From contig NZ_JAGRRD010000001.1 of the NCBI RefSeq assembly GCF_018122735.1, positions 3,837,475-3,901,474 on the forward strand: a DNA stretch of 64,000 nucleotides, given 5' to 3'. Origin of the DNA: Azoarcus sp. L1K30 (lineage in GTDB: Bacteria > Pseudomonadota > Gammaproteobacteria > Burkholderiales > Rhodocyclaceae). The notes under the pieces were generated by a model. It saw only the letters and a program-made list of their open reading frames with translations. It did no database searches and was not told where the DNA came from. The position numbers were made by a program, and so were the translations under genes. Below, one piece after another: positions 1 to 64,000 of this stretch. How positions within the stretch are numbered: position 1 is the first letter of the stretch; every line of letters starts with the position of its first letter.

Positions 1-713
1 ATTCCGCTCGCCTCATTGGCATTCACTTCTTCAACCCGGTTGCGATGATGCCGCTGGTCGAGGTGGTGGCGGGCGAGCAATCGGATGCGCTTGCCTTGCA
101 GCGTGCGGCAGCCTTTGTACGCAGTCTCGACAAGTTGCCGCTGCCGGTGAAGAGCGCCCCCGGCTTCCTCGTCAATGCAGTGCTTGGCCCCTACATGCTG
201 GAGGCGCTGCGCTGTGTCGAGGAAGGCGTCGCAGCTGAGGTCGTCGATACCGCACTCGTCGAGTTCGGCATGCCGATGGGACCGGTAGAGCTGGTCGATA
301 CGGTCGGCCTCGATATCGCGGTGGCAGCCGGCAAGGCGTTGGCCGGCGACGGTGGCGAGCCACCGCAGAAGCTGCTGGCGCTGGTGTCGGCGGGCAAGCT
401 CGGCAAGAAAAGCGGCGAGGGCTATTACCGGTGGGACGATGGCAAGCCAGAGCGGGCAAAAGGGGTGACTGCACCCACAGGGCTTGCCGAGCGCATCCTT
501 TCGCCGCTGCTGTCCGCCACCCGGCGCTGTGTTGACGCAGGCGTCGTCGCGGACGCCGACCTGGCCGACGCCGGCGTGATCTTCGGTACCGGTTTCGCGC
601 CATGGAGCGGCGGCCCGATGCACTACCAGCAAACCCGCAAGAAGGCGCCGACTGGTAGCGCAGTCGCCGTCAACGATCATATTTCGCCAGCCGCCCAACA
701 GGAGCCGTCATGA
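1..713 (+). CDS. FadJ/FadB-type 3-hydroxyacyl-CoA dehydrogenase, C-terminal part (5' end outside window)
   Basis: The reading frame is open from base 3 and ends with TGA at 711-713, leaving about 236 residues of a longer protein. The visible part starts in the dehydrogenase core with the catalytic-histidine motif GIHFFNPVAMMPLVE. It continues through a first C-terminal 3-hydroxyacyl-CoA dehydrogenase domain (PGFLVNAVLGPYMLEA, then GMPMGPVELVDTVGLD) and a shorter second one (FGTGFAPWSGGPMH). Proteins of this family oxidise L-3-hydroxyacyl-CoA with NAD+ in beta-oxidation and usually carry an N-terminal enoyl-CoA hydratase domain, which would lie upstream of the window. The stop overlaps the next start (ATGA at 710-713), so it is translationally coupled to the thioesterase. 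Whether it is FadB-like or FadJ-like cannot be settled without the N-terminus. Confidence 0.85.
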   Translation, partial: SARLIGIHFFNPVAMMPLVEVVAGEQSDALALQRAAAFVRSLDKLPLPVKSAPGFLVNAVLGPYMLEALRCVEEGVAAEVVDTALVEFGMPMGPVELVDTVGLDIAVAAGKALAGDGGEPPQKLLALVSAGKLGKKSGEGYYRWDDGKPERAKGVTAPTGLAERILSPLLSATRRCVDAGVVADADLADAGVIFGTGFAPWSGGPMHYQQTRKKAPTGSAVAVNDHISPAAQQEPS

Positions 714-1114
714 GCGCCTCAAACATCTTCACCAACTTGCCCGATGGTCGGCAGCCCGCGCTGCGCGTCATGCCCATGCCCGCCGACCTCAACCCTGCCG
801 GGGACGTGTTCGGTGGCTGGATCATGGCCATGGTCGACATCGCCGGGGCGATACCTGCGCGGCGGCGTGCCAAATCGCGGGTCGCCACCGTGGCGGTGAA
901 CTCCTTCGTATTCAAGCAGCCCGTATCGGTCGGTGATCTGGTAAGTTTCTATGCGGATGTCGTGTCTTCCGGGCGCACATCGGTTACCGTGGATGTCGAG
1001 GTCTACGCCGAGCGCGATCCCGAGAATCCGGTCGTGGTAAAGGTGACCGAGGCACGGCTGACCTATGTCGCCCTGGACGACAAGGGGCGCAAGCGGCCGA
1101 TGCCCGCGGAGTGA
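710..1114 (+). CDS. acyl-CoA thioesterase, YciA-like hotdog fold
   Basis: This 134-residue protein hydrolyses acyl-CoA to free acid and CoA. The signature NPAGDVFGGWIMAMVDIAG (residues about 25-43) matches the hotdog thioesterase motif of YciA, where the Asp/Gly segment lies on the central helix and forms the active site at the dimer interface. Its length equals that of E. coli YciA (about 132). The start ATG overlaps the upstream dehydrogenase stop by four bases, so it belongs to the same transcript. It may relieve CoA trapping during beta-oxidation. Residue RRRAKSR after the motif is more basic than usual. The exact chain-length preference cannot be read from sequence. Confidence 0.85.
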   Translation: MSASNIFTNLPDGRQPALRVMPMPADLNPAGDVFGGWIMAMVDIAGAIPARRRAKSRVATVAVNSFVFKQPVSVGDLVSFYADVVSSGRTSVTVDVEVYAERDPENPVVVKVTEARLTYVALDDKGRKRPMPAE

Positions 1115-1248
1115 TTGCAATGGCGGAGGAGGTGGCAGCGGCCTTCTCCGCCCTGCATCGAAGGACCCGTTCGCCAGCCGGTGCGTGCGGGGGATGTTGA
1201 CGGCACACACTCACAATTTGTCGCAACACATGAATGGAGGAGACTTTC

Positions 1249-2523
1249 ATGAAAAAAAACAGAATCGCAGTTCATCTATCGTTGGGCATCCTGTCGCTGT
1301 GGGCGGGGGCTGCGGCCGCATCAGGCTTCCAGTTGCTCGAGCAGAACGCGAGCGGCCTCGGCAATGCCTATGCGGGGTCGGCGGCAGTGGCCGAAGACGC
1401 CAGCACGATCTTCTTCAACCCGGCCGGAATGACGCAACTCGGCGCGCGCGAGCTCTCCGTCGGCCTTGCCGCGGTCAGGCCCAGTTTCAAGTTCAGGGAC
1501 AAAGGCTCGCAGTCGGGTCTGTTATCGGGAAACACTGGTGATGCAGGAGACTGGGCCGCGCTGCCAAACGCCTACCTGTCCTGGGCACTGAACCGGGATC
1601 TCTACCTCGGCGTGGGCGTGGGCGCCCCTTTCGGCCTGGTGACCGAGTATGACAAGGACTGGGTCGGTGCCGCCCACTCGATCACTTTCGACATCAAGAC
1701 CTACAACATCAACCCGTCGATCGCATACCGCATCAATGACAAGGTTTCCATCGGCGCGGGCGTGAATTGGCAGCGCATGGATGTCGAATACACGCGTGCA
1801 GCGGCGGTGGTGTCGGTCCCGCTCACACGGACCTACGCAACGCTCGACGCCGCCTCGGACGCCTGGGGCTGGAATGCAGGTGCCCTGTTCACGCTGTCCG
1901 CGGCAACCAAGCTGGGCTTGTCCTATCGCTCGTCCATCAAGCACGAACTCGACGGGGATCTTAGGGTGAAGGGGCTTGCCGCCGGCGCCAGCGCCGCACT
2001 GACGACAGGCCGCGCCAGTGCAGACGTGGAACTGCCCGATACCTTCATTCTCAGTGCGACGCACAAGCTCGACAATCGCTGGGAACTGCTGGGCGACGTA
2101 TCGCTGACAGGATGGAGTTCGATCAAGAAAGTAGACATCGTTCGCACGTCGGGGGTCCTGTCGGGCGTTACCGTGCAGACGCTGGAAACCGAGTTCAGGG
2201 ACACTTGGCGTGTCGCAGTTGGTGCCAACTACCAGATGAACGACGCGTGGAAGCTTAAGTTCGGTCTTGCCTACGATCAGACGCCGGTCCGCGACAAGGA
2301 GCGCCGCCTGGTGTCCCTGCCTGACAATGACCGCACCTGGTTTACCGTTGGCGGACAGTACAGGATGTCGAATGGCGCACGGCTCGACCTTGCCGCCGCC
2401 TACCTCTACGTCCCCGATACCCGCATCGACAACAATCAGGCTGCGGCCGGACGCGGGCGCGTGACCGGGGAGTACGATTCGAGCGTGTGGATCCTCGGCG
2501 CCCAGTACTCGATGGCGTTCTGA
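1249..2523 (+). CDS. FadL/TodX-family outer-membrane transport protein
   Basis: This is a 424-residue outer-membrane beta-barrel for uptake of long-chain fatty acids or other hydrophobic compounds. An N-terminal signal peptide (MKKNRIAVHLSLGILSLWAG...AAA) is followed by mature SGFQLLEQNASGLGNAYAG, the conserved N-terminal hatch segment of FadL, and then by EDASTIFFNPAGMTQL. The protein ends in an aromatic residue (QYSMAF), as expected for BAM-dependent insertion. I chose the ATG at 1249 because GGAGGAG lies 7 bases upstream of it. An in-frame ATG at 1234 would place that Shine-Dalgarno inside the coding sequence and spoil the signal peptide. It is flanked by beta-oxidation genes, which supports an acyl-chain substrate over aromatic hydrocarbons. 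Confidence 0.92.
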   Translation: MKKNRIAVHLSLGILSLWAGAAAASGFQLLEQNASGLGNAYAGSAAVAEDASTIFFNPAGMTQLGARELSVGLAAVRPSFKFRDKGSQSGLLSGNTGDAGDWAALPNAYLSWALNRDLYLGVGVGAPFGLVTEYDKDWVGAAHSITFDIKTYNINPSIAYRINDKVSIGAGVNWQRMDVEYTRAAAVVSVPLTRTYATLDAASDAWGWNAGALFTLSAATKLGLSYRSSIKHELDGDLRVKGLAAGASAALTTGRASADVELPDTFILSATHKLDNRWELLGDVSLTGWSSIKKVDIVRTSGVLSGVTVQTLETEFRDTWRVAVGANYQMNDAWKLKFGLAYDQTPVRDKERRLVSLPDNDRTWFTVGGQYRMSNGARLDLAAAYLYVPDTRIDNNQAAAGRGRVTGEYDSSVWILGAQYSMAF

Positions 2524-2645
2524 CCCTTCGACCCGGCTGCCGAACCCGATGCGCGCAGTTCGCGAATGACGGGGTCGACGGTCGGAACTCTGCTCATGGC
2601 GAGCCCGGATGAGACGGGCGCGCCGCTGCAACATTGGAGACCCAC

Positions 2646-5027
2646 GTGAGTAATTTCATCATCCGCAAGGTCGCCGTGCTGGGTGCCGGTGTGATGGGGG
2701 CGCAGATTGCGGCCCACTGCGCCAATGCCGATGTGCCGGTAATCCTGTTTGATCTCGCGGCAAAGGAAGGCGATGCCAATGCGGTCATCAACAAGGCACT
2801 GGCGGGACTGAAGAAGCTCGATCCGGCGCCGTTGGCGGCAAAGGATCGGGCGCAGCACATCGAGGCGGCCAACTACGGCAGCGATCTCACCCGTCTCGGC
2901 GAGTGCGACCTGGTGATTGAGGCCATCGCCGAGAAGATGGAATGGAAGCTCGACCTTTATGCGAAGGTCGCGCCGCACCTTAAGCCCGGCGCCGTGTTCG
3001 CGTCGAATACTTCCGGCTTGTCCATCAATGCGCTTGCCAACGGGATGCCCGAGGCGCGGCGTAGCCGCTTCTGCGGCATCCACTTCTTCAATCCGCCGCG
3101 CTACATGCCGTTGGTGGAGCTGATCGCGACCGCGGATACCGACCCGGCGATGCTGGACAATCTTGAGGCGTGGCTGACCTCCCGGTTGGGTAAGAGCATC
3201 ATCCGCGCCAAGGATACGCCGAACTTCGTCGCCAACCGGGTTGGGGTGTTCTCGATTCTCGCGGTGATGCACCACACCGCCAGGCTCGGACTGAGCTTCG
3301 ACGAGGTCGACCTGCTCACCGGTCCGCGCATCGGCCGCCCGAAGAGTGCAACGTTCCGTACTGCCGACGTGGTCGGACTGGATACGCTGGCGCATGTGGT
3401 CGGCACCATGCAGGCGACGCTGGCGGACGACCCCTGGCATGCCCATTTCCGCACCCCCGAGTGGTTGCAGGCATTGATTGCAAAGGGCGCGCTGGGACAG
3501 AAGACGCGTGCCGGCATCTATCGCAAGGACGGGCGCAGGATCATGGTGCTCGATCTCGCGCACGACGACTACCGCGAGGTCGGCGCAGAGATGTTCCCTG
3601 ATGTCGATGACATTCTGAGCCTGAAAAATCCGGTGGAGAAGTTCGCCCAGCTGGCGGCACATCCGCATCCGCAAGCGCAGTTCCTGTGGTCGATCTTCCG
3701 CGACGTGTTTCACTACTGCGCGGTTCACCTGGGCGCGATTGCGGACAATGCGCGCGACGTCGATCTTGCGATGCGCTGGGGCTTCGGCTGGGCGCAGGGG
3801 CCATTCGAAACCTGGCAGGCGGCGGGCTGGGCCGACATTGCGGAAATGGTGAGGGATGACATCGAGCATGGCCGGGCGATGTCGAATACGCCCCTGCCCG
3901 CGTGGGTGTTCGAGCGCACGGGGGTGCATGCTATCGAGGGCTCGTTCAGCGCAGCCGAGGTGGCGCTCAAGCCGCGCCCGACGCTCGCGGTGTATCGGCG
4001 TCAGCTGTATCCCGATCGCGTGCTGGGTGAAGCGCCGGACGATCGTGGCGAGACCTTGTGGGAGAACTCGGGCCTGCGTCTGTGGCGGCGTCCGGACCAG
4101 GATGCGCGCATCGGCATTGTGTCGCTGACATCGAAGAAGCATGCGATCGGCGATGAGGTGCTCGACGGCATGCTGGAGGCGATCGCGCGTGCCGAGGCCG
4201 ATCTCGATGGTCTGGTGCTGTGGAACGATGCGCCGTTTGCCGTGGGTGCAAACCTGCAGCAGGTTGGCGAGGCCTGCCGAGCCGGGCAGTTCGACATGCT
4301 GGAGCAGGTGGTGGCGAAATTCCAGCGCACCTCCATGGCGATCAAGCATGCGCAAGTGCCGGTGGTGGCCGCGGTGCAGGGCATGGCGCTGGGCGGCGGT
4401 TGCGAGTTCGTGATGCATGCGGGCCACCGGGTGCTGGCGCTGGAGAGTTATGTCGGCCTGGTCGAGGCCGGCGTCGGCCTGATTCCGGCCGGAGGCGGCA
4501 GCAAGGAGTTCGCGCTGCAGGCCCATGTCATGGTGCAGCGGGCGGCCGGCGGCGACGTGTTTCCCTACATCCAGAATGCGTTCCAGACCATCGCCATGGC
4601 GACGGTGGCCAAGAGCGGTCTCGAGGCGGTGCAGTTGGGCTTCGGTCGCGCCGGGGACGACATCGTGTTCAATGCCCACGAGTTGCTTTACGTGGCAATC
4701 CGGCGCGCGCGGGCGATGGCCGAGGCCGGCTGGCGGCCGTCCTTGCCGAGTTCTGCGGTGACGGTGGCCGGGCGAAACGGGATTGCGACCTGCGAGTTGA
4801 TGCTTGTGAACATGGCCGAGGGAGGCTTCATCTCGGCGCATGACTACAAGGTGGCGAAGGCCGCGGCGACGGCACTGTGCGGTGGGGAGGTGGATACCAA
4901 TGCACGGGTGAGTGAGCAGTGGATTCTTGACGTCGAACGCGCCCAGTTTGTCGAGTTGCTGAAGACGGAGAAAACGCAGCAGCGGATTCAGTACATGCTG
5001 GAGACGGGGAAGCCGTTGCGGAATTGA
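2646..5027 (+). CDS. FadN-type 3-hydroxyacyl-CoA dehydrogenase with C-terminal enoyl-CoA hydratase domain
   Basis: This 793-residue beta-oxidation enzyme has the domain order reversed relative to E. coli FadB. The Rossmann motif VLGAGVMGAQIA is at residues about 10-21, the catalytic histidine is in CGIHFFNPPRYMPLVE, two 3HCDH C-terminal domains follow, and a crotonase domain comes last (VQGMALGGGCEFVMHAG, then VGLIPAGGGSKEF). This architecture is that of Bacillus FadN. Start: GTG at 2646 is preceded by TTGGAGA (2634-2640), a good Shine-Dalgarno, so the TTG at 2634 is the ribosome site rather than the start. In the crotonase domain the usual second acidic catalytic residue region reads PAGGGS, so hydratase competence is uncertain. 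The thiolase gene downstream completes the pathway. Confidence 0.9.
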   Translation: MSNFIIRKVAVLGAGVMGAQIAAHCANADVPVILFDLAAKEGDANAVINKALAGLKKLDPAPLAAKDRAQHIEAANYGSDLTRLGECDLVIEAIAEKMEWKLDLYAKVAPHLKPGAVFASNTSGLSINALANGMPEARRSRFCGIHFFNPPRYMPLVELIATADTDPAMLDNLEAWLTSRLGKSIIRAKDTPNFVANRVGVFSILAVMHHTARLGLSFDEVDLLTGPRIGRPKSATFRTADVVGLDTLAHVVGTMQATLADDPWHAHFRTPEWLQALIAKGALGQKTRAGIYRKDGRRIMVLDLAHDDYREVGAEMFPDVDDILSLKNPVEKFAQLAAHPHPQAQFLWSIFRDVFHYCAVHLGAIADNARDVDLAMRWGFGWAQGPFETWQAAGWADIAEMVRDDIEHGRAMSNTPLPAWVFERTGVHAIEGSFSAAEVALKPRPTLAVYRRQLYPDRVLGEAPDDRGETLWENSGLRLWRRPDQDARIGIVSLTSKKHAIGDEVLDGMLEAIARAEADLDGLVLWNDAPFAVGANLQQVGEACRAGQFDMLEQVVAKFQRTSMAIKHAQVPVVAAVQGMALGGGCEFVMHAGHRVLALESYVGLVEAGVGLIPAGGGSKEFALQAHVMVQRAAGGDVFPYIQNAFQTIAMATVAKSGLEAVQLGFGRAGDDIVFNAHELLYVAIRRARAMAEAGWRPSLPSSAVTVAGRNGIATCELMLVNMAEGGFISAHDYKVAKAAATALCGGEVDTNARVSEQWILDVERAQFVELLKTEKTQQRIQYMLETGKPLRN

Positions 5028-5080
5028 GGTTGTTGGTTGTTTTTTGGGTTGGGGAGCGTTGCGGTTCGGGGGCGCTGCGC
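5028..5080. other. G/T-rich spacer after fadN-type gene
   Basis: A short G/T-rich stretch with runs such as GGTTGTTGGTTGTTTTTTGGG. I see no clear hairpin terminator in it. It leads directly into the first hairpin repeat unit. Confidence 0.4.
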
Positions 5081-5168
5081 GGGGCATCGGTCATTTGCTC
5101 AAGAGGCTGCGGAACTCGCCCTGCGGGCTCGGACAGTCCTCGCCCCTTGCTCAAATGACCGACACCCC
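5081..5168. repeat. hairpin-nested repeat unit 1
   Basis: A 41-bp core at 5105-5145 recurs inverted at 5396-5436 with 39 of 41 bases identical. Here the core sits in the loop of a long inverted repeat: 5081-5097 pairs with 5152-5168 (15 of 17 positions). The octamer TTGCTCAA occurs as a direct repeat on each side (5095-5102 and 5147-5154). Removing 5103-5154 restores an uninterrupted hairpin GGTCATTTG-CT-CAAATGACC. This looks like insertion of a 44-bp element into the loop of a pre-existing hairpin with an 8-bp target duplication. The core itself holds GGGC/GCCC and GGAC/GTCC palindromes. Confidence 0.8.
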
Positions 5169-5378
5169 ACTGCGGTTGATTGGGGTTGTTATTTAAGGGA
5201 AAGGCGGGCGGTGAGTCGGGTTTCGATGCTTTGAGGCCAGTTCTTGCAGGCGTCAGGGCCGTGGGCTGCAAATTTGAGGTTCGCGTACGCAGAGCGTAGT
5301 TTTTATTTTTCGGCTCAGTCTTTGCCTTTGTCTTTGCTTTTACCTGCCCTAGAGCAACCGTGATGTGCCGTGACGGGG
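5169..5378. other. interior between two inverted repeat units, no gene
   Basis: About 210 bases with no convincing coding sequence. It contains an imperfect short pyrimidine repeat near 5320-5342 (CTTTGCCTTTGTCTTTGC). Because the flanking 41-bp units are inverted relative to each other, this interior together with them could be one composite MITE-like element of about 330 bp. The alternative is two independent insertions. Confidence 0.4.
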
Positions 5379-5454
5379 GTGAGTGTTTGTGGCGCGGGCG
5401 AGGACTGTCCGAGCCCAAAGGGCGAGTTCCGCAGCCCGCAGAACAAGCACTCAC
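5379..5454. repeat. hairpin-nested repeat unit 2 (inverted copy)
   Basis: This unit carries the inverted copy of the 41-bp core (5396-5436). It is again enclosed by an inverted repeat of different sequence: GTGAGTGTTTGT at 5379-5390 pairs with ACAAGCACTCAC at 5443-5454 (11 of 12). The outer stems of units 1 and 2 share no sequence, while the core is almost identical. Unlike unit 1 there is no obvious target-site duplication. Confidence 0.75.
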
Positions 5455-5579
5455 TTCCGGCGCGGAGATCTACCACGAACACAAACGCGCAGAACCGCCA
5501 CGACAACCGACCACGAGTCCGACCACCGCGAAATGTGTTGAAGAAACGCCGACAAGCAGTTCTTTCGGAGACAGAGCAA

Positions 5580-6779
5580 ATGAACAAACAGATTCAGGAT
5601 GCATACATCGTCGCCGCAGTGCGTACCCCGGTGGCTCGGCGTAACGGCGCTTTCCGCCATGTACGACCGGACGACATGTTGGCCAAGGTGCTGCGCGAGG
5701 TCGTCACCAAGGTGCCCGGGCTAGATCCGGCCGAGATCGGTGACGTGATCACCGGCTGTGCCATGCCGGAAGCCGAGCAGGGCATGAACGTGTCGCGTAT
5801 CGGTCTGTTGCTCGCCGGCCTGCCGGACACCGTGCCGGGCATCACCATCAACCGCTTCTGCGCTTCCGGCCTGCAGGCGGTGGCCGATGCCGCCAACCGC
5901 ATCCGCCTCGGCGAGGCCGATGTGATGATTGCCGCCGGCACCGAGAGCATGAGCGCGATGCCGCAGATCATGGGCAACAAGGTCAGTCTCAACCCGGAAA
6001 TATTCAGCAAGGCCGAGAACATCGGCATCGCCTACGGCATGGGCCTGACGGCCGAGAAGGTGGCCGAACAGTGGGAAGTCAGCCGCGAGGACCAGGACGC
6101 CTTTGCCGTCGAATCGCACCGGCGCGCATGCGCGGCGATTGTGGCCGGACACTTCTCTGCCGAGATCTCACCCTATGCCGTGCAGTCCTACCTGCCGGGC
6201 GAAGGCGGAAGCGTGCGTATCGCCGAGCGTGTGCTCGAGCATGACGAAGGCCCGCGGGCCGATGCCGCAATGGAGCGGCTTGCCAAGCTGAAGCCGGTGT
6301 TTGCCGCGCGTGGTTCGGTGACTGCCGGGAACAGCTCGCAGATGTCGGACGGTGCGGGGGCGGTGCTGTTGATGAGCGAGGCTGCGCTCAAGCGCTTCAA
6401 TGCCGCTCCGATTGCGCGGTTTCGCAGCTTTGCGGTGGCAGGCGTGCCTCCGCAGGTGATGGGTATCGGTCCGGTCGAGGCCATCCCGCGGGCGCTGAAA
6501 ATGGCGGGTGTGGCGCAGGACGATATTGGCTGGATCGAGCTCAACGAAGCTTTTGCCGCACAGGCGCTGGCAGTTGTTCGTCAGCTGGGGCTGGACCCGG
6601 CGAAGGTGAATCCGCTGGGGGGCGCCATCGCACTCGGGCATCCGCTGGGTGCGACCGGCGCGATCCGTACCGCGACCCTGATGGCGGCAATGCAGCGCGA
6701 TACGGGGCTCCGTCTTGGCGTGATCAGCATGTGTATCGGCACCGGCATGGGTGCTGCCGGTGTGTTCGAACGGGTCTGA
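5580..6779 (+). CDS. acetyl-CoA C-acyltransferase (thiolase, FadA-like)
   Basis: This 399-residue thiolase cleaves 3-ketoacyl-CoA with CoA to acetyl-CoA and a shortened acyl-CoA. The acylated nucleophile is in NRFCASGLQAVADAANRI, the histidine motif is GHPLGATGA, and the second cysteine is in SMCIGTGMGAAGVFE. All three catalytic elements are present and the length is normal. The ATG at 5580 has GGAG about 9 bases upstream and yields the conserved start MNKQIQDAYIVAAVRTP. An open frame extends back to about 5370, but that part is repeat-element sequence and not thiolase. Together with the upstream FadN-type protein it makes a fadN-fadA pair for beta-oxidation. Confidence 0.93.
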   Translation: MNKQIQDAYIVAAVRTPVARRNGAFRHVRPDDMLAKVLREVVTKVPGLDPAEIGDVITGCAMPEAEQGMNVSRIGLLLAGLPDTVPGITINRFCASGLQAVADAANRIRLGEADVMIAAGTESMSAMPQIMGNKVSLNPEIFSKAENIGIAYGMGLTAEKVAEQWEVSREDQDAFAVESHRRACAAIVAGHFSAEISPYAVQSYLPGEGGSVRIAERVLEHDEGPRADAAMERLAKLKPVFAARGSVTAGNSSQMSDGAGAVLLMSEAALKRFNAAPIARFRSFAVAGVPPQVMGIGPVEAIPRALKMAGVAQDDIGWIELNEAFAAQALAVVRQLGLDPAKVNPLGGAIALGHPLGATGAIRTATLMAAMQRDTGLRLGVISMCIGTGMGAAGVFERV

Positions 6780-6809
6780 GCAGAAGTCACCATACTGGTG
6801 CATTTTCAA

Positions 6810-6836
6810 AAAGACCATTTCTTAACAATGGTTTTT
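6810..6836. terminator. A/T-flanked hairpin terminator after thiolase
   Basis: An A-rich arm ending in GACCAT pairs with ATGGTTTTT, giving about 9 pairs including one G-T and followed by a T run. It lies 31 bases after the thiolase stop and could work in both directions. Confidence 0.5.
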
Positions 6837-6859
6837 CCCGGGCGCTTAGTCGGTATGAA

Positions 6860-6940
6860 TTTAAGGAAACTCTTATATAAAAGAAATGTGTCTTATATGT
6901 GATTCCCGCAAGTGATAGGCCGGTAACAATCTCCTATAAT
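6860..6940 (+). promoter_or_regulatory. putative nqr promoter region, AT-rich with duplicated TCTTATAT
   Basis: In a GC-rich genome this stretch is strikingly AT-rich. TCTTATAT occurs at 6871-6878 and again at 6891-6898, exactly 20 bases (two helical turns) apart. The first copy is part of the inverted repeat TCTT-N6-AAGA. A perfect -10 hexamer TATAAT lies at 6935-6940, but the base positions expected for a -35 box (about 6912-6917) match poorly, which suggests an activated promoter. The nqrA start is 103 bases downstream. The regulator is unknown. Confidence 0.5.
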
Positions 6941-7027
6941 TCGGGGGTTTGTTTACGCGGGGCTTGCGTGCGCTTGCCGGAATGACGGCTCGGGAGCATC
7001 TCAAGACCCCACCATTCTCACGAGTGA

Positions 7028-8380
<1,353 letters not shown>

Positions 8381-8382
8381 GC

Positions 8383-9597
8383 ATGGGTCTGCGTTCATAT
8401 CTCGACAGTATCGAGCACCACTTCGAAAAGGGTGGCAAGCACGAGAAGTGGTACGCCCTCTACGAGGCCATCGATACCGCGCTCTACCGCCCGGCCATTG
8501 TCACCCGCACCACCGCACACGTGCGCGACGGTCTCGACCTCAAGCGCATGATGATCACAGTGTGGCTGTGCACCTTTCCGGCGCTGTTCTTCGGCATGTG
8601 GAACATTGGCTATCAGGCCAATACCATCTATGCAGCCACGCCGGACCTGCTCGCGGCGCAGCACGGCTGGCGGATGGCGCTGATCGGCGCCCTTGCCGGT
8701 TTCGATCCGGGCAGCGTATGGGACAACATGGTGCAGGGCGCAGTGTATTTCCTGCCCATCTACCTGGTGACCTTTGTCGTTGGCGGCTTCTGGGAAGTGC
8801 TGTTCGCCTCCATTCGGCGCCATGAGGTCAATGAGGGTTTCTTCGTGACTTCGGTGCTGTTCGCACTGATCTGTCCGCCGACAGTGCCGCTGTGGCAGGT
8901 CGCGCTCGGCATCAGTTTCGGCGTCGTGATCGGCAAGGAGGTGTTCGGCGGTACCGGCAAGAACTTCCTCAATCCCGCACTGACCGGCCGGGCCTTCCTC
9001 TACTTTGCCTACCCTGCACAGCTCTCGGGCGATGCGGTATGGACGGCAGTCGATGGCTTTACCGGTGCCACCCCGTTGTCGCTTGGCGCGGCTGGCGGCC
9101 TCGACCAGATCGTCGCCGGCGGCATCACCTGGATGGATGCCTTTCTTGGACTGATCCACGGCTCGGTGGGTGAGACCAGTGCGCTGGCGATCTTCATCGG
9201 TGGCGCGGTGCTGCTGATCATGAAGATCGCGTCGTGGCGGATCGTGTCCGGGGTGATGCTGGGGATGATCGCCACCAGCCTGCTGTTCAATGCCATCGGC
9301 TCGGCGACCAATCCGATGTTTTTCATGCCCTGGTACTGGCACATGGTGGTGGGCGGATTTGCCTTCGGCATGATGTTCATGGCGACCGATCCGGTGTCGG
9401 CTTCGATGACAAATACCGGCAAGTGGATCTTCGGCGCCTTTGTCGGGATCATGACGGTGCTCATCCGGGTGGTTAACCCGGCCTTCCCCGAGGGCATCAT
9501 GCTGGCGATCCTGTTCGCCAACCTGTGTGCCCCGCTGATCGACCACTTCGTGGTCTCGGCCAACATCAAGCGGAGGTTGGCGCGCAATGTCCAGTAA
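8383..9597 (+). CDS. nqrB: Na+-translocating NADH:quinone reductase subunit B
   Basis: A 404-residue integral membrane subunit, homologous to RnfD. It carries a covalent FMN on the threonine of a SGAT-type motif, seen here as [10 protein letters not shown] with Thr230, and also binds riboflavin. Several hydrophobic helices are visible, for example [20 protein letters not shown] and the C-terminal [18 protein letters not shown] segment typical of the family. Its start lies 2 bases after nqrA and its end overlaps nqrC by 11 bases. Confidence 0.95.
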
Positions 9598-10375
9598 GAA
9601 AGAATCGACAAGCCGCACGCTGTTCGTGGCGTTGGCGGTCAGTCTGGTCAGCTCGGTGTTCGTGGCCGGTGCAGCGGTATCGCTGAAGCCGGTGCAGATC
9701 GAGAACCGCCAGCTCGACAAGCAGCGCAGCATCCTTGCCATCGCCGGGCTGGGCGATGGGAGCCTGTCCGGGCGCGAGGTCAAGGCGCTCTTCTCCAAGC
9801 GTATTACCGCCAAGGTCGTCGATCTGGAAACCGGTGAGTATTCCACCGCGTTCAATCCGGAGACCTTCGATCCGCTCAAGGCTGCGCGCGATCCGAAGTT
9901 GTCCGAAGCCTTGCCTGGTGAGAAGGACACGGCATTGATCAAGCGCCGTGAGCGTTTCACCACGGTGTATATGGTTGAACAGGACGGCAAGCTCGAATCG
10001 CTGATCCTGCCGGTGCGCGGGTACGGGCTGTGGTCCACACTGCATGGCTTCATGGCGGTGAAGGCCGATCTCAATACGGTAGTCGGCTTCGGCTTCTACC
10101 AGCATGCCGAGACACCGGGTCTTGGCGGCGAGGTCGACAACCCCAAGTGGAAGGCCCTGTGGCCAGGCAAGACGCTGTTTGACGAAGCTGGCAAGCCGGT
10201 CATCCAGATCGTCAAGGGCGGGGTGGATCCGGCCAGTCCGAATGCCAATCACCAGGTTGATGCGCTGGCGGGGGCAACCCTCACCAGCAAGGGCGTCGAC
10301 CGCCTTCTCCAGTTCTGGCTCGGCGAACAGGGCTTCGGCCCCTATCTCGCCAAACTGCGTTCCCAGGGGGTCTGA
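9587..10375 (+). CDS. nqrC: Na+-translocating NADH:quinone reductase subunit C
   Basis: A 262-residue subunit, the RnfG homologue, with one N-terminal membrane helix ([20 protein letters not shown]) and a periplasmic FMN-binding domain. The covalent flavin threonine is in [13 protein letters not shown] (Thr231). The usual Ser before GAT is Ala here, so the motif is AGAT. The ATG at 9587 lies inside the last codons of nqrB, consistent with translational coupling. Confidence 0.95.
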
Positions 10376-10377
10376 TC

Positions 10378-11046
10378 ATGTCGCAACCCACGGTAAAAGA
10401 AGTCCTCTTCAACCCGATCTTCCACAATAACCCGATCGGCTTGCAGATACTCGGTATCTGTTCTGCACTCGCGGTCACGTCGAACCTCAAGACCGCGGTG
10501 GTGATGTCGATCGCGCTGTCGCTGGTGACGGCGTTCTCGAGCATGTTCATCTCGATGATCCGCAGCCAGATCCCGAGTTCGATCCGCATGATCGTGCAGA
10601 TGGTGATCATCGCCTCGCTGGTGATCGTGGTCGATCAGATCCTGCGTGCCTACGCCTTCTCGCTGGCCAAGCAGCTGTCGGTGTTCGTCGGCCTGATCAT
10701 CACCAACTGCATCGTGATGGGACGTGCCGAAGCCTTCGCCATGCAGAACCCGCCGCTGTTGTCGTTCATGGACGGTATCGGCAACGGCCTGGGATACAGC
10801 GCGATGCTGCTTACACTGGGGGTGATCCGCGAGCTGTTCGGTGCCGGAAAACTGTTCGGCTTCGAGATCCTCAGCCTGGCCAAGGATGGTGGCTGGTACG
10901 TGCCCAACGGCCTGCTGCTGCTGCCGCCGTCGGCCTTCTTTCTGATCGGCCTGATCATCTGGGGCCTGCGTACGTGGAAGACCGAACAGGTCGAAGCGCC
11001 CGCGTTCAAGATGGCACCGCAGGTGATCAACAAGGAGGCGTACTGA
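10378..11046 (+). CDS. nqrD: Na+-translocating NADH:quinone reductase subunit D
   Basis: A 222-residue, six-helix membrane subunit, homologous to RnfE. With NqrE it holds an intramembrane Fe-S centre. The two expected cysteines are present: Cys28 in [12 protein letters not shown] and Cys111 in [16 protein letters not shown]. Its start lies 2 bases after nqrC. Confidence 0.95.
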
Positions 11047-11047
11047 G

Positions 11048-11656
11048 ATGGAGCACTACATCAGCCTCTTCGTGCGTTCCGTGTTCATCGAGAACATGGC
11101 GCTGTCCTTCTTTCTCGGCATGTGCACCTTCATTGCCATTTCGAAGAAGGTCGAAACTGCCATCGGTCTGGGCATCGCCGTCATCGTCGTGCAGACCATT
11201 ACCGTGCCGGCCAACAACCTGATCTACACCTGGTTGTTGCGCGACGGCGCGCTGGCGTGGGCGGGCCTTCCCGACGTCGACCTGTCCTTCCTCGGCCTGC
11301 TGTCATATATCGGCGTCATCGCGGCCATCGTGCAGATCCTGGAGATGCTGCTCGACAAGTACGTGCCCAGCCTCTACAACGCGCTCGGTGTATTCCTGCC
11401 ACTGATCACGGTGAACTGCGCCATCATGGCGGGTTCGCTGTTCATGGTGGAGCGTGACTACAACCTGGCCGAGAGCACGGTGTATGGCGTTGGTTCCGGG
11501 GCCTCCTGGGCGCTGGCGATCGCCTTGCTCGCCGGCATTCGTGAGAAGCTGAAGTACAGCGATGTGCCTGAAGGCCTGCAGGGCCTGGGCATCACCTTCA
11601 TCACCATCGGGTTGATGTCGCTGGGCTTCATGTCTTTCTCCGGCGTACAGCTGTAA
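11048..11656 (+). CDS. nqrE: Na+-translocating NADH:quinone reductase subunit E
   Basis: A 202-residue membrane subunit, homologous to RnfA and the inverted-topology partner of NqrD. It carries the other two Fe-S ligands, Cys26 in [12 protein letters not shown] and Cys124 in [12 protein letters not shown]. One base separates it from nqrD and 15 bases from nqrF. Confidence 0.95.
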
Positions 11657-11671
11657 GGACGGGGCAGATCC

Positions 11672-12898
11672 ATGAACAGTCAGGAAATCTTCATCGCCAT
11701 CGGCATGTTCACCGCCATCGTGCTCGCACTGGTCGTGATCATCCTGATGGCCCGTGCCCGCCTCGTTTCGAGCGGTGACGTCACCATCAACATCAACAAC
11801 GAACGTACCATCACCGTGCCTGCAGGCGGCAAGCTGCTGCAGACCCTTGCTGCCAACAACATCTTCCTGTCTTCTGCCTGTGGCGGCGGCGGCACCTGCG
11901 CACAGTGCAAGTGCGTGGTGGAGTCCGGCGGCGGCGAGATGCTGCCGACCGAGGAGTCGCACTTCAACAAGCGCCAGGCCAAGGAAGGCTGGCGCCTGTC
12001 GTGCCAGACCCCGGTCAAGCAGGACATGAAGGTCGAGGTGCCCGAGGAAGTGTTCGGGGTGAAGAAGTGGGAATGCACGGTGGAGTCCAACCCCAACGTC
12101 GCGACCTTCATCAAGGAGCTCACGCTGCGCCTGCCCGAAGGCGAGAACGTCGAGTTCCGCGCCGGCGGCTACGTGCAGCTGGAGTGCCCGCCCCACGTGG
12201 TCAATTACAAGGACTTCGACATTCAGCCCGAGTACCGCGGCGACTGGGACAAGTTCAACATGTGGCGCTTCGTATCCCGGGTCGACGAGACCGTGATTCG
12301 GGCGTACTCGATGGCGAACTATCCAGAAGAGAAGGGGGTAGTGAAGTTCAACATCCGCGTGGCCTCGCCGCCGCCCGGACGCGACGATATCCCGCCGGGC
12401 AAGATGTCGTCCTGGGTGTTCAACCTAAAGCCGGGCGACAAGGTCACCGTGTATGGCCCGTTCGGCGAGTTCTTCGCGCGCGACACCGACAACGAGATGG
12501 TCTTCATCGGTGGTGGTGCCGGCATGGCGCCGATGCGCTCGCACATCTTCGACCAGCTCAAGCGTCTGTCGAGCACGCGCAAGATCAGCTTCTGGTACGG
12601 CGCGCGGTCGATGCGCGAGGCCTTCTATGTCGAGGAGTTCGACCAGCTTGCGGAAGACAATCCCAACTTCAAGTGGCACCTGGCGCTGTCCGATCCGCTG
12701 CCGGAAGACAACTGGAAGGGATACACGGGATTCATCCACAACGTGCTGTACGAGAACTACCTCAAGGACCATCCGGCCCCCGAGGACTGCGAGTTCTACA
12801 TGTGCGGCCCACCGATGATGAACGCCGCTGTGATCAAGATGCTGCTCGATCTGGGCGTCGAGCGCGAGAACATCATGCTCGACGACTTCGGCGGCTGA
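11672..12898 (+). CDS. nqrF: Na+-translocating NADH:quinone reductase subunit F
   Basis: A 408-residue electron-entry subunit that takes electrons from NADH. The N-terminal membrane helix is at residues about 6-27. A plant-type 2Fe-2S domain has Cys70, Cys76, Cys79 and Cys111 ([15 protein letters not shown] ... LSCQTP). The FAD domain carries RAYSMANYP, and the NADH-binding domain carries [19 protein letters not shown] and [12 protein letters not shown]. The protein ends with the conserved LDDFGG. It is the last gene before a strong terminator. No nqrM or apbE gene follows within this window. Confidence 0.96.
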
Positions 12899-12941
12899 TT
12901 CATTTGCACGCCGGGTCCTGTCAGGCTCGGCGTGGAGAACG

Positions 12942-12984
12942 CGCCCCTGCTTCCGACGATGTCCGGATGCGGGGGCGTTTTTTA
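12942..12984 (+). terminator. rho-independent terminator of nqr operon
   Basis: CGCCCCTGC (12942-12950) pairs with GCGGGGGCG (12969-12977), with one G-T pair, followed by six T. It starts 43 bases after the nqrF stop. Confidence 0.85.
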
Positions 12985-13061
12985 TTTCGGCGTTCCGCGC
13001 TAACCTGTCGTCCTCAACATACGGTGCAGAATGGTTGCCCGACAGAGAAGAGGAAGACAGC

Positions 13062-13862
13062 ATGGCCGGAACCGTATTGCTCGACGTCGCTGACGGCGTC
13101 GCCACACTCACCCTGAATCGCCCGGCGGCCCTGAATGCGCTGTCGGTCGAAATGATGCAGGACCTTGCCGCTGCCACCCGCGAGCTGACAAAGCGCAAGG
13201 ACTTTGCGGTCCTGCTGATCGTCGGTGCCGGAGATCACTTCATGGCAGGCGGCGATCTCAAGGACTTCGCCACGCATTTGCATCTGTCGCCGGAGGCGCG
13301 ACGCGCGAGCTTTCGCGCGATGATCGAGCAGTACATCAATCCCACCGTGGAGGCGCTGCAGGCGCTCGAACAGCCGGTGATCGCCAAGGTGCGCGGGGCT
13401 TGTGCCGGATTTGGCCTGACCTTGATGCTGGGTTGTGACCTCGTGGTCTGCGCGGACAGTTCGGTATTCACCACCGCCTATGCGGCGATCGGCCTGTCCG
13501 GCGACGGCGGCGCATCGTATTTCCTGCCGCGCATGGTGGGTCGGCGCAAAGCGGCCGAGCTCCTGCTGCTGGGCGAACGTTTCGATGCGGCTGAAGCTTT
13601 GCGGCTCGGTCTCGTTACCCGCAGCGTGCCGGCGGCCGAGGTCGACGTTGAGACGGAGAAACTGTGCACCCGACTGAAAGCCGGGCCGCTGCAGACCTAT
13701 GGCGAGATCAAGCGCCTGCTTGCCGCATCGCTCGACAGCCAACTCGAAACGCAACTGCAGAGCGAGGCGCTTGCTTTCGGACGCTGCGGCGGCAGCGAGG
13801 ACTTCGCCGAGGGCGTCACCGCTTTTCTGGAAAAGCGAAAGGCGGTTTTCAAGGGGCGCTAG
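13062..13862 (+). CDS. enoyl-CoA hydratase/isomerase family protein
   Basis: A 266-residue single-domain crotonase. The first oxyanion-hole segment is MAGGDLKDF (residues 61-69) and the second is GACAGFGLTLMLGCDLVVCADS. The segment SGDGGASYFLPRMVG has Asp at the position used for catalysis in PaaG-type isomerases, and lacks the second acidic residue of a classic hydratase. An isomerase or a specialised hydratase is therefore more likely than a general beta-oxidation hydratase. The ATG at 13062 has AGAGGAAG upstream. An in-frame TTG at 13035 is rejected because it would swallow that Shine-Dalgarno. It stands alone between the nqr terminator and a convergent gene. Confidence 0.85.
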   Translation: MAGTVLLDVADGVATLTLNRPAALNALSVEMMQDLAAATRELTKRKDFAVLLIVGAGDHFMAGGDLKDFATHLHLSPEARRASFRAMIEQYINPTVEALQALEQPVIAKVRGACAGFGLTLMLGCDLVVCADSSVFTTAYAAIGLSGDGGASYFLPRMVGRRKAAELLLLGERFDAAEALRLGLVTRSVPAAEVDVETEKLCTRLKAGPLQTYGEIKRLLAASLDSQLETQLQSEALAFGRCGGSEDFAEGVTAFLEKRKAVFKGR

Positions 13863-13922
13863 CCTCGCCAGCATGGGTACGGACGTGGGAGGGGCCGAGG
13901 GCTCCCGCCCCGGTCGGCGAAT

Positions 13923-14702
13923 TCAGCGCGACAGACGGTAGGCCAGCAGTCCAAGCCATTCATGCGCCGCGTACCAGCCGGCGTAGGCCGCAGCCGGGTT
14001 GGGTATCGCCGCCAGCGCGTCGCCTTCGTTCCTGCCGTCACGCGGTCCCTGCCAGGCTGTGGGTGCGCTGACCACCTGCAGGCCCTGCGACTCGAATTCC
14101 AGTTGCGCCCGTTTCATATGGGCGGCATGCGTGACCAGGGCGATGTGGGTGATGCCCGAGGCTTTCAACTGCAGCGCGGAATAGCGAGCATTTTCGCGAG
14201 TGTCGCGTGATGACGGCTCAACCCATCGTACGCGAATGCCGAAATCCTCCTCCAGCGCGGACTTCATCAGGATCGCCTCGGGAATGTCACCGCTGGGCGC
14301 GCCGCCGCTGACCAGCACCGGCAATCCGGAGCGGCGCGCCAGCCTGGCGCCGTAGCGCAGGCGCTCGAGGGTAAGGCGATTGACCGTGTCACCGCCGTAT
14401 TCCGGGGCGTCGCTGGTGCGTCCGCCGCCAAGGATCACGACGGCTTGGGCATCGGCCAATTGTTCGGCGCGCAAGGGCACACGGGGTTCAAGTGCTTCCA
14501 GCATCCAGCCGACTGAAACCGGCGTGACCAGCGCGACGCCGACGACGAGCCCGGTCCAGACGAGCAGACGGCCGCCGCGTGCGCGTCGTCGTCCGATCAA
14601 CAGGCCTGCAAAGATCAGTACGAAAGGCAGTAGCGGCGGAAGCAGCAATATCGATAGCAGCTTCTTGAGCCAAAACAGTCCCAGCACCCAGTCGAGGTTC
14701 AT
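13923..14702 (-). CDS. YdcF/ElyC family membrane protein (DUF218)
   Basis: A 259-residue protein with two N-terminal membrane helices (LLSILLLPPLLPFVLIFAGLL and LLVWTGLVVGVALVTPVSVG) and a DUF218 domain. The domain is marked by AQAVVILGGGRTSDAPEYGG, VLVSGGAPSGD, SRDTRENARYSA and ALVTHAAHMKRAQ. E. coli ElyC has the same layout and affects envelope biogenesis through the undecaprenyl-phosphate lipid carrier. The closest functional label is ElyC-like, but the chemistry is unknown. It is convergent with the upstream crotonase gene and divergent from the DUF2802 gene. Confidence 0.85.
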   Translation of the reverse strand: MNLDWVLGLFWLKKLLSILLLPPLLPFVLIFAGLLIGRRRARGGRLLVWTGLVVGVALVTPVSVGWMLEALEPRVPLRAEQLADAQAVVILGGGRTSDAPEYGGDTVNRLTLERLRYGARLARRSGLPVLVSGGAPSGDIPEAILMKSALEEDFGIRVRWVEPSSRDTRENARYSALQLKASGITHIALVTHAAHMKRAQLEFESQGLQVVSAPTAWQGPRDGRNEGDALAAIPNPAAAYAGWYAAHEWLGLLAYRLSR

Positions 14703-14836
14703 GTGTGTTTGTCCAATCTAGCCGTGGCCAGTATTATCAGTGCAATTCAATCCGGCGCCTTCAACCCATGTCCATGTATTGCCGCTTGCCGTTCGTGGCG
14801 CATGCCGCTGCCTTCCCGGCGGTGCGCTGAACCGCC

Positions 14837-15436
14837 ATGGGATTTCGTCAGCTGATCTGGGCCCTGATTGCCGCCTTGCTGCTGTACGGTGGCTGGCAAT
14901 TCCTGCGTGCGCTGCTCGCCGGACGCCGCGCAGGCCGCGCCGCGCGGCCGATGTCTGCGCCTGCACGCGCGCAGGCCGAGGCCCCTGCCGATGCGAACGA
15001 GGATGCGAACGAGGATGCGGACGAGATCGACGAGGCGGCGTTCAACTATGCGCCGATGCCGGCTGCGGGCCCACCCGCTGCGACCGTGCCGCCCACGGCC
15101 GGGGGCGGACCGGATCCGTTTGCGCTCGAGTTGGAGGTTCAGCGTCTGCGGCGCGAGATCGGCGCCTTGCGCGCCGCCCTGGATGTGCAGCAGGACGAAA
15201 TCGGGGCGCTTCACGAGGCCGTGAAGCGGATCGGCGATGCGCCGCCGGCCGTCCCCGCGCCTGCCGCTACAGTTGACCGGACGGGGCCGAACGCGTCACC
15301 CGAATACAGTGAGGCACTCGTGCTCGCGCGCAGGGGCTTCTCGGTCGAGGATGTATCGGCGCGCTGCGGCATTACACGCGCGGAAGCCGAGCTTGTGGTG
15401 TCGCTTGCCGCACGTGACGGCGAGGGGCAAGCATGA
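14837..15436 (+). CDS. DUF2802 domain protein with N-terminal membrane anchor
   Basis: This 199-residue protein has one N-terminal membrane helix (LIWALIAALLLYGGWQFL), an acidic repetitive linker with repeated EDANEDA-like residues, a short coiled-coil stretch (FALELEVQRLRREIGALRAAL) and a C-terminal DUF2802 motif. That motif, ALVLARRGFSVEDVSARCG followed by ITRAEAELVVSLA, looks like a small helix-turn-helix. DUF2802 genes often sit near flagellar or chemotaxis genes, and fliW is two genes downstream here. Its stop overlaps the start of the SPOR gene (ATGA), so the two are coupled. Function unknown. Confidence 0.75.
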   Translation: MGFRQLIWALIAALLLYGGWQFLRALLAGRRAGRAARPMSAPARAQAEAPADANEDANEDADEIDEAAFNYAPMPAAGPPAATVPPTAGGGPDPFALELEVQRLRREIGALRAALDVQQDEIGALHEAVKRIGDAPPAVPAPAATVDRTGPNASPEYSEALVLARRGFSVEDVSARCGITRAEAELVVSLAARDGEGQA

Positions 15437-16014
15437 GCATTGACGAAGGCGTGCTGCGCATCCGCGCGCTGCGGCGGGCAGGAATCGCAGTGTTCGGTGC
15501 AGTCGTGTTGTTGTTCGGGGTGCTGGTGTTCGAGGACGGTGAGCGAGCGCCGAGGCCGTCGGCGCTCGCGCCGGCGCAATCCGGGCCGGTGCAGCAGCCC
15601 GTTGTCCCCGCCCCGGTTGCCGTTGTGCCCGAACCAGTGCCCCCGGCGCCCGAACCTGCAGTGCAAGCGCCAGCGCTCGTCGCGGACGCCCCCGTTCTCG
15701 CCGCGCCTGAACCTGTGGCGCCTGCCACGGCACCTGTCGCCGCGAAGGATGGCGGTGCGGCCAGGGAGGCGATGCGCAAGCCGAGTCCACCGCTGGCGAA
15801 CGGCTATCTTGTGCAGCTCGGCGTGTTCAGCGCGATGGACAATGCGGAGGATCTGCGGGCCGACGTCGCTGAGCGGGGCCTGCCGGCGCATGTCGAGGGG
15901 CGGGTTGTTGTCGGCCCTTTCGCAAGCAAGGCGGCAGCGGAGGCCGCCCAGGCGCGCCTGAAGCGGGAAGGGCTCAGTGCCGGAATCGTTGTGCCACCGC
16001 GCAAGACCAAATAG
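15433..16014 (+). CDS. SPOR domain membrane protein
   Basis: A 193-residue bitopic protein with a short cytoplasmic tail, one membrane helix (AGIAVFGAVVLLFGVLVF), a Pro/Ala/Val-rich periplasmic linker of about 80 residues, and a C-terminal SPOR domain (residues about 120-190). The SPOR core reads YLVQLGVFSAMDNAEDLRADV ... GPFASKAAAEAAQARLKREG. SPOR domains bind denuded peptidoglycan at division sites. The layout resembles DedD/FtsN in outline, but the N-terminal FtsN essential segment is not visible. It is translationally coupled to the DUF2802 gene. Confidence 0.85.
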   Translation: MSIDEGVLRIRALRRAGIAVFGAVVLLFGVLVFEDGERAPRPSALAPAQSGPVQQPVVPAPVAVVPEPVPPAPEPAVQAPALVADAPVLAAPEPVAPATAPVAAKDGGAAREAMRKPSPPLANGYLVQLGVFSAMDNAEDLRADVAERGLPAHVEGRVVVGPFASKAAAEAAQARLKREGLSAGIVVPPRKTK

Positions 16015-16070
16015 ATGTCACGCACTTCGTGCGCATCTGATCAGGGAACAAGACCGAGGAGGGGAAGACC

Positions 16071-16505
16071 ATGAAGATCGAGAGTCCGGTGCTGGGTGTG
16101 TTTGAAGTGTCCGACGACAAGCTGATCGAATTTCCGGCGGGACTGCCGGGGTTCGAAGGCTGCCACCGATTCGCGCTGGTGCACGAGGAGGGCGCGGAAG
16201 CAACGGTCTTCATGTTGCAGAGCGCGGATGATCCGGAGGTGACCTTCTCGCTGACGGGGCCGGAGCAGTTCGGCATCAACTACGAGTTCCCCCTGACCGA
16301 CGAGGAGCTGGCCCTGCTGCAGCTCGAGCGCCCCGAGGATGCGCTGGTGGCGATCATCGTGCGTCGTGATGACGAGGACCCGGCTACCGCAGGTCTGCGA
16401 GCCAATTTCATGGCGCCGCTCGTCATCAATGTCGGCGCACGGCGCGGTATCCAGAAAGTCATCAACAAGCTCGGATGCGACATCCTGCTGCGGGCGCAGA
16501 GCTGA
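16071..16505 (+). CDS. fliW: flagellar assembly factor FliW
   Basis: A 144-residue FliW. It binds the translational regulator CsrA (and in some bacteria flagellin) and so times flagellin synthesis. Family marks are IEFPAGLPGFEGCHRFALV near residues 19-37, ADDPEVTFSLTGPE, and the C-terminal ANFMAPLVINVGARRGIQKV. The ATG at 16071 has GAGGGGAAG upstream. It lies 56 bases after the SPOR gene, on the same strand. No flagellar structural gene is present in this window, so its location is detached from a main flagellar cluster or at its edge. Confidence 0.92.
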   Translation: MKIESPVLGVFEVSDDKLIEFPAGLPGFEGCHRFALVHEEGAEATVFMLQSADDPEVTFSLTGPEQFGINYEFPLTDEELALLQLERPEDALVAIIVRRDDEDPATAGLRANFMAPLVINVGARRGIQKVINKLGCDILLRAQS

Positions 16506-16642
16506 TACGTACTGCTTCAGGCCGGTGTGGCGACGGCGGTTGGCAAGGTCGGGGTCGAACCGGGCCGACCATCCGTGCTGTGCCGCAATACTCTTGCTCG
16601 TGAGTTAAAATCGGACACGCAGTCAATTTCCGGAATCCAGAC

Positions 16643-17023
16643 ATGAGTCGCAGCATCGTATCCACACCCAGCGCACCCGCCGCAATCGGCACCTATTCAC
16701 AGGCCGTGAAAGTCGGAAACACAGTCTATTGTTCGGGACAGATCGGACTCGATCCGGTCTCGATGCAGATGGTGGAAGGGTTCGAAGCACAAACGGTGCG
16801 GGTGTTCGACAATCTCAAGGCGGTGGCCGAGGCAGCGGGCGGTTCGCTAGCCGATGCGGTCAAGCTGACTATTTACCTGACCGACCTGTCCAACTTCGCC
16901 ACCGTCAATGCGGTGATGTCGCGCTATTTCGCCGAGCCCTATCCGGCGCGTGCGGCGGTTGGCGTCAAGGAGTTGCCACGGGGCGCGGTGGTCGAGGCTG
17001 ACGCTGTTCTCGTTCTTGGCTGA
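16643..17023 (+). CDS. ridA: RidA family enamine/imine deaminase
   Basis: This 126-residue protein hydrolyses reactive 2-aminoacrylate and other enamines made by PLP enzymes. It forms a trimer. Family marks are [20 protein letters not shown], the Cys/Asn region, and the catalytic arginine in [19 protein letters not shown]. The length is standard. A TAAAAT hexamer at 16606-16611 could be its -10 box, though no good -35 was found. The recG start follows after 14 bases. Confidence 0.92.
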
Positions 17024-17037
17024 TTGCCCGCAGCGGC

Positions 17038-19104
17038 GTGGGTCTGCGTGAGTCCGGGCGCGCTCAGGCATCGGGCTGGCCCGGCGTCGGCGGGCAACTG
17101 GCGGGCCGCCTCGCCAAGCTCGATATCTACCGGCAGGAGGACCTCCTGCTGCATCTGCCCCTGCGCTATGAGGACGAAACCCGACTGACTCCCATCGTCG
17201 ACGCGCGCCACGGGTTTCCCGCGCAGGTCGAGGGAGACGTCGTGTCATGCGAAGTCACGCTGCGGCCGCGCCGGCAATTGGTGGCGCGCGTGCGCGACGG
17301 TTCCGGCACGTTGGTGGCGCGCTGGCTGAATTTTTACCCTTCGCAACAGAAACAACTGGCGGTCGGACGCAGGGTGCGGCTGTTTGGCGAGGTCCGGGGC
17401 GGCTTCTTCGGCGACGAGATGGTGCATCCGCGCGTGCGCCCGATCGAGGCTGGCGAGGCGCTGCCGGAGGCATTGACGCCGGTCTATCCGACCACTGCAG
17501 GAATCGGACAGGCTACCCTGCGCAAGCTGATCGACGTCGCACTGCGGACCGTCGCGCTGGACGATCCGATTCCGCCCGACGTATGCGCGCGTCTCGGCCT
17601 GCCCGGTTTTGCCGCGGCTTTGAATGCACTGCATCATCCTGCCCCCGACGCCGATCCGTCGGCCCTTGAAAGCCGCGACCATCCGGCATGGCGGCGCATC
17701 AAGTTCGAAGAACTGCTGGTCCAGCAGCTTTCCCTGCGCCGCGCCTACAACGCCCGCCGCGCATTGGGTGCGCCCGCGCTGCCGGTGCGGGATCGGCTCA
17801 CCGCCGCCCTGATCGCGCAATTGCCTTTTAGCCTGACCAGGGCGCAACAGCGTGCGAGCGCTGAAATCGCCGCAGATCTGGCCGCCGCGCATCCGATGCA
17901 AAGGTTGTTGCAGGGTGACGTTGGCAGCGGCAAGACCATCGTCGCCGCACTGGCCATGTTGCAGGCGGCCGAGAACGGATGGCAGGCGGCGCTGATGGCG
18001 CCGACCGAGATTCTGGCCGAACAGCATTTTCGCAAGTTGCATGGCTGGCTGACGCCGCTGGGTATCGACGTTGCCTGGATATCGGGCGGGCGCAAGAAGC
18101 GCGAACGCGAGGCCGAGCTCGAGCGTCTGCACAATGGCGAGTTGTTGCTTGCAGTGGGCACCCACGCCCTGATCGAGGATCCGGTGGCAATGCCGAAGCT
18201 GGCGCTGGCCGTGGTCGATGAGCAGCACCGCTTCGGCGTGCGCCAGCGTCTGGCGTTGCGCGAAAAGGGACGGGCCGGTCAGCGCCCGCACATGCTGATG
18301 ATGTCGGCCACGCCGATACCGCGCACGCTGGCGATGACCCACTATGCCGATCTCGATGTTTCGGTACTCGATGAGCTGCCCCCCGGGCGCACGCCGATTC
18401 GCACGCGGCTGGTGTCCGATGCCCGGCGGGATGAAGTGGTCGGCCGCGTGCGCGATGCCTGTCTCGAAGGGCGGCAGGCCTATTGGGTGTGTCCGCTGAT
18501 CGAAGAGTCCGAAGCGCTGCAGCTGCAGACCGCGGTGGATACCTTCCAGATGCTGTGCGCCGATCTGCCCGAGCTGAAGATCGGCCTCATCCACGGCCGC
18601 CTGAAGGCCGACGAGAAGGCGGCCACGATGGCCGCCTTTGCCGCCGCCGAATTGCAGGTGCTGGTGGCGACGACGGTGATCGAGGTCGGCGTCGATGTGC
18701 CCAACGCCAGTCTGATGGTGATCGAGCATGCCGAGCGCTTCGGCCTCGCGCAGTTGCATCAGCTGCGCGGACGTGTCGGACGTGGGACGGCCGAGTCCGT
18801 GTGTATCCTGCTTTTCGCCCAGCCGCTGTCGGACACCGCGCGGGCAAGGCTCAAAGTGATCTATGAGCAGACCGACGGTTTCGTGATCGCCAGCGCGGAT
18901 CTGCATATCCGCGGGCCAGGCGAGTTCGTCGGTGCGCGCCAGAGCGGCGTGCCGCTGTTGCGCTTTGCCAACCTCGAAGCTGATGACGACCTGATCGGGC
19001 CGGCGCGCGCACTGGCCGAACACATGCTGGCACATGAGCCGGGGTTGGCCGAACGCCTGCTGACGCGCTGGGTCGGCGGACGCGAAGGCCTGCTGCGGGC
19101 CTGA
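17038..19104 (+). CDS. recG: ATP-dependent DNA helicase RecG
   Basis: A 688-residue branch-migration helicase that reverses stalled forks and processes Holliday junctions. The wedge/OB domain comes first ([18 protein letters not shown]). Then follow Walker [17 protein letters not shown], the Walker B/DEQH box [14 protein letters not shown], motif [17 protein letters not shown], and the C-terminal helicase motifs [22 protein letters not shown] and QLRGRVGRG. The best start I can find is GTG at 17038. It gives 14 residues before the conserved [16 protein letters not shown], comparable with E. coli. Confidence 0.95.
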
Positions 19105-19144
19105 TCCGGGTAAAATGCGCGCTGCGCGACCCCGCTTTCATCCG

Positions 19145-20014
19145 ATGACGCTAGCCGACCGATTTCCCCACTATGTTCGCCTGATGCGGCTCGACAAGCC
19201 CATCGGCACCCTGCTGCTGCTGTGGCCCACGCTGTGGGCCCTGTGGCTTGCTGCCGATGGTGTTCCGCCGCTGCACATACTGCTGATCTTCGCCCTTGGC
19301 ACCTTGCTGATGCGCTCGGCCGGTTGTGTGATCAACGATTATGCCGATCGCGACTTCGATGGCCATGTCGAGCGCACCCGCATGCGACCGCTTGCCACCG
19401 GGGCGGTCAGCACCCGCGAAGCGCTATTGCTCGCCGGCGGACTGGCGATCCTCGCCTTCATGCTGGTCCTGCCCCTGCAGGCGCTGGTGATCTGGCTGTC
19501 CTTGCCCGCATTGTTTCTCGCCGGCACTTACCCCTATACCAAGCGGTTTCTGGCCATTCCGCAGGCCTACCTCGGGATTGCCTTCGGCTTTGGCATCCCG
19601 ATGGGGTTTGCCGCCGTGCTCGGCGAGGTGCCGATGGTCGCCTGGGTAATGCTACTGGCCAACATCTTCTGGGCCGTGGCCTACGATACCGAGTATGCGA
19701 TGGTCGACCGGCCGGACGATCTCAAGATCGGAATCAAGACCTCGGCGATCACGTTCGGCCGCTTCGATGTTGCCGCAGTGATGCTGTGCTACGCCATCGC
19801 CCTGTGTCTGCTGGCCTGGGTGGGGGTCACAATGGCGCGCGGGCCGGCCTATTTTCTTGGCCTGCTGGCTGCAGCGGGCATTGCGTGCTACCACTTCACC
19901 CTCATTCGCCATCGCGAGCGGGCTGACTGTTTCAAGGCCTTTCGCCACAACAACTGGCTGGGCGCCGCGATCTTCTGCGGTGTCCTTGTCGACGATTTGC
20001 TGCGCCGGCTCTGA
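19145..20014 (+). CDS. ubiA: 4-hydroxybenzoate polyprenyltransferase
   Basis: A 289-residue integral membrane prenyltransferase that attaches the polyprenyl tail to 4-hydroxybenzoate in ubiquinone synthesis. The two Mg-diphosphate motifs are [19 protein letters not shown] and [19 protein letters not shown]. The signature [20 protein letters not shown] opens the first helix. I prefer the ATG at 19145 because the distance to LMRLDKPIG then resembles E. coli UbiA. The ATG at 19115 is possible but lies within a TAAAAT motif that could be a -10 box. The ubiD gene two genes downstream acts in the following step of the same pathway. Confidence 0.92.
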
Positions 20015-20041
20015 ACCGGCCGTCCTGACCCGGAATCCACC

Positions 20042-20854
20042 ATGCACTTCATGACCGCCCTCAAGGGCGCCTGGCAGCAGCGCAACAGCCTGCTGTGCGT
20101 CGGGCTCGACCCGGACCCCGCCCGTTTTCCCGCCCACCTGCAGGGCCGGCCGGATGCGATCTTCGAGTTCTGCAAGCAGATCGTCGATGCCACGGCCGAC
20201 CTCGTGTGCTGCTTCAAGCCGCAGATCGCCTACTTCGCGGCGCGGCGCGCCGAGGAGCAGCTCGAAGCGCTGATCGACCACATCCACGAACGCCATCCCG
20301 CCACCCCCGTGGTGCTGGATGCCAAGCGCGGCGACATCGGCAGTACCGCCGAGCAATATGCGGTAGAGGCCTTCGAGCGCTTCCGTGCTGACGCGATTAC
20401 GGTCAATCCCTACATGGGGCGCGATTCGGTTGAGCCCTACCTGGCCTATCCGGACAAGGGCGTGATCCTGCTGTGCCGGACATCGAACCCGGGCGGCTCA
20501 GATCTGCAGTTTCTCGATGTCGGTGGCGAAAAGCTGTATGAGCGCGTGGCGCGGCTGGTGGCGGAAGACTGGAACGCGAGCGGCAACTGCGGGCTGGTGG
20601 TCGGCGCGACCTTCCCGGCCGAGATCGCCCGTGTACGCGAGTTGACCGGCGACATGCCGCTGCTGGTGCCGGGCATCGGTGCCCAGGGTGGTGATATCGC
20701 CGCCACGATGCAGGCCGGACGCACCGCCGACGGCTTCGGGCTGATGATCAACTCCTCGCGCGCCATCCTGTATGCGGGCAAGGGCGAGGATTTCGCCAGC
20801 GACGCGCGCCGGGTGGCGCTTGAGACGCGCGACGCGATCAATGCGCAGCGCTGA
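20042..20854 (+). CDS. pyrF: orotidine 5'-phosphate decarboxylase (type 2)
   Basis: This 270-residue enzyme makes UMP from OMP in pyrimidine synthesis. The type 2 catalytic segment [17 protein letters not shown] carries the Asp-Lys-Asp network, and [13 protein letters not shown] and [10 protein letters not shown] bracket the barrel. Its length is typical of the type 2 subfamily, longer than the E. coli enzyme. Its position between ubiA and ubiD suggests operon convenience rather than a shared pathway. Confidence 0.94.
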
Positions 20855-20866
20855 TACGGGGGTGGC

Positions 20867-22357
20867 ATGAAATACCACGACCTGCGTGACTTCATTGCCC
20901 AACTCGAAGTGCGCGGCGAGCTCAAGCGCATCTGCATTCCGGTCGACACCCATCTCGAAATGACCGAGATCGCCGACCGCGTACTGCGTGCTGGCGGGCC
21001 GGCGCTGCTTTTCGAGAAGCCGATGACCCGTGGTGTGCCGCAGGACATTCCAGTGCTCGCCAACCTGTTCGGCACGCCCGAACGGGTGGCCTATGGCATG
21101 GGGGAAGACCTCAAGGAAGGTGGCTGGCAAGCGCCTTTGCGCGAAGTCGGCAAGCTGCTGGCCTTCCTCAAGGAGCCCGAGCCACCCAAAGGTCTGAAGG
21201 ACGCGTGGGAGAAGTGGCCGGTACTCAAGCAGGTCATGAACATGTCGCCGAAGGAAGTGCGCTCCGCGCCCTGTCAGGAGGTGGTGCGGGAGGGCCAGGA
21301 CGTCGACCTCGGCCGCTTGCCGATCCAGCACTGCTGGCCTGGCGATGCTGCGCCACTGATCACCTGGGGGCTGGTGGTGACGCGCGGGCCGAACAAGAAG
21401 CGGCAGAACCTGGGGATCTATCGCCAGCAGGTGCTGGGGCCGAATCGCGTCATCATGCGCTGGCTGGCGCATCGCGGTGGCGCGCTGGATTTTCGCGACC
21501 ATCAGCTGGCGCATCCGGGTGAGCCGTTCCCGGTTGCGGTGGTGCTGGGCTGCGACCCCGCGACCATCCTCGGCGCGGTGACGCCGGTGCCGGACGCGAT
21601 TTCCGAGTACCAGTTTGCCGGTCTGTTGCGTGGATCGAAAACGGAACTGGTCCGCTGTGTCGGCTCGGATCTGCAAGTGCCGGCCTCGGCCGAGATCGTG
21701 CTCGAAGGCGTGATTCATCCTGACGACACGGCGCCCGAGGGGCCGTATGGCGACCATACCGGCTATTACAACGAGGTCTCCGAGTTTCCGGTGTTTACCG
21801 TCGAGCGCATCACCATGCGGCGCCAGCCGATCTATCACTCGACCTATACCGGCAAGCCGCCCGACGAGCCGGCGATGCTCGGGCTCGCGCTCAACGAGGT
21901 TTTCGTGCCGCTGCTGCAGAAGCAGTATCCGGAAATCGCCGATTTCTACCTGCCGCCCGAGGGGTGTTCCTACCGCCTCGCGGTGGTGTCGATCCGCAAG
22001 CAGTATCCAGGGCACGCCAAGCGGGTGATGTTCGGTATCTGGAGCTTCCTGCGCCAGTTCATGTACACGAAGTTCATCATCGTAGTCGATGATGACGTCA
22101 ATGTGCGCGACTGGAAAGAAGTGATCTGGGCGCTCACCACCCGCATGGATGCGACCCGCGACACTACGCTGGTGGATAACACCCCGATCGACTACCTGGA
22201 TTTCGCTTCGCCGGTCGCGGGGCTGGGCAGCAAGATGGGGCTCGATGCGACGAACAAGTGGGCGGGTGAAACCAATCGTGAATGGGGCCGTCCGATTGTC
22301 ATGGATGACGCCGTCAAGCAGCGCGTCGATGCGATGTGGGCCGATCTCGGCCTGTAA
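20867..22357 (+). CDS. ubiD: 4-hydroxy-3-polyprenylbenzoate decarboxylase
   Basis: This 496-residue UbiD decarboxylates the prenylated 4-hydroxybenzoate in ubiquinone synthesis, using prenylated FMN made by UbiX (not in this window). Conserved segments include [31 protein letters not shown], the Mn/prFMN region [18 protein letters not shown]-like (here [16 protein letters not shown]) and [14 protein letters not shown]. The C-terminus holds [20 protein letters not shown]. The length fits E. coli UbiD (497). Confidence 0.94.
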
Positions 22358-22394
22358 GACCGCAGACCCATATGGCCAACCGGAGGATGATCTG

Positions 22395-22814
22395 ATGGCA
22401 CGACCCGACTACACCGCCGCACCCCTGCAGTACGGGCAACCGAGCGAAAACCTGGTGACGCTGACCCATCTGATCTATGCGCTGCATGCGTTTGCCCTGT
22501 TTACCGGTGTGGCCACGTCCGCCACCATCCTTGGCAGCTTCATCGCCAGCCTGCCGTCGATTGCGGCGGTGGCGATCAACTACATCAAGCAGGGTGCGGT
22601 GCGAGACACCTGGCTCGAGAGCCATTTTCGCTGGCAGATCCGGACGTTCTGGTTCGCGGTGCTGTGGGTGCTGATCGCGATTGCGCTGATCGTCAGCATC
22701 GTCGGCTTTCCGGTTGCCCTCGTGGTGCTGGCGGTGACCAGCCTGTGGGTGTTGTATCGGATCGTGCGTGGGTGGTGGGCCCTGACACAACGCGAAGCGC
22801 TGCCGATGGACTGA
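22395..22814 (+). CDS. DUF4870-like small membrane protein
   Basis: A 139-residue protein with three predicted membrane helices: ALHAFALFTGVATSATILGSFIA, TFWFAVLWVLIAIALIVSIVG and PVALVVLAVTSLWVLYRIVRGW. The conserved middle segment WLESHFRWQIRTFWF is typical of the DUF4870 or similar families found beside ubiquinone or respiratory genes. The ATG at 22395 has GGAGGATGA upstream. Function unknown. It probably shares the transcript of ubiD. Confidence 0.75.
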   Translation: MARPDYTAAPLQYGQPSENLVTLTHLIYALHAFALFTGVATSATILGSFIASLPSIAAVAINYIKQGAVRDTWLESHFRWQIRTFWFAVLWVLIAIALIVSIVGFPVALVVLAVTSLWVLYRIVRGWWALTQREALPMD

Positions 22815-22831
22815 TTGCTCCGCAGCAGGGG

Positions 22832-24295
22832 TCAGTTGCTGCCGGCCCACACCCATTCGAGCAATGCGTCCTGGGCGGCGCGGGAGCTCGCAGCCTCTGC
22901 ATGATTGACCAGCATCACCACGACATGACGCCTGCCTTGATGGTCGAGCACGTAACCGGCAATGGCGCGCACGCCGTTGATGGTGCCGGTCTTGATATGA
23001 GCGCGGCCGCGCGCGGGGCTGTCGGTCAGGCGCTTGCGGGCGGTGCCGTCTTCGCCCGCGATCGGCAGTGCCGCAATGAATTCCGCCATCCACGGCCGCT
23101 GCCATGCCGCCATCAGCAGCTGTCCCAGGGCGTCGGCACGAACGCGTTCGCTGCGTGACAGGCCTGCGCCGTTCTCGATGACCAGTCCCACCGTCTGTAT
23201 GCCAGCCGCCGCGAGTTGTGCCTGTGCCACTACCGCACCCGCGGCGACCATGTCCTGCGCACGGTCGGCGTCGGTGCTGCCGAGGTCGGCCAGCAACTGG
23301 CGGGCGATGATGTTGCTCGACCATTTGTTCATGTCATGCACGACTTCCGCCAGGGGGGGCGAGTCGTCGGTCAGCAGCGTGCGCGCGATGCCCGTGGTGG
23401 TGCCGGTGCGTACCTGGCCTTGCAGTTTTCCGCCGATTTCGCGCCACAGTCCGGAGATCATGGCTTTGCCGAAATCCTCGGGGGGAAGGGGCGCTGCGCT
23501 CCAGTTGCGAGGTCCGCAGCTGGCCGGCAGGCTGCCGCTCAGCACCAGGCGCGGGCCCGGCTCGAGGCGGGCCTCGAGATCCCGGTACCAGACATCGCAG
23601 GTCGCCTCCGACGTCACCAGACGGTTGTCGATCGTGATGCCGGCAAGGGGTGGCTCACTGGCCACGGTGACGCTGGCACTCTTGTCGACGCCCGGGAAGA
23701 GCGCCAGCTGCAGGGTGTTGTAATGCAGCAGGAGTCCGTAGGGGCCGCTGTTATAGGGACGCAGTCCGCGTCCGTCGAAGGCGTCGGGGTCGTGATGGGG
23801 AAGTTTGAGTACCGAGGCGTCGAGCACGATGTCACCGCCAATGGTGTCGATGCCCAGCGCCCGAAGTCGGCGCAGGAGTTTCCATATCCGTTCGTATGAG
23901 AGCACTGGATCACCGCCTCCGACGATGTTCAGGTCGCCCTGAAGGACGCCGTGTCGGATGGTGCCGCTGGTGCTGATGCGGGTTTGCCAGGTGTAGGTCG
24001 GGCCAAGCCGTTCAAACCCTGCGAAGGCCGTGACCAGCTTCATCACCGATGCTGGATTCATCGGAACATCGGCATTGATCGCCAGCGTGGGGCCCGGCGC
24101 ATCGACCGGTTGTACCCAGATGGCCACCGCTTCGAGCGGGACATGCGCCTGATCGAGGGCCTGGCGGACGCTGAAGGGGGCGGTGGACAGTACGTCGGCC
24201 AAGGCACTTCCGGTCGTGCCGAGGATAATCATTGCGGCGCTCAGGCGTGCGAAGATGTATGCGCGACGGACAATGAGTGCGGAATGTCTGGACAT
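22832..24295 (-). CDS. dacB: D-alanyl-D-alanine carboxypeptidase/endopeptidase (PBP4)
   Basis: This 487-residue periplasmic class C penicillin-binding protein trims D-Ala and cuts cross-links in peptidoglycan. It has a signal peptide (about residues 1-33, ending ALA). The active-site motifs are SVMK at 83-86, the SSN triad in NKWSSNIIARQLL and KTG in GRAHIKTGTINGVRAIAGYV. The inserted domain between SxxK and SxN typical of PBP4 is present. It converges with the DUF4870-like gene and diverges from the gene at 24408. Confidence 0.93.
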   Translation of the reverse strand: MSRHSALIVRRAYIFARLSAAMIILGTTGSALADVLSTAPFSVRQALDQAHVPLEAVAIWVQPVDAPGPTLAINADVPMNPASVMKLVTAFAGFERLGPTYTWQTRISTSGTIRHGVLQGDLNIVGGGDPVLSYERIWKLLRRLRALGIDTIGGDIVLDASVLKLPHHDPDAFDGRGLRPYNSGPYGLLLHYNTLQLALFPGVDKSASVTVASEPPLAGITIDNRLVTSEATCDVWYRDLEARLEPGPRLVLSGSLPASCGPRNWSAAPLPPEDFGKAMISGLWREIGGKLQGQVRTGTTTGIARTLLTDDSPPLAEVVHDMNKWSSNIIARQLLADLGSTDADRAQDMVAAGAVVAQAQLAAAGIQTVGLVIENGAGLSRSERVRADALGQLLMAAWQRPWMAEFIAALPIAGEDGTARKRLTDSPARGRAHIKTGTINGVRAIAGYVLDHQGRRHVVVMLVNHAEAASSRAAQDALLEWVWAGSN

Positions 24296-24330
24296 GGTCG
24301 ATTAAGGTGAGGCAGGGCATCTGCCTGCGG

Positions 24331-24404
24331 TTAGAATGACTGCTCTAGCAATGTGCACGGCCATTGAATGACATTCTAATGGTCAGGGCCGGAAAGGGTG
24401 TCAA
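24331..24404. promoter_or_regulatory. divergent promoter region with inverted TTAGAATG repeats
   Basis: TTAGAATG (24331-24338) and CATTCTAA (24372-24379) form a perfect 8-bp inverted repeat, so each strand carries a TAGAAT -10-like hexamer pointing toward the other. TTGACA, a consensus -35, is present on the minus strand at 24404-24399. Its spacing to the minus-strand TAGAAT is 20 bases, longer than ideal. Between them CCATTGAAT/ATTC-T-AATGG adds a second imperfect palindrome (24361-24382). The region serves dacB on the minus strand and the hypothetical gene on the plus strand. Confidence 0.4.
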
Positions 24405-24407
24405 TCG

Positions 24408-24752
24408 ATGAGTGGATTTGGGCACTACGCCCAGACGGCCAGGGAACTGGAGCGGGAGATCTTCAAGCGCGGACTGTTGATCGGTGTCAACTGGGACGAT
24501 CCTGCCCAGCTGCGGGCCCTCGCCCATGAGGCTTTGACCTGCTCGTCAGCGTGCCGAATGGATCTGTTGCGCAATGCCGACATGAAGACGCGTGGCCGGG
24601 GGGAGCTTTTTGCGCTCGCGGAGATGATGTTCGACACCATGCGTCAAAGCGCGCAGATCGGTGTGCACACGCAGGGCGGGGACGTGTGGAAAGCGTTGGG
24701 CCGGGCGCTGTACGAAGAATCGGAGCGCCTGGGCAAGGGAGCGGCGAAATGA
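24408..24752 (+). CDS. hypothetical protein, 114 aa, mainly alpha-helical
   Basis: I do not recognise this protein. It is soluble, without signal peptide or membrane helix. It opens with MSGFGHYAQTARELEREIFKRG, contains a CSSAC cysteine pair (residues about 45-49), and continues with an amphipathic helical half (ELFALAEMMFDTMRQSAQ). Codon use is like its neighbours, and the gene has its own promoter-like region, so it is probably real. It is convergent with lysA. Confidence 0.6.
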   Translation: MSGFGHYAQTARELEREIFKRGLLIGVNWDDPAQLRALAHEALTCSSACRMDLLRNADMKTRGRGELFALAEMMFDTMRQSAQIGVHTQGGDVWKALGRALYEESERLGKGAAK

Positions 24753-24771
24753 CCGTCTGCGAGGCAGACGG
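24753..24771. terminator. bidirectional hairpin between convergent genes
   Basis: CCGTCTGC-GAG-GCAGACGG is a perfect 8-bp stem with a 3-base loop. It lies right after the hypothetical gene stop and just before the lysA stop on the other strand. No long T run follows. Confidence 0.5.
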
Positions 24772-24783
24772 CCACTCGGCAGT

Positions 24784-26046
24784 TCAGTCCAGGGTGCGTT
24801 CAAGCGCGTACAGTGATTCGACGGTTTCACGCTGCCGAACCAGATGCGCCGTGTCGCCGTCCACAATGACTTCGGCTGCACGCGCACGCGTGTTGTAGTT
24901 CGAGCTCATGGTCATGCCGTAGGCGCCGGCCGAAAGCAGCGCGATCAGATCGCCTTCGGCAAGAGCCAGACTGCGCTGGCGGGCGAGGAAGTCGCCGCTT
25001 TCGCAGATCGGGCCGACGATGTCGTAGTCCTGCGGCGGAATGTCGCGTGCACTGACTGCGACCACGTCATGATAGGCATCGTAGAGCGCGGGACGGGCGA
25101 GGTCGTTCATTGCCGCATCGACGATGGCGAAGTTCTTCTCTTCACCCGGCTTCAGGTATTCGACCCGCGTCAGCAGCAGCCCGGCATTGCCTACCAGCGA
25201 GCGTCCCGGTTCGAAGCACAATTCTTCGCTGCGGCCCTCGAACACCTTCAGCAACGGGCCGAGGTAGTCTTCGACTGCAGGCGGGGTCTCGTCCCGGTAA
25301 CGAATGCCAAGGCCGCCGCCAAGATCGATATGGTCGAGGCGGATGCCCTCTGCGGCGAGCCGATCCACCAGGCCCAGTACCTTGGAAGCCGCCTCGGCCA
25401 TCGGCGCAGGGTCGAGCAATTGTGAGCCGATGTGGCAGGCAATGCCGCTGATCCGGAGGTGGGGCAGGGCCGCCGCGCGCCGATAGAGATCGAGTGCCTG
25501 GTCGAAGGCGACGCCGAATTTGTTGCTCTTCAGTCCGGTGGAGATGTATGGATGCGTCTTCGGATCGACGTCCGGATTGACCCGCAGTGCGATGGGGGCC
25601 TGCTTGCCGAGCTTGCCGGCGACATCGTTCAGACGTTCGATCTCGGCGGCGGATTCGACGTTGAAACAGCGGATGCCTGCTTCGAGCGCCTGGCGCATCT
25701 CTTCACGGGTCTTGCCCACACCGGAGAACACCACCTTGCCCGGGGCACCGCCTGCCGCGATGACGCGCGCCAGTTCACCACCGGAAACGATGTCGAAACC
25801 GGCGCCGAGAGCGGCAAAAACCGACAGGATGCCCAAGTTGGAGTTCGCTTTTACCGCGTAACATACCAGTGCCGGGCGGCCATCGAGCGCCTTGCGATAG
25901 GCGTCGAAAGCACTGGTCAGTGCAGCACGGGAGTACACGTAGGTTGGCGTGCCGAAGCGATCCGCGATGCTCGACAAGGCGACCCCTTCCAGCAGGAGTT
26001 CGTCATGAGGGCGGGTAAGCGTGGGGGTCGGGAAAGCGTTGTTCAT
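24784..26046 (-). CDS. lysA: diaminopimelate decarboxylase
   Basis: This 420-residue PLP enzyme converts meso-diaminopimelate to L-lysine. The Schiff-base lysine is Lys66 in LVCYAVKANSNLGILS. Further marks are VFSGVGKTREEM, HIDLGGGLGIRY, EPGRSLVGNAG and the catalytic cysteine region GPICESGDFLA. The start overlaps the lptM stop by four bases (positions 26043-26046), so the pair is translationally coupled. Confidence 0.95.
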   Translation of the reverse strand: MNNAFPTPTLTRPHDELLLEGVALSSIADRFGTPTYVYSRAALTSAFDAYRKALDGRPALVCYAVKANSNLGILSVFAALGAGFDIVSGGELARVIAAGGAPGKVVFSGVGKTREEMRQALEAGIRCFNVESAAEIERLNDVAGKLGKQAPIALRVNPDVDPKTHPYISTGLKSNKFGVAFDQALDLYRRAAALPHLRISGIACHIGSQLLDPAPMAEAASKVLGLVDRLAAEGIRLDHIDLGGGLGIRYRDETPPAVEDYLGPLLKVFEGRSEELCFEPGRSLVGNAGLLLTRVEYLKPGEEKNFAIVDAAMNDLARPALYDAYHDVVAVSARDIPPQDYDIVGPICESGDFLARQRSLALAEGDLIALLSAGAYGMTMSSNYNTRARAAEVIVDGDTAHLVRQRETVESLYALERTLD

Positions 26047-26228
26047 CTGCTCGGGGTCGGAATCGAAGCGGGGTTGAAGTCGGGTTTGCTATTATTGCCG
26101 CCCGCATTCTGGTTCTCGGCGGGTTGTGGCGCCTGGGGCGGTTTGGGCATGTACAGCGGCGCCTTGATGCCGCAGGCAGTCAGGAGCAGTGCGCTGGTCA
26201 GCGTCACTGCGGGAATCATCGCTCGCAT
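26043..26228 (-). CDS. lptM: small lipoprotein, LptM/YifL-like
   Basis: A 61-residue lipoprotein. The signal peptide MRAMIPAVTLTSALLLTAC has a clear lipobox (LTAC), and the mature part begins CGIKAPLYMPKP. The C-G-x-K-x-P-L-Y pattern is that of LptM, which in E. coli helps assemble the LptDE LPS translocon. The rest is Pro/Asn-rich and low in complexity. The lptM-lysA-cyaY neighbourhood is common in proteobacteria. Confidence 0.85.
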   Translation of the reverse strand: MRAMIPAVTLTSALLLTACGIKAPLYMPKPPQAPQPAENQNAGGNNSKPDFNPASIPTPSR

Positions 26229-26273
26229 GGCCGTTTTTGGGGAAAAGACGGAATGCTAACAGAAGGAGTCGAT

Positions 26274-26600
26274 ATGGAAGAATCCGCGTTCAATGCGCTG
26301 GCAGAGGCCGAATTGTCAAGAATCGAGTCGGCCCTTGAAAGCTGCGGGGTGGACATCGACATCGAACTCAAGCCGGGCGGCATTCTCGAGATCGAATTCG
26401 ACAATGGCAGCAAGGTCATCATCAATCGCCATACCGCTGCGCGTGAAATCTGGGTGGCGGCCAAGTCAGGCGGTTTTCACTTTCGTCCCGAAGGGGGCCA
26501 GTGGATTGCAGGCCGCGATGGCGCCGAGCTCTACGCCGTGATTTCTCGCGTCGTCGGCGAGCAGGCGGGCGAGAAGGTGATCCTGAGTCCCGCCGCCTGA
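26274..26600 (+). CDS. cyaY: frataxin-like iron donor protein
   Basis: This 108-residue CyaY binds iron and the IscS desulfurase and tunes Fe-S cluster assembly. The N-terminal acidic helix (ESAFNALAEAELSRIESALE) carries the iron-binding face. The sheet includes GGILEIEFDNGSKVIINRH and EIWVAAKSGGFHFRPE. The ATG at 26274 has AGAAGGAG upstream. It is divergent from lptM-lysA and convergent with mrcA. Confidence 0.93.
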   Translation: MEESAFNALAEAELSRIESALESCGVDIDIELKPGGILEIEFDNGSKVIINRHTAAREIWVAAKSGGFHFRPEGGQWIAGRDGAELYAVISRVVGEQAGEKVILSPAA

Positions 26601-26611
26601 TCGGGTGCGCA

Positions 26612-29014
26612 TCAGCGCCTGATCGGTGTCGGCATGCGGTCGACGACGGGTGCCGGGGTTTGCATCTGCGGAACCGGTCGCGGCACGGGCGCTGCGGCCG
26701 GGATGGCCTCTTCGGGTGCTTCGGCCGGTGCAGCATTGCTGGAGAACAGACGCTCGAGCCAGTTCGGCTCGGGAATGAGCGCCGGCGGTGCATTCTCGGC
26801 ATAGTAATAGTCCACCCGGCTGCCGTCCCCGACGGGGGCGCTCTCAAGACCGGCTGGCCGGGCAAGCGCCTTTTCCGGGACATCCTTGAGCGCCGAACGC
26901 ATGTAATTGATCCAGATCGGCAGCGCTGCCGCGCCCCCCGTTTCGCCGCGGCCCATGTTCTTGGGCTGGGAGAAGCCCATCCATGCAACGGCGACCAGAT
27001 CCGGGTTGTAGCCGCAGAACCAGGCGTCGAGGTAATCGTTGGTGGTGCCGGTCTTGCCCGCAATGTCGTTGCGATTGAGGCTGCGCGCGCGCGCCCCGGT
27101 GCCCCGGCGCACGACATCCTGAAGCATCGAATCCATCAGCCAAGCATTACGCGGATCAATGACGCGAGGTGCGCTTTCGCCGGCGACGGGCGGATCAGTC
27201 CTCGCGATCAGCTTGCCGCTGCCGTCCTGGATCTCCTTGATGATATAGGGGTCGATCCGGTAGCCGCCGTTGGCAAAGACCGAATAGCCGGTCGCCATCT
27301 CCCAGGGCGTGGCCGACCCGGCGCCGAGGGCCATGGTCAGATAGGGCGGTGTGCGAGCGGGATCGAAGCCGAAACGACTGACGTAATCCTGTGCATAGGT
27401 CGGGGTGATGTTCTGCAGCAGGCGAATCGAAGCCATGTTCTTGGAACGTGCCAACGCGTCGCGCAGGGTCATCAGTCCGTCGAACTTGCCGTCGTAGTTC
27501 TGTGGCTCCCATGCCTGGGAGCCTGTCTCTCCGGCCGGAAAGTACAGCGGCGCATCTTCGATCAGGGAGCCTGGCGAAAAGCCGCGTTCGAAGCCCGCCG
27601 AGTAAATGAAGGGCTTGAAGCTTGAGCCGGGCTGGCGCTGTGCCTGGGTGGCATGGTTGAACTTGTTGCGGTCGAAGTCGAACCCGCCAACGAGTGCGCG
27701 CACGGCGCCGGTATGCGGGTCGACTGACACCAGTGCCGCCTGCACGTCCGGTACTTGCACGATCTCCCAGCCCTTGTCGCCATTGTCTCGCACCCGAACC
27801 ACCGCGCCGCGCCTGATCCGGCGCGTTTGCGGGGCCTTGTCGCTCAACATCGGCGCGGCAAAGCGCAACCCGTCGCCGGCAATGGTGATGATGCCGGCAT
27901 CACGAAAAACCTTCACCGTCGTTGGCGATGCATCGACGACGATTGCACCGACCAGGTCATCGTAATCGGGTGTGTCGGCCAATGCCTCTTCCAGCGTCTC
28001 GGTGTCGAGTGCACCGGCCGGCAGTTCGATGAAGCGCTCGGGGCCACGATAGCCATGGCGCCGGTCGTAGTCCATCACCCCTTTGCGCAACGCGGTATAG
28101 GCCGCCTCCTGATCCGCTCTGGTGATGGTGGTGATGATCTTGATGCCGAGCTGGTAAGCCTCTTCGCCAAACTGCTCGACCGCGATTTGCCGGGCCATCT
28201 CGGCGACGTAGTCGCCGTGCATGGGGGTGCCATTTCCCCCACTGCGTGCGACACTCCCGGACTGGGTACGCAGTGGTTCCTTGATGGCCTTGTCGTAAGT
28301 GGCCTGATCGGTGAAACCGGCCTCCACCATCCGGCGTAATACGTACTGTTGCCTGAGCGTGGCGCGCTTGGGGTTTACGATCGGGTTGTATGCGGAAGGC
28401 GCCTTTGGAAGGCCCGCAAGCATTGCAGCTTCCGCCGTGGTGATTTCGGCGAGCGGCTTGCCGAAGTAGGCGCGGGCGGCTGCAGAGAAGCCGTATGCGC
28501 GCTGCCCCAGATAGATCTGGTTGATGTAGAGCTCAAGGATCTGATCCTTGCTGAGGTTGCGCTCGATCTTGAGCGCAAGCAATATTTCGTAAAGCTTGCG
28601 GTTGTACGTTTTTTCGCGGGACAGGAAAAAGTTGCGTGCAACCTGCATGGTGATGGTTGACGCGCCTTGCCCGCGACCACCGGAGGTAAGGTTGGCGAGC
28701 GCGGCGCGGGCAATTCCGATCGGATCGATGCCCGGATGTTCATAGAAGCGCTCGTCTTCGGCGGCAAGAATGGCGTGCTTGAGGACGGCTGGCACATCCT
28801 CGATCTTGACCACCGAGCGGCGCTCCTCGCCGAACTCGCTGATCAGATGGCCATCGGCGGTATAGATGCGAAGCGGAATGCGGGGGTGGTAGTCGGTCAA
28901 AGCCTCGAGCGACGGCAGATTGGGCCAGGCCAGAATGGAGACAGCTGCCAGCGTGGCCAGCCCGAGCGTCGCCAGCGCGGTGAGCGCGGCGACGGGATAA
29001 AGGACCCAGCGCAT
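26612..29014 (-). CDS. mrcA: penicillin-binding protein 1A (class A, transglycosylase/transpeptidase)
   Basis: This 800-residue bifunctional enzyme polymerises and cross-links peptidoglycan. It has a membrane anchor at residues about 5-30. The GT51 glycosyltransferase catalytic motif is AAEDERFYEHPGID, followed by GASTITMQVARNFFLS. In the transpeptidase domain SxxK is in PGSSFKPF, the SxN-type motif is in ARSKNMASI, and KTG is in GKTGTTNDYLDAWF. The C-terminal tail is Pro/Ala-rich. It is transcribed away from pilM, a conserved arrangement in gamma- and betaproteobacteria. Confidence 0.95.
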   Translation of the reverse strand: MRWVLYPVAALTALATLGLATLAAVSILAWPNLPSLEALTDYHPRIPLRIYTADGHLISEFGEERRSVVKIEDVPAVLKHAILAAEDERFYEHPGIDPIGIARAALANLTSGGRGQGASTITMQVARNFFLSREKTYNRKLYEILLALKIERNLSKDQILELYINQIYLGQRAYGFSAAARAYFGKPLAEITTAEAAMLAGLPKAPSAYNPIVNPKRATLRQQYVLRRMVEAGFTDQATYDKAIKEPLRTQSGSVARSGGNGTPMHGDYVAEMARQIAVEQFGEEAYQLGIKIITTITRADQEAAYTALRKGVMDYDRRHGYRGPERFIELPAGALDTETLEEALADTPDYDDLVGAIVVDASPTTVKVFRDAGIITIAGDGLRFAAPMLSDKAPQTRRIRRGAVVRVRDNGDKGWEIVQVPDVQAALVSVDPHTGAVRALVGGFDFDRNKFNHATQAQRQPGSSFKPFIYSAGFERGFSPGSLIEDAPLYFPAGETGSQAWEPQNYDGKFDGLMTLRDALARSKNMASIRLLQNITPTYAQDYVSRFGFDPARTPPYLTMALGAGSATPWEMATGYSVFANGGYRIDPYIIKEIQDGSGKLIARTDPPVAGESAPRVIDPRNAWLMDSMLQDVVRRGTGARARSLNRNDIAGKTGTTNDYLDAWFCGYNPDLVAVAWMGFSQPKNMGRGETGGAAALPIWINYMRSALKDVPEKALARPAGLESAPVGDGSRVDYYYAENAPPALIPEPNWLERLFSSNAAPAEAPEEAIPAAAPVPRPVPQMQTPAPVVDRMPTPIRR

Positions 29015-29045
29015 TTATTTGTCCGGGGAAGTGGAATAGTCGCGC

Positions 29046-29051
29046 ATTATA
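29046..29051 (-). promoter_or_regulatory. TATAAT -10 candidate for mrcA
   Basis: A consensus TATAAT reads on the minus strand, 32 bases before the mrcA start. No convincing -35 box was found at 16-18 bases spacing. Confidence 0.4.
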
Positions 29052-29086
29052 TAAGGCGAAATCTGCGGTGACTGTGTTGGCTACGG

Positions 29087-29140
29087 ATTGATGCAAATTG
29101 ATGCAAATTGCTTTACACCACGTGCGCTTGTTGCTAGGAT
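29087..29140 (+). promoter_or_regulatory. pilMNOPQ promoter with 10-bp tandem repeat
   Basis: TTTACA (29112-29117), a 17-base spacer and TAGGAT (29135-29140) form a good sigma-70 promoter for pilM. Immediately upstream ATTGATGCAA is repeated exactly (29087-29096, 29097-29106) and followed by a third partial ATTG. One helical turn per repeat places all copies on the same face of the DNA next to the -35, as an activator or repressor site would be. Confidence 0.6.
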
Positions 29141-29196
29141 TTGAGAGCCTTATTCAGCATTGGCGCCTAACATAAAGAAATTTAAGGGTTTTCTTT

Positions 29197-30273
29197 GTGA
29201 TTGACTTCTCAATATTCGGTTCGAAGGCGCGACAGCTCGCAGGGCTGGATATCTCTTCATCATCGGTGAAGATGGTAGAGCTCGTGGAGAGTGAGAAAGG
29301 CGGCTATCGCCTGGAGCGATATGCGATCGAGCCCCTGCCGCGTGATGCGGTGGTGGATGGCAATATCGCCAATCTCGACGCGGTCACCGAAGGCGTCAAA
29401 CGCCTTGGCAGACGCTTCGGCACCGGCGTCAAGAACGTGGCAATGGCATTGCCGGCGGCATCGGTCATCACCAAGAAGATCATCCTTCCCGAAGGTCTGC
29501 GCGAACAGGAGATGGAGCTTCAGGTCGAGTCCGAAGCCAATCAATACATCCCCTTTGCGCTGGATGAGGTCAATCTCGATTTCCAAGTCATCGGTCCGGC
29601 TCCAGGTAATCCGGGTGAGGTGGAGGTGCTGATTGCCGCGTCGCGCAAGGAGAAGGTCGAAGATCGCGTGGCTGTTGCGCAGTCATGTGGCCTGAAGGCC
29701 GTGGTGCTCGATGTCGAGTCACTCGCGATCGAGTCGTCCTTCGGCCTGGTCAGCAAGCAGTTGCCCGGTGGTGGTGCCGGTAAGGTCGTGGCGCTGATCG
29801 ATATCGGGGCATCCGCGATGAACGTGTCGGTGTTGCGCGACGGCCAGCAGGTGTATTCCAGAGAGCAGGCCTTCGGCGGCTATCAACTGACTCAGGATAT
29901 CGCGCGGCAGTACGGCATGAGTGTGGAAGAGGCCGAAGCGGCCAAGCGTTCGGGCAGTCTGCCCGAGGACTACGCCCGCGATCTGCTGCGACCGTTCATG
30001 GACAGTCTTGCGCTTGAAGTGTCGCGTGCATTGCAGTTTTTCTTCACATCGACGCAGTACAACCAGGTCGATTACCTCGTACTCGCAGGTGGTTGTGCTG
30101 CCATGCAGGGCCTTGCGGAGGTCGTCGGCGGGCGTACGCAGGTCGAGACCATCGTAGCCAATCCGTTCGCTGGAATGGCGCTCTCCTCGAAGGTTCGCCC
30201 CAAAAATCTGCTGGCTGATGCGCCGTCATTGATGGTGGCGTGTGGTCTGGCATTGCGGAGATTCGACGCATGA
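29197..30273 (+). CDS. pilM: type IV pilus inner-membrane platform protein PilM
   Basis: A 358-residue cytoplasmic actin/FtsA-like ATPase-fold protein that binds the PilN N-terminus and links the pilus alignment complex to the motors. Fold marks include LAGLDISSSSVKMVEL, VVALIDIGASAMNVSVLRDG (phosphate loop) and DYLVLAGGCAAMQGLAEV. The start is GTG at 29197, giving MIDFSIFGSKARQLAGLDIS. The stop overlaps the pilN start (ATGA). Confidence 0.95.
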   Translation: MIDFSIFGSKARQLAGLDISSSSVKMVELVESEKGGYRLERYAIEPLPRDAVVDGNIANLDAVTEGVKRLGRRFGTGVKNVAMALPAASVITKKIILPEGLREQEMELQVESEANQYIPFALDEVNLDFQVIGPAPGNPGEVEVLIAASRKEKVEDRVAVAQSCGLKAVVLDVESLAIESSFGLVSKQLPGGGAGKVVALIDIGASAMNVSVLRDGQQVYSREQAFGGYQLTQDIARQYGMSVEEAEAAKRSGSLPEDYARDLLRPFMDSLALEVSRALQFFFTSTQYNQVDYLVLAGGCAAMQGLAEVVGGRTQVETIVANPFAGMALSSKVRPKNLLADAPSLMVACGLALRRFDA

Positions 30274-30851
30274 TCCGGATCAACCTGCTGCCCCATCGCG
30301 AGGAAAAGCGCAAGGAGCGGCGTCAGCAGTTCTACACCATCGCCGGCGGGATGGTCCTGCTCGGTGCGGCGATCGCCCTGCTTGTCCATACGATTTATGC
30401 AGGCTATATAGAGCGCCAGGAAAGCAAGAATGCGTTCTTTAAGGCGGAGATCGCCAGGCTCGACAAGGACATCGCCGAGATCAAGCGACTGCGCGAACAG
30501 ATCGATGCCTTGCTGGCGCGCAAACAGGTCATCGAATCGCTGCAGGGTAGCCGTGCCGAAACGGTTCACCTGTTCAATGAACTGGCAGAACGGATGCCCG
30601 ATGGTGTTTACCTGAAATCGGTCAGGCAGGCGGCGCAGAAGGTGACGCTGGTGGGATATGCCCAGTCCAATGCACGTGTTTCCAGTCTGATGCGCGCCCT
30701 CGACGAATCGCCCTTCCTGCAGGATCCGGGGCTGGTCGAGGTCAAGGCTGCCACGGTTAATGCGCGCAGGGTGAGTGAATTCACGCTGAATATCAGCATC
30801 GAGAAGCCGGCGGTCGAGAATGCGCAGACCGGCAAGGAGGGTGGGCGATGA
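30270..30851 (+). CDS. pilN: type IV pilus assembly protein PilN
   Basis: A 193-residue inner-membrane protein. The extreme N-terminus MIRINLLPHREEKRKER is the PilM-binding motif. One membrane helix (YTIAGGMVLLGAAIALLVHTI), a coiled coil, and a periplasmic ferredoxin-like domain follow. PilN dimerises with PilO. It is coupled to pilM and pilO by 4-base overlaps. Confidence 0.95.
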   Translation: MIRINLLPHREEKRKERRQQFYTIAGGMVLLGAAIALLVHTIYAGYIERQESKNAFFKAEIARLDKDIAEIKRLREQIDALLARKQVIESLQGSRAETVHLFNELAERMPDGVYLKSVRQAAQKVTLVGYAQSNARVSSLMRALDESPFLQDPGLVEVKAATVNARRVSEFTLNISIEKPAVENAQTGKEGGR

Positions 30852-31522
30852 AGTCCGGTGAGGTGCTCTCCAGTATTCGTTCTTTCGATCTCAATCGCCT
30901 TCAGCAGGATTTCCAGAATCTCGATCCCAACGATCCTGGGGTGTGGCCGCTTGCGCCCCGGGTTGCCGTCTTCGTGATGCTGTTTGTGGCGACAATTGCA
31001 GCGGCGTGGTGGTTCGACTGGAGCGAGCAGGCCGTGGTCCTGGAGCAGCGCGAGGCCGAGGAGCTTCAGTTGCGCCAGGATTGGCTGGCGAAGAAGCGGC
31101 TCGCGGTGAACCTGGACGAACACAAGCGTCAGCTCGCCGAAATCGATCGGCAGTTCGGTGCGCTGTTGAAGCAACTGCCCAATCGGGCCGAGATGGACTC
31201 ACTGCTCTCCGATATCAACCAGGCGGGGCTCGGCCGCGGCCTGCAGTTCGAGTTGTTCAAGCCCGGTAGTGATCAGGTGAAGGACTTCTATGCCGAGATG
31301 CCCATCGATATCAAGGTGAATGGCGGTTATCACGATCTGGGTGAGTTTGCCAGCGACGTTGCCCGCATGCCGCGGATCGTGACGCTGAACAACATATCGC
31401 TCGATGCGGCGAAGGACGGCCGGCTGACACTTGAGGCAAAAGCGACAACCTATCGCTATCTCGACGAGGAAGAGTTGGCGCAGCAACGTCAGGCGGCGAA
31501 GGCAGCCCAGGGGAAAAGATGA
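30848..31522 (+). CDS. pilO: type IV pilus assembly protein PilO
   Basis: A 224-residue partner of PilN with a membrane helix (VAVFVMLFVATIAAAWWF), a coiled coil and a periplasmic domain (FYAEMPIDIKVNGGYHDLGEF). Its length is normal for the family. The stop overlaps the pilP start. Confidence 0.95.
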   Translation: MKSGEVLSSIRSFDLNRLQQDFQNLDPNDPGVWPLAPRVAVFVMLFVATIAAAWWFDWSEQAVVLEQREAEELQLRQDWLAKKRLAVNLDEHKRQLAEIDRQFGALLKQLPNRAEMDSLLSDINQAGLGRGLQFELFKPGSDQVKDFYAEMPIDIKVNGGYHDLGEFASDVARMPRIVTLNNISLDAAKDGRLTLEAKATTYRYLDEEELAQQRQAAKAAQGKR

Positions 31523-32040
31523 TGAGAAAATGTCTGCTTCTCGTCAGTTGCTTGCTCATAGGCGGTTGTGCCGACGATCAGGAAAATATTCAGGCCTGGA
31601 TGAACGAGCAGGCTGCAGGAATGCGCGGCACGGTCAAGCCGCTGCCGGAGATCAAGCCGTTTCCGGTGGTCGATTACGAGGCATCGCTGGTTGTGGAGCC
31701 CTTCAAGCCGACCCGGATCGAACCCGAGCGCAAGACTGGCGGCGGTGGATTGCGTCCGGATCCCGATCGTCGGCGCGAGCCACTTGAGGCCTACCCGCTC
31801 GAGTCCCTGCGCATGGTCGGGGTGTTGAGCAAGGATAAGGTCACACAGGCCCTGATACAGGCGGACAAGTCCTTGTATCGAGTCAAGGTGGGCAACTATC
31901 TCGGGCAGGATTACGGCGTGATTACTGCAGTTACGGATACGTCTGTCGAATTGCGCGAATTGGTTGAGGATCTGAACGGTGACTGGGTCGAGCGCACCAG
32001 TTCGCTGCGGTTGCAGGAGCGGCAGGAGGCCGGAAAATGA
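31519..32040 (+). CDS. pilP: type IV pilus lipoprotein PilP
   Basis: A 173-residue inner-membrane lipoprotein bridging PilN/PilO to the PilQ secretin. The lipobox is LLIGGC within the first 18 residues. The C-terminal beta domain has YPLESLRMVGVLSKDK and YRVKVGNYLGQDYGVITAV. The start could be 31519 or the next ATG at 31522; both give the same lipoprotein signal. Confidence 0.95.
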   Translation: MMRKCLLLVSCLLIGGCADDQENIQAWMNEQAAGMRGTVKPLPEIKPFPVVDYEASLVVEPFKPTRIEPERKTGGGGLRPDPDRRREPLEAYPLESLRMVGVLSKDKVTQALIQADKSLYRVKVGNYLGQDYGVITAVTDTSVELRELVEDLNGDWVERTSSLRLQERQEAGK

Positions 32041-34190
32041 GAAACAGAATCGGAACATTGCTGCTAGCAGCGCTTACGGCAGTATTGACGCCCGGTGCAT
32101 CGGCATTGGCTCAGAGCACGGAGCAGGCGCAATCGGCCGGCAACCGCATCGAGGCGATGGAGGTGGCGGAGCAGGGCGGGTCGATATTTGTCAGGCTGAC
32201 GCTCAAGGATCCGCTTGCTGCTCCTCCGGCCAGCTTCAGTGTTGCGAATCCTGCTCGAATCGCGTTTGATTTTCCGTCGACGGGCAATGCCCTTGGGCGA
32301 AGTGTTCAGGTCATTGAGCAGGGTGATCTGCGCAGTGCGAACATCGTGCAGGCTGGAGACCGCACGCGGGTGGTACTGAACCTCGTCAAAATGACGCCTT
32401 ACGAAACCCGCGTTGATGGCCGCAGCGTCGTCATTGCGCTGACGCCGGTCAGTACGAACGCGGTATCGACATCCGTGTCTCAAGCCTATGCGAATTTTGC
32501 CGAGGCCAAACCGGTCGTCGCAGGCGGAACAAGTATTCGCGATATCAATTTCCGTCGCGGCAAGGACGGCGAAGGGCGCGTGCTTGTGCAGTTGTCGAGC
32601 CCGGAAACCGGAATCGATATTCGTCAACAGGGTGGAAATCTGGTTGTCGAGTTTCTCAAGACGGCCCTCCCGGAGCACTTGCGGCGCAAGTCGGACGTTA
32701 CCGACTTTGCGACGCCGATTACTGGCATGGTGGCCCAGCAGCAGGGTGACAATGTTCGACTGGTCGTTACGCCCAACGGCCTGTGGGAGCACAACGCCTA
32801 CCAGAGCGACGATCAGTTCGTGCTCGAGGTCAAGCGCGTGATCGAGGATCCCAACAAGCTGGTTCAAGGCTCGCGTGGGCGATATGAGGGTGAGAAGCTT
32901 TCGCTCAACTTCCAGAACATCGATGTGCGTTCGGTGCTTCAGGTCATCGCCGACTTCACCAATTTCAACATCATCACCTCCGATTCGGTTCAGGGTAGCC
33001 TGACCCTGCGGCTCAAGGACGTTCCCTGGGATCAGGCGCTGGATATCATCCTCCAGGCCAAGGGTCTGGACATGCGCAAGAACGGCAACGTGATCTGGAT
33101 TGCACCGGGCGATGAACTCGCGGCGCGTGAAAAGCTTCAACTCGAGGCCAAGGCTCAGATCAATGATCTGGAGCCACTGGTGACAGAGAGTTTCCAGATC
33201 AATTACCACAAGGCCAAGGAGATCTTTGATTTCCTCAAGAGCAAGGATCAAACCATGCTTTCCAAGCGGGGAAGTGTGGTTGTGGACGATCGCAGCAACA
33301 AGCTCTTTGTGACCGACGTCGCGGCGCGGCTCACCTCGCTGCGGAGGCTCGTGACCGAGATCGACGTCGCGCCCCGGCAGGTTCTCATCGAGGCCAGGAT
33401 TGTTGAAGCGAACAAGACGTTTGCTCGTGATCTCGGCGTCCGGCTCGGGTACGGCGACGCCAAGAACAGAAGTCTGGGTGGCGGAGCGAAGCTCGGCTTC
33501 GGTAGTTCCGAATTTGCGAGCTACAACGCGGACGGAACGATCAATACCAGCGAAACCGCGCCGCTCAACGGGGTGCTGAGGCGCATTGGTGAATCCGCGA
33601 CGTCAGGAGAAGGCTTCGGTAAGACCGGTTTTGGTGTCATGAATCTCACCCTGTTCAATAGCAGCCTGACGCGCTTCCTCAATCTCGAATTGCAGGCCCT
33701 CGAATCTGACGGTCGTGGCCGCGTGGTTTCGAGTCCGCGCGTGCTGACCGCCAATCAGGTTGAAGCGAGGATCGAGCAGGGTACGGAGATCCCTTATCTC
33801 GAGGCATCGAGTTCCGGAGCGACCAGCGTTTCATTCAAGAAGGCGGTGCTGTCCCTCAAGGTCAAGCCGCAGATTACCCCTGACGGAAGGCTGCAGCTGT
33901 CGATCGAGGTCAATAAGGATCGCCCGCTGTATGAGAATGCCCTGGCCAATATCCCGCCCATCGAAACCAAGAACGTGAAGAGCGAGGTGCTGATCGAGAA
34001 TGGCGGTACCGTGGTGATTGGCGGCATCTACGAAGAGGAAGATACGACCAATATCGACCGGGTGCCGGTGCTCGGCGAGCTGCCCGTCGTTGGCGCGCTG
34101 TTCAGAACCACGAGCAAGGTCGCGAACCGGAAGGAGCTGCTTGTCTTCATCACGCCTCGCATCGTCTCAGACGCGCTGACCCTCAGATAG
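32037..34190 (+). CDS. pilQ: type IV pilus secretin PilQ
   Basis: A 717-residue outer-membrane secretin through which the pilus leaves the cell. After a signal peptide come AMIN-type peptidoglycan-binding domains (RIAFDFPSTGNAL), an N0/STN domain (KLSLNFQNIDVRSVLQVIADF), an N1 domain, and the C-terminal secretin domain. The latter holds PRQVLIEARIVEANKTFARD, LQALESDGRGRVVSSPRVLT and VPVLGELPVVGALFRTTSK. It is the last and largest gene of the pil set. Confidence 0.96.
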   Translation: MRNRIGTLLLAALTAVLTPGASALAQSTEQAQSAGNRIEAMEVAEQGGSIFVRLTLKDPLAAPPASFSVANPARIAFDFPSTGNALGRSVQVIEQGDLRSANIVQAGDRTRVVLNLVKMTPYETRVDGRSVVIALTPVSTNAVSTSVSQAYANFAEAKPVVAGGTSIRDINFRRGKDGEGRVLVQLSSPETGIDIRQQGGNLVVEFLKTALPEHLRRKSDVTDFATPITGMVAQQQGDNVRLVVTPNGLWEHNAYQSDDQFVLEVKRVIEDPNKLVQGSRGRYEGEKLSLNFQNIDVRSVLQVIADFTNFNIITSDSVQGSLTLRLKDVPWDQALDIILQAKGLDMRKNGNVIWIAPGDELAAREKLQLEAKAQINDLEPLVTESFQINYHKAKEIFDFLKSKDQTMLSKRGSVVVDDRSNKLFVTDVAARLTSLRRLVTEIDVAPRQVLIEARIVEANKTFARDLGVRLGYGDAKNRSLGGGAKLGFGSSEFASYNADGTINTSETAPLNGVLRRIGESATSGEGFGKTGFGVMNLTLFNSSLTRFLNLELQALESDGRGRVVSSPRVLTANQVEARIEQGTEIPYLEASSSGATSVSFKKAVLSLKVKPQITPDGRLQLSIEVNKDRPLYENALANIPPIETKNVKSEVLIENGGTVVIGGIYEEEDTTNIDRVPVLGELPVVGALFRTTSKVANRKELLVFITPRIVSDALTLR

Positions 34191-34203
34191 GTCGATCCTG
34201 CTG

Positions 34204-34250
34204 CTACAATCCGGGGGCGGTGACTCCAGTAGGGGTTGCCGCCCTTTCGT
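34204..34250 (+). terminator. weak hairpin and -10-like box between pilQ and aroK
   Basis: GGGCGG (34215-34220) pairs with CCGCCC (34239-34244), followed by only three T. A TACAAT hexamer lies at 34204-34209. The site could partly terminate the pil transcript, with an internal promoter feeding aroKB. Confidence 0.35.
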
Positions 34251-34274
34251 ATTCTTGAAGCCGGCGATATACGT

Positions 34275-34805
34275 GTGACTTGTCTGATACTGATCGGGAT
34301 GATGGGGGCCGGAAAGACGACTGTGGGGCGTGAGCTTGCGAAGCGCAGACGAATGCGCTTTGCGGATTGCGACCATGAGATCGTCGCGCGCACCGGGGTC
34401 ACGATTCCAACGATATTCGAGATCGAAGGTGAGGAGGGCTTCCGTCGTCGGGAGTCCCAAACACTCGAGGAGCTGACGCACGAACCCAACCTCGTGCTGG
34501 CGACTGGCGGTGGCGTCGTGCTTGACTCCGGCAATCGTGCCCTCCTGAGTCAGCGCGGTATCGTCATCTATCTCAATGTGCCTCCCCAGATTTTGTGGGA
34601 GCGTACCCGTCATGACCGCAATCGGCCTCTGCTTCGTGTCGAGAACCCGCGCCAGCGGATTGAGGAGTTGCACCGCGTGCGCGATCCGCTTTATCGGGAG
34701 GTGGCAGATCTCGTGGTCGACGGCGGTCGAGGCAATCCGGGCGCGATGGTTCGACAGATCGAAAAGGCGCTGACCTCCCTGGACAGGACTTCATGCGAAC
34801 ATTGA
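34275..34805 (+). CDS. aroK: shikimate kinase
   Basis: A 176-residue enzyme that phosphorylates shikimate in aromatic amino-acid synthesis. The P-loop [17 protein letters not shown] is at residues about 8-24. The shikimate-binding [15 protein letters not shown] and LATGGGVV segments are intact, and the lid arginine lies in RHDRNRPLL. The start is GTG at 34275. An upstream TTG at 34236 lies inside the hairpin and is rejected. The C-terminus overlaps aroB by 13 bases. Confidence 0.94.
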
Positions 34806-35875
34806 ACGTAGCGCTCGGTGAGCGCGCCTACCCCATCCATATCGGTGCCAGTCTCCTCGATCGGCCTGAACTGATAGCGTCCCACCTGCGGGTACCCCGC
34901 GTGGTGATCGTAACCAATGAGATTGTCGGGCCGCTCTATCTGGCGCGTCTGCAGCATGGCTTGGAGGCTGCGGGTGTTGCTGTCAGTTCGGTGGTGCTGC
35001 CTGACGGTGAGCGCCACAAAGACTGGCAGACGCTCAATCTGGTCTTCGATGCCCTGCTCGGCAGTCGCTGTGAGCGCTCCACCACGCTGATTGCACTTGG
35101 CGGCGGGGTCGTTGGCGACATGGGGGGCTTTGCCGCCTCGTGCTATCAGCGCGGCATGCCCTTTGTCCAGGTCCCGACCACCCTGCTTGCGCAGGTGGAT
35201 TCATCGGTCGGGGGCAAGACCGCGATCAACCATCCGCTGGGCAAGAACATGATCGGGGCGTTCTACCAGCCCCGGCTTGTGCTTGCAGACACCTCCGTTC
35301 TCGACACCTTGCCCTTGCGCGAACTGTCGGCCGGACTGGCCGAGGTCATCAAGTACGGTTTGATCCGGGATCCTGCATTCCTGCAGTGGCTTGAAATCAA
35401 TCTCGACCGGCTCCTCGCGCGCGACCCGGAAGCGCTGGCCTATGCGATCGAACGTTCGTGCAGCAACAAGGCCGAGGTCGTGGCAGCAGACGAAACCGAA
35501 CGCGGCGAGCGCGCTTTGCTCAATCTCGGGCATACCTTCGGGCACGCCATCGAGACCGGCATGGGATACGGGCAGTGGTTGCACGGCGAGGCGGTGGCGG
35601 CCGGCACGATGATGGCCGCCGAGCTGTCGCGCCGTCTCGGGTGGCTGTCGCCGGCCGATGTCGAGCGCGTCGAATCGCTGTTCCGCCGCGCTTCGCTCCC
35701 GGTTCATGGACCGGCGCTGGGTGTGGAGCGTTATCTCGAGCTCATGTCCCATGACAAGAAGGTCGAGGATGGCCGCCTGAGGCTTGTGCTGTTGCGGCAA
35801 CTCGGTCAGGCCGTCATGTGGGGCGATGCGCCCGCTTCTGACCTGGCGGCGGCCATCGAGGCGCGCAGTACGTGA
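34793..35875 (+). CDS. aroB: 3-dehydroquinate synthase
   Basis: A 360-residue NAD- and Zn-dependent enzyme of the shikimate pathway. Conserved segments are [59 protein letters not shown], and the metal-binding [12 protein letters not shown] with [10 protein letters not shown]. The start lies within the aroK C-terminus. The stop region overlaps the dgt GTG start by four bases. Confidence 0.96.
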
Positions 35876-37002
35876 CGGCGCGCGGCCTGGCCAGCTACGC
35901 GGTCTGCGCGGGCAATACGCGCGGGCGTCAGCATGACGAGCCGCCGCCAAGCGGTCGGGACGATTTTCAGCGCGACCGCGACCGAGTCATCCATTCAACG
36001 GCATTTCGTCGCCTCGAGTACAAGACCCAGGTATTCGTCAATCACGAGGGCGATCTGTTTCGCACGCGTTTGACCCACAGTATCGAGGTGGCGCAACTCA
36101 CGCGCAGCATCTCGCGTGCGCTCGCGCTCAACGAGGATCTCGCAGAGGCGATCGCTCTCGCGCACGATCTCGGCCATACGCCCTTCGGTCACGCCGGACA
36201 GGACGCATTGAACGCGTGCATGAAGTCCCATGGCGGCTTCGAGCACAACCTGCAGTCCTTGCGCACCGTGGACCTGCTCGAAGAGCACTATGCCGCATTC
36301 GATGGTCTGAATCTGCTGTACGAGACGCGGGAGGGCGTGCTCAAGCATTGCTCCAGGGTCAATGCCGAGCAGCTTGGCGAGCTCGGGCGACGCTTTATCG
36401 AAGGAACGCAGCCTTCTCTCGAGGCTCAGCTCGCCAATCTTGCGGACGAGATTGCCTACAACAATCATGATCTCGACGATGGGCTGCGCTCGGGCCTGAT
36501 TTCCCTCGAGCAACTGGACGCCGTCGACTTGTTTGCCGACTGTCGTCGCGAGGCCGAGGCGCAGTGGCCGGGGTTGCGCGGCCGTAAGCTCATCCACGAA
36601 ACGATCCGGCGCATGGTGGACGGGATGGCGCTCGACCTGATTGCCCAGACCCGGATCAATATCGCCCGGGTCGGCGTAGTGACACTGGAAGATGTGCGCC
36701 GGGCGCCGCGCCTGGTGTCCTATTCAGACGCGTTGTGGCCTCGACTGCAGGCGCTCAAGGTGTTCCTGCGCGAGAATCTCTACTGGCACTATCAGGTGCT
36801 GCGCATGACCGACAAGGCGCGCCGGATCATCGAAGACCTGTTTTCTGCCTTCATGTCCGATCCCCGGCTTCTCCCGCCCCAATACCAAGCGAAGGCACGC
36901 ATCGACAAGCCGCGCGCGATTGCCGACTACATCGCGGGAATGACGGACCGTTACGCCATGAAAGAGCATCGGCGTCTCTTTGCGGTCGGTGAAATACACT
37001 GA
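35872..37002 (+). CDS. dgt: deoxyguanosinetriphosphate triphosphohydrolase-like protein
   Basis: A 376-residue HD-superfamily hydrolase that splits dNTPs into nucleoside and triphosphate. The metal site is [17 protein letters not shown] with the HD pair in [32 protein letters not shown] is the standard N-terminal signature. The start is GTG at 35872, overlapping aroB. It matches the shorter dgt-like type 2 family rather than the 505-residue E. coli Dgt. It is the last gene of the pil-aro unit. Confidence 0.92.
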
Positions 37003-37035
37003 TTTGTCATAGTGTTACTGCACTGCAAAAAAGGC

Positions 37036-37064
37036 TTGAGTCAAGCGTTTTGCACGGGTATATT
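37036..37064 (+). promoter_or_regulatory. promoter upstream of gltB leader
   Basis: TTGAGT (37036-37041), 17 bases, TATATT (37059-37064). The -35 matches 4 of 6 and the -10 matches 5 of 6 consensus bases. The predicted transcript start is near 37071, about 180 bases before gltB. Confidence 0.6.
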
Positions 37065-37120
37065 CAGACATCCGTTTAATGTGTTCGTAGCGGTCGGTTG
37101 TTGATTCTGCTGATCGTGCA

Positions 37121-37150
37121 AGCCGGGGTGCCCGCGCGCCCGGCTTTTTT
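37121..37150 (+). terminator. rho-independent terminator in the dgt-gltB gap
   Basis: AGCCGGG (37121-37127) pairs perfectly with CCCGGCT (37139-37145), followed by TTTTT to 37150. It lies downstream of the promoter at 37036-37064 and upstream of gltB. It may end the dgt transcript, end a short RNA of about 80 bases, or act as an attenuator for gltBD. Confidence 0.8.
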
Positions 37151-37251
37151 GTGTCCGCATGGTTTACGTGTGCGGGTTTGAGCAGCGGCGAGAGCCGCCC
37201 GAACTTCGCCGGCGAGTACCCGGTGAGCGTGTTGTTTCGAGGACAGACGAG

Positions 37252-41925
<4,674 letters not shown>

Positions 41926-43392
41926 ATGGGCAAACCCACCGGATTTCTGGAATATCAGCGCCTGTCGGAGGGCTACGAGCCCGTCCCGCAGCGGCTGAAA
42001 AGCTACAAGGAGTTCGTGCTCCGCCTCAATGACGATGAGGCGGCAGTGCAAGGCGCACGCTGCATGGATTGCGGCATCCCGTTCTGCAATAACGGTTGCC
42101 CGGTAAACAACATCATTCCGGACTGGAACGATCTGGTCTATCGCGGGCAATGGAAGCAGGCGATCGAGGTCCTGCACTCGACCAACAACTTTCCCGAGTT
42201 CACCGGCCGCATCTGCCCGGCGCCGTGTGAAGCGGCCTGTACGCTGAACATCAATGCCGATGCGGTCGGCATCAAGTCGATCGAGCATGCGATCATCGAC
42301 AAGGCTTGGGAAGAGGGATGGGTGGTGCCCCAGCCCGCCGCGGTAAAGACCGGCAAGAAGGTCGCCGTGGTCGGCTCCGGCCCGGCAGGTCTGGCCAATG
42401 CGCAGCAGCTTGCCCGCGCCGGGCATGACGTGACCGTATTCGAGAAGAACGATCGCGTCGGCGGCTTGTTGCGCTACGGCATTCCCGACTTCAAGATGGA
42501 GAAGGGGCTGATCGATCGCCGTATCGCCCAGATGGAAGCCGAAGGCGTGACTTTCCGCACGAGCGTGGTGGTCGGCACCAAGGACATGCCGTCGCGCATC
42601 ATCTGCGACGCCAAGGAGATGGTGACCGCCGAAGAGTTGATGAAGACCTTCGATGCCGTGGTGCTCGCCGGTGGCTCCGAGGTTCCGCGCGATCTTCCCG
42701 TGCCCGGTCGGGACCTCGACGGCGTGCATTTCGCCCTCGAGTTCCTGATTCCGCAGAACAAGGCGGTTGCGGGTGATCGGCCGAATCCGATTTCGGCCGA
42801 AGGCTGCAATGTCATCGTGATCGGTGGTGGCGACACCGGCTCCGACTGCGTGGGTACCAGCTACCGTCATGGCGCGAAGTCGGTCACCCAGTTCGAAGTG
42901 ATGCCGCAGCCGCCCGAGCAGGAAAACAAGGCGCTGACCTGGCCGTACTGGCCGATCAAGCTGCGCACGTCGTCGTCCCACGTCGAAGGAGATACCCGTC
43001 GCGAATACGCCATCGGTACCAAGGAGTTCGTCGGCGAGAACGGGAAGCTGACCGGCGTGCGTACGGTGCACCTCGAATGGAAGGACGGACGCATGAGCGA
43101 AGTGGCCGGCACCGAGAAGGTGTATCCGGCAGAGCGCGTCTTTCTGGCAATGGGCTTTACCAACCCGGTCGGCGGAGTGCTTGAAGCCTTCGGCGTCGAG
43201 AAGGATGCGCGCGGCAACGCCAAGGCGACGACCGACGGCGAGGGCTGCTATGCCACCAACGTCAGCAAGGTGTTCGCCGCGGGTGACGTACGGCGTGGCC
43301 AGTCGCTGGTGGTGTGGGCCATTCGGGAAGGGCGTCAATGTGCCCGCGAGGTGGACGCCTTCCTGATGGGCGCGAGCGTCCTGCCGCGCTGA
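41926..43392 (+). CDS. gltD: glutamate synthase small subunit
   Basis: A 488-residue NADPH-oxidising subunit that passes electrons to GltB. The N-terminal double 4Fe-4S region is [19 protein letters not shown] with further cysteines at [15 protein letters not shown]. The FAD-binding motif is [17 protein letters not shown], and the NADPH-binding motif is [15 protein letters not shown]. The C-terminal FAD motif is [17 protein letters not shown]. Its ATG directly follows the gltB stop. Confidence 0.97.
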
Positions 43393-43449
43393 GCGCGACA
43401 CTTGCCCCCGACCTCGGGCCGCGCACGGTCTGAGGTACGGAGGAGTTCA

Positions 43450-43485
43450 AAGGGCGACCCATGAACATGGGTCGCCCTTGTTTTT
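43450..43485 (+). terminator. strong rho-independent terminator of gltBD
   Basis: A perfect 14-bp stem, AAGGGCGACCCATG (43450-43463) with CATGGGTCGCCCTT (43466-43479), followed by G and five T. Confidence 0.93.
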
Positions 43486-43520
43486 GTGCGACGCCCGTAT
43501 TGACCGAGGATGGGACTGTC

Positions 43521-44276
43521 ATGGAAATGGATGCAGTGGGCTGGATCGTTACCGCCATCGCAATTCTCCTCACCGGTATCTCGAAATCCGGTCTTGGCGG
43601 CGCATTGGGTGGGTTGGCGGTGCCGTTCATGTCGATGTGGATTTCGCCCCGCGATGCGGTCGCGGTGGTTCTGCCCATCCTGATCGCGATGGATTTTGCC
43701 GGCATTCGCGCCTGGCGGGGCAAGGCCGACTGGGGCGATCTACGCCTGTTGATCCCCGCCGCGCTGGTCGGCATTGCACTGGGAACACTGGCTTTCGGGG
43801 TGATGTCGGACAGGGTGGTGAAAGGCGCGCTGGGCCTGATATCGATTGCCTTTGCCCTGCACCGCCTGCTGCATCGCCCCGGCGGCGGGGTGACGGCCGC
43901 CGCACCACATGGGCGGTGGTTCGCCTGGGCATGCGGGGCCGGCGCGGGCTTCACCAGTACCCTCGCGCATGCAGGAGGGCCGCCGGTGATGGCCTATCTG
44001 CTCAGTCGCCGTGTGCCAAAGCAGACCTACGTGGCGACCTCGGTGTTTTTCTTCGCGGTGATCAACCTTGCCAAACTGCCCTTCTACATCGGTCTGGATC
44101 TGTTCTCACGCGATACGCTGATCATGTCGGCCACCTTGTTGCCGCTGGTGCCGATCGGGGTGTGGCTGGGCATGCGGCTGCTGGCAAGGATCCCCGAACG
44201 CCCCTTTTACTATTTCGCGGTCACGGCACTGGGGCTGTCTGGCGTGAAGTTGCTGTGGGACGGGCTGCTCGCTTAG
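43521..44276 (+). CDS. TSUP/TauE-SafE family membrane transporter
   Basis: A 251-residue permease of the sulfite-exporter TauE/SafE family with about seven or eight hydrophobic helices. Family marks are GISKSGLGGALGGLAVPFMS in the first repeat and GFTSTLAHAGGPPVMAYLL in the second. Members move sulfite, sulfoacetate, other organosulfur acids or unknown anions across the inner membrane, and the substrate cannot be named here. I chose the ATG at 43521 with GAGGATGGGA upstream. An in-frame ATG at 43461 lies inside the gltBD terminator stem and is rejected. Confidence 0.85.
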   Translation: MEMDAVGWIVTAIAILLTGISKSGLGGALGGLAVPFMSMWISPRDAVAVVLPILIAMDFAGIRAWRGKADWGDLRLLIPAALVGIALGTLAFGVMSDRVVKGALGLISIAFALHRLLHRPGGGVTAAAPHGRWFAWACGAGAGFTSTLAHAGGPPVMAYLLSRRVPKQTYVATSVFFFAVINLAKLPFYIGLDLFSRDTLIMSATLLPLVPIGVWLGMRLLARIPERPFYYFAVTALGLSGVKLLWDGLLA

Positions 44277-44288
44277 GCTGCCCGTCCC
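44257..44288. terminator. hairpin between convergent TSUP and ackA genes
   Basis: GGGACGGGC (44257-44265) pairs perfectly with GCCCGTCCC (44280-44288). The TSUP stop codon lies in the loop. No T run follows, so termination strength is uncertain. Confidence 0.4.
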
Positions 44289-44295
44289 GGAGGGC

Positions 44296-45483
44296 TTACA
44301 GTCCGAGCACGTCAACCGTGTAGCGGGCAATCATGCCTTCTTCGTTCGTCGGCACGACGGCGACGGCGACCCGACTCGACGCAGCCTCGATGCGCTGCGC
44401 ATGCGCTGAATTTGCCTCAGGATCGATGGCCACGCCGATCCAGCCCGACAGGCTGGCGACCTTTTCGCGCACCTGTGCAGCATGCTCGCCGATGCCGCCG
44501 GTAAAGACCAGCGCATCGAGCCCGCCCGCCGCCGCCGCGAGCGAGCCCAGTTCGCGCGCAATGCGGTAGCAATACAGGTCGACCGCTTCCTTGGCTTCCG
44601 CAGCATCGGAGGCGAGCAACGTGCGCATGTCCTGGCTGATGCCGGAGACCCCGAGTAGGCCGGACTCCTTGTACAGCAGATTGGTCAGCTCTTTCGAGCT
44701 CATGCCCTTCTGGTCCATCAGGTAGAGCAACACGCCGGGGTCGAGGCTGCCAGTGCGGGTTCCCATCATCAGGCCCTCCACGGCAGTGAAGCCCATCGTG
44801 GATGCGACGCTGCGCCCGTCGCGCAGTGCGCACATCGATGAACCATTGCCGAGGTGGGCGATCACTACGGCACCGCCTGCTCGCTCGCCAATGATGGAGG
44901 GCAGCTGGCGCGCGACGTAGTCGTACGACAGACCGTGGAAGCCGTAGCGCTTGACGCCCTCGGCGCTGATCTTGCGCGGCAGCGCGTAAGCCTGGGCAAC
45001 TGCCGGCTGTGAACGGTGAAACGCGGTATCGAAACAGCCCACCTGGGGAATGTCGGGTGCCATGGCCGAAATGGCCTGGATCGCATTCAGATTGTGCGGC
45101 TGATGCAGGGGGGCGAGCGGTATGAACTTCTGCAGCTGCAGCATGATGTGCCCGTTCAGGCACACCGGCTCGCTGTAGCGATCACCACCGTGGACAATGC
45201 GATGGCCGGCTGCGGCGATTTCGAGCGCGGGATTGTGTGCGACCAGCCAGCCCAGAAGGAAGGTAAGTGCATCGCGGTGCTGCTCACGCTGGCTCGACGA
45301 GCTCGTGGGCACGGTCTCCTCGAAATGCTCGCCAGTCGCCGTCCGGGCGCTGAAATGCGGTGTTGCGCCGATGCCGTCGATCTGCCCGGACAAGGCGGCC
45401 TGCGTTGCGAGTTCGGGTTCGGTCGCGAACAGCGCGAACTTGAGGCTGCTGGAGCCTGCGTTGAGAACAAGAACGGCCTTCAT
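44296..45483 (-). CDS. ackA: acetate kinase
   Basis: A 395-residue enzyme that interconverts acetate plus ATP and acetyl phosphate. The start MKAVLVLNAGSSSLKFALF is at 45483, and an open extension to 45531 lacks family sequence. Conserved segments are GHRIVHGG, FDTAFHRSQP, RYGFHGLSYDYV, VIAHLGNGSSMCA and VFTGGIGEHAAQVRE. The ATG overlaps the pta stop, so the two are coupled. Confidence 0.95.
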   Translation of the reverse strand: MKAVLVLNAGSSSLKFALFATEPELATQAALSGQIDGIGATPHFSARTATGEHFEETVPTSSSSQREQHRDALTFLLGWLVAHNPALEIAAAGHRIVHGGDRYSEPVCLNGHIMLQLQKFIPLAPLHQPHNLNAIQAISAMAPDIPQVGCFDTAFHRSQPAVAQAYALPRKISAEGVKRYGFHGLSYDYVARQLPSIIGERAGGAVVIAHLGNGSSMCALRDGRSVASTMGFTAVEGLMMGTRTGSLDPGVLLYLMDQKGMSSKELTNLLYKESGLLGVSGISQDMRTLLASDAAEAKEAVDLYCYRIARELGSLAAAAGGLDALVFTGGIGEHAAQVREKVASLSGWIGVAIDPEANSAHAQRIEAASSRVAVAVVPTNEEGMIARYTVDVLGL

Positions 45484-46889
45484 AGCTGGGCCTCGCGCTT
45501 GCGGTGTGCCATCAGTTGCGCAATCGCGCACGACGCAGCACGGGTTTCAGCCGTATCGGCACGGCTGGTGAGCACGATGGGTACGCGCGCGCCAAGCACC
45601 ACGCCTGCCATCAGCGCATCGGCCAAGTACTCGAGTTGCTTGGCAACCATGTTGCCCGATTCCAGGTCGGGCACGACGAGGATGTCGGCATTGCCGGCCA
45701 CTGCCGAACGAATGCCCTTGGTCTTGGCCGCGACCAGCGACACCGCGTTGTCGAAGGCCAGCGGACCATCGAGCAGGCCGCCGGTAATCTGGCGCCGATC
45801 CGCCATCTTGCACAGCGCAGCCGCGTCGATGGTGGAGCGCATCTTGGGATTGACGGTTTCCACTGCCGCCAGAATCGCGACCTTGGGTTCAGGCAGGCCC
45901 AGCATGTGGCCGAGCTCGATCGCGTTCTGGATGATATGCACCTTGTCCTCGAGCGTGGGCTCGATGTTGATTGCCGCGTCGGTGATCATCAGCGGGTGCG
46001 GATAGGTTGGCACGTCGGCGAGGAAAACATGGCTGATACGACGCGCGGTGCGAAGGCCGGTGGTCTTCGATACCACTGCAGCCATCAGTTCGTCGGTGTG
46101 AAGGGAGCCTTTCATCAGGGCTTCGATGCCACCGTCGCGACACAGGGCCACCGCCGTTTCGGCCGAAGCATGACTGTGAGGGACGTCCACGATGCGAAAG
46201 CCCTTGAGATCGAGTCCCTGTTCTTCGGCAACCGCCCGGATCTTGGCTTCGGGGCCGACGAGGATCGGGTCGACCAGACCCGCCTGAGCCGCCTGGATCG
46301 GCCCGCGCAGCGATTCCGCATCGCAGGGGTGGGCGACTGCGATCGGAATCGGCGACAGGCCTGATGTAATCGACAGCAGGTGGCGATAGCGTAGTTCGCG
46401 ATCCGAAATCGTGACTTCGGGCAATACGACACGCGCACGCGAGATCTTTTCGGTGGGGGCCGCGACTTCGGCGGTGCCGTCGATGACCTTGAGCCCGTCC
46501 TGATTGACTGCCAGGCAATCGAGAATGATGTGATGGTTGTGCTCGAACTTCTCGCGACAGGTCACCGTGATCGTGAGCGTGTCGCCGATCGTGATCGGGC
46601 GCCAGAAGTTGAGCCCTTGCGAGACATATACCGTGCCGGGGCCGGGGAATTCGGTGCCAAGCACGGTGGAGATCAGGGTGCTGCCCCACATGCTGTGGCC
46701 GACCACCTCGCGGAACTGGCTGGAGCGGGCAAACTCGGGGTCGACGTGGGTTGGATTGACGTCACCCGACATGGCGGCAAACAGGTGGATGTCTTCCGGG
46801 CGAAGCGTGCGCACCAGCTGCGCGAAGTCTCCGACCTGTATCTCGTCGAAAACGCGGTTCTGGATAAGCGATTGAGCGACGTGTTCCAT
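45480..46889 (-). CDS. bifunctional MaoC-like / phosphate acetyltransferase
   Basis: This 469-residue fusion has an N-terminal MaoC-type hotdog domain (residues about 10-150) with LFAAMSGDVNPTHVDPEFA and GHSMWGSTLIST. The C-terminal part is a phosphotransacetylase/phosphotransbutyrylase domain with VPHSHASAETAVALCRDGG, LMKGSLHTDELM and a closing GARVPIVLTSRADT. The Pta part turns acetyl-CoA into acetyl phosphate for AckA. The MaoC part suggests an R-specific hydratase or CoA-handling activity. The ATG at 46889 is preferred because it starts the conserved region; open sequence to 46976 runs through the promoter. The fusion is known in betaproteobacteria, but the role of the MaoC domain is unclear. 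Confidence 0.9.
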   Translation of the reverse strand: MEHVAQSLIQNRVFDEIQVGDFAQLVRTLRPEDIHLFAAMSGDVNPTHVDPEFARSSQFREVVGHSMWGSTLISTVLGTEFPGPGTVYVSQGLNFWRPITIGDTLTITVTCREKFEHNHHIILDCLAVNQDGLKVIDGTAEVAAPTEKISRARVVLPEVTISDRELRYRHLLSITSGLSPIPIAVAHPCDAESLRGPIQAAQAGLVDPILVGPEAKIRAVAEEQGLDLKGFRIVDVPHSHASAETAVALCRDGGIEALMKGSLHTDELMAAVVSKTTGLRTARRISHVFLADVPTYPHPLMITDAAINIEPTLEDKVHIIQNAIELGHMLGLPEPKVAILAAVETVNPKMRSTIDAAALCKMADRRQITGGLLDGPLAFDNAVSLVAAKTKGIRSAVAGNADILVVPDLESGNMVAKQLEYLADALMAGVVLGARVPIVLTSRADTAETRAASCAIAQLMAHRKREAQL

Positions 46890-46901
46890 AGCTGACCTTT
46901 T

Positions 46902-46916
46902 TTGCGTGCATTGCAA
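46902..46916. promoter_or_regulatory. TTGC-N7-GCAA operator-like site near pta
   Basis: TTGCGTGCATTGCAA is an inverted repeat with TTGC/GCAA ends. It lies 12 bases upstream of the pta start, where a repressor would block transcription or initiation. Confidence 0.45.
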
Positions 46917-46989
46917 CATGACCATTCTAGCCTCACCATTATTACGAAGGTTGAATTCAGTGGCGAATTCGTGCAATGCAGCACGTCTG

Positions 46990-47004
46990 TTGCAATGACC
47001 GCAA
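46990..47004. promoter_or_regulatory. second TTGC-N7-GCAA operator-like site
   Basis: TTGCAATGACCGCAA repeats the TTGC-N7-GCAA pattern 88 bases from the first copy, in the same divergent promoter region. A related inverted repeat CGTGC-N6-GCACG lies between them at 46970-46985. The pattern resembles TTGC/GCAA sites described for PhaR/PhbF-type regulators in betaproteobacteria; that link is an inference. Confidence 0.45.
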
Positions 47005-47077
47005 TCCGGTCACCGTTCACAGGTCGGCTGCATGACGCATGCTAAAATCCGTCGCGATCAATCTCCCGGAATGCCTC

Positions 47078-48436
47078 ATGGAAGTCGTGATTCTTGCCGC
47101 AGGGCAGGGCAAACGCATGCGTTCGGTACTGCCCAAGGTTCTGCAACCGATTGCCGGTAAGCCGATGCTTGCACATGTGCTGGGCGCCGCCCGTGCGCTC
47201 GACGCGAAGCGCATTTGCGTCGTTTATGGTCATGGCGGCGAGGTGGTGCGGCAGCGGCTCGATGCGCCCGATCTGGCGTGGGCGTTGCAATCCCCGCAGT
47301 TGGGAACGGGCCACGCGGTGCAGCAGGCCTTGCCTCACCTTACCGACGGCGCGCTGGCGCTCGTCCTGTATGGCGATGTGCCGCTGATCGGGGTGCCGAC
47401 CTTGCGTCGTCTGGTCGCGGCAGCAGGCACCGACCGCATGTCGCTGCTGACGGTCGAGCTCGATCAGCCCACCGGTTACGGCCGTATTCTCCGTGACGAT
47501 GCTGGACGGGTGCTGCGCATCGTCGAGGAGAAGGACGCGTCCGACGCCGAGCGCCGCGTGCGCGAGGTCAATACCGGCATCCTGGTGGCGCCTGTTGCGC
47601 GGCTGCGCGACTGGCTCGGGCGTATTGGCAATGACAATGCGCAGGGCGAGTACTACCTCACCGACATCATCGCCATGGCGGTGGCCGAGGGCGTCGATGT
47701 CGCCACGGTGCGGCCCGATGCGGTGGCCGAAACCCTTGGCGTCAACAGTAAGGCCCAGTTGGCCGAGCTCGAGCGTCTGCACCAGCGTACGATCGCCGGC
47801 AGCCTGCTGGACGAAGGGGTGACCTTGATCGATCCGTCGCGGATCGACGTGCGCGGCGAACTCGTCTGTGGGCGCGACGTCGAGATCGACGTCAACTGCG
47901 TGTTCGAAGGGCGTGTCGAGCTGGCCGATGGCGTGTCCATCGGTGCCAACTGCGTGATCCGCAACACGTCCATCGGTGCCGACACGCGGGTGGCGCCCTT
48001 CTCGCATCTCGACAGTACGGTGACCGGCGACGCCTGCGTGATCGGCCCGTATGCGCGCACCCGGCCGGGAACGGTGCTCGGCACTGATGTGCATGTCGGC
48101 AATTTCGTCGAGATCAAGAACAGCGTCGTGGCCGATCATTCCAAGGCCAATCACCTGGCCTACGTCGGCGATGCCGATGTCGGCCAACGCGTCAACATCG
48201 GCGCGGGCACCATCACCTGCAATTACGATGGTGCCAACAAGTACCGCACCGTGATCGAGGACGACGTCTTCATCGGCTCCGATACCCAGCTGGTCGCACC
48301 CGTTCGGGTAGGTCGCGGTGCCACGGTGGGCGCGGGCACCACACTGACCAAGGACGCACCGCCCGAGCAGCTTACGGTGTCCCGGGCCAAACAGCTCAGC
48401 ATCTCCGGCTGGAAGAAGCCGGTCAAGAACACGTAA
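47078..48436 (+). CDS. glmU: bifunctional UDP-GlcNAc pyrophosphorylase / glucosamine-1-phosphate acetyltransferase
   Basis: A 452-residue enzyme for the last two steps to UDP-GlcNAc, the precursor of peptidoglycan and LPS. The N-terminal uridylyltransferase domain begins [20 protein letters not shown]. The C-terminal left-handed beta-helix has hexapeptide repeats, and [17 protein letters not shown] forms the acetyltransferase site. The ATG at 47078 is chosen because it starts the nucleotide-binding motif. An in-frame ATG at 47039 lies beside a TAAAAT -10-like box. It is followed by glmS, the first step of the same pathway. Confidence 0.96.
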
Positions 48437-48481
48437 CCGTCTGCAGCGGGCCTGCAGTCAACGTACCTAAGGACAAGCGCC

Positions 48482-50308
<1,827 letters not shown>

Positions 50309-50356
50309 CGACGCTGGCGGGTGATCGTAATAAATGAAGTCTGTCGGCGTGCAACA

Positions 50357-50500
50357 ATGTCTGTTGGACGGATCGTTACGGTGCCGGAGTGCATGGAGCA
50401 GATCAAACTGGTGAACGCCAAGGCGGCGGACGTGTATCGCTACATGAACTTTGACCAGATTCCGGCCTTCGTGGAAGGGGCGGAAACGGTCGAGATGTAA
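50357..50500 (+). CDS. short open frame of 47 codons after glmS, possibly a gene remnant
   Basis: ATG 50357 to TAA 50498-50500 encodes MSVGRIVTVPECMEQIKLVN and onward, ending AFVEGAETVEM. An inner ATG at 50393 would give 35 residues. No Shine-Dalgarno is visible before 50357. The composition (KAADVYRYMNFDQIP) looks protein-like rather than random, and a terminator follows 28 bases later. It may be the tail of a lost gene or a small unannotated protein. I do not recognise it. Confidence 0.3.
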   Translation: MSVGRIVTVPECMEQIKLVNAKAADVYRYMNFDQIPAFVEGAETVEM

Positions 50501-50527
50501 GCTTTTCGGGTATTTCCCGAGCGTGAG

Positions 50528-50551
50528 CGGCGCCCTTCGGAGCGCCGTTTT
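50528..50551 (+). terminator. rho-independent terminator
   Basis: CGGCGC (50528-50533) pairs with GCGCCG (50542-50547) and is followed by TTTT. It ends the glmS transcript or that of the short frame before it. Confidence 0.8.
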
Positions 50552-50575
50552 GTTTATACCGGCGTGCCTCGATGT

Positions 50576-50591
50576 CTGTATTTGCATACAG
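50576..50591. promoter_or_regulatory. LexA/SOS box-like palindrome
   Basis: CTGTATTTGCATACAG fits CTGT-N8-ACAG, with 6-bp perfect arms CTGTAT/ATACAG. It lies just after a terminator and 85 bases before a transposase remnant. No intact SOS gene follows, so it may be the orphaned promoter of a deleted gene. Confidence 0.5.
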
Positions 50592-50659
50592 CCATTCATC
50601 CCGATCCTCCGATCCGGATACCCATGCCCACACCCGCCGGGAAAGCCTGCCCGGTGCCC

Positions 50660-50853
50660 GTCGTCTATCGCCGTCGGTGTCTGGAGCGCACGCTTCTCTA
50701 CCGTCTTGTCCAAATCCACCTCTCCACCCGGCTGGCGCAGCACGATGACGGGCAGGGCCGGACAGTGCTTTTGGCGCCCACCTACGAAGTCTTTCCGCTC
50801 ATCTGTCTGCAATGCGGTGGCACGATGCGGATCATCGCCCCCGGGCGGTGCTG
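50660..50853 (+). pseudogene. internally deleted IS91-family transposase remnant
   Basis: The frame joins a transposase N-terminus (VYRRRCLERTLLYRLVQIHL, then STRLAQHDDGQG) directly to its C-terminal zinc-ribbon-like end (PTYEVFPLICLQCGGTMRII) and stops. In full-length IS91/IS801-type transposases these two pieces are separated by several hundred residues that include the catalytic tyrosines. The gene has therefore lost its middle by a deletion near 50765-50775 that kept the frame. The open frame starts at 50564, and a likely original ATG is at about 50623. The assignment rests on motif recall, not a search. Confidence 0.6.
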
Positions 50854-51069
50854 ACCGTTTGTGCAGCCGATTCCGGAGTTCGAATTCGATCAGCGCATTG
50901 CGTGCTAACGGAGGGTTTCAGGGACTCCGGCATCAGGCAGGGTATGGTGGTAGATATCAGCGATACACCGGAGCAAGAACGCACCGAATTTCTTGGATGA
51001 CGATGGGTACATAAGGGGGGGATGCTGAGAGTATGATGCTTGGATTTTCCATCCTTGACAGGGACTCCG
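50854..51069. other. gap between IS91 remnant and OmpA-family gene
   Basis: No convincing gene. A short plus-strand frame ends with DISDTPEQERTEFLG and a minus-strand frame contains KKFGAFLLRCIADIYHHTLP. Either could be debris of a mobile element, but I cannot identify them. Confidence 0.3.
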
Positions 51070-52137
51070 ATGATCCGTTCGATGCACGCCCGCCTGCGCG
51101 CGGGCCTGGTCTGCCTGGCGCTGGCCGGCACCCTGGGCTGCCCTGCCATGCAGGCTGTCGCCGCCCCCAGCTGGGCCACCGATGTGGCAGGTGGGCACGA
51201 CCACCCGCTGCTGCAGCGCTACACCGATTCCTGGCTGATCGCCTACCAGCAGCAGTCCTTTGCCCAGACCAGCTTCCCCGGCAAGCTGGGCCTGGACAAC
51301 AAGAACCACTTCCTCGCGCCGGTGACGGTGGAAGGCCAGGTCACCCGCCTGGTCTACCTGGCCCCGCCGGGCAAGACCCCGCTGGAGGTGCATCGCAACT
51401 ACGAGCAGGCCCTGGCTGCCGCTGGCTTCAAGGCGGTGGTGAGTTGCACGCCCAGCCAGCCCCTGTGCGAGAAGATGCGCTACGGCTTTGCCGATGACCG
51501 CTACGAGGCGCTCGAGCAGGCCAACTTTGCGGCCAGCCGCGATCGCCAGTCCGACCCCAAACTGGCCGATGCGATGCGTGGCCTGGGCGGCGTGAACATG
51601 GTTGGCACCGAGGACCTGTTCTTCAGCTACGGCACGCTCAGCCGCAACGGCACCACCGTGCATGTGATGATCAACACCGGCAAGGTCTACAACAGTCCCT
51701 TCGTCGGTAGCTACATCGAGATCGCCGAGCCCAAGGCCATGCTGGGCGGCCAAGTCACCGTCAACGCCGACGCGCTGAAGAACAGCCTGCAGGCCGAGGG
51801 CAAGATCGCCCTCTACGGCATCTACTTCGATACCGGCAAGGCCGCGCTCAAGCCCGAGTCCAAGGCCCAGCTCGACGAGATGGCCCACCTGCTTCAGGCC
51901 CAGCCGATGCTGAAGGTCTACATCGTCGGCCACACCGACAACCAGGGCGCACTGGCGGCCAACCTGACGCTGTCGCAGCAGCGCGCGCAGGCGGTCGTGG
52001 ACGCGCTGGTTCGGCAGTACCAGATCCCCGCCGCCCGCCTCTCGGCCCAGGGCGTGGCCAGCCTGGTGCCGGTGGCCGCCAACGCGGCCGAAGCCGGCCG
52101 CGCCAAGAACCGCCGCGTCGAACTGGTCGTGCAGTGA
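51070..52137 (+). CDS. OmpA-family protein with N-terminal DUF4892-like domain
   Basis: A 355-residue exported protein. The signal peptide covers residues about 1-31 (LRAGLVCLALAGTLGC...AVAA). The N-terminal half resembles DUF4892 (DHPLLQRYTDSWLIAYQQQS). The C-terminal OmpA peptidoglycan-binding domain has IYFDTGKAALKPESKAQLDE, VYIVGHTDNQGALAANLTLS and AEAGRAKNRRVELVV, with the Asp and Arg that hold diaminopimelate. The ATG at 51070 is chosen because it starts the signal peptide. The gene is isolated between transposon remnants and may be a transferred unit. The DUF4892 match is tentative. Confidence 0.8.
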   Translation: MIRSMHARLRAGLVCLALAGTLGCPAMQAVAAPSWATDVAGGHDHPLLQRYTDSWLIAYQQQSFAQTSFPGKLGLDNKNHFLAPVTVEGQVTRLVYLAPPGKTPLEVHRNYEQALAAAGFKAVVSCTPSQPLCEKMRYGFADDRYEALEQANFAASRDRQSDPKLADAMRGLGGVNMVGTEDLFFSYGTLSRNGTTVHVMINTGKVYNSPFVGSYIEIAEPKAMLGGQVTVNADALKNSLQAEGKIALYGIYFDTGKAALKPESKAQLDEMAHLLQAQPMLKVYIVGHTDNQGALAANLTLSQQRAQAVVDALVRQYQIPAARLSAQGVASLVPVAANAAEAGRAKNRRVELVVQ

Positions 52138-52169
52138 GACCCTCCGCCACGGAGAGCCGGTCCCGGAAA

Positions 52170-52320
52170 TTTGGACAGTAAGATAAGTGATAGCGTTGCC
52201 CAACCGAAGGCTGCGTAGCGGTCTAGAAATGGAGCAAGAGCATGACGAGGATGACGCGGCGGAATCACTCGCTGGAGTTGAAAGCCGCGTCGCTGGAAGC
52301 TCAACTTAATCGAGGCATTT
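52170..52320 (+). pseudogene. IS3-family orfA remnant
   Basis: From an ATG at 52242 the frame reads MTRMTRRNHSLELKAASLEA. IS3-family orfA proteins typically begin MTRMTRRNHSPEFKAKVAL, and this copy diverges and shifts within 20 codons. Upstream, TTTGGACAGTAAGATAAG (52170-52187) looks like the element's end. No second end was found. Confidence 0.5.
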
Positions 52321-53098
52321 CCAAAATTCGGCCTTATGTTGAGGTTCAAATAAGGCCGATGAGCAGGCGCTCGAAACAAAGGCCATTTTTGGTCCCGACA
52401 GAAAATATTCAAGCGCAGATGATTGCATTGACATGTTCTGGGCGGTCCGACAGACATTATTTATTGCGATCATGGGGCCGGGTTGACAGGTGCTGGCCCC
52501 ATCGGACAATGGTTCACTCTCGAAGACACAAGAGGGGATAGGGTGATCTGCCCCGCGCCTGCCGCGTGCTGATCATTGCCGTCGGGCAGAGGTTGCGCAA
52601 TGCAGGCGGACTCGGTGCGTCGAATTGTTGGTCGCCCAATTTCTTGGGACCACGCTATCGTGAGTGCATGACAATTGCGTCGGATGCTCGAGTCCTTCGA
52701 TCGTACGTGATCGATCGATTTCCGCTCCGCCCTGTTTTCGGGCGTTGACGTTCGCCCGTATTCGGGGCGACCAGCGTGGTGTTGTGTCTTGCGCGCGCGG
52801 TCTTGCGTTCCAGGGATGCGTTCGCATGGACGCCGTCATCGTCCGGCGCCGAACTTGCTGGCTGAGGCAGGTGAGGGGAGATGGGACACGGGGCTTTTTA
52901 TGCATCCGCAGATAATGCGGGAACCGAATCGGTCACCTTCCATCGAACAGGACACGACCGGCATGCAACATGGGCTTACCGTGCCGCATGCAGGGGTAAT
53001 GGCATCACGATAGCGCGATTGCAATGCCTGCCGTGCTGTCGACGACCCCCATCTTGCCCGCAGCCGGTTTGCGGCGGCACGCGCGGAGGAGTACGACG
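52321..53098. other. decayed non-coding stretch with two hairpins
   Basis: About 780 bases without an intact gene. TCGGCCTTAT (52328-52337) pairs perfectly with ATAAGGCCGA (52350-52359), and ATGGGGCC (52472-52479) pairs with GGCCCCAT (52495-52502), enclosed by GTCCGA/TCGGAC. A frame at 52382-52480 (AIFGPDRKYSSADDCIDMFW) reads like a protein fragment but has no start. After about 52540 I see only shadow frames until the dehydrogenase Shine-Dalgarno at 53085. Confidence 0.4.
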
Positions 53099-54409
53099 AT
53101 GGCAGAAGATTCCGATCCCCGGCCTGCGCAGTTGGAAGATGCACACGCACGCCTGAAAACAGTGTTCGAGCGGCTCGATGTGGCCGAAGATGTGCGTGTG
53201 CGCCTGGCGCAGCCGGCGCTGTCGCTTCAAGTTGGCATTCCGGTACGGATGGACGATGGGCAGTTGCGCGTATTCACCGGCTGGCGAGTGCAGTACGGCA
53301 CCATTCGTGGGCCGGCCAAGGGCGGGGTGCGCTTTCATCCGGCGGTCACGGCGGACGAGGTGAGCACGCTCAGCTTCTGGATGGCGATCAAGTGTGCGGT
53401 TGCCGGATTGCCCTATGGTGGCGGCAAGGGCGGTGTGCGGGTTGATCCGAAGTGTCTTTCGCGGGGCGAGCTCGAGCGCCTGTCGCGTGGCTACATGCGT
53501 GCCATTGCCGATGTCGTCGGCCCGGACCGGGACATTCCTGCGCCGGACGTGAATACCAACCCGACCATCATGGGCTGGATGGCCGATGAGTACGCGAACA
53601 TCGTTCGGCGCCACGACCTTGCGGTGATCACCGGCAAGCCGCTGGAGCTGGGCGGGTCGCGGGGTCGTGTCGAATCCACCGGACGTGGCGCGCTGCAGGT
53701 ACTGGATCTGTGGGCGCAGCGCGAAGGACGCGAGGCGGCGCGGACGACCGTGGCGGTGCAGGGTTTCGGCAACGCCGGATACCACTTCGCACGCCTTGCC
53801 CATCAGGCCGGCTACCGCATCGTCGCACTGTCCGATTCAAAGGGCGGCATTCATGCGCCTGACGGCCTTGATCCCGAGCCCATCTGGGCCCACAAGCATG
53901 AGCGTCGCAAGCTCAACGACGCGGTGTATTGCGAGGACTCCGTCGTGGGGGGGCATGACTGCGCACGCGAGATCAGCAACGAAGAACTGCTGGCGCTCGA
54001 AGTCGACGTGCTGGTGCTTGCAGCGCTGGAGGACCAGATCGACGAGCGCAATGCCGGCGAGGTGCGCGCCGGCCTGATCCTCGAGATTGCGAACGGGCCG
54101 GTGACCAGCAAGGCAGATGCCATTCTGGCGCAACGTGGTATCGCGGTGCTGCCCGATGTGCTGTCGAACTGTGGTGGCGTGATCGTGAGCTATTTCGAGT
54201 GGATACAGAACCGCAGCGGCGACTACTGGGATGAAGACTGCGTCAATCTGCGTCTGAGCAAACGTCTCGAGGCAGAGGCGACCGCGGTCATGGACCTGGC
54301 GGCGGTGGAATCCGTGTCGTTTCGCGACGCGGCCTACCTGCATGGCGTCGGACGTATCGCCGATGCGCAGTCGCAACGCGGTACCTGCCGCGATTTCTCT
54401 ACAGGCTAG
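53099..54409 (+). CDS. gdhA: Glu/Leu/Phe/Val dehydrogenase (glutamate dehydrogenase type)
   Basis: A 436-residue amino-acid dehydrogenase that interconverts an amino acid, most likely glutamate, with its 2-oxo acid and ammonia using NAD(P). The substrate lysine is in [15 protein letters not shown], and [15 protein letters not shown] and [17 protein letters not shown] are strongly conserved. The Rossmann motif is [16 protein letters not shown]. The residues fit glutamate dehydrogenase better than leucine dehydrogenase, whose proteins are shorter. The ATG at 53099 has GGAGGAG 7 bases upstream. The gene is followed by acnA after 88 bases. Confidence 0.9.
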
Positions 54410-54497
54410 CACCGGTCTGTTCAGCACCAGTGAATCTGCCGCCGAACTTGCGTGGCGTCAGATTGAAACCGCAGGACGCACAAAAGGAGAGCGAACC

Positions 54498-57233
<2,736 letters not shown>

Positions 57234-57240
57234 GTGCCGG

Positions 57241-58599
57241 ATGAATGCCGTCAGCAGTGCGCGCCACGGCGCCGCCGAGCGCCTGTTCAAGCGTCTGGTC
57301 GATGTCGACGATGATGCGGCAGAGGTGTTTCGGCCGTCGGCACGCGATTCCATTCCGGGCAATTTCTTTCGCACCATCGGCGCCACCTTCCTGGTCCAGC
57401 TCGGCGATGCGCTGACCGGCCCCAAGATCAGTCTCGTCTGGCTGCTGGGTGCGGTCGGCGCGCCGGCCTACCTGGTCGGCCTGTTGGTGCCGATCCGTGA
57501 GTCCGGCTCCATGCTGCCGCAATTTGCCATTGCCAGTTTCGTCAGCACGTGCCGGCTCCGAAAATGGGTGTGGGTCGGTGGCGCGGTAGCGCAGGCGGTC
57601 GCAGTGGCAGGCATTGGCCTGAGCGCCATGTTTGTCGGCGGCGCGACCGCGGGCTGGCTGATCATCGCGCTGCTGATGGTGTTCAGTCTTGCGCGTGCAT
57701 TCAGTTCGATTGCCGCAAAGGATGTCCTTGCCCGGACCATACCGAAATCTGCGCGCGGGCAAACAAGTGCGTGGGCGGCGAGTGCGGCCGGGCTCGTTAC
57801 GGTCGGTGCGGGCGCCATGCTGGTGTTGAGCCCGGATACACGCCACGATGCCGGCTTTTATGCGTTGATCGTGCTCGGGGCGTCCACGCTGTGGCTGCTT
57901 GCTGCTGCAATCTATGCGCGCATGCGCGAGTCTCCCGAGTCCCCGGACAACAAGGCAGGCGGCGCTGCGACCGCAGGTGCACGGCTGGGGTGCCTGAAGA
58001 CCGACCCCCTGCTGCGGCGTTTCGTGGTCGCGCGCTGTCTGCTGCTATGTACGGCATTGAGTGCACCGTTCTACGTCAGTCTGGGTCAGGCGGCGTTCGG
58101 TTCGCAGCCCCTGTTGTTGGGAGCCTTCATCGCTGCAAGTGGGCTCGCGAGTCTGGTCAGCGCGCCTTTCTGGGGGCGACTCGCCGATCGCTCCAGCCGC
58201 AAGGTGATGATGCTCGGAGCCGGCCTGGCTGCGGCCGCGGGCGTGGCGGCATTTGCCATCGATGCGCTGGGCGAGGGCCGGCGGGGAATGTCGTGGCTGT
58301 TGCCGGTGCTCTACTTCGTGCTCGCCGTTGCCCACCAGGGCGCGCGGATCGGACGCAAGACCTATGTCGTCGACATCGCTTCGGGCAATGAGCGCACTGA
58401 CTATGTTGCCGTCAGCAATACCGTGGTGGGGCTGGTGCTGCTTGGCGCGGGAACCCTGGGGGCGATCGGCGCGGCATTCTCGACGCCGCTGGTCATTCTC
58501 GCGCTGTCGATGCTCGGGCTTGGGGGTGCCTGCATGGTCTATCGCCTGCCGGAAGCGGAGGGGGCGGGCGCTGCGGACCACGGGGCAGCGGAGACCTAG
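57241..58599 (+). CDS. MFS transporter
   Basis: A 452-residue major facilitator with about 12 hydrophobic helices, preceded by a soluble N-terminal tail of about 40 residues. The MFS loop 8-9 motif is visible as APFWGRLADRSSRKVMMLGA. LVGLLVPIRESGSMLPQFAIA near residues 77-97 is characteristic of a poorly studied MFS subgroup in betaproteobacteria. The ATG lies 7 bases after the acnA stop. It converges with the glutamine amidotransferase gene of the next cluster. Substrate unknown. Confidence 0.8.
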   Translation: MNAVSSARHGAAERLFKRLVDVDDDAAEVFRPSARDSIPGNFFRTIGATFLVQLGDALTGPKISLVWLLGAVGAPAYLVGLLVPIRESGSMLPQFAIASFVSTCRLRKWVWVGGAVAQAVAVAGIGLSAMFVGGATAGWLIIALLMVFSLARAFSSIAAKDVLARTIPKSARGQTSAWAASAAGLVTVGAGAMLVLSPDTRHDAGFYALIVLGASTLWLLAAAIYARMRESPESPDNKAGGAATAGARLGCLKTDPLLRRFVVARCLLLCTALSAPFYVSLGQAAFGSQPLLLGAFIAASGLASLVSAPFWGRLADRSSRKVMMLGAGLAAAAGVAAFAIDALGEGRRGMSWLLPVLYFVLAVAHQGARIGRKTYVVDIASGNERTDYVAVSNTVVGLVLLGAGTLGAIGAAFSTPLVILALSMLGLGGACMVYRLPEAEGAGAADHGAAET

Positions 58600-58627
58600 C
58601 GCGGTAAGGCGCGGCGGAAAAAGGACT

Positions 58628-59368
58628 TCACGGTGCGGGCTTGCTGCCGGTGGCGCGCCCTGGCCGGGAACTGCGTGTGGAGGACACCGCATCGGCGGCG
58701 GCATGACGACGCGCGCTGTCGACCAGCGCCTTGAACAGGGCGCGGTGGGCGGTCACGGGCAGCAGGAATTCGGGATGCCACTGCACGCCGAGCAGAAAGC
58801 CGTAGTCGGGGTCTTCGATCGCCTGCACGATGCCGTCGAGGTCGCGTCCGCAGACCTGGAGACCGTCGCCGGTGCGGTCGATGGCCTGGTTGTGCAGGCT
58901 GTTGATACGTTGCGTGCCATCGCCGACCAGGCGCGCAAGCATGGAGCCGGCCTCGACGTGCAGTTTTTTCAGCGGCAGCACCGTCCATCGATTCGACGTG
59001 TGGCGACGCCGCGAACGCAGTTCCTGGAACAGACTGCCTCCACGATAGATGTTCAGCAGCTGGGCGCCGCGGCAGATCCCGAGGATCGGAACCCGCCGCG
59101 AGAGCGACGTGCGGATGATCCGCATCTCGAGGGCGTCGCGTGCGGTGTCGTGACGGGGCTCGACCTCGGGTTCGGCGGCATAGAGCACCGGATCGATGTC
59201 ATGACCGCCGGTGATGACGACGCCATCGTAATGGTGGAGGCGCCACCTGTCGCTAGGGCGAATGTGTATCGGTTTGCCGCCATACAGCCGCACCGCGCAG
59301 GCAACGAGGATTCGCGGTCCGAGCGCGCCCTTCTCCGGACCGGTGATCGCGATCAGTGGGTGATCCAC
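58628..59368 (-). CDS. class I glutamine amidotransferase / gamma-glutamyl hydrolase (peptidase C26, PuuD-like)
   Basis: A 246-residue protein with the full catalytic triad: Cys99 in ILGICRGAQLLNIYRG, and His198 and Glu200 in FLLGVQWHPEF. SLHNQAIDRTGDGLQV is typical of PuuD, which hydrolyses gamma-glutamyl-gamma-aminobutyrate. The start is GTG at 59368, inside the last codons of the amidoligase gene (16-base overlap). It is the final gene of a five-gene minus-strand unit. In context it either supplies ammonia or cuts the gamma-glutamyl amide made by the amidoligase. The PuuD substrate should not be assumed. Confidence 0.85.
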   Translation of the reverse strand: MDHPLIAITGPEKGALGPRILVACAVRLYGGKPIHIRPSDRWRLHHYDGVVITGGHDIDPVLYAAEPEVEPRHDTARDALEMRIIRTSLSRRVPILGICRGAQLLNIYRGGSLFQELRSRRRHTSNRWTVLPLKKLHVEAGSMLARLVGDGTQRINSLHNQAIDRTGDGLQVCGRDLDGIVQAIEDPDYGFLLGVQWHPEFLLPVTAHRALFKALVDSARRHAAADAVSSTRSSRPGRATGSKPAP

Positions 59369-60351
59369 GTGCGCTCGACCTCGTCGGCCCAGTCACCGAG
59401 CAGTCGCTCGATCGGGCTTCGCAGTATCTTGCGGTAGCGCTCGCTGCATGCGCGCAGGCGTTCCGGGTCTGCGGCGAGCCGTTCGACCTCGATCCAGTCG
59501 TTCCATGCGCAATGCAGTCCCCAGCTGGGGCGGCTGATCTCGCAGTCGGGGAGGCGGTAGTGGAAGGCCGGGCGTGGCTTGATGCGGGCGTCGGCCGTTG
59601 CACGGCGCACGCGCGGCGCATCCAGCTCGAGGAACAGGGGCAGCAGGTCGAGGGCGCGGTTTCGCGTCGGGTTGGCGTCGAGATAGTCGTCGATCAGCGT
59701 TGCCAGATCCGGACGGTAGTCGGCGTCGAGCACGCGCACGACGTAATCGACGGGAAACGGATCGACGTAGCTCGTGACGCGCCTCGACATGTCGATGTCC
59801 GCGCGCGCGTAGAGCCAGTCGTACAGACACAGGAAGGCCTGCAGATAGGCTGCGATCGTCTTCGCGTCGGTGTGCGGGAGCTCAACGTTCAGCTGCATGC
59901 CGAAGGCGTTGACGAGGCGATCCGACGTCCCTTGAGCGCCCGCCTCGCGCAGATGCGCGATCAGGTCTTCGACCTCTCCCAGGCGTGCCATGGGCATGGG
60001 TGGGCTGACGACCTCGAGCGGTACCAGCGGGGTTGCAAGCCACTTGAGCGCTTCTTCGGTGGATTTGCCAATGCCGCCCGCGAAAGTGTCTTCGTCGTGG
60101 TGCTCGCGGCCCAGTTGTTTCAGGAGTTCGAAGTCCAGTTCGACCAGCCAGTCGCCCGCTGCATCCCCCCTGAGCACCCGCTCATAACGTCCCCGATGCT
60201 CGATGTCTGCGCCGATGGCGTCCGCGACGAGCGTGGCCAGTGTGTCGAGCGTAAAGCCATTCATTTCCAGTTCGACGCCGACCCGACGGGGGCCGCCATC
60301 GGGGTTCTGTGTCAGCGCCGGCTTTCGCAGGGCTCTCTGTTGCTGTGGCAT
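59353..60351 (-). CDS. amidoligase family protein (glutamine-synthetase-like fold)
   Basis: A 332-residue member of the amidoligase family (the PF12224 type), predicted to form an amide bond between a carboxylate and an amine using ATP. The family signature RRVGVELEMNGFTLDTLATL is at residues about 22-41. Further on are VELDFELLKQLG, VSPPMPMARLGEV, LNVELPHTDAKTIAAYLQAF and a C-terminal HCAWNDWIEVERLAA-like segment. The ATG at 60351 follows GGAGGAG by 12 bases. A GTG at 60423 would overlap the upstream gene but adds unconserved residues. No member of this exact type has, to my knowledge, an assigned substrate. The neighbours point to gamma-glutamyl chemistry. Confidence 0.8.
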   Translation of the reverse strand: MPQQQRALRKPALTQNPDGGPRRVGVELEMNGFTLDTLATLVADAIGADIEHRGRYERVLRGDAAGDWLVELDFELLKQLGREHHDEDTFAGGIGKSTEEALKWLATPLVPLEVVSPPMPMARLGEVEDLIAHLREAGAQGTSDRLVNAFGMQLNVELPHTDAKTIAAYLQAFLCLYDWLYARADIDMSRRVTSYVDPFPVDYVVRVLDADYRPDLATLIDDYLDANPTRNRALDLLPLFLELDAPRVRRATADARIKPRPAFHYRLPDCEISRPSWGLHCAWNDWIEVERLAADPERLRACSERYRKILRSPIERLLGDWADEVERTWITH

Positions 60352-60395
60352 TGTTTTCGCACGCTCCTCCGGTTGATGACTTGCTGACCTTTCGT

Positions 60396-60839
60396 TCACG
60401 GCTTGAGTCGGCGATATACCCACGCGGTTTCTCCATCGTCGAGTGTCATTTCAACGCGTTCGTAGCGTATGCCAAGGCGTTCATATCGATCGAGCGCCTT
60501 GAGCCCGGCTGCCGTGACCTCGAACACCACGCCGTCGACCCGTGCTGCAGCATCGGCGACGACATTGAGCCCGTCCGCGCGAAAGCCGGACAATCGCGCC
60601 ATTCGGGGTATTGTCGCGTCGCCGATCACCAGCCAGCGCACCGGGCGGTAGCGGAGCGTGCCGTATGCGAACACGCGATGGGCGTGTGTCGTGTCGATTT
60701 GTGCTAGTCCGGGCGGCGGGGCGTATCCATAGGGGCTCAGCAGCAGGTACCACAGGCAGGCCCCAACGATAGCCGTTGCCGCGCCAGCGCCGGAAATCCA
60801 GTATTCAAGTCTGCGCCAAAACGTATTGCTTCGCCCCAT
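60396..60839 (-). CDS. membrane-anchored gamma-glutamylcyclotransferase-like protein
   Basis: A 147-residue protein with an N-terminal membrane helix (GAGAATAIVGACLWYLLLS, about residues 18-36) and a GGCT/AIG2-like domain. The substrate loop is VFAYGTLRY (YGTLR at 59-63), and the catalytic glutamate is Glu120 in LKALDRYERLGIRYE. Such enzymes release 5-oxoproline from gamma-glutamyl amines or peptides. A membrane anchor is unusual for the family and suggests action at the inner-membrane surface. The ATG at 60839 has GGAGG directly upstream. A longer open frame to 61154 overlaps the next gene and is not used. Confidence 0.78.
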   Translation of the reverse strand: MGRSNTFWRRLEYWISGAGAATAIVGACLWYLLLSPYGYAPPPGLAQIDTTHAHRVFAYGTLRYRPVRWLVIGDATIPRMARLSGFRADGLNVVADAAARVDGVVFEVTAAGLKALDRYERLGIRYERVEMTLDDGETAWVYRRLKP

Positions 60840-60903
60840 ACCCTCCAGGCCTGCGGAAATCCGTCTCCTGATGGACAGGGGAGAAGACGCCAGGGTTCCT
60901 GCG

Positions 60904-61686
60904 TTACGTCTTGATTCGTTTCCGCGCCGTGCCGTTGGCGGGAGCGAGCCAGTCGGCGACCTGCGTCGCGACCCATTCCCCGTCGTCCAGCGGCAGGTCA
61001 TGTCCGGCCGTGGGGTGTTGGCGGAGCGGACAGTCCCAGGCCGCTGCAAGCGCAGCCGAACAGGCCGGGTTGACCAGCATGTCGCCCGCAGCGGCCAGCA
61101 GCAGCATTTCTGCAGCCGGCTTGCGCGGCGGCGCGTGAAAGCGCGCCGCGGCAATCAGTTGGCGCATGGCGTTGCGGGTGGAGACCGGGTGGTCATCGTG
61201 GATGCGGCTCCACTCATCCACGATTGCGGGGTCGTTCGCGTGGTGCCGGCTGGTCAGTTGCAGGATCGCACTCGCATGCCTGCGCGGATCGCGCACCGTG
61301 AGTGCAAGGCGCAGCAGGGGCCAATACGTGTGCGGACGCAGGCGGTGATGGAATGGGCTGAAGGGCCGCATGCTGGTGTTGATGAGCACGCAGCGCGCAA
61401 TATCCTGGGGATATGCGTCCGCCCATGAAACTGCCACCATGGCGCCGAGCGACATGGCCAGCAGGTTGTATGGTGGGGACAGACCGATCCCTGCCGAGCG
61501 CTCATGGGCGAATCGTGCCAGTTGCCGAACGTCGGTCGGGCTGATCTGTCGGTTGAGGTCTCCATTGCCGGGCAGATCGAGCGTCACCACGTCCGCGCTG
61601 GGCAATGTACGGCGGAAGGTGTCGATGAAATGACCCCAGTGACGCTGCTCCCGCGTCAGGCCGCGAAGAAATATCCATGTCGCCAT
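60904..61686 (-). CDS. alpha/beta hydrolase
   Basis: A 260-residue alpha/beta-fold hydrolase. The nucleophile elbow is LLAMSLGAMVAV with Ser79 (a Met replaces the first Gly of GxSxG), the acid is Asp202 in AAAGDMLVNPAC, and the histidine is His229 in TAGHDLPLDDGEWV. The oxyanion region is WIFLRGLTREQRHWG. No signal peptide is present, so it should act in the cytoplasm. The ATG at 61686 lies 4 bases after the M14 gene stop, which makes co-transcription very likely. It could cleave an ester or amide intermediate of the cluster's pathway. Substrate unknown. Confidence 0.82.
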   Translation of the reverse strand: MATWIFLRGLTREQRHWGHFIDTFRRTLPSADVVTLDLPGNGDLNRQISPTDVRQLARFAHERSAGIGLSPPYNLLAMSLGAMVAVSWADAYPQDIARCVLINTSMRPFSPFHHRLRPHTYWPLLRLALTVRDPRRHASAILQLTSRHHANDPAIVDEWSRIHDDHPVSTRNAMRQLIAAARFHAPPRKPAAEMLLLAAAGDMLVNPACSAALAAAWDCPLRQHPTAGHDLPLDDGEWVATQVADWLAPANGTARKRIKT

Positions 61687-61690
61687 CGGC

Positions 61691-62776
61691 TCAGGCGTAC
61701 CAGTGCGCCACTGCCTGGGCGTGGTGTTCGGCGCGCGCGGCCCCCTGAGGCAGCCACTTGTGCGCGCTGCAGGTTGCGCGCGACAGGAAGTCGAGCAGCG
61801 ATACGTGGCGGCGCAGCACGCGTTGCTGCCGATGCGCAATGAGCGGGTTGAACATGCCGTTGCGCGACAGCAGCTGGCGCGGATTCTTCTTGATCCACTG
61901 CCAGGAGCCCATCTCCAGCGTCAGCGGCAGAAAGATCCGCCCCGGTGTGCCGCAGGCGCGCTGATGGAGGTAATCCCACAGATCGCCGTGAGCCAGGTAC
62001 TGGCGGCTCTGGGGTTCGAAAATGTAGGGATGGTGGAGGTGGGTGCGGAAGAACACTTCCTTGAGCGCATGGATTTCGGCGAGATGGCAGAAAGGCGTGC
62101 GCGTATGTGCGTAGGGAAACCAGATGCGGTCGCTGAGACCGAAACCGGAATGGCAGTCTACGGCAAGGGAAAACTGGCGTCCGAGCAGTTCGTCGGCGAC
62201 GGCTTCGGACACCGCCTGGTTCTCGATCTCCATGGCATCGCCCTGGCTGCCGCGGTACCAGGGCAGGCGTGGGCTGATGCGCTGACCGCCGATCATCAGC
62301 GGGACGCGTTCGGACGATTCCAGCGGTGCGTTGCGCATCAGGTCGACACCGTTGGGATTGGCGCGCGTACCCAGAAGCATGCCGCCGGGATTGACGAGCG
62401 GCATGAAGACCAGGCGCAGTGTATCGAGTTGCCGATGGAGCGTGGCGTCCCACTGCAGACGCATGGCAAGGTAGTGCAGATAGGCGATCGCGACATTGGC
62501 ACCGATGCGTTCGAGGCCATGGATGCCGCCGAAGATGCCGATGGCAGGCAGTTCGGGCGCCGGATTGCCGAGCGTGATGGCGTAGATCGGGAGCGGCTGA
62601 CCCGATCGCAGGACGACCGTCCGCATGATGCGCGCTTCGAGATGTTGCGCACCATCGTCGATGATGCGCTCCAGTGCAGACAGTTCGGGAAGCGCAGGGT
62701 GGCTCACTTGCGGTCGTCCGAAGGTGGGTATCCGAGCATAGCGCAGTGGTCGGAAAAATTCTGCGCTCAACGCCAT
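61691..62776 (-). CDS. M14-family zinc carboxypeptidase (DUF2817-like)
   Basis: A 361-residue metallopeptidase without a signal peptide. The zinc ligands are His86 and Glu89 in GGIHGLERIG and His209 in LAVDCHSGFG. The catalytic glutamate is Glu288 in LPLTLEMGSW. The substrate-binding Asn/Arg lie in RANPNGVDLMRN. Cytoplasmic M14 members remove single residues from small peptides or deacylate amino acids, as succinylglutamate desuccinylase does. It is the first gene of the amidoligase cluster. The start at 62776 (MALSAEFFRP) is probable; it has TTAAGG close upstream. Confidence 0.83.
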   Translation of the reverse strand: MALSAEFFRPLRYARIPTFGRPQVSHPALPELSALERIIDDGAQHLEARIMRTVVLRSGQPLPIYAITLGNPAPELPAIGIFGGIHGLERIGANVAIAYLHYLAMRLQWDATLHRQLDTLRLVFMPLVNPGGMLLGTRANPNGVDLMRNAPLESSERVPLMIGGQRISPRLPWYRGSQGDAMEIENQAVSEAVADELLGRQFSLAVDCHSGFGLSDRIWFPYAHTRTPFCHLAEIHALKEVFFRTHLHHPYIFEPQSRQYLAHGDLWDYLHQRACGTPGRIFLPLTLEMGSWQWIKKNPRQLLSRNGMFNPLIAHRQQRVLRRHVSLLDFLSRATCSAHKWLPQGAARAEHHAQAVAHWYA

Positions 62777-62852
62777 GGCCTTAACGACACGACCCTGTCA
62801 CATAGCGCTGATAGCGTAGGCGGTTCCCGATCCGCCTCTTCCCGGAGTCCGA

Positions 62853-62981
62853 ATGCGTGCGCTGATTGACGGCGTTTCCCGTTATCCGCTGTGCGCCCTC
62901 ATCAGCGCCATGCTGTGGGGCGTGGTCGAGCTTGTCGCATTGCAGCGTGCGCGCTTCCGCCACGGGCCGCCCGATCGCTAG
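62853..62981 (+). CDS. 42-residue single-span membrane protein
   Basis: ATG 62853 to TAG 62979-62981 encodes 42 residues: MRALIDGVSRYPLCALISAM, then LWGVVELVALQRARFRHGPP, then DR. One hydrophobic helix (residues about 12-29) is followed by a strongly basic tail, which predicts a cytoplasmic C-terminus. GGAG lies 6 bases before the ATG, a good Shine-Dalgarno. It is divergent from the M14 gene and precedes the Cache sensor gene. Function unknown. Confidence 0.6.
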   Translation: MRALIDGVSRYPLCALISAMLWGVVELVALQRARFRHGPPDR

Positions 62982-63048
62982 CGCAGGTGCGGCCGCACCT
63001 GATCGCAGCGATCATGGGGCACGATGTCACACCGCAGAGATTCTTTTA

Positions 63049-63076
63049 TTGCCCCCGCATGCGCCAAGGATACAAT
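63049..63076 (+). promoter_or_regulatory. promoter of the Cache sensor gene
   Basis: TTGCCC (63049-63054), 16 bases, TACAAT (63071-63076). The predicted start of transcription is near 63083, about 34 bases before the GTG start. Confidence 0.5.
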
Positions 63077-63116
63077 GCGCTAATACCAAAGGCAGATCTC
63101 CTTCCTCGCGCTTCCC

Positions 63117-64000
63117 GTGCTCCTCCCCGCCATCAAGCTTGCCGACAGTGAGCAAACCGTCCCTCGACTGTACCTGATCGGCACGCTTGTCGTAGTCTTC
63201 GCGCTGACGCTGGCGCTGGGAACCTTCTTTTCCTGGCAGCACATCCTCGAGCGCCGCGAGTTGCTCGCGCGCCTGGAAAAGAATGTTGCATCCCAACTCG
63301 AAACCAGGCTGCAGGCGGAGATGAGCTCCGCATTCAGTTACCTCGATTTCACCCGTTCGCTGAGCGACACCGAACTCAGGCGCACCCTGGTCGACAAGGT
63401 CGACTCGGCAATGCAGATCGCCGAGGCTATCCATGCGACCGAATCGGGGCGGCGCCCCGATCAGGAGGTCCGGCGCCTGATCGTGGAGGCTTTGCGAAAA
63501 GTCCGCTTCTTCGACGGGCGAGGCTATTACTTCATCGACGATCTCGAGGGACGTTTCGTCCTGCTGCCGACCGCGCCCCAGCTCGAAGGGCGTCTGCTGC
63601 CCGACAACCAGGACGATACCGGGCGCTACATCATGCGCGGCTTGATCGACGCCGCGCGCGAGCCGGCAGGCAAGGGCTTCTTCAATTACCGCTGGTACCG
63701 TCCCAACACCCGCGGAAGGATGGCGGACAAGCTTGCCTACGTGCGTCACTTCGCCCCATACAACTGGTTGATAGGCTCCGGCGACTACACCGACGAATGG
63801 GACGCAGTGCAGCAGCGTGAAGCCATGCATCGCCTGCGCACCTTGCGCTTTGGAAAAAGCGGCTATATCGGTTTGCTCGACAGCGACGGGCAGGTGCTGC
63901 TGTCGCCATCTGAAGCGGTGCTCGAAAGGATGGCGCCGGGCGCGTTGTCCGCACTGCAGCGTGATGCACTCGCTGCGCTGCACCGCAAGGCGCAGCAAGG
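63117..64000 (+). CDS. tandem-Cache membrane sensor protein, 5' part (runs off window)
   Basis: The first 294 residues of a longer signalling protein. The first membrane helix (LYLIGTLVVVFALTLALGTFFSW, about residues 17-39) is followed by a periplasmic helix and two Cache domains. The first Cache domain has VRFFDGRGYYFIDDLEGRF near residue 129 and FNYRWYRPNTRG; the second starts LRFGKSGYIGLLDSDGQV near residue 243. The frame is open from 63084, and GTG at 63117 is the only plausible start. No good Shine-Dalgarno is visible. The output domain (chemoreceptor, histidine kinase or GGDEF) lies beyond the window. Small ligands such as carboxylates are typical for this Cache type. Confidence 0.75.
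   Translation, partial: MLLPAIKLADSEQTVPRLYLIGTLVVVFALTLALGTFFSWQHILERRELLARLEKNVASQLETRLQAEMSSAFSYLDFTRSLSDTELRRTLVDKVDSAMQIAEAIHATESGRRPDQEVRRLIVEALRKVRFFDGRGYYFIDDLEGRFVLLPTAPQLEGRLLPDNQDDTGRYIMRGLIDAAREPAGKGFFNYRWYRPNTRGRMADKLAYVRHFAPYNWLIGSGDYTDEWDAVQQREAMHRLRTLRFGKSGYIGLLDSDGQVLLSPSEAVLERMAPGALSALQRDALAALHRKAQQ

Follow-up and report, generated by a model that had tools for sequence, protein, structure and literature searches.

A chromosomal GGCT-amidoligase-C26 gene unit in Azoarcus sp. L1K30 and its possible role in making and breaking gamma-glutamyl conjugates

Gene content and the two modules of the locus

In the window, by which we mean the whole 64,000-nucleotide stretch of Azoarcus sp. 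L1K30 that was analysed, we found five tightly packed open reading frames on the minus strand, spanning 58628-62776. These and the adjoining genes are:

57241..58599, plus strand: MFS transporter (MFS_1, E 8.2e-16), candidate transporter of the amidoligase unit
58628..59368, minus strand: Peptidase C26 / gamma-glutamyl hydrolase-type protein, PuuD-like (PF07722 Peptidase_C26, E 5.2e-48)
59353..60351, minus strand: amidoligase, 332 aa from the ATG at 60351 (PF12224 Amidoligase_2, E 4.3e-58)
60396..60839, minus strand: GGCT/GGACT (AIG2-like) domain protein with N-terminal hydrophobic helix, 147 aa (PF06094, E 4e-12)
60904..61686, minus strand: alpha/beta hydrolase (PF12697 Abhydrolase_6, E 4.1e-12)
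61691..62776, minus strand: M14 carboxypeptidase-like protein (PF00246, E 4.2e-17)
63117..63998, plus strand: cache-domain sensor gene, running off the window (dCache_2, E 2.9e-59)

The spacing given in the first-pass annotation, from a 16-base overlap to about 65 bases, agreed with the coordinates: the amidoligase and C26 frames overlap by 16 bases, and gaps of 4, 64 and 44 bases separate M14 from hydrolase, hydrolase from GGCT and GGCT from amidoligase. The active-site residues it had named in the M14, hydrolase, GGCT and C26 proteins were likewise all in place.

That annotation had further taken the five genes for one conserved pathway, in which the M14 protein would trim and the hydrolase finish a gamma-glutamyl amide. 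Such a pathway would fit five consecutive minus-strand genes with gaps of no more than 64 bases, and a search of the hydrolase-GGCT gap gave no promoter- or terminator-like site, so that co-transcription of all five is possible in the host genome. At a Nitrincola locus (L047) an alpha/beta hydrolase also follows the amidoligase, but it is a different one, unmatched by the window hydrolase. Relatives of the window M14 or hydrolase were found in none of the 99 PF12224 loci fetched, and in the phylum sample M14 occurred in 2 of 23 PF12224 genomes (the window's own excluded) versus 15 of the remaining 372. Within the family, 4 of 9 other PF12224 genomes also encoded M14, versus 37 of 189 (p 0.09), at different places: the M14-hydrolase pair and the trio lay about 0.9 Mb apart in one genome (G067), and M14 and amidoligase were on different contigs in three others (G104, G140, G194).

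Elsewhere the pair was kept together. M14 was present in 42 of 199 family genomes and the hydrolase in 41, in 40 of these within 100 bases of M14; the residues H86/E89/H209/E288 of M14 and S79/D202/H229 of the hydrolase were each retained in 21/21 aligned sequences, window included. The cache-domain sensor gene is divergent from M14, and the same arrangement at two same-genus loci (L110, L111) leads us to read it as a mark of the older neighbourhood of the pair. M14 and hydrolase are thus a conserved pair of their own, separate from the amidoligase unit, and two modules, this pair and the GGCT-amidoligase-C26 unit, meet locally here. A conserved five-gene pathway is largely refuted by these observations, and we regard it as highly improbable.

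The amidoligase and its C26 partner

The amidoligase assignment survived a profile search, in which the protein scored 197.5 bits against PF12224 (cut-off 22), the only Pfam profile matched at E values up to 0.1; no NCBIfam model was matched. An in-frame GTG at 60423 is a possible upstream start and would give 356 aa. By profile the protein is not a glutamine synthetase (GS) homologue, and the GS-type partner of the PuuA-PuuD and AtdA1-AtdA2 systems is absent. In the COOH-NH2 ligase superfamily of GS/GCS type, a GxExE motif holds conserved acidic residues of the metal/ATP site. Residues R22, G25, E27, E29, D73, E113, N155, H264 and R266 were identical in all 96 amidoligase sequences; among them G25, E27, E29, D73 and E113 correspond to such a motif as far as sequence conservation goes. 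With an AF2 model of the amidoligase (pLDDT 89.7), Foldseek ranked a plant GCL, YbdK (twice), GS and a predicted Salmonella glutathione synthase first to fifth, all with marginal scores (the best match had E 3.1e-3, probability 0.96 and TM about 0.3, with no E value as low as 0.001). The PF12224 enzyme is probably related to the glutamine synthetase/glutamate-cysteine ligase superfamily. Because these matches were marginal and a sequence search found no solved structure related to the window PF12224 protein, we only infer glutamate as the donor; the enzyme probably ligates glutamate to an amine, with a putative gamma-glutamyl product. The portions of the literature consulted named no assayed substrate for PF12224 amidoligases of the window type.

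The C26 protein had been called a class I glutamine amidotransferase. Its GATase match (50.8 bits) does exceed the cut-off, but the protein is better named a C26 gamma-glutamyl-hydrolase type, given 164.1 bits to Peptidase_C26 (cut-off 20.5). Its best NCBIfam match was the PuuD equivalog NF008471, with 95 bits under a cut-off of 266, and PuuD (6vtv) was second among its solved relatives after 3fij. The triad C99/H198/E200 was kept in 84 of 86 aligned sequences, the other two having gaps. For neighbour counts we used 95 distinct PF12224 loci, and in 85 of them C26 lay on the same strand directly 3' of the amidoligase, with match ends ranging from a 12-base overlap to 182 bases apart. A natural fusion of 564 aa with both Pfam domains was found at one further locus (L029), from a metagenome-assembled genome. 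Amidoligase and C26 are hence a recurring unit across PF12224 loci.

No other partner of the amidoligase is nearly as constant as C26, and this speaks for a rival explanation confined to the cytoplasm, in which an amine would be broken down or detoxified in the manner of PuuA-PuuD or AtdA1-AtdA2: glutamylation would shield the amine during processing, C26 would release the product and GGCT would be incidental. According to the part of the source available, aniline degradation offers a precedent, pairing a GS-like ligase with a GAT-like hydrolase, with toxic gamma-glutamylanilide kept low (PMC11335346). The Nitrincola locus encoded a PuuR-like regulator in the same gene run (153.1 bits against the PuuR cut-off of 211) and a divergent PotA-type ATPase. 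Judged by eye, Salinivibrio loci carried an FAD amino-acid oxidoreductase-like gene about 3 kb off (cluster 30), and at some other loci a gene resembling an aminotransferase lay at about 5 kb (cluster 24). However, across lineages the genes immediately flanking the unit included no recognisable oxidase, dehydrogenase or aminotransferase, and GGCT and GGT recur carrying cell-envelope signals. We consider this explanation quite improbable.

Envelope-side neighbours and the MFS transporter

The GGCT protein matched PF06094 with 47.2 bits (cut-off 22.8), its nearest solved relatives by sequence were AIG2-like proteins, and its catalytic glutamate E120 was kept in 13/13 sequences. GGCT was found within 300 bases upstream of the amidoligase in 10 of the 95 distinct loci and GGT directly upstream in 6; one or the other was present in 16 loci and both together in none. 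GGCT and GGT are thus alternative upstream neighbours, for which the fewest changes on the amidoligase tree were 7 and 3, respectively, and together with C26 they bring three gamma-glutamyl-bond families beside one ligase family. The same-strand GGCT-amidoligase-C26 trio occurred in 5/95 other loci. In 79 of 95 loci neither GGCT nor GGT lay within this distance, and an envelope step is therefore optional at best. GGCT was adjacent in 4 of 9 loci without C26 despite room for it, versus 7 of 85 with C26 (p 0.01, in a test picked after the table had been seen).

The membrane helix noted earlier for GGCT was supported, as an N-terminal hydrophobic helix, by a simple hydrophobicity and charge count, several N-termini in the comparison being those of the longest reading frame. 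The window helix scored only 1.64 and has three K/R before and none after it, and in 11 of 12 GGCTs scored, that of the window among them, K/R were more numerous on the N-flank than on the C-flank (the GGCT of L020 had no scoreable N-terminus and was left out). The protein is thus predicted to be N-in/C-out, which would place its catalytic domain in the periplasm. All six GGTs, each from a metagenome-assembled genome, showed by eye a lipobox-like AC at the end of a hydrophobic stretch, indicating lipoprotein-like signals.

The MFS gene is convergent with C26 at a distance of 28 bases. In the phylum sample it occurred in 14 of 23 PF12224 genomes versus 20 of 374 without PF12224, or by genus in 10 of 18 versus 13 of 194, and in Thiocapsa imhoffii (L027) it lies directly 3' of C26. 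It was absent from 9 of the 23 PF12224 genomes, and 20 of 34 MFS genomes lacked PF12224. M14, with its 2/23 versus 15/372, served as a control for this association, if an imperfect one owing to its other distribution and other E limit. Common ancestry or habitat could explain the co-occurrence; the MFS protein may be an exporter of the putative gamma-glutamyl conjugate.

Peptidoglycan peptide contains gamma-D-glutamyl bonds, and the unit could instead modify the cell wall, the amidoligase adding or exchanging a residue on this peptide and C26 and GGCT/GGT taking it off. A published cassette of RIO-1/LUZ24/phiEco32-type phages, with two amidoligases, one of them a gamma-glutamyl amidoligase, together with an ATP-grasp enzyme, GGCT and an amidotransferase, has been proposed for peptidoglycan modification in the part of that report available (PMC5498523), and a LUZ24-like phage is noted, in a similarly partial source, to carry PF12224 (PMC3890496). 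In phage KZY1-k141_1938105 we confirmed C26 and PF12224 domains in genes about 2.6 kb apart. Some chromosomal neighbours would also suit this explanation, namely a DedA/VTT membrane protein 3' of C26 in 20 of 95 loci (the one that was scanned weakly resembled UptA, an undecaprenyl-phosphate transporter, with 26.8 bits where the cut-off is 300), a UbiA-type prenyltransferase after the amidoligase in Aliidiomarina (L048), and an upstream gene resembling, by eye, the lytic transglycosylase MltF at Porticoccus-type loci (L004-L007). Against it, neither the five genes nor the adjoining MFS and cache genes include ATP-grasp, COOH-NH2_lig or class II amidotransferase; tblastn of the window amidoligase gave no phage match; phage C26 identity was 24-40% among the 30 records listed of 47; and across lineages no neighbouring gene was recognisable as a peptidoglycan gene, most clusters being judged by eye. 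We hold cell-wall modification to be rather unlikely.

Proposed gamma-glutamyl turnover and comparison with known systems

The best explanation, towards which we lean slightly when it is taken as a whole, is that GGCT, amidoligase and C26 form a working unit, perhaps with the MFS transporter, that makes gamma-glutamyl-X in the cytoplasm and breaks it via C26 inside and GGCT or GGT outside. With ATP, the PF12224 enzyme would couple glutamate through its gamma-carboxyl to an amine X, and the coupled C26 hydrolase would strip the glutamate again in the cytoplasm, so that the conjugate would stay low or X be recovered. Any conjugate passing out of the cytoplasm, for which the MFS protein may provide the route, would be cut into 5-oxoproline and X by the tethered GGCT on the periplasmic side of the inner membrane, a post that a lipoprotein-like GGT would take in some other genomes. 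The earlier idea of a gamma-glutamyl-type amide broken by two routes, C26 hydrolysis and GGCT cyclisation, is thereby supported as an inference. Among the neighbours of the unit we recognised no gene specific to an amine, most neighbour clusters again being judged by eye.

A more specific version, possible but doubtful, is a cap-and-uncap system spanning the inner membrane, in which the amine would be masked by glutamate, exported by the MFS protein and unmasked by an exchangeable tethered GGCT or lipoprotein GGT, with C26 guarding against build-up. If true, this might be a general chassis with which an amine metabolite that is reactive or toxic could be exported safely, found across several proteobacterial classes, with which PF12224 relatives are labelled. 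For the proposed turnover in general, the ligase has neighbours of three gamma-glutamyl-cleaving kinds, from which its product class can be predicted, and the natural fusion and envelope signals predict the place of each step. An orphan amidoligase family would thus become amenable to simple assays, from which two of the five genes, M14 and hydrolase, could be omitted.

As judged from sequence, the amidoligase with putative gamma-glutamyl-cleaving partners is a recurring bacterial system. Iyer, Abhiman, Burroughs and Aravind reportedly described PF12224 neighbourhoods in 2009, and the Pfam family note places PF12224 beside a glutamine-amidotransferase-like thiol peptidase in proteobacteria and an Aig2 (GGCT) protein in fungi. 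Compared with the neighbourhoods so outlined, C26-type and GGCT partners here stand together in one trio, GGCT has a membrane helix, GGT replaces GGCT elsewhere and one amidoligase-C26 fusion exists. In the PuuA-PuuD putrescine pathway, a GS-like ligase glutamylates the amine and an amidotransferase-like hydrolase removes the glutamate. Ligation and its reversal would be common to the window unit, PuuA-PuuD and, as far as the available part of the source describes it, AtdA1-AtdA2 (PMC11335346), whereas the window ligase belongs to PF12224 and has no recognised oxidase or dioxygenase partner. Francisella ChaC, which breaks down glutathione and adjoins a periplasmic GGT, likewise belongs to the cyclotransferase superfamily and joins a membrane domain at the N-terminus to a catalytic domain in the periplasm (predicted in the window protein); the window protein, in contrast, is of the GGACT/AIG2 family, and the part of the ChaC report at hand mentions no amidoligase (PMC7340319). 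With the RIO-1/LUZ24/phiEco32 phage cassette, as far as its report was available, the trio shares amidoligase, GGCT and amidotransferase-type genes, whereas ATP-grasp, COOH-NH2_lig and class II amidotransferase belong to the phage cassette only and the window trio is chromosomal and remote in sequence. Phage cassettes of a related kind have already been published.

A local junction of two gene modules

On the minus strand of the window we found five closely packed genes at the positions that the first-pass annotation had given them, as confirmed by open reading frame coordinates and Pfam matches. A transporter gene on the plus strand lay outside that original finding.

G000:C1:3837475-3901474: the window in its own genome (G000)
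61691-62776, minus strand: M14 carboxypeptidase (Pfam M14)
60904-61686, minus strand: alpha/beta hydrolase (Abhydrolase_6)
60396-60839, minus strand: GGCT (GGACT)
59353-60351, minus strand: amidoligase, PF12224 (Amidoligase_2)
58628-59368, minus strand: C26 (Peptidase_C26)
57241-58599, plus strand: MFS gene, convergent with C26 and 28 bases from its end

According to the open reading frame coordinates, the five genes are separated by 4, 64 and 44 bases and then overlap by 16 bases. All catalytic residues named earlier are present and are kept in alignments of relatives, and the amidoligase domain was recovered with an Amidoligase_2 match of 197.5 bits (Pfam cut-off 22). The last gene had been called a class I glutamine amidotransferase. 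Its GATase match does pass the Pfam cut-off, but at 50.8 bits against 164.1 bits for Peptidase_C26, and a C26 gamma-glutamyl hydrolase-type enzyme is the better name. Its best NCBIfam match was PuuD, under the cut-off of that model, and its solved relatives include PuuD (6vtv). A role as an ammonia-donating biosynthetic amidotransferase was set aside because Peptidase_C26 far outscores GATase and the partner ligase would require no ammonia in our model.

The five genes had further been read as one pathway, which the evidence did not support. We screened 99 loci around PF12224 relatives, of which named records supplied 67, the family 9 and the phylum sample 23; they reach about 6 kb to each side where the contig permits. 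Relatives of M14 and of the hydrolase were found in none of these loci by searches with the window proteins, and profile searches agreed; the Nitrincola locus L047 encodes a different alpha/beta hydrolase downstream of the amidoligase, which the window hydrolase does not match. The pair is kept elsewhere: of 199 family genomes, 42 have M14 and 41 the hydrolase, and in 40 of those 41 the two genes share a strand and are no more than 100 bases apart. Exceptions to this tight pairing were genome G100, with a gap of 2.2 kb, and genome G194, with M14 and no hydrolase. Both genes were present in all 21 M14 loci inspected (20 fetched from the 41 other family genomes, and the window), and two genomes of the same genus also keep the divergent cache sensor beside M14. 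The trio of GGCT, amidoligase and C26 lies about 0.9 Mb from M14 in one of these two genomes (G067) and is absent from the other (G115), and in the other family genomes with both M14 and PF12224 (G104, G140, G194) the two genes are on different contigs. M14 was found in 2 of 23 PF12224 genomes versus 15 of 372 others in the phylum sample (own genome excluded; 396 genomes drawn for this search, 398 for PF12224), and in 4 of 9 versus 37 of 189 within the family (p 0.09).

Since the M14-hydrolase and amidoligase loci are kept at separate places, we take the five-gene run to be a local junction of two modules; a conserved five-gene unit is rejected on the separate conservation of the pair and the lack of its relatives at the 99 PF12224 loci screened. 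No promoter- or terminator-like site stood out between the hydrolase and GGCT genes, so the five genes might still be co-transcribed in this species. M14 and the hydrolase form a conserved pair of their own, and the window M14 weakly resembles the murein tripeptide amidase MpaA (22.1 bits, cut-off 157).

The amidoligase-C26 core and its upstream partner

The window amidoligase matched in 97 of the 99 loci, the two others (L108 and L109) being remote PF12224 matches that were kept out of this number and out of the tree, and removal of two repeats (L079 of L054, L085 of L010) left 95. C26 was found in 87 and GGCT in 12 of the 99 loci. Gene maps came from a rough home-made gene finder that missed some C26 genes found by tblastn, and the first round of neighbour clusters also contains opposite-strand shadow frames.

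In 85 of 95 loci C26 sits immediately downstream of the amidoligase and in the same orientation, with match ends between a 12-base overlap and a distance of 182 bases. Both domains are fused in one frame of 564 aa (L029:6007-7698) in a metagenome-assembled genome labelled Arcobacter. Links of PF12224 to C26 and to Aig2 were reportedly described by Iyer and colleagues in 2009. Eleven of the 95 loci encode a GGCT no more than 1.5 kb from the amidoligase: two are divergent and nine have the same orientation, eight of these upstream and one downstream. The same-strand order GGCT-amidoligase-C26 recurred in five other loci (L002, L008, L027, L037, L086), and Marinimicrobium and Thiocapsa imhoffii are cultured relatives with the trio. 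In four loci GGCT was present without C26, which is 4 of 9 C26-less loci with room (L051, ending at a contig edge, excluded) versus 7 of 85 with C26 (p 0.01, in a test chosen after seeing the table).

In six of the 95 loci a gamma-glutamyltransferase (GGT) gene took the place immediately upstream of the amidoligase; one of these assignments was scanned and scored above the NCBIfam cut-off, and the rest were made by tblastn. A GGT listed for L082 in the first clustering was dropped because direct tblastn gave no match. Either GGCT or GGT was found within 300 bases upstream in 16 loci, both together in none, and neither in 79. On a quick amidoligase tree including the window, in which 31 of 93 inner forks are open, GGT needed a minimum of 3 changes, GGCT 7, C26 7 and a VTT-domain gene 8. 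By chance 0.04 GGT adjacencies would be expected in 95 loci versus the 3 changes on the tree, given the two GGT genes of the own genome and an assumed 4500 genes. All six GGT loci, like the fusion in L029, come from metagenome assemblies.

Several other neighbours were observed. In 20 of 95 loci (L046, L049, L053, L055-L061 and others) the gene after C26 encodes a small membrane protein with a DedA/VTT domain; carriers include Methylobacter, Zhongshania and Halochromatium, and one of the proteins was scanned. In 9 of 95 loci (L004, L005, L013, L015, L030, L032-L034, L036) there are BCCT betaine/choline-type transporters at most 1.5 kb from the amidoligase, in mixed orientation. Kineobactrum encodes a class II amidotransferase (GATase_4) immediately upstream of the amidoligase at one locus (L017:5114-5938), and in Aliidiomarina a UbiA-type prenyltransferase occupies the usual place of C26 immediately after the amidoligase (L048:7021-7914), with a relative in L052. 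In Nitrincola (L047:3497-5509) the GGCT-amidoligase run includes a PuuR-like regulator, and a PotA-type polyamine ABC ATPase is encoded divergently; together these hint at a polyamine-like substrate.

Probable ligase fold and predicted location of the steps

An AlphaFold2 model of the amidoligase, built from 54 sequences (53 of the 67 named-record loci and the window), reached a pLDDT of 89.7. A Foldseek search against the PDB ranked a plant glutamate-cysteine ligase, YbdK twice, a glutamine synthetase and a predicted Salmonella glutathione synthase in the first five places, with further glutamine synthetases lower down among unrelated folds. The best E-value was 3.1e-3 at a TM of about 0.3, with no match at or below 0.001, and a profile search found no relative among PDB sequences. 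Nine residues (R22, G25, E27, E29, D73, E113, N155, H264 and R266) were identical in 96 of 96 amidoligase sequences. Weighed against the weak scores, the ranking and the invariant residues make membership in the GS/GCS ligase superfamily likely for the modelled protein. From the cleaving enzymes around it we infer that glutamate donates the acyl group.

At their N-terminus the GGCTs have a hydrophobic helix. Lysine and arginine were more frequent on its N-terminal than on its C-terminal flank in 11 of 12 GGCTs scored (3 versus 0 in the window), although starts were set by the longest frame and N-flanks may be partly untranslated; the sequence of the twelfth (L020) starts inside the helix, and the GGCT of L037, shortened by a contig end, was kept out of the count. 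By the positive-inside rule, such an excess predicts a periplasmic catalytic domain. In each of the six GGTs we saw, by eye, a hydrophobic stretch closing in a lipobox-like AC, preceded in L025 and L031 by a longer N-terminal reading that probably reflects a wrong start. No such segment was seen in the C26 and amidoligase sequences inspected.

Readings of the unit and known systems

On balance we favour, with slightly better than even confidence, a three-gene unit that makes and breaks a gamma-glutamyl bond and is probably split across the inner membrane. A rather unlikely elaboration would have an amine masked with glutamate inside the cell, exported through MFS and unmasked at the envelope. 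The MFS gene was found in at least 35 of 398 phylum genomes, the search having scored the first four candidates per genome so that carriers may be missed. It occurred in at least 14 of 23 PF12224 genomes versus at least 20 of 374 others, own genome excluded (Fisher p 3e-11), and by genus in at least 10 of 18 versus at least 13 of 194 (p 8e-7); both phylum searches gave the same genome handles and were treated as one draw. Within the family it was present in 5 of 199 genomes, 3 of them with PF12224 (own genome included). In Thiocapsa imhoffii it directly follows C26, and no constant neighbour emerged in 20 other MFS loci examined. MFS is a possible transporter of the unit, and shared ancestry or habitat could also explain the association.

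Modification of a peptidoglycan peptide by the amidoligase unit appears unlikely to us. It would fit an MltF-like neighbour, just as oxidoreductase-like neighbours would fit cytoplasmic amine breakdown or detoxification; these, together with TrpE- and aminotransferase-like genes, were named by eye in single lineages and were judged chance or lineage placements. One source places amidoligase, GGCT and amidotransferase genes of RIO-1, LUZ24 and phiEco32-type phages in a proposed peptidoglycan-modification cassette (PMC5498523), and another lists a LUZ24-like phage with PF12224 (PMC3890496). One phage proved on our own scan to encode both a C26 and a PF12224 domain, and a phage tblastn with the window amidoligase gave no match.

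Among the matches listed, papers on amidoligases were genome surveys, prophage gene lists or descriptions of phage cassettes, and no assayed chromosomal PF12224 system was found there, subscription journals lying mostly outside this search. In the putrescine pathway, a ligase and an amidotransferase-like hydrolase make and unmake a gamma-glutamyl amine. The same division of labour is described for aniline (PMC11335346). The make-and-break unit of the window differs from both in its other ligase family and in its third enzyme, predicted to be tethered at the envelope. For such a tethered periplasmic cyclotransferase there is a published precedent in Francisella ChaC, which is described as membrane-tethered and periplasmic, beside a periplasmic GGT (PMC7340319).
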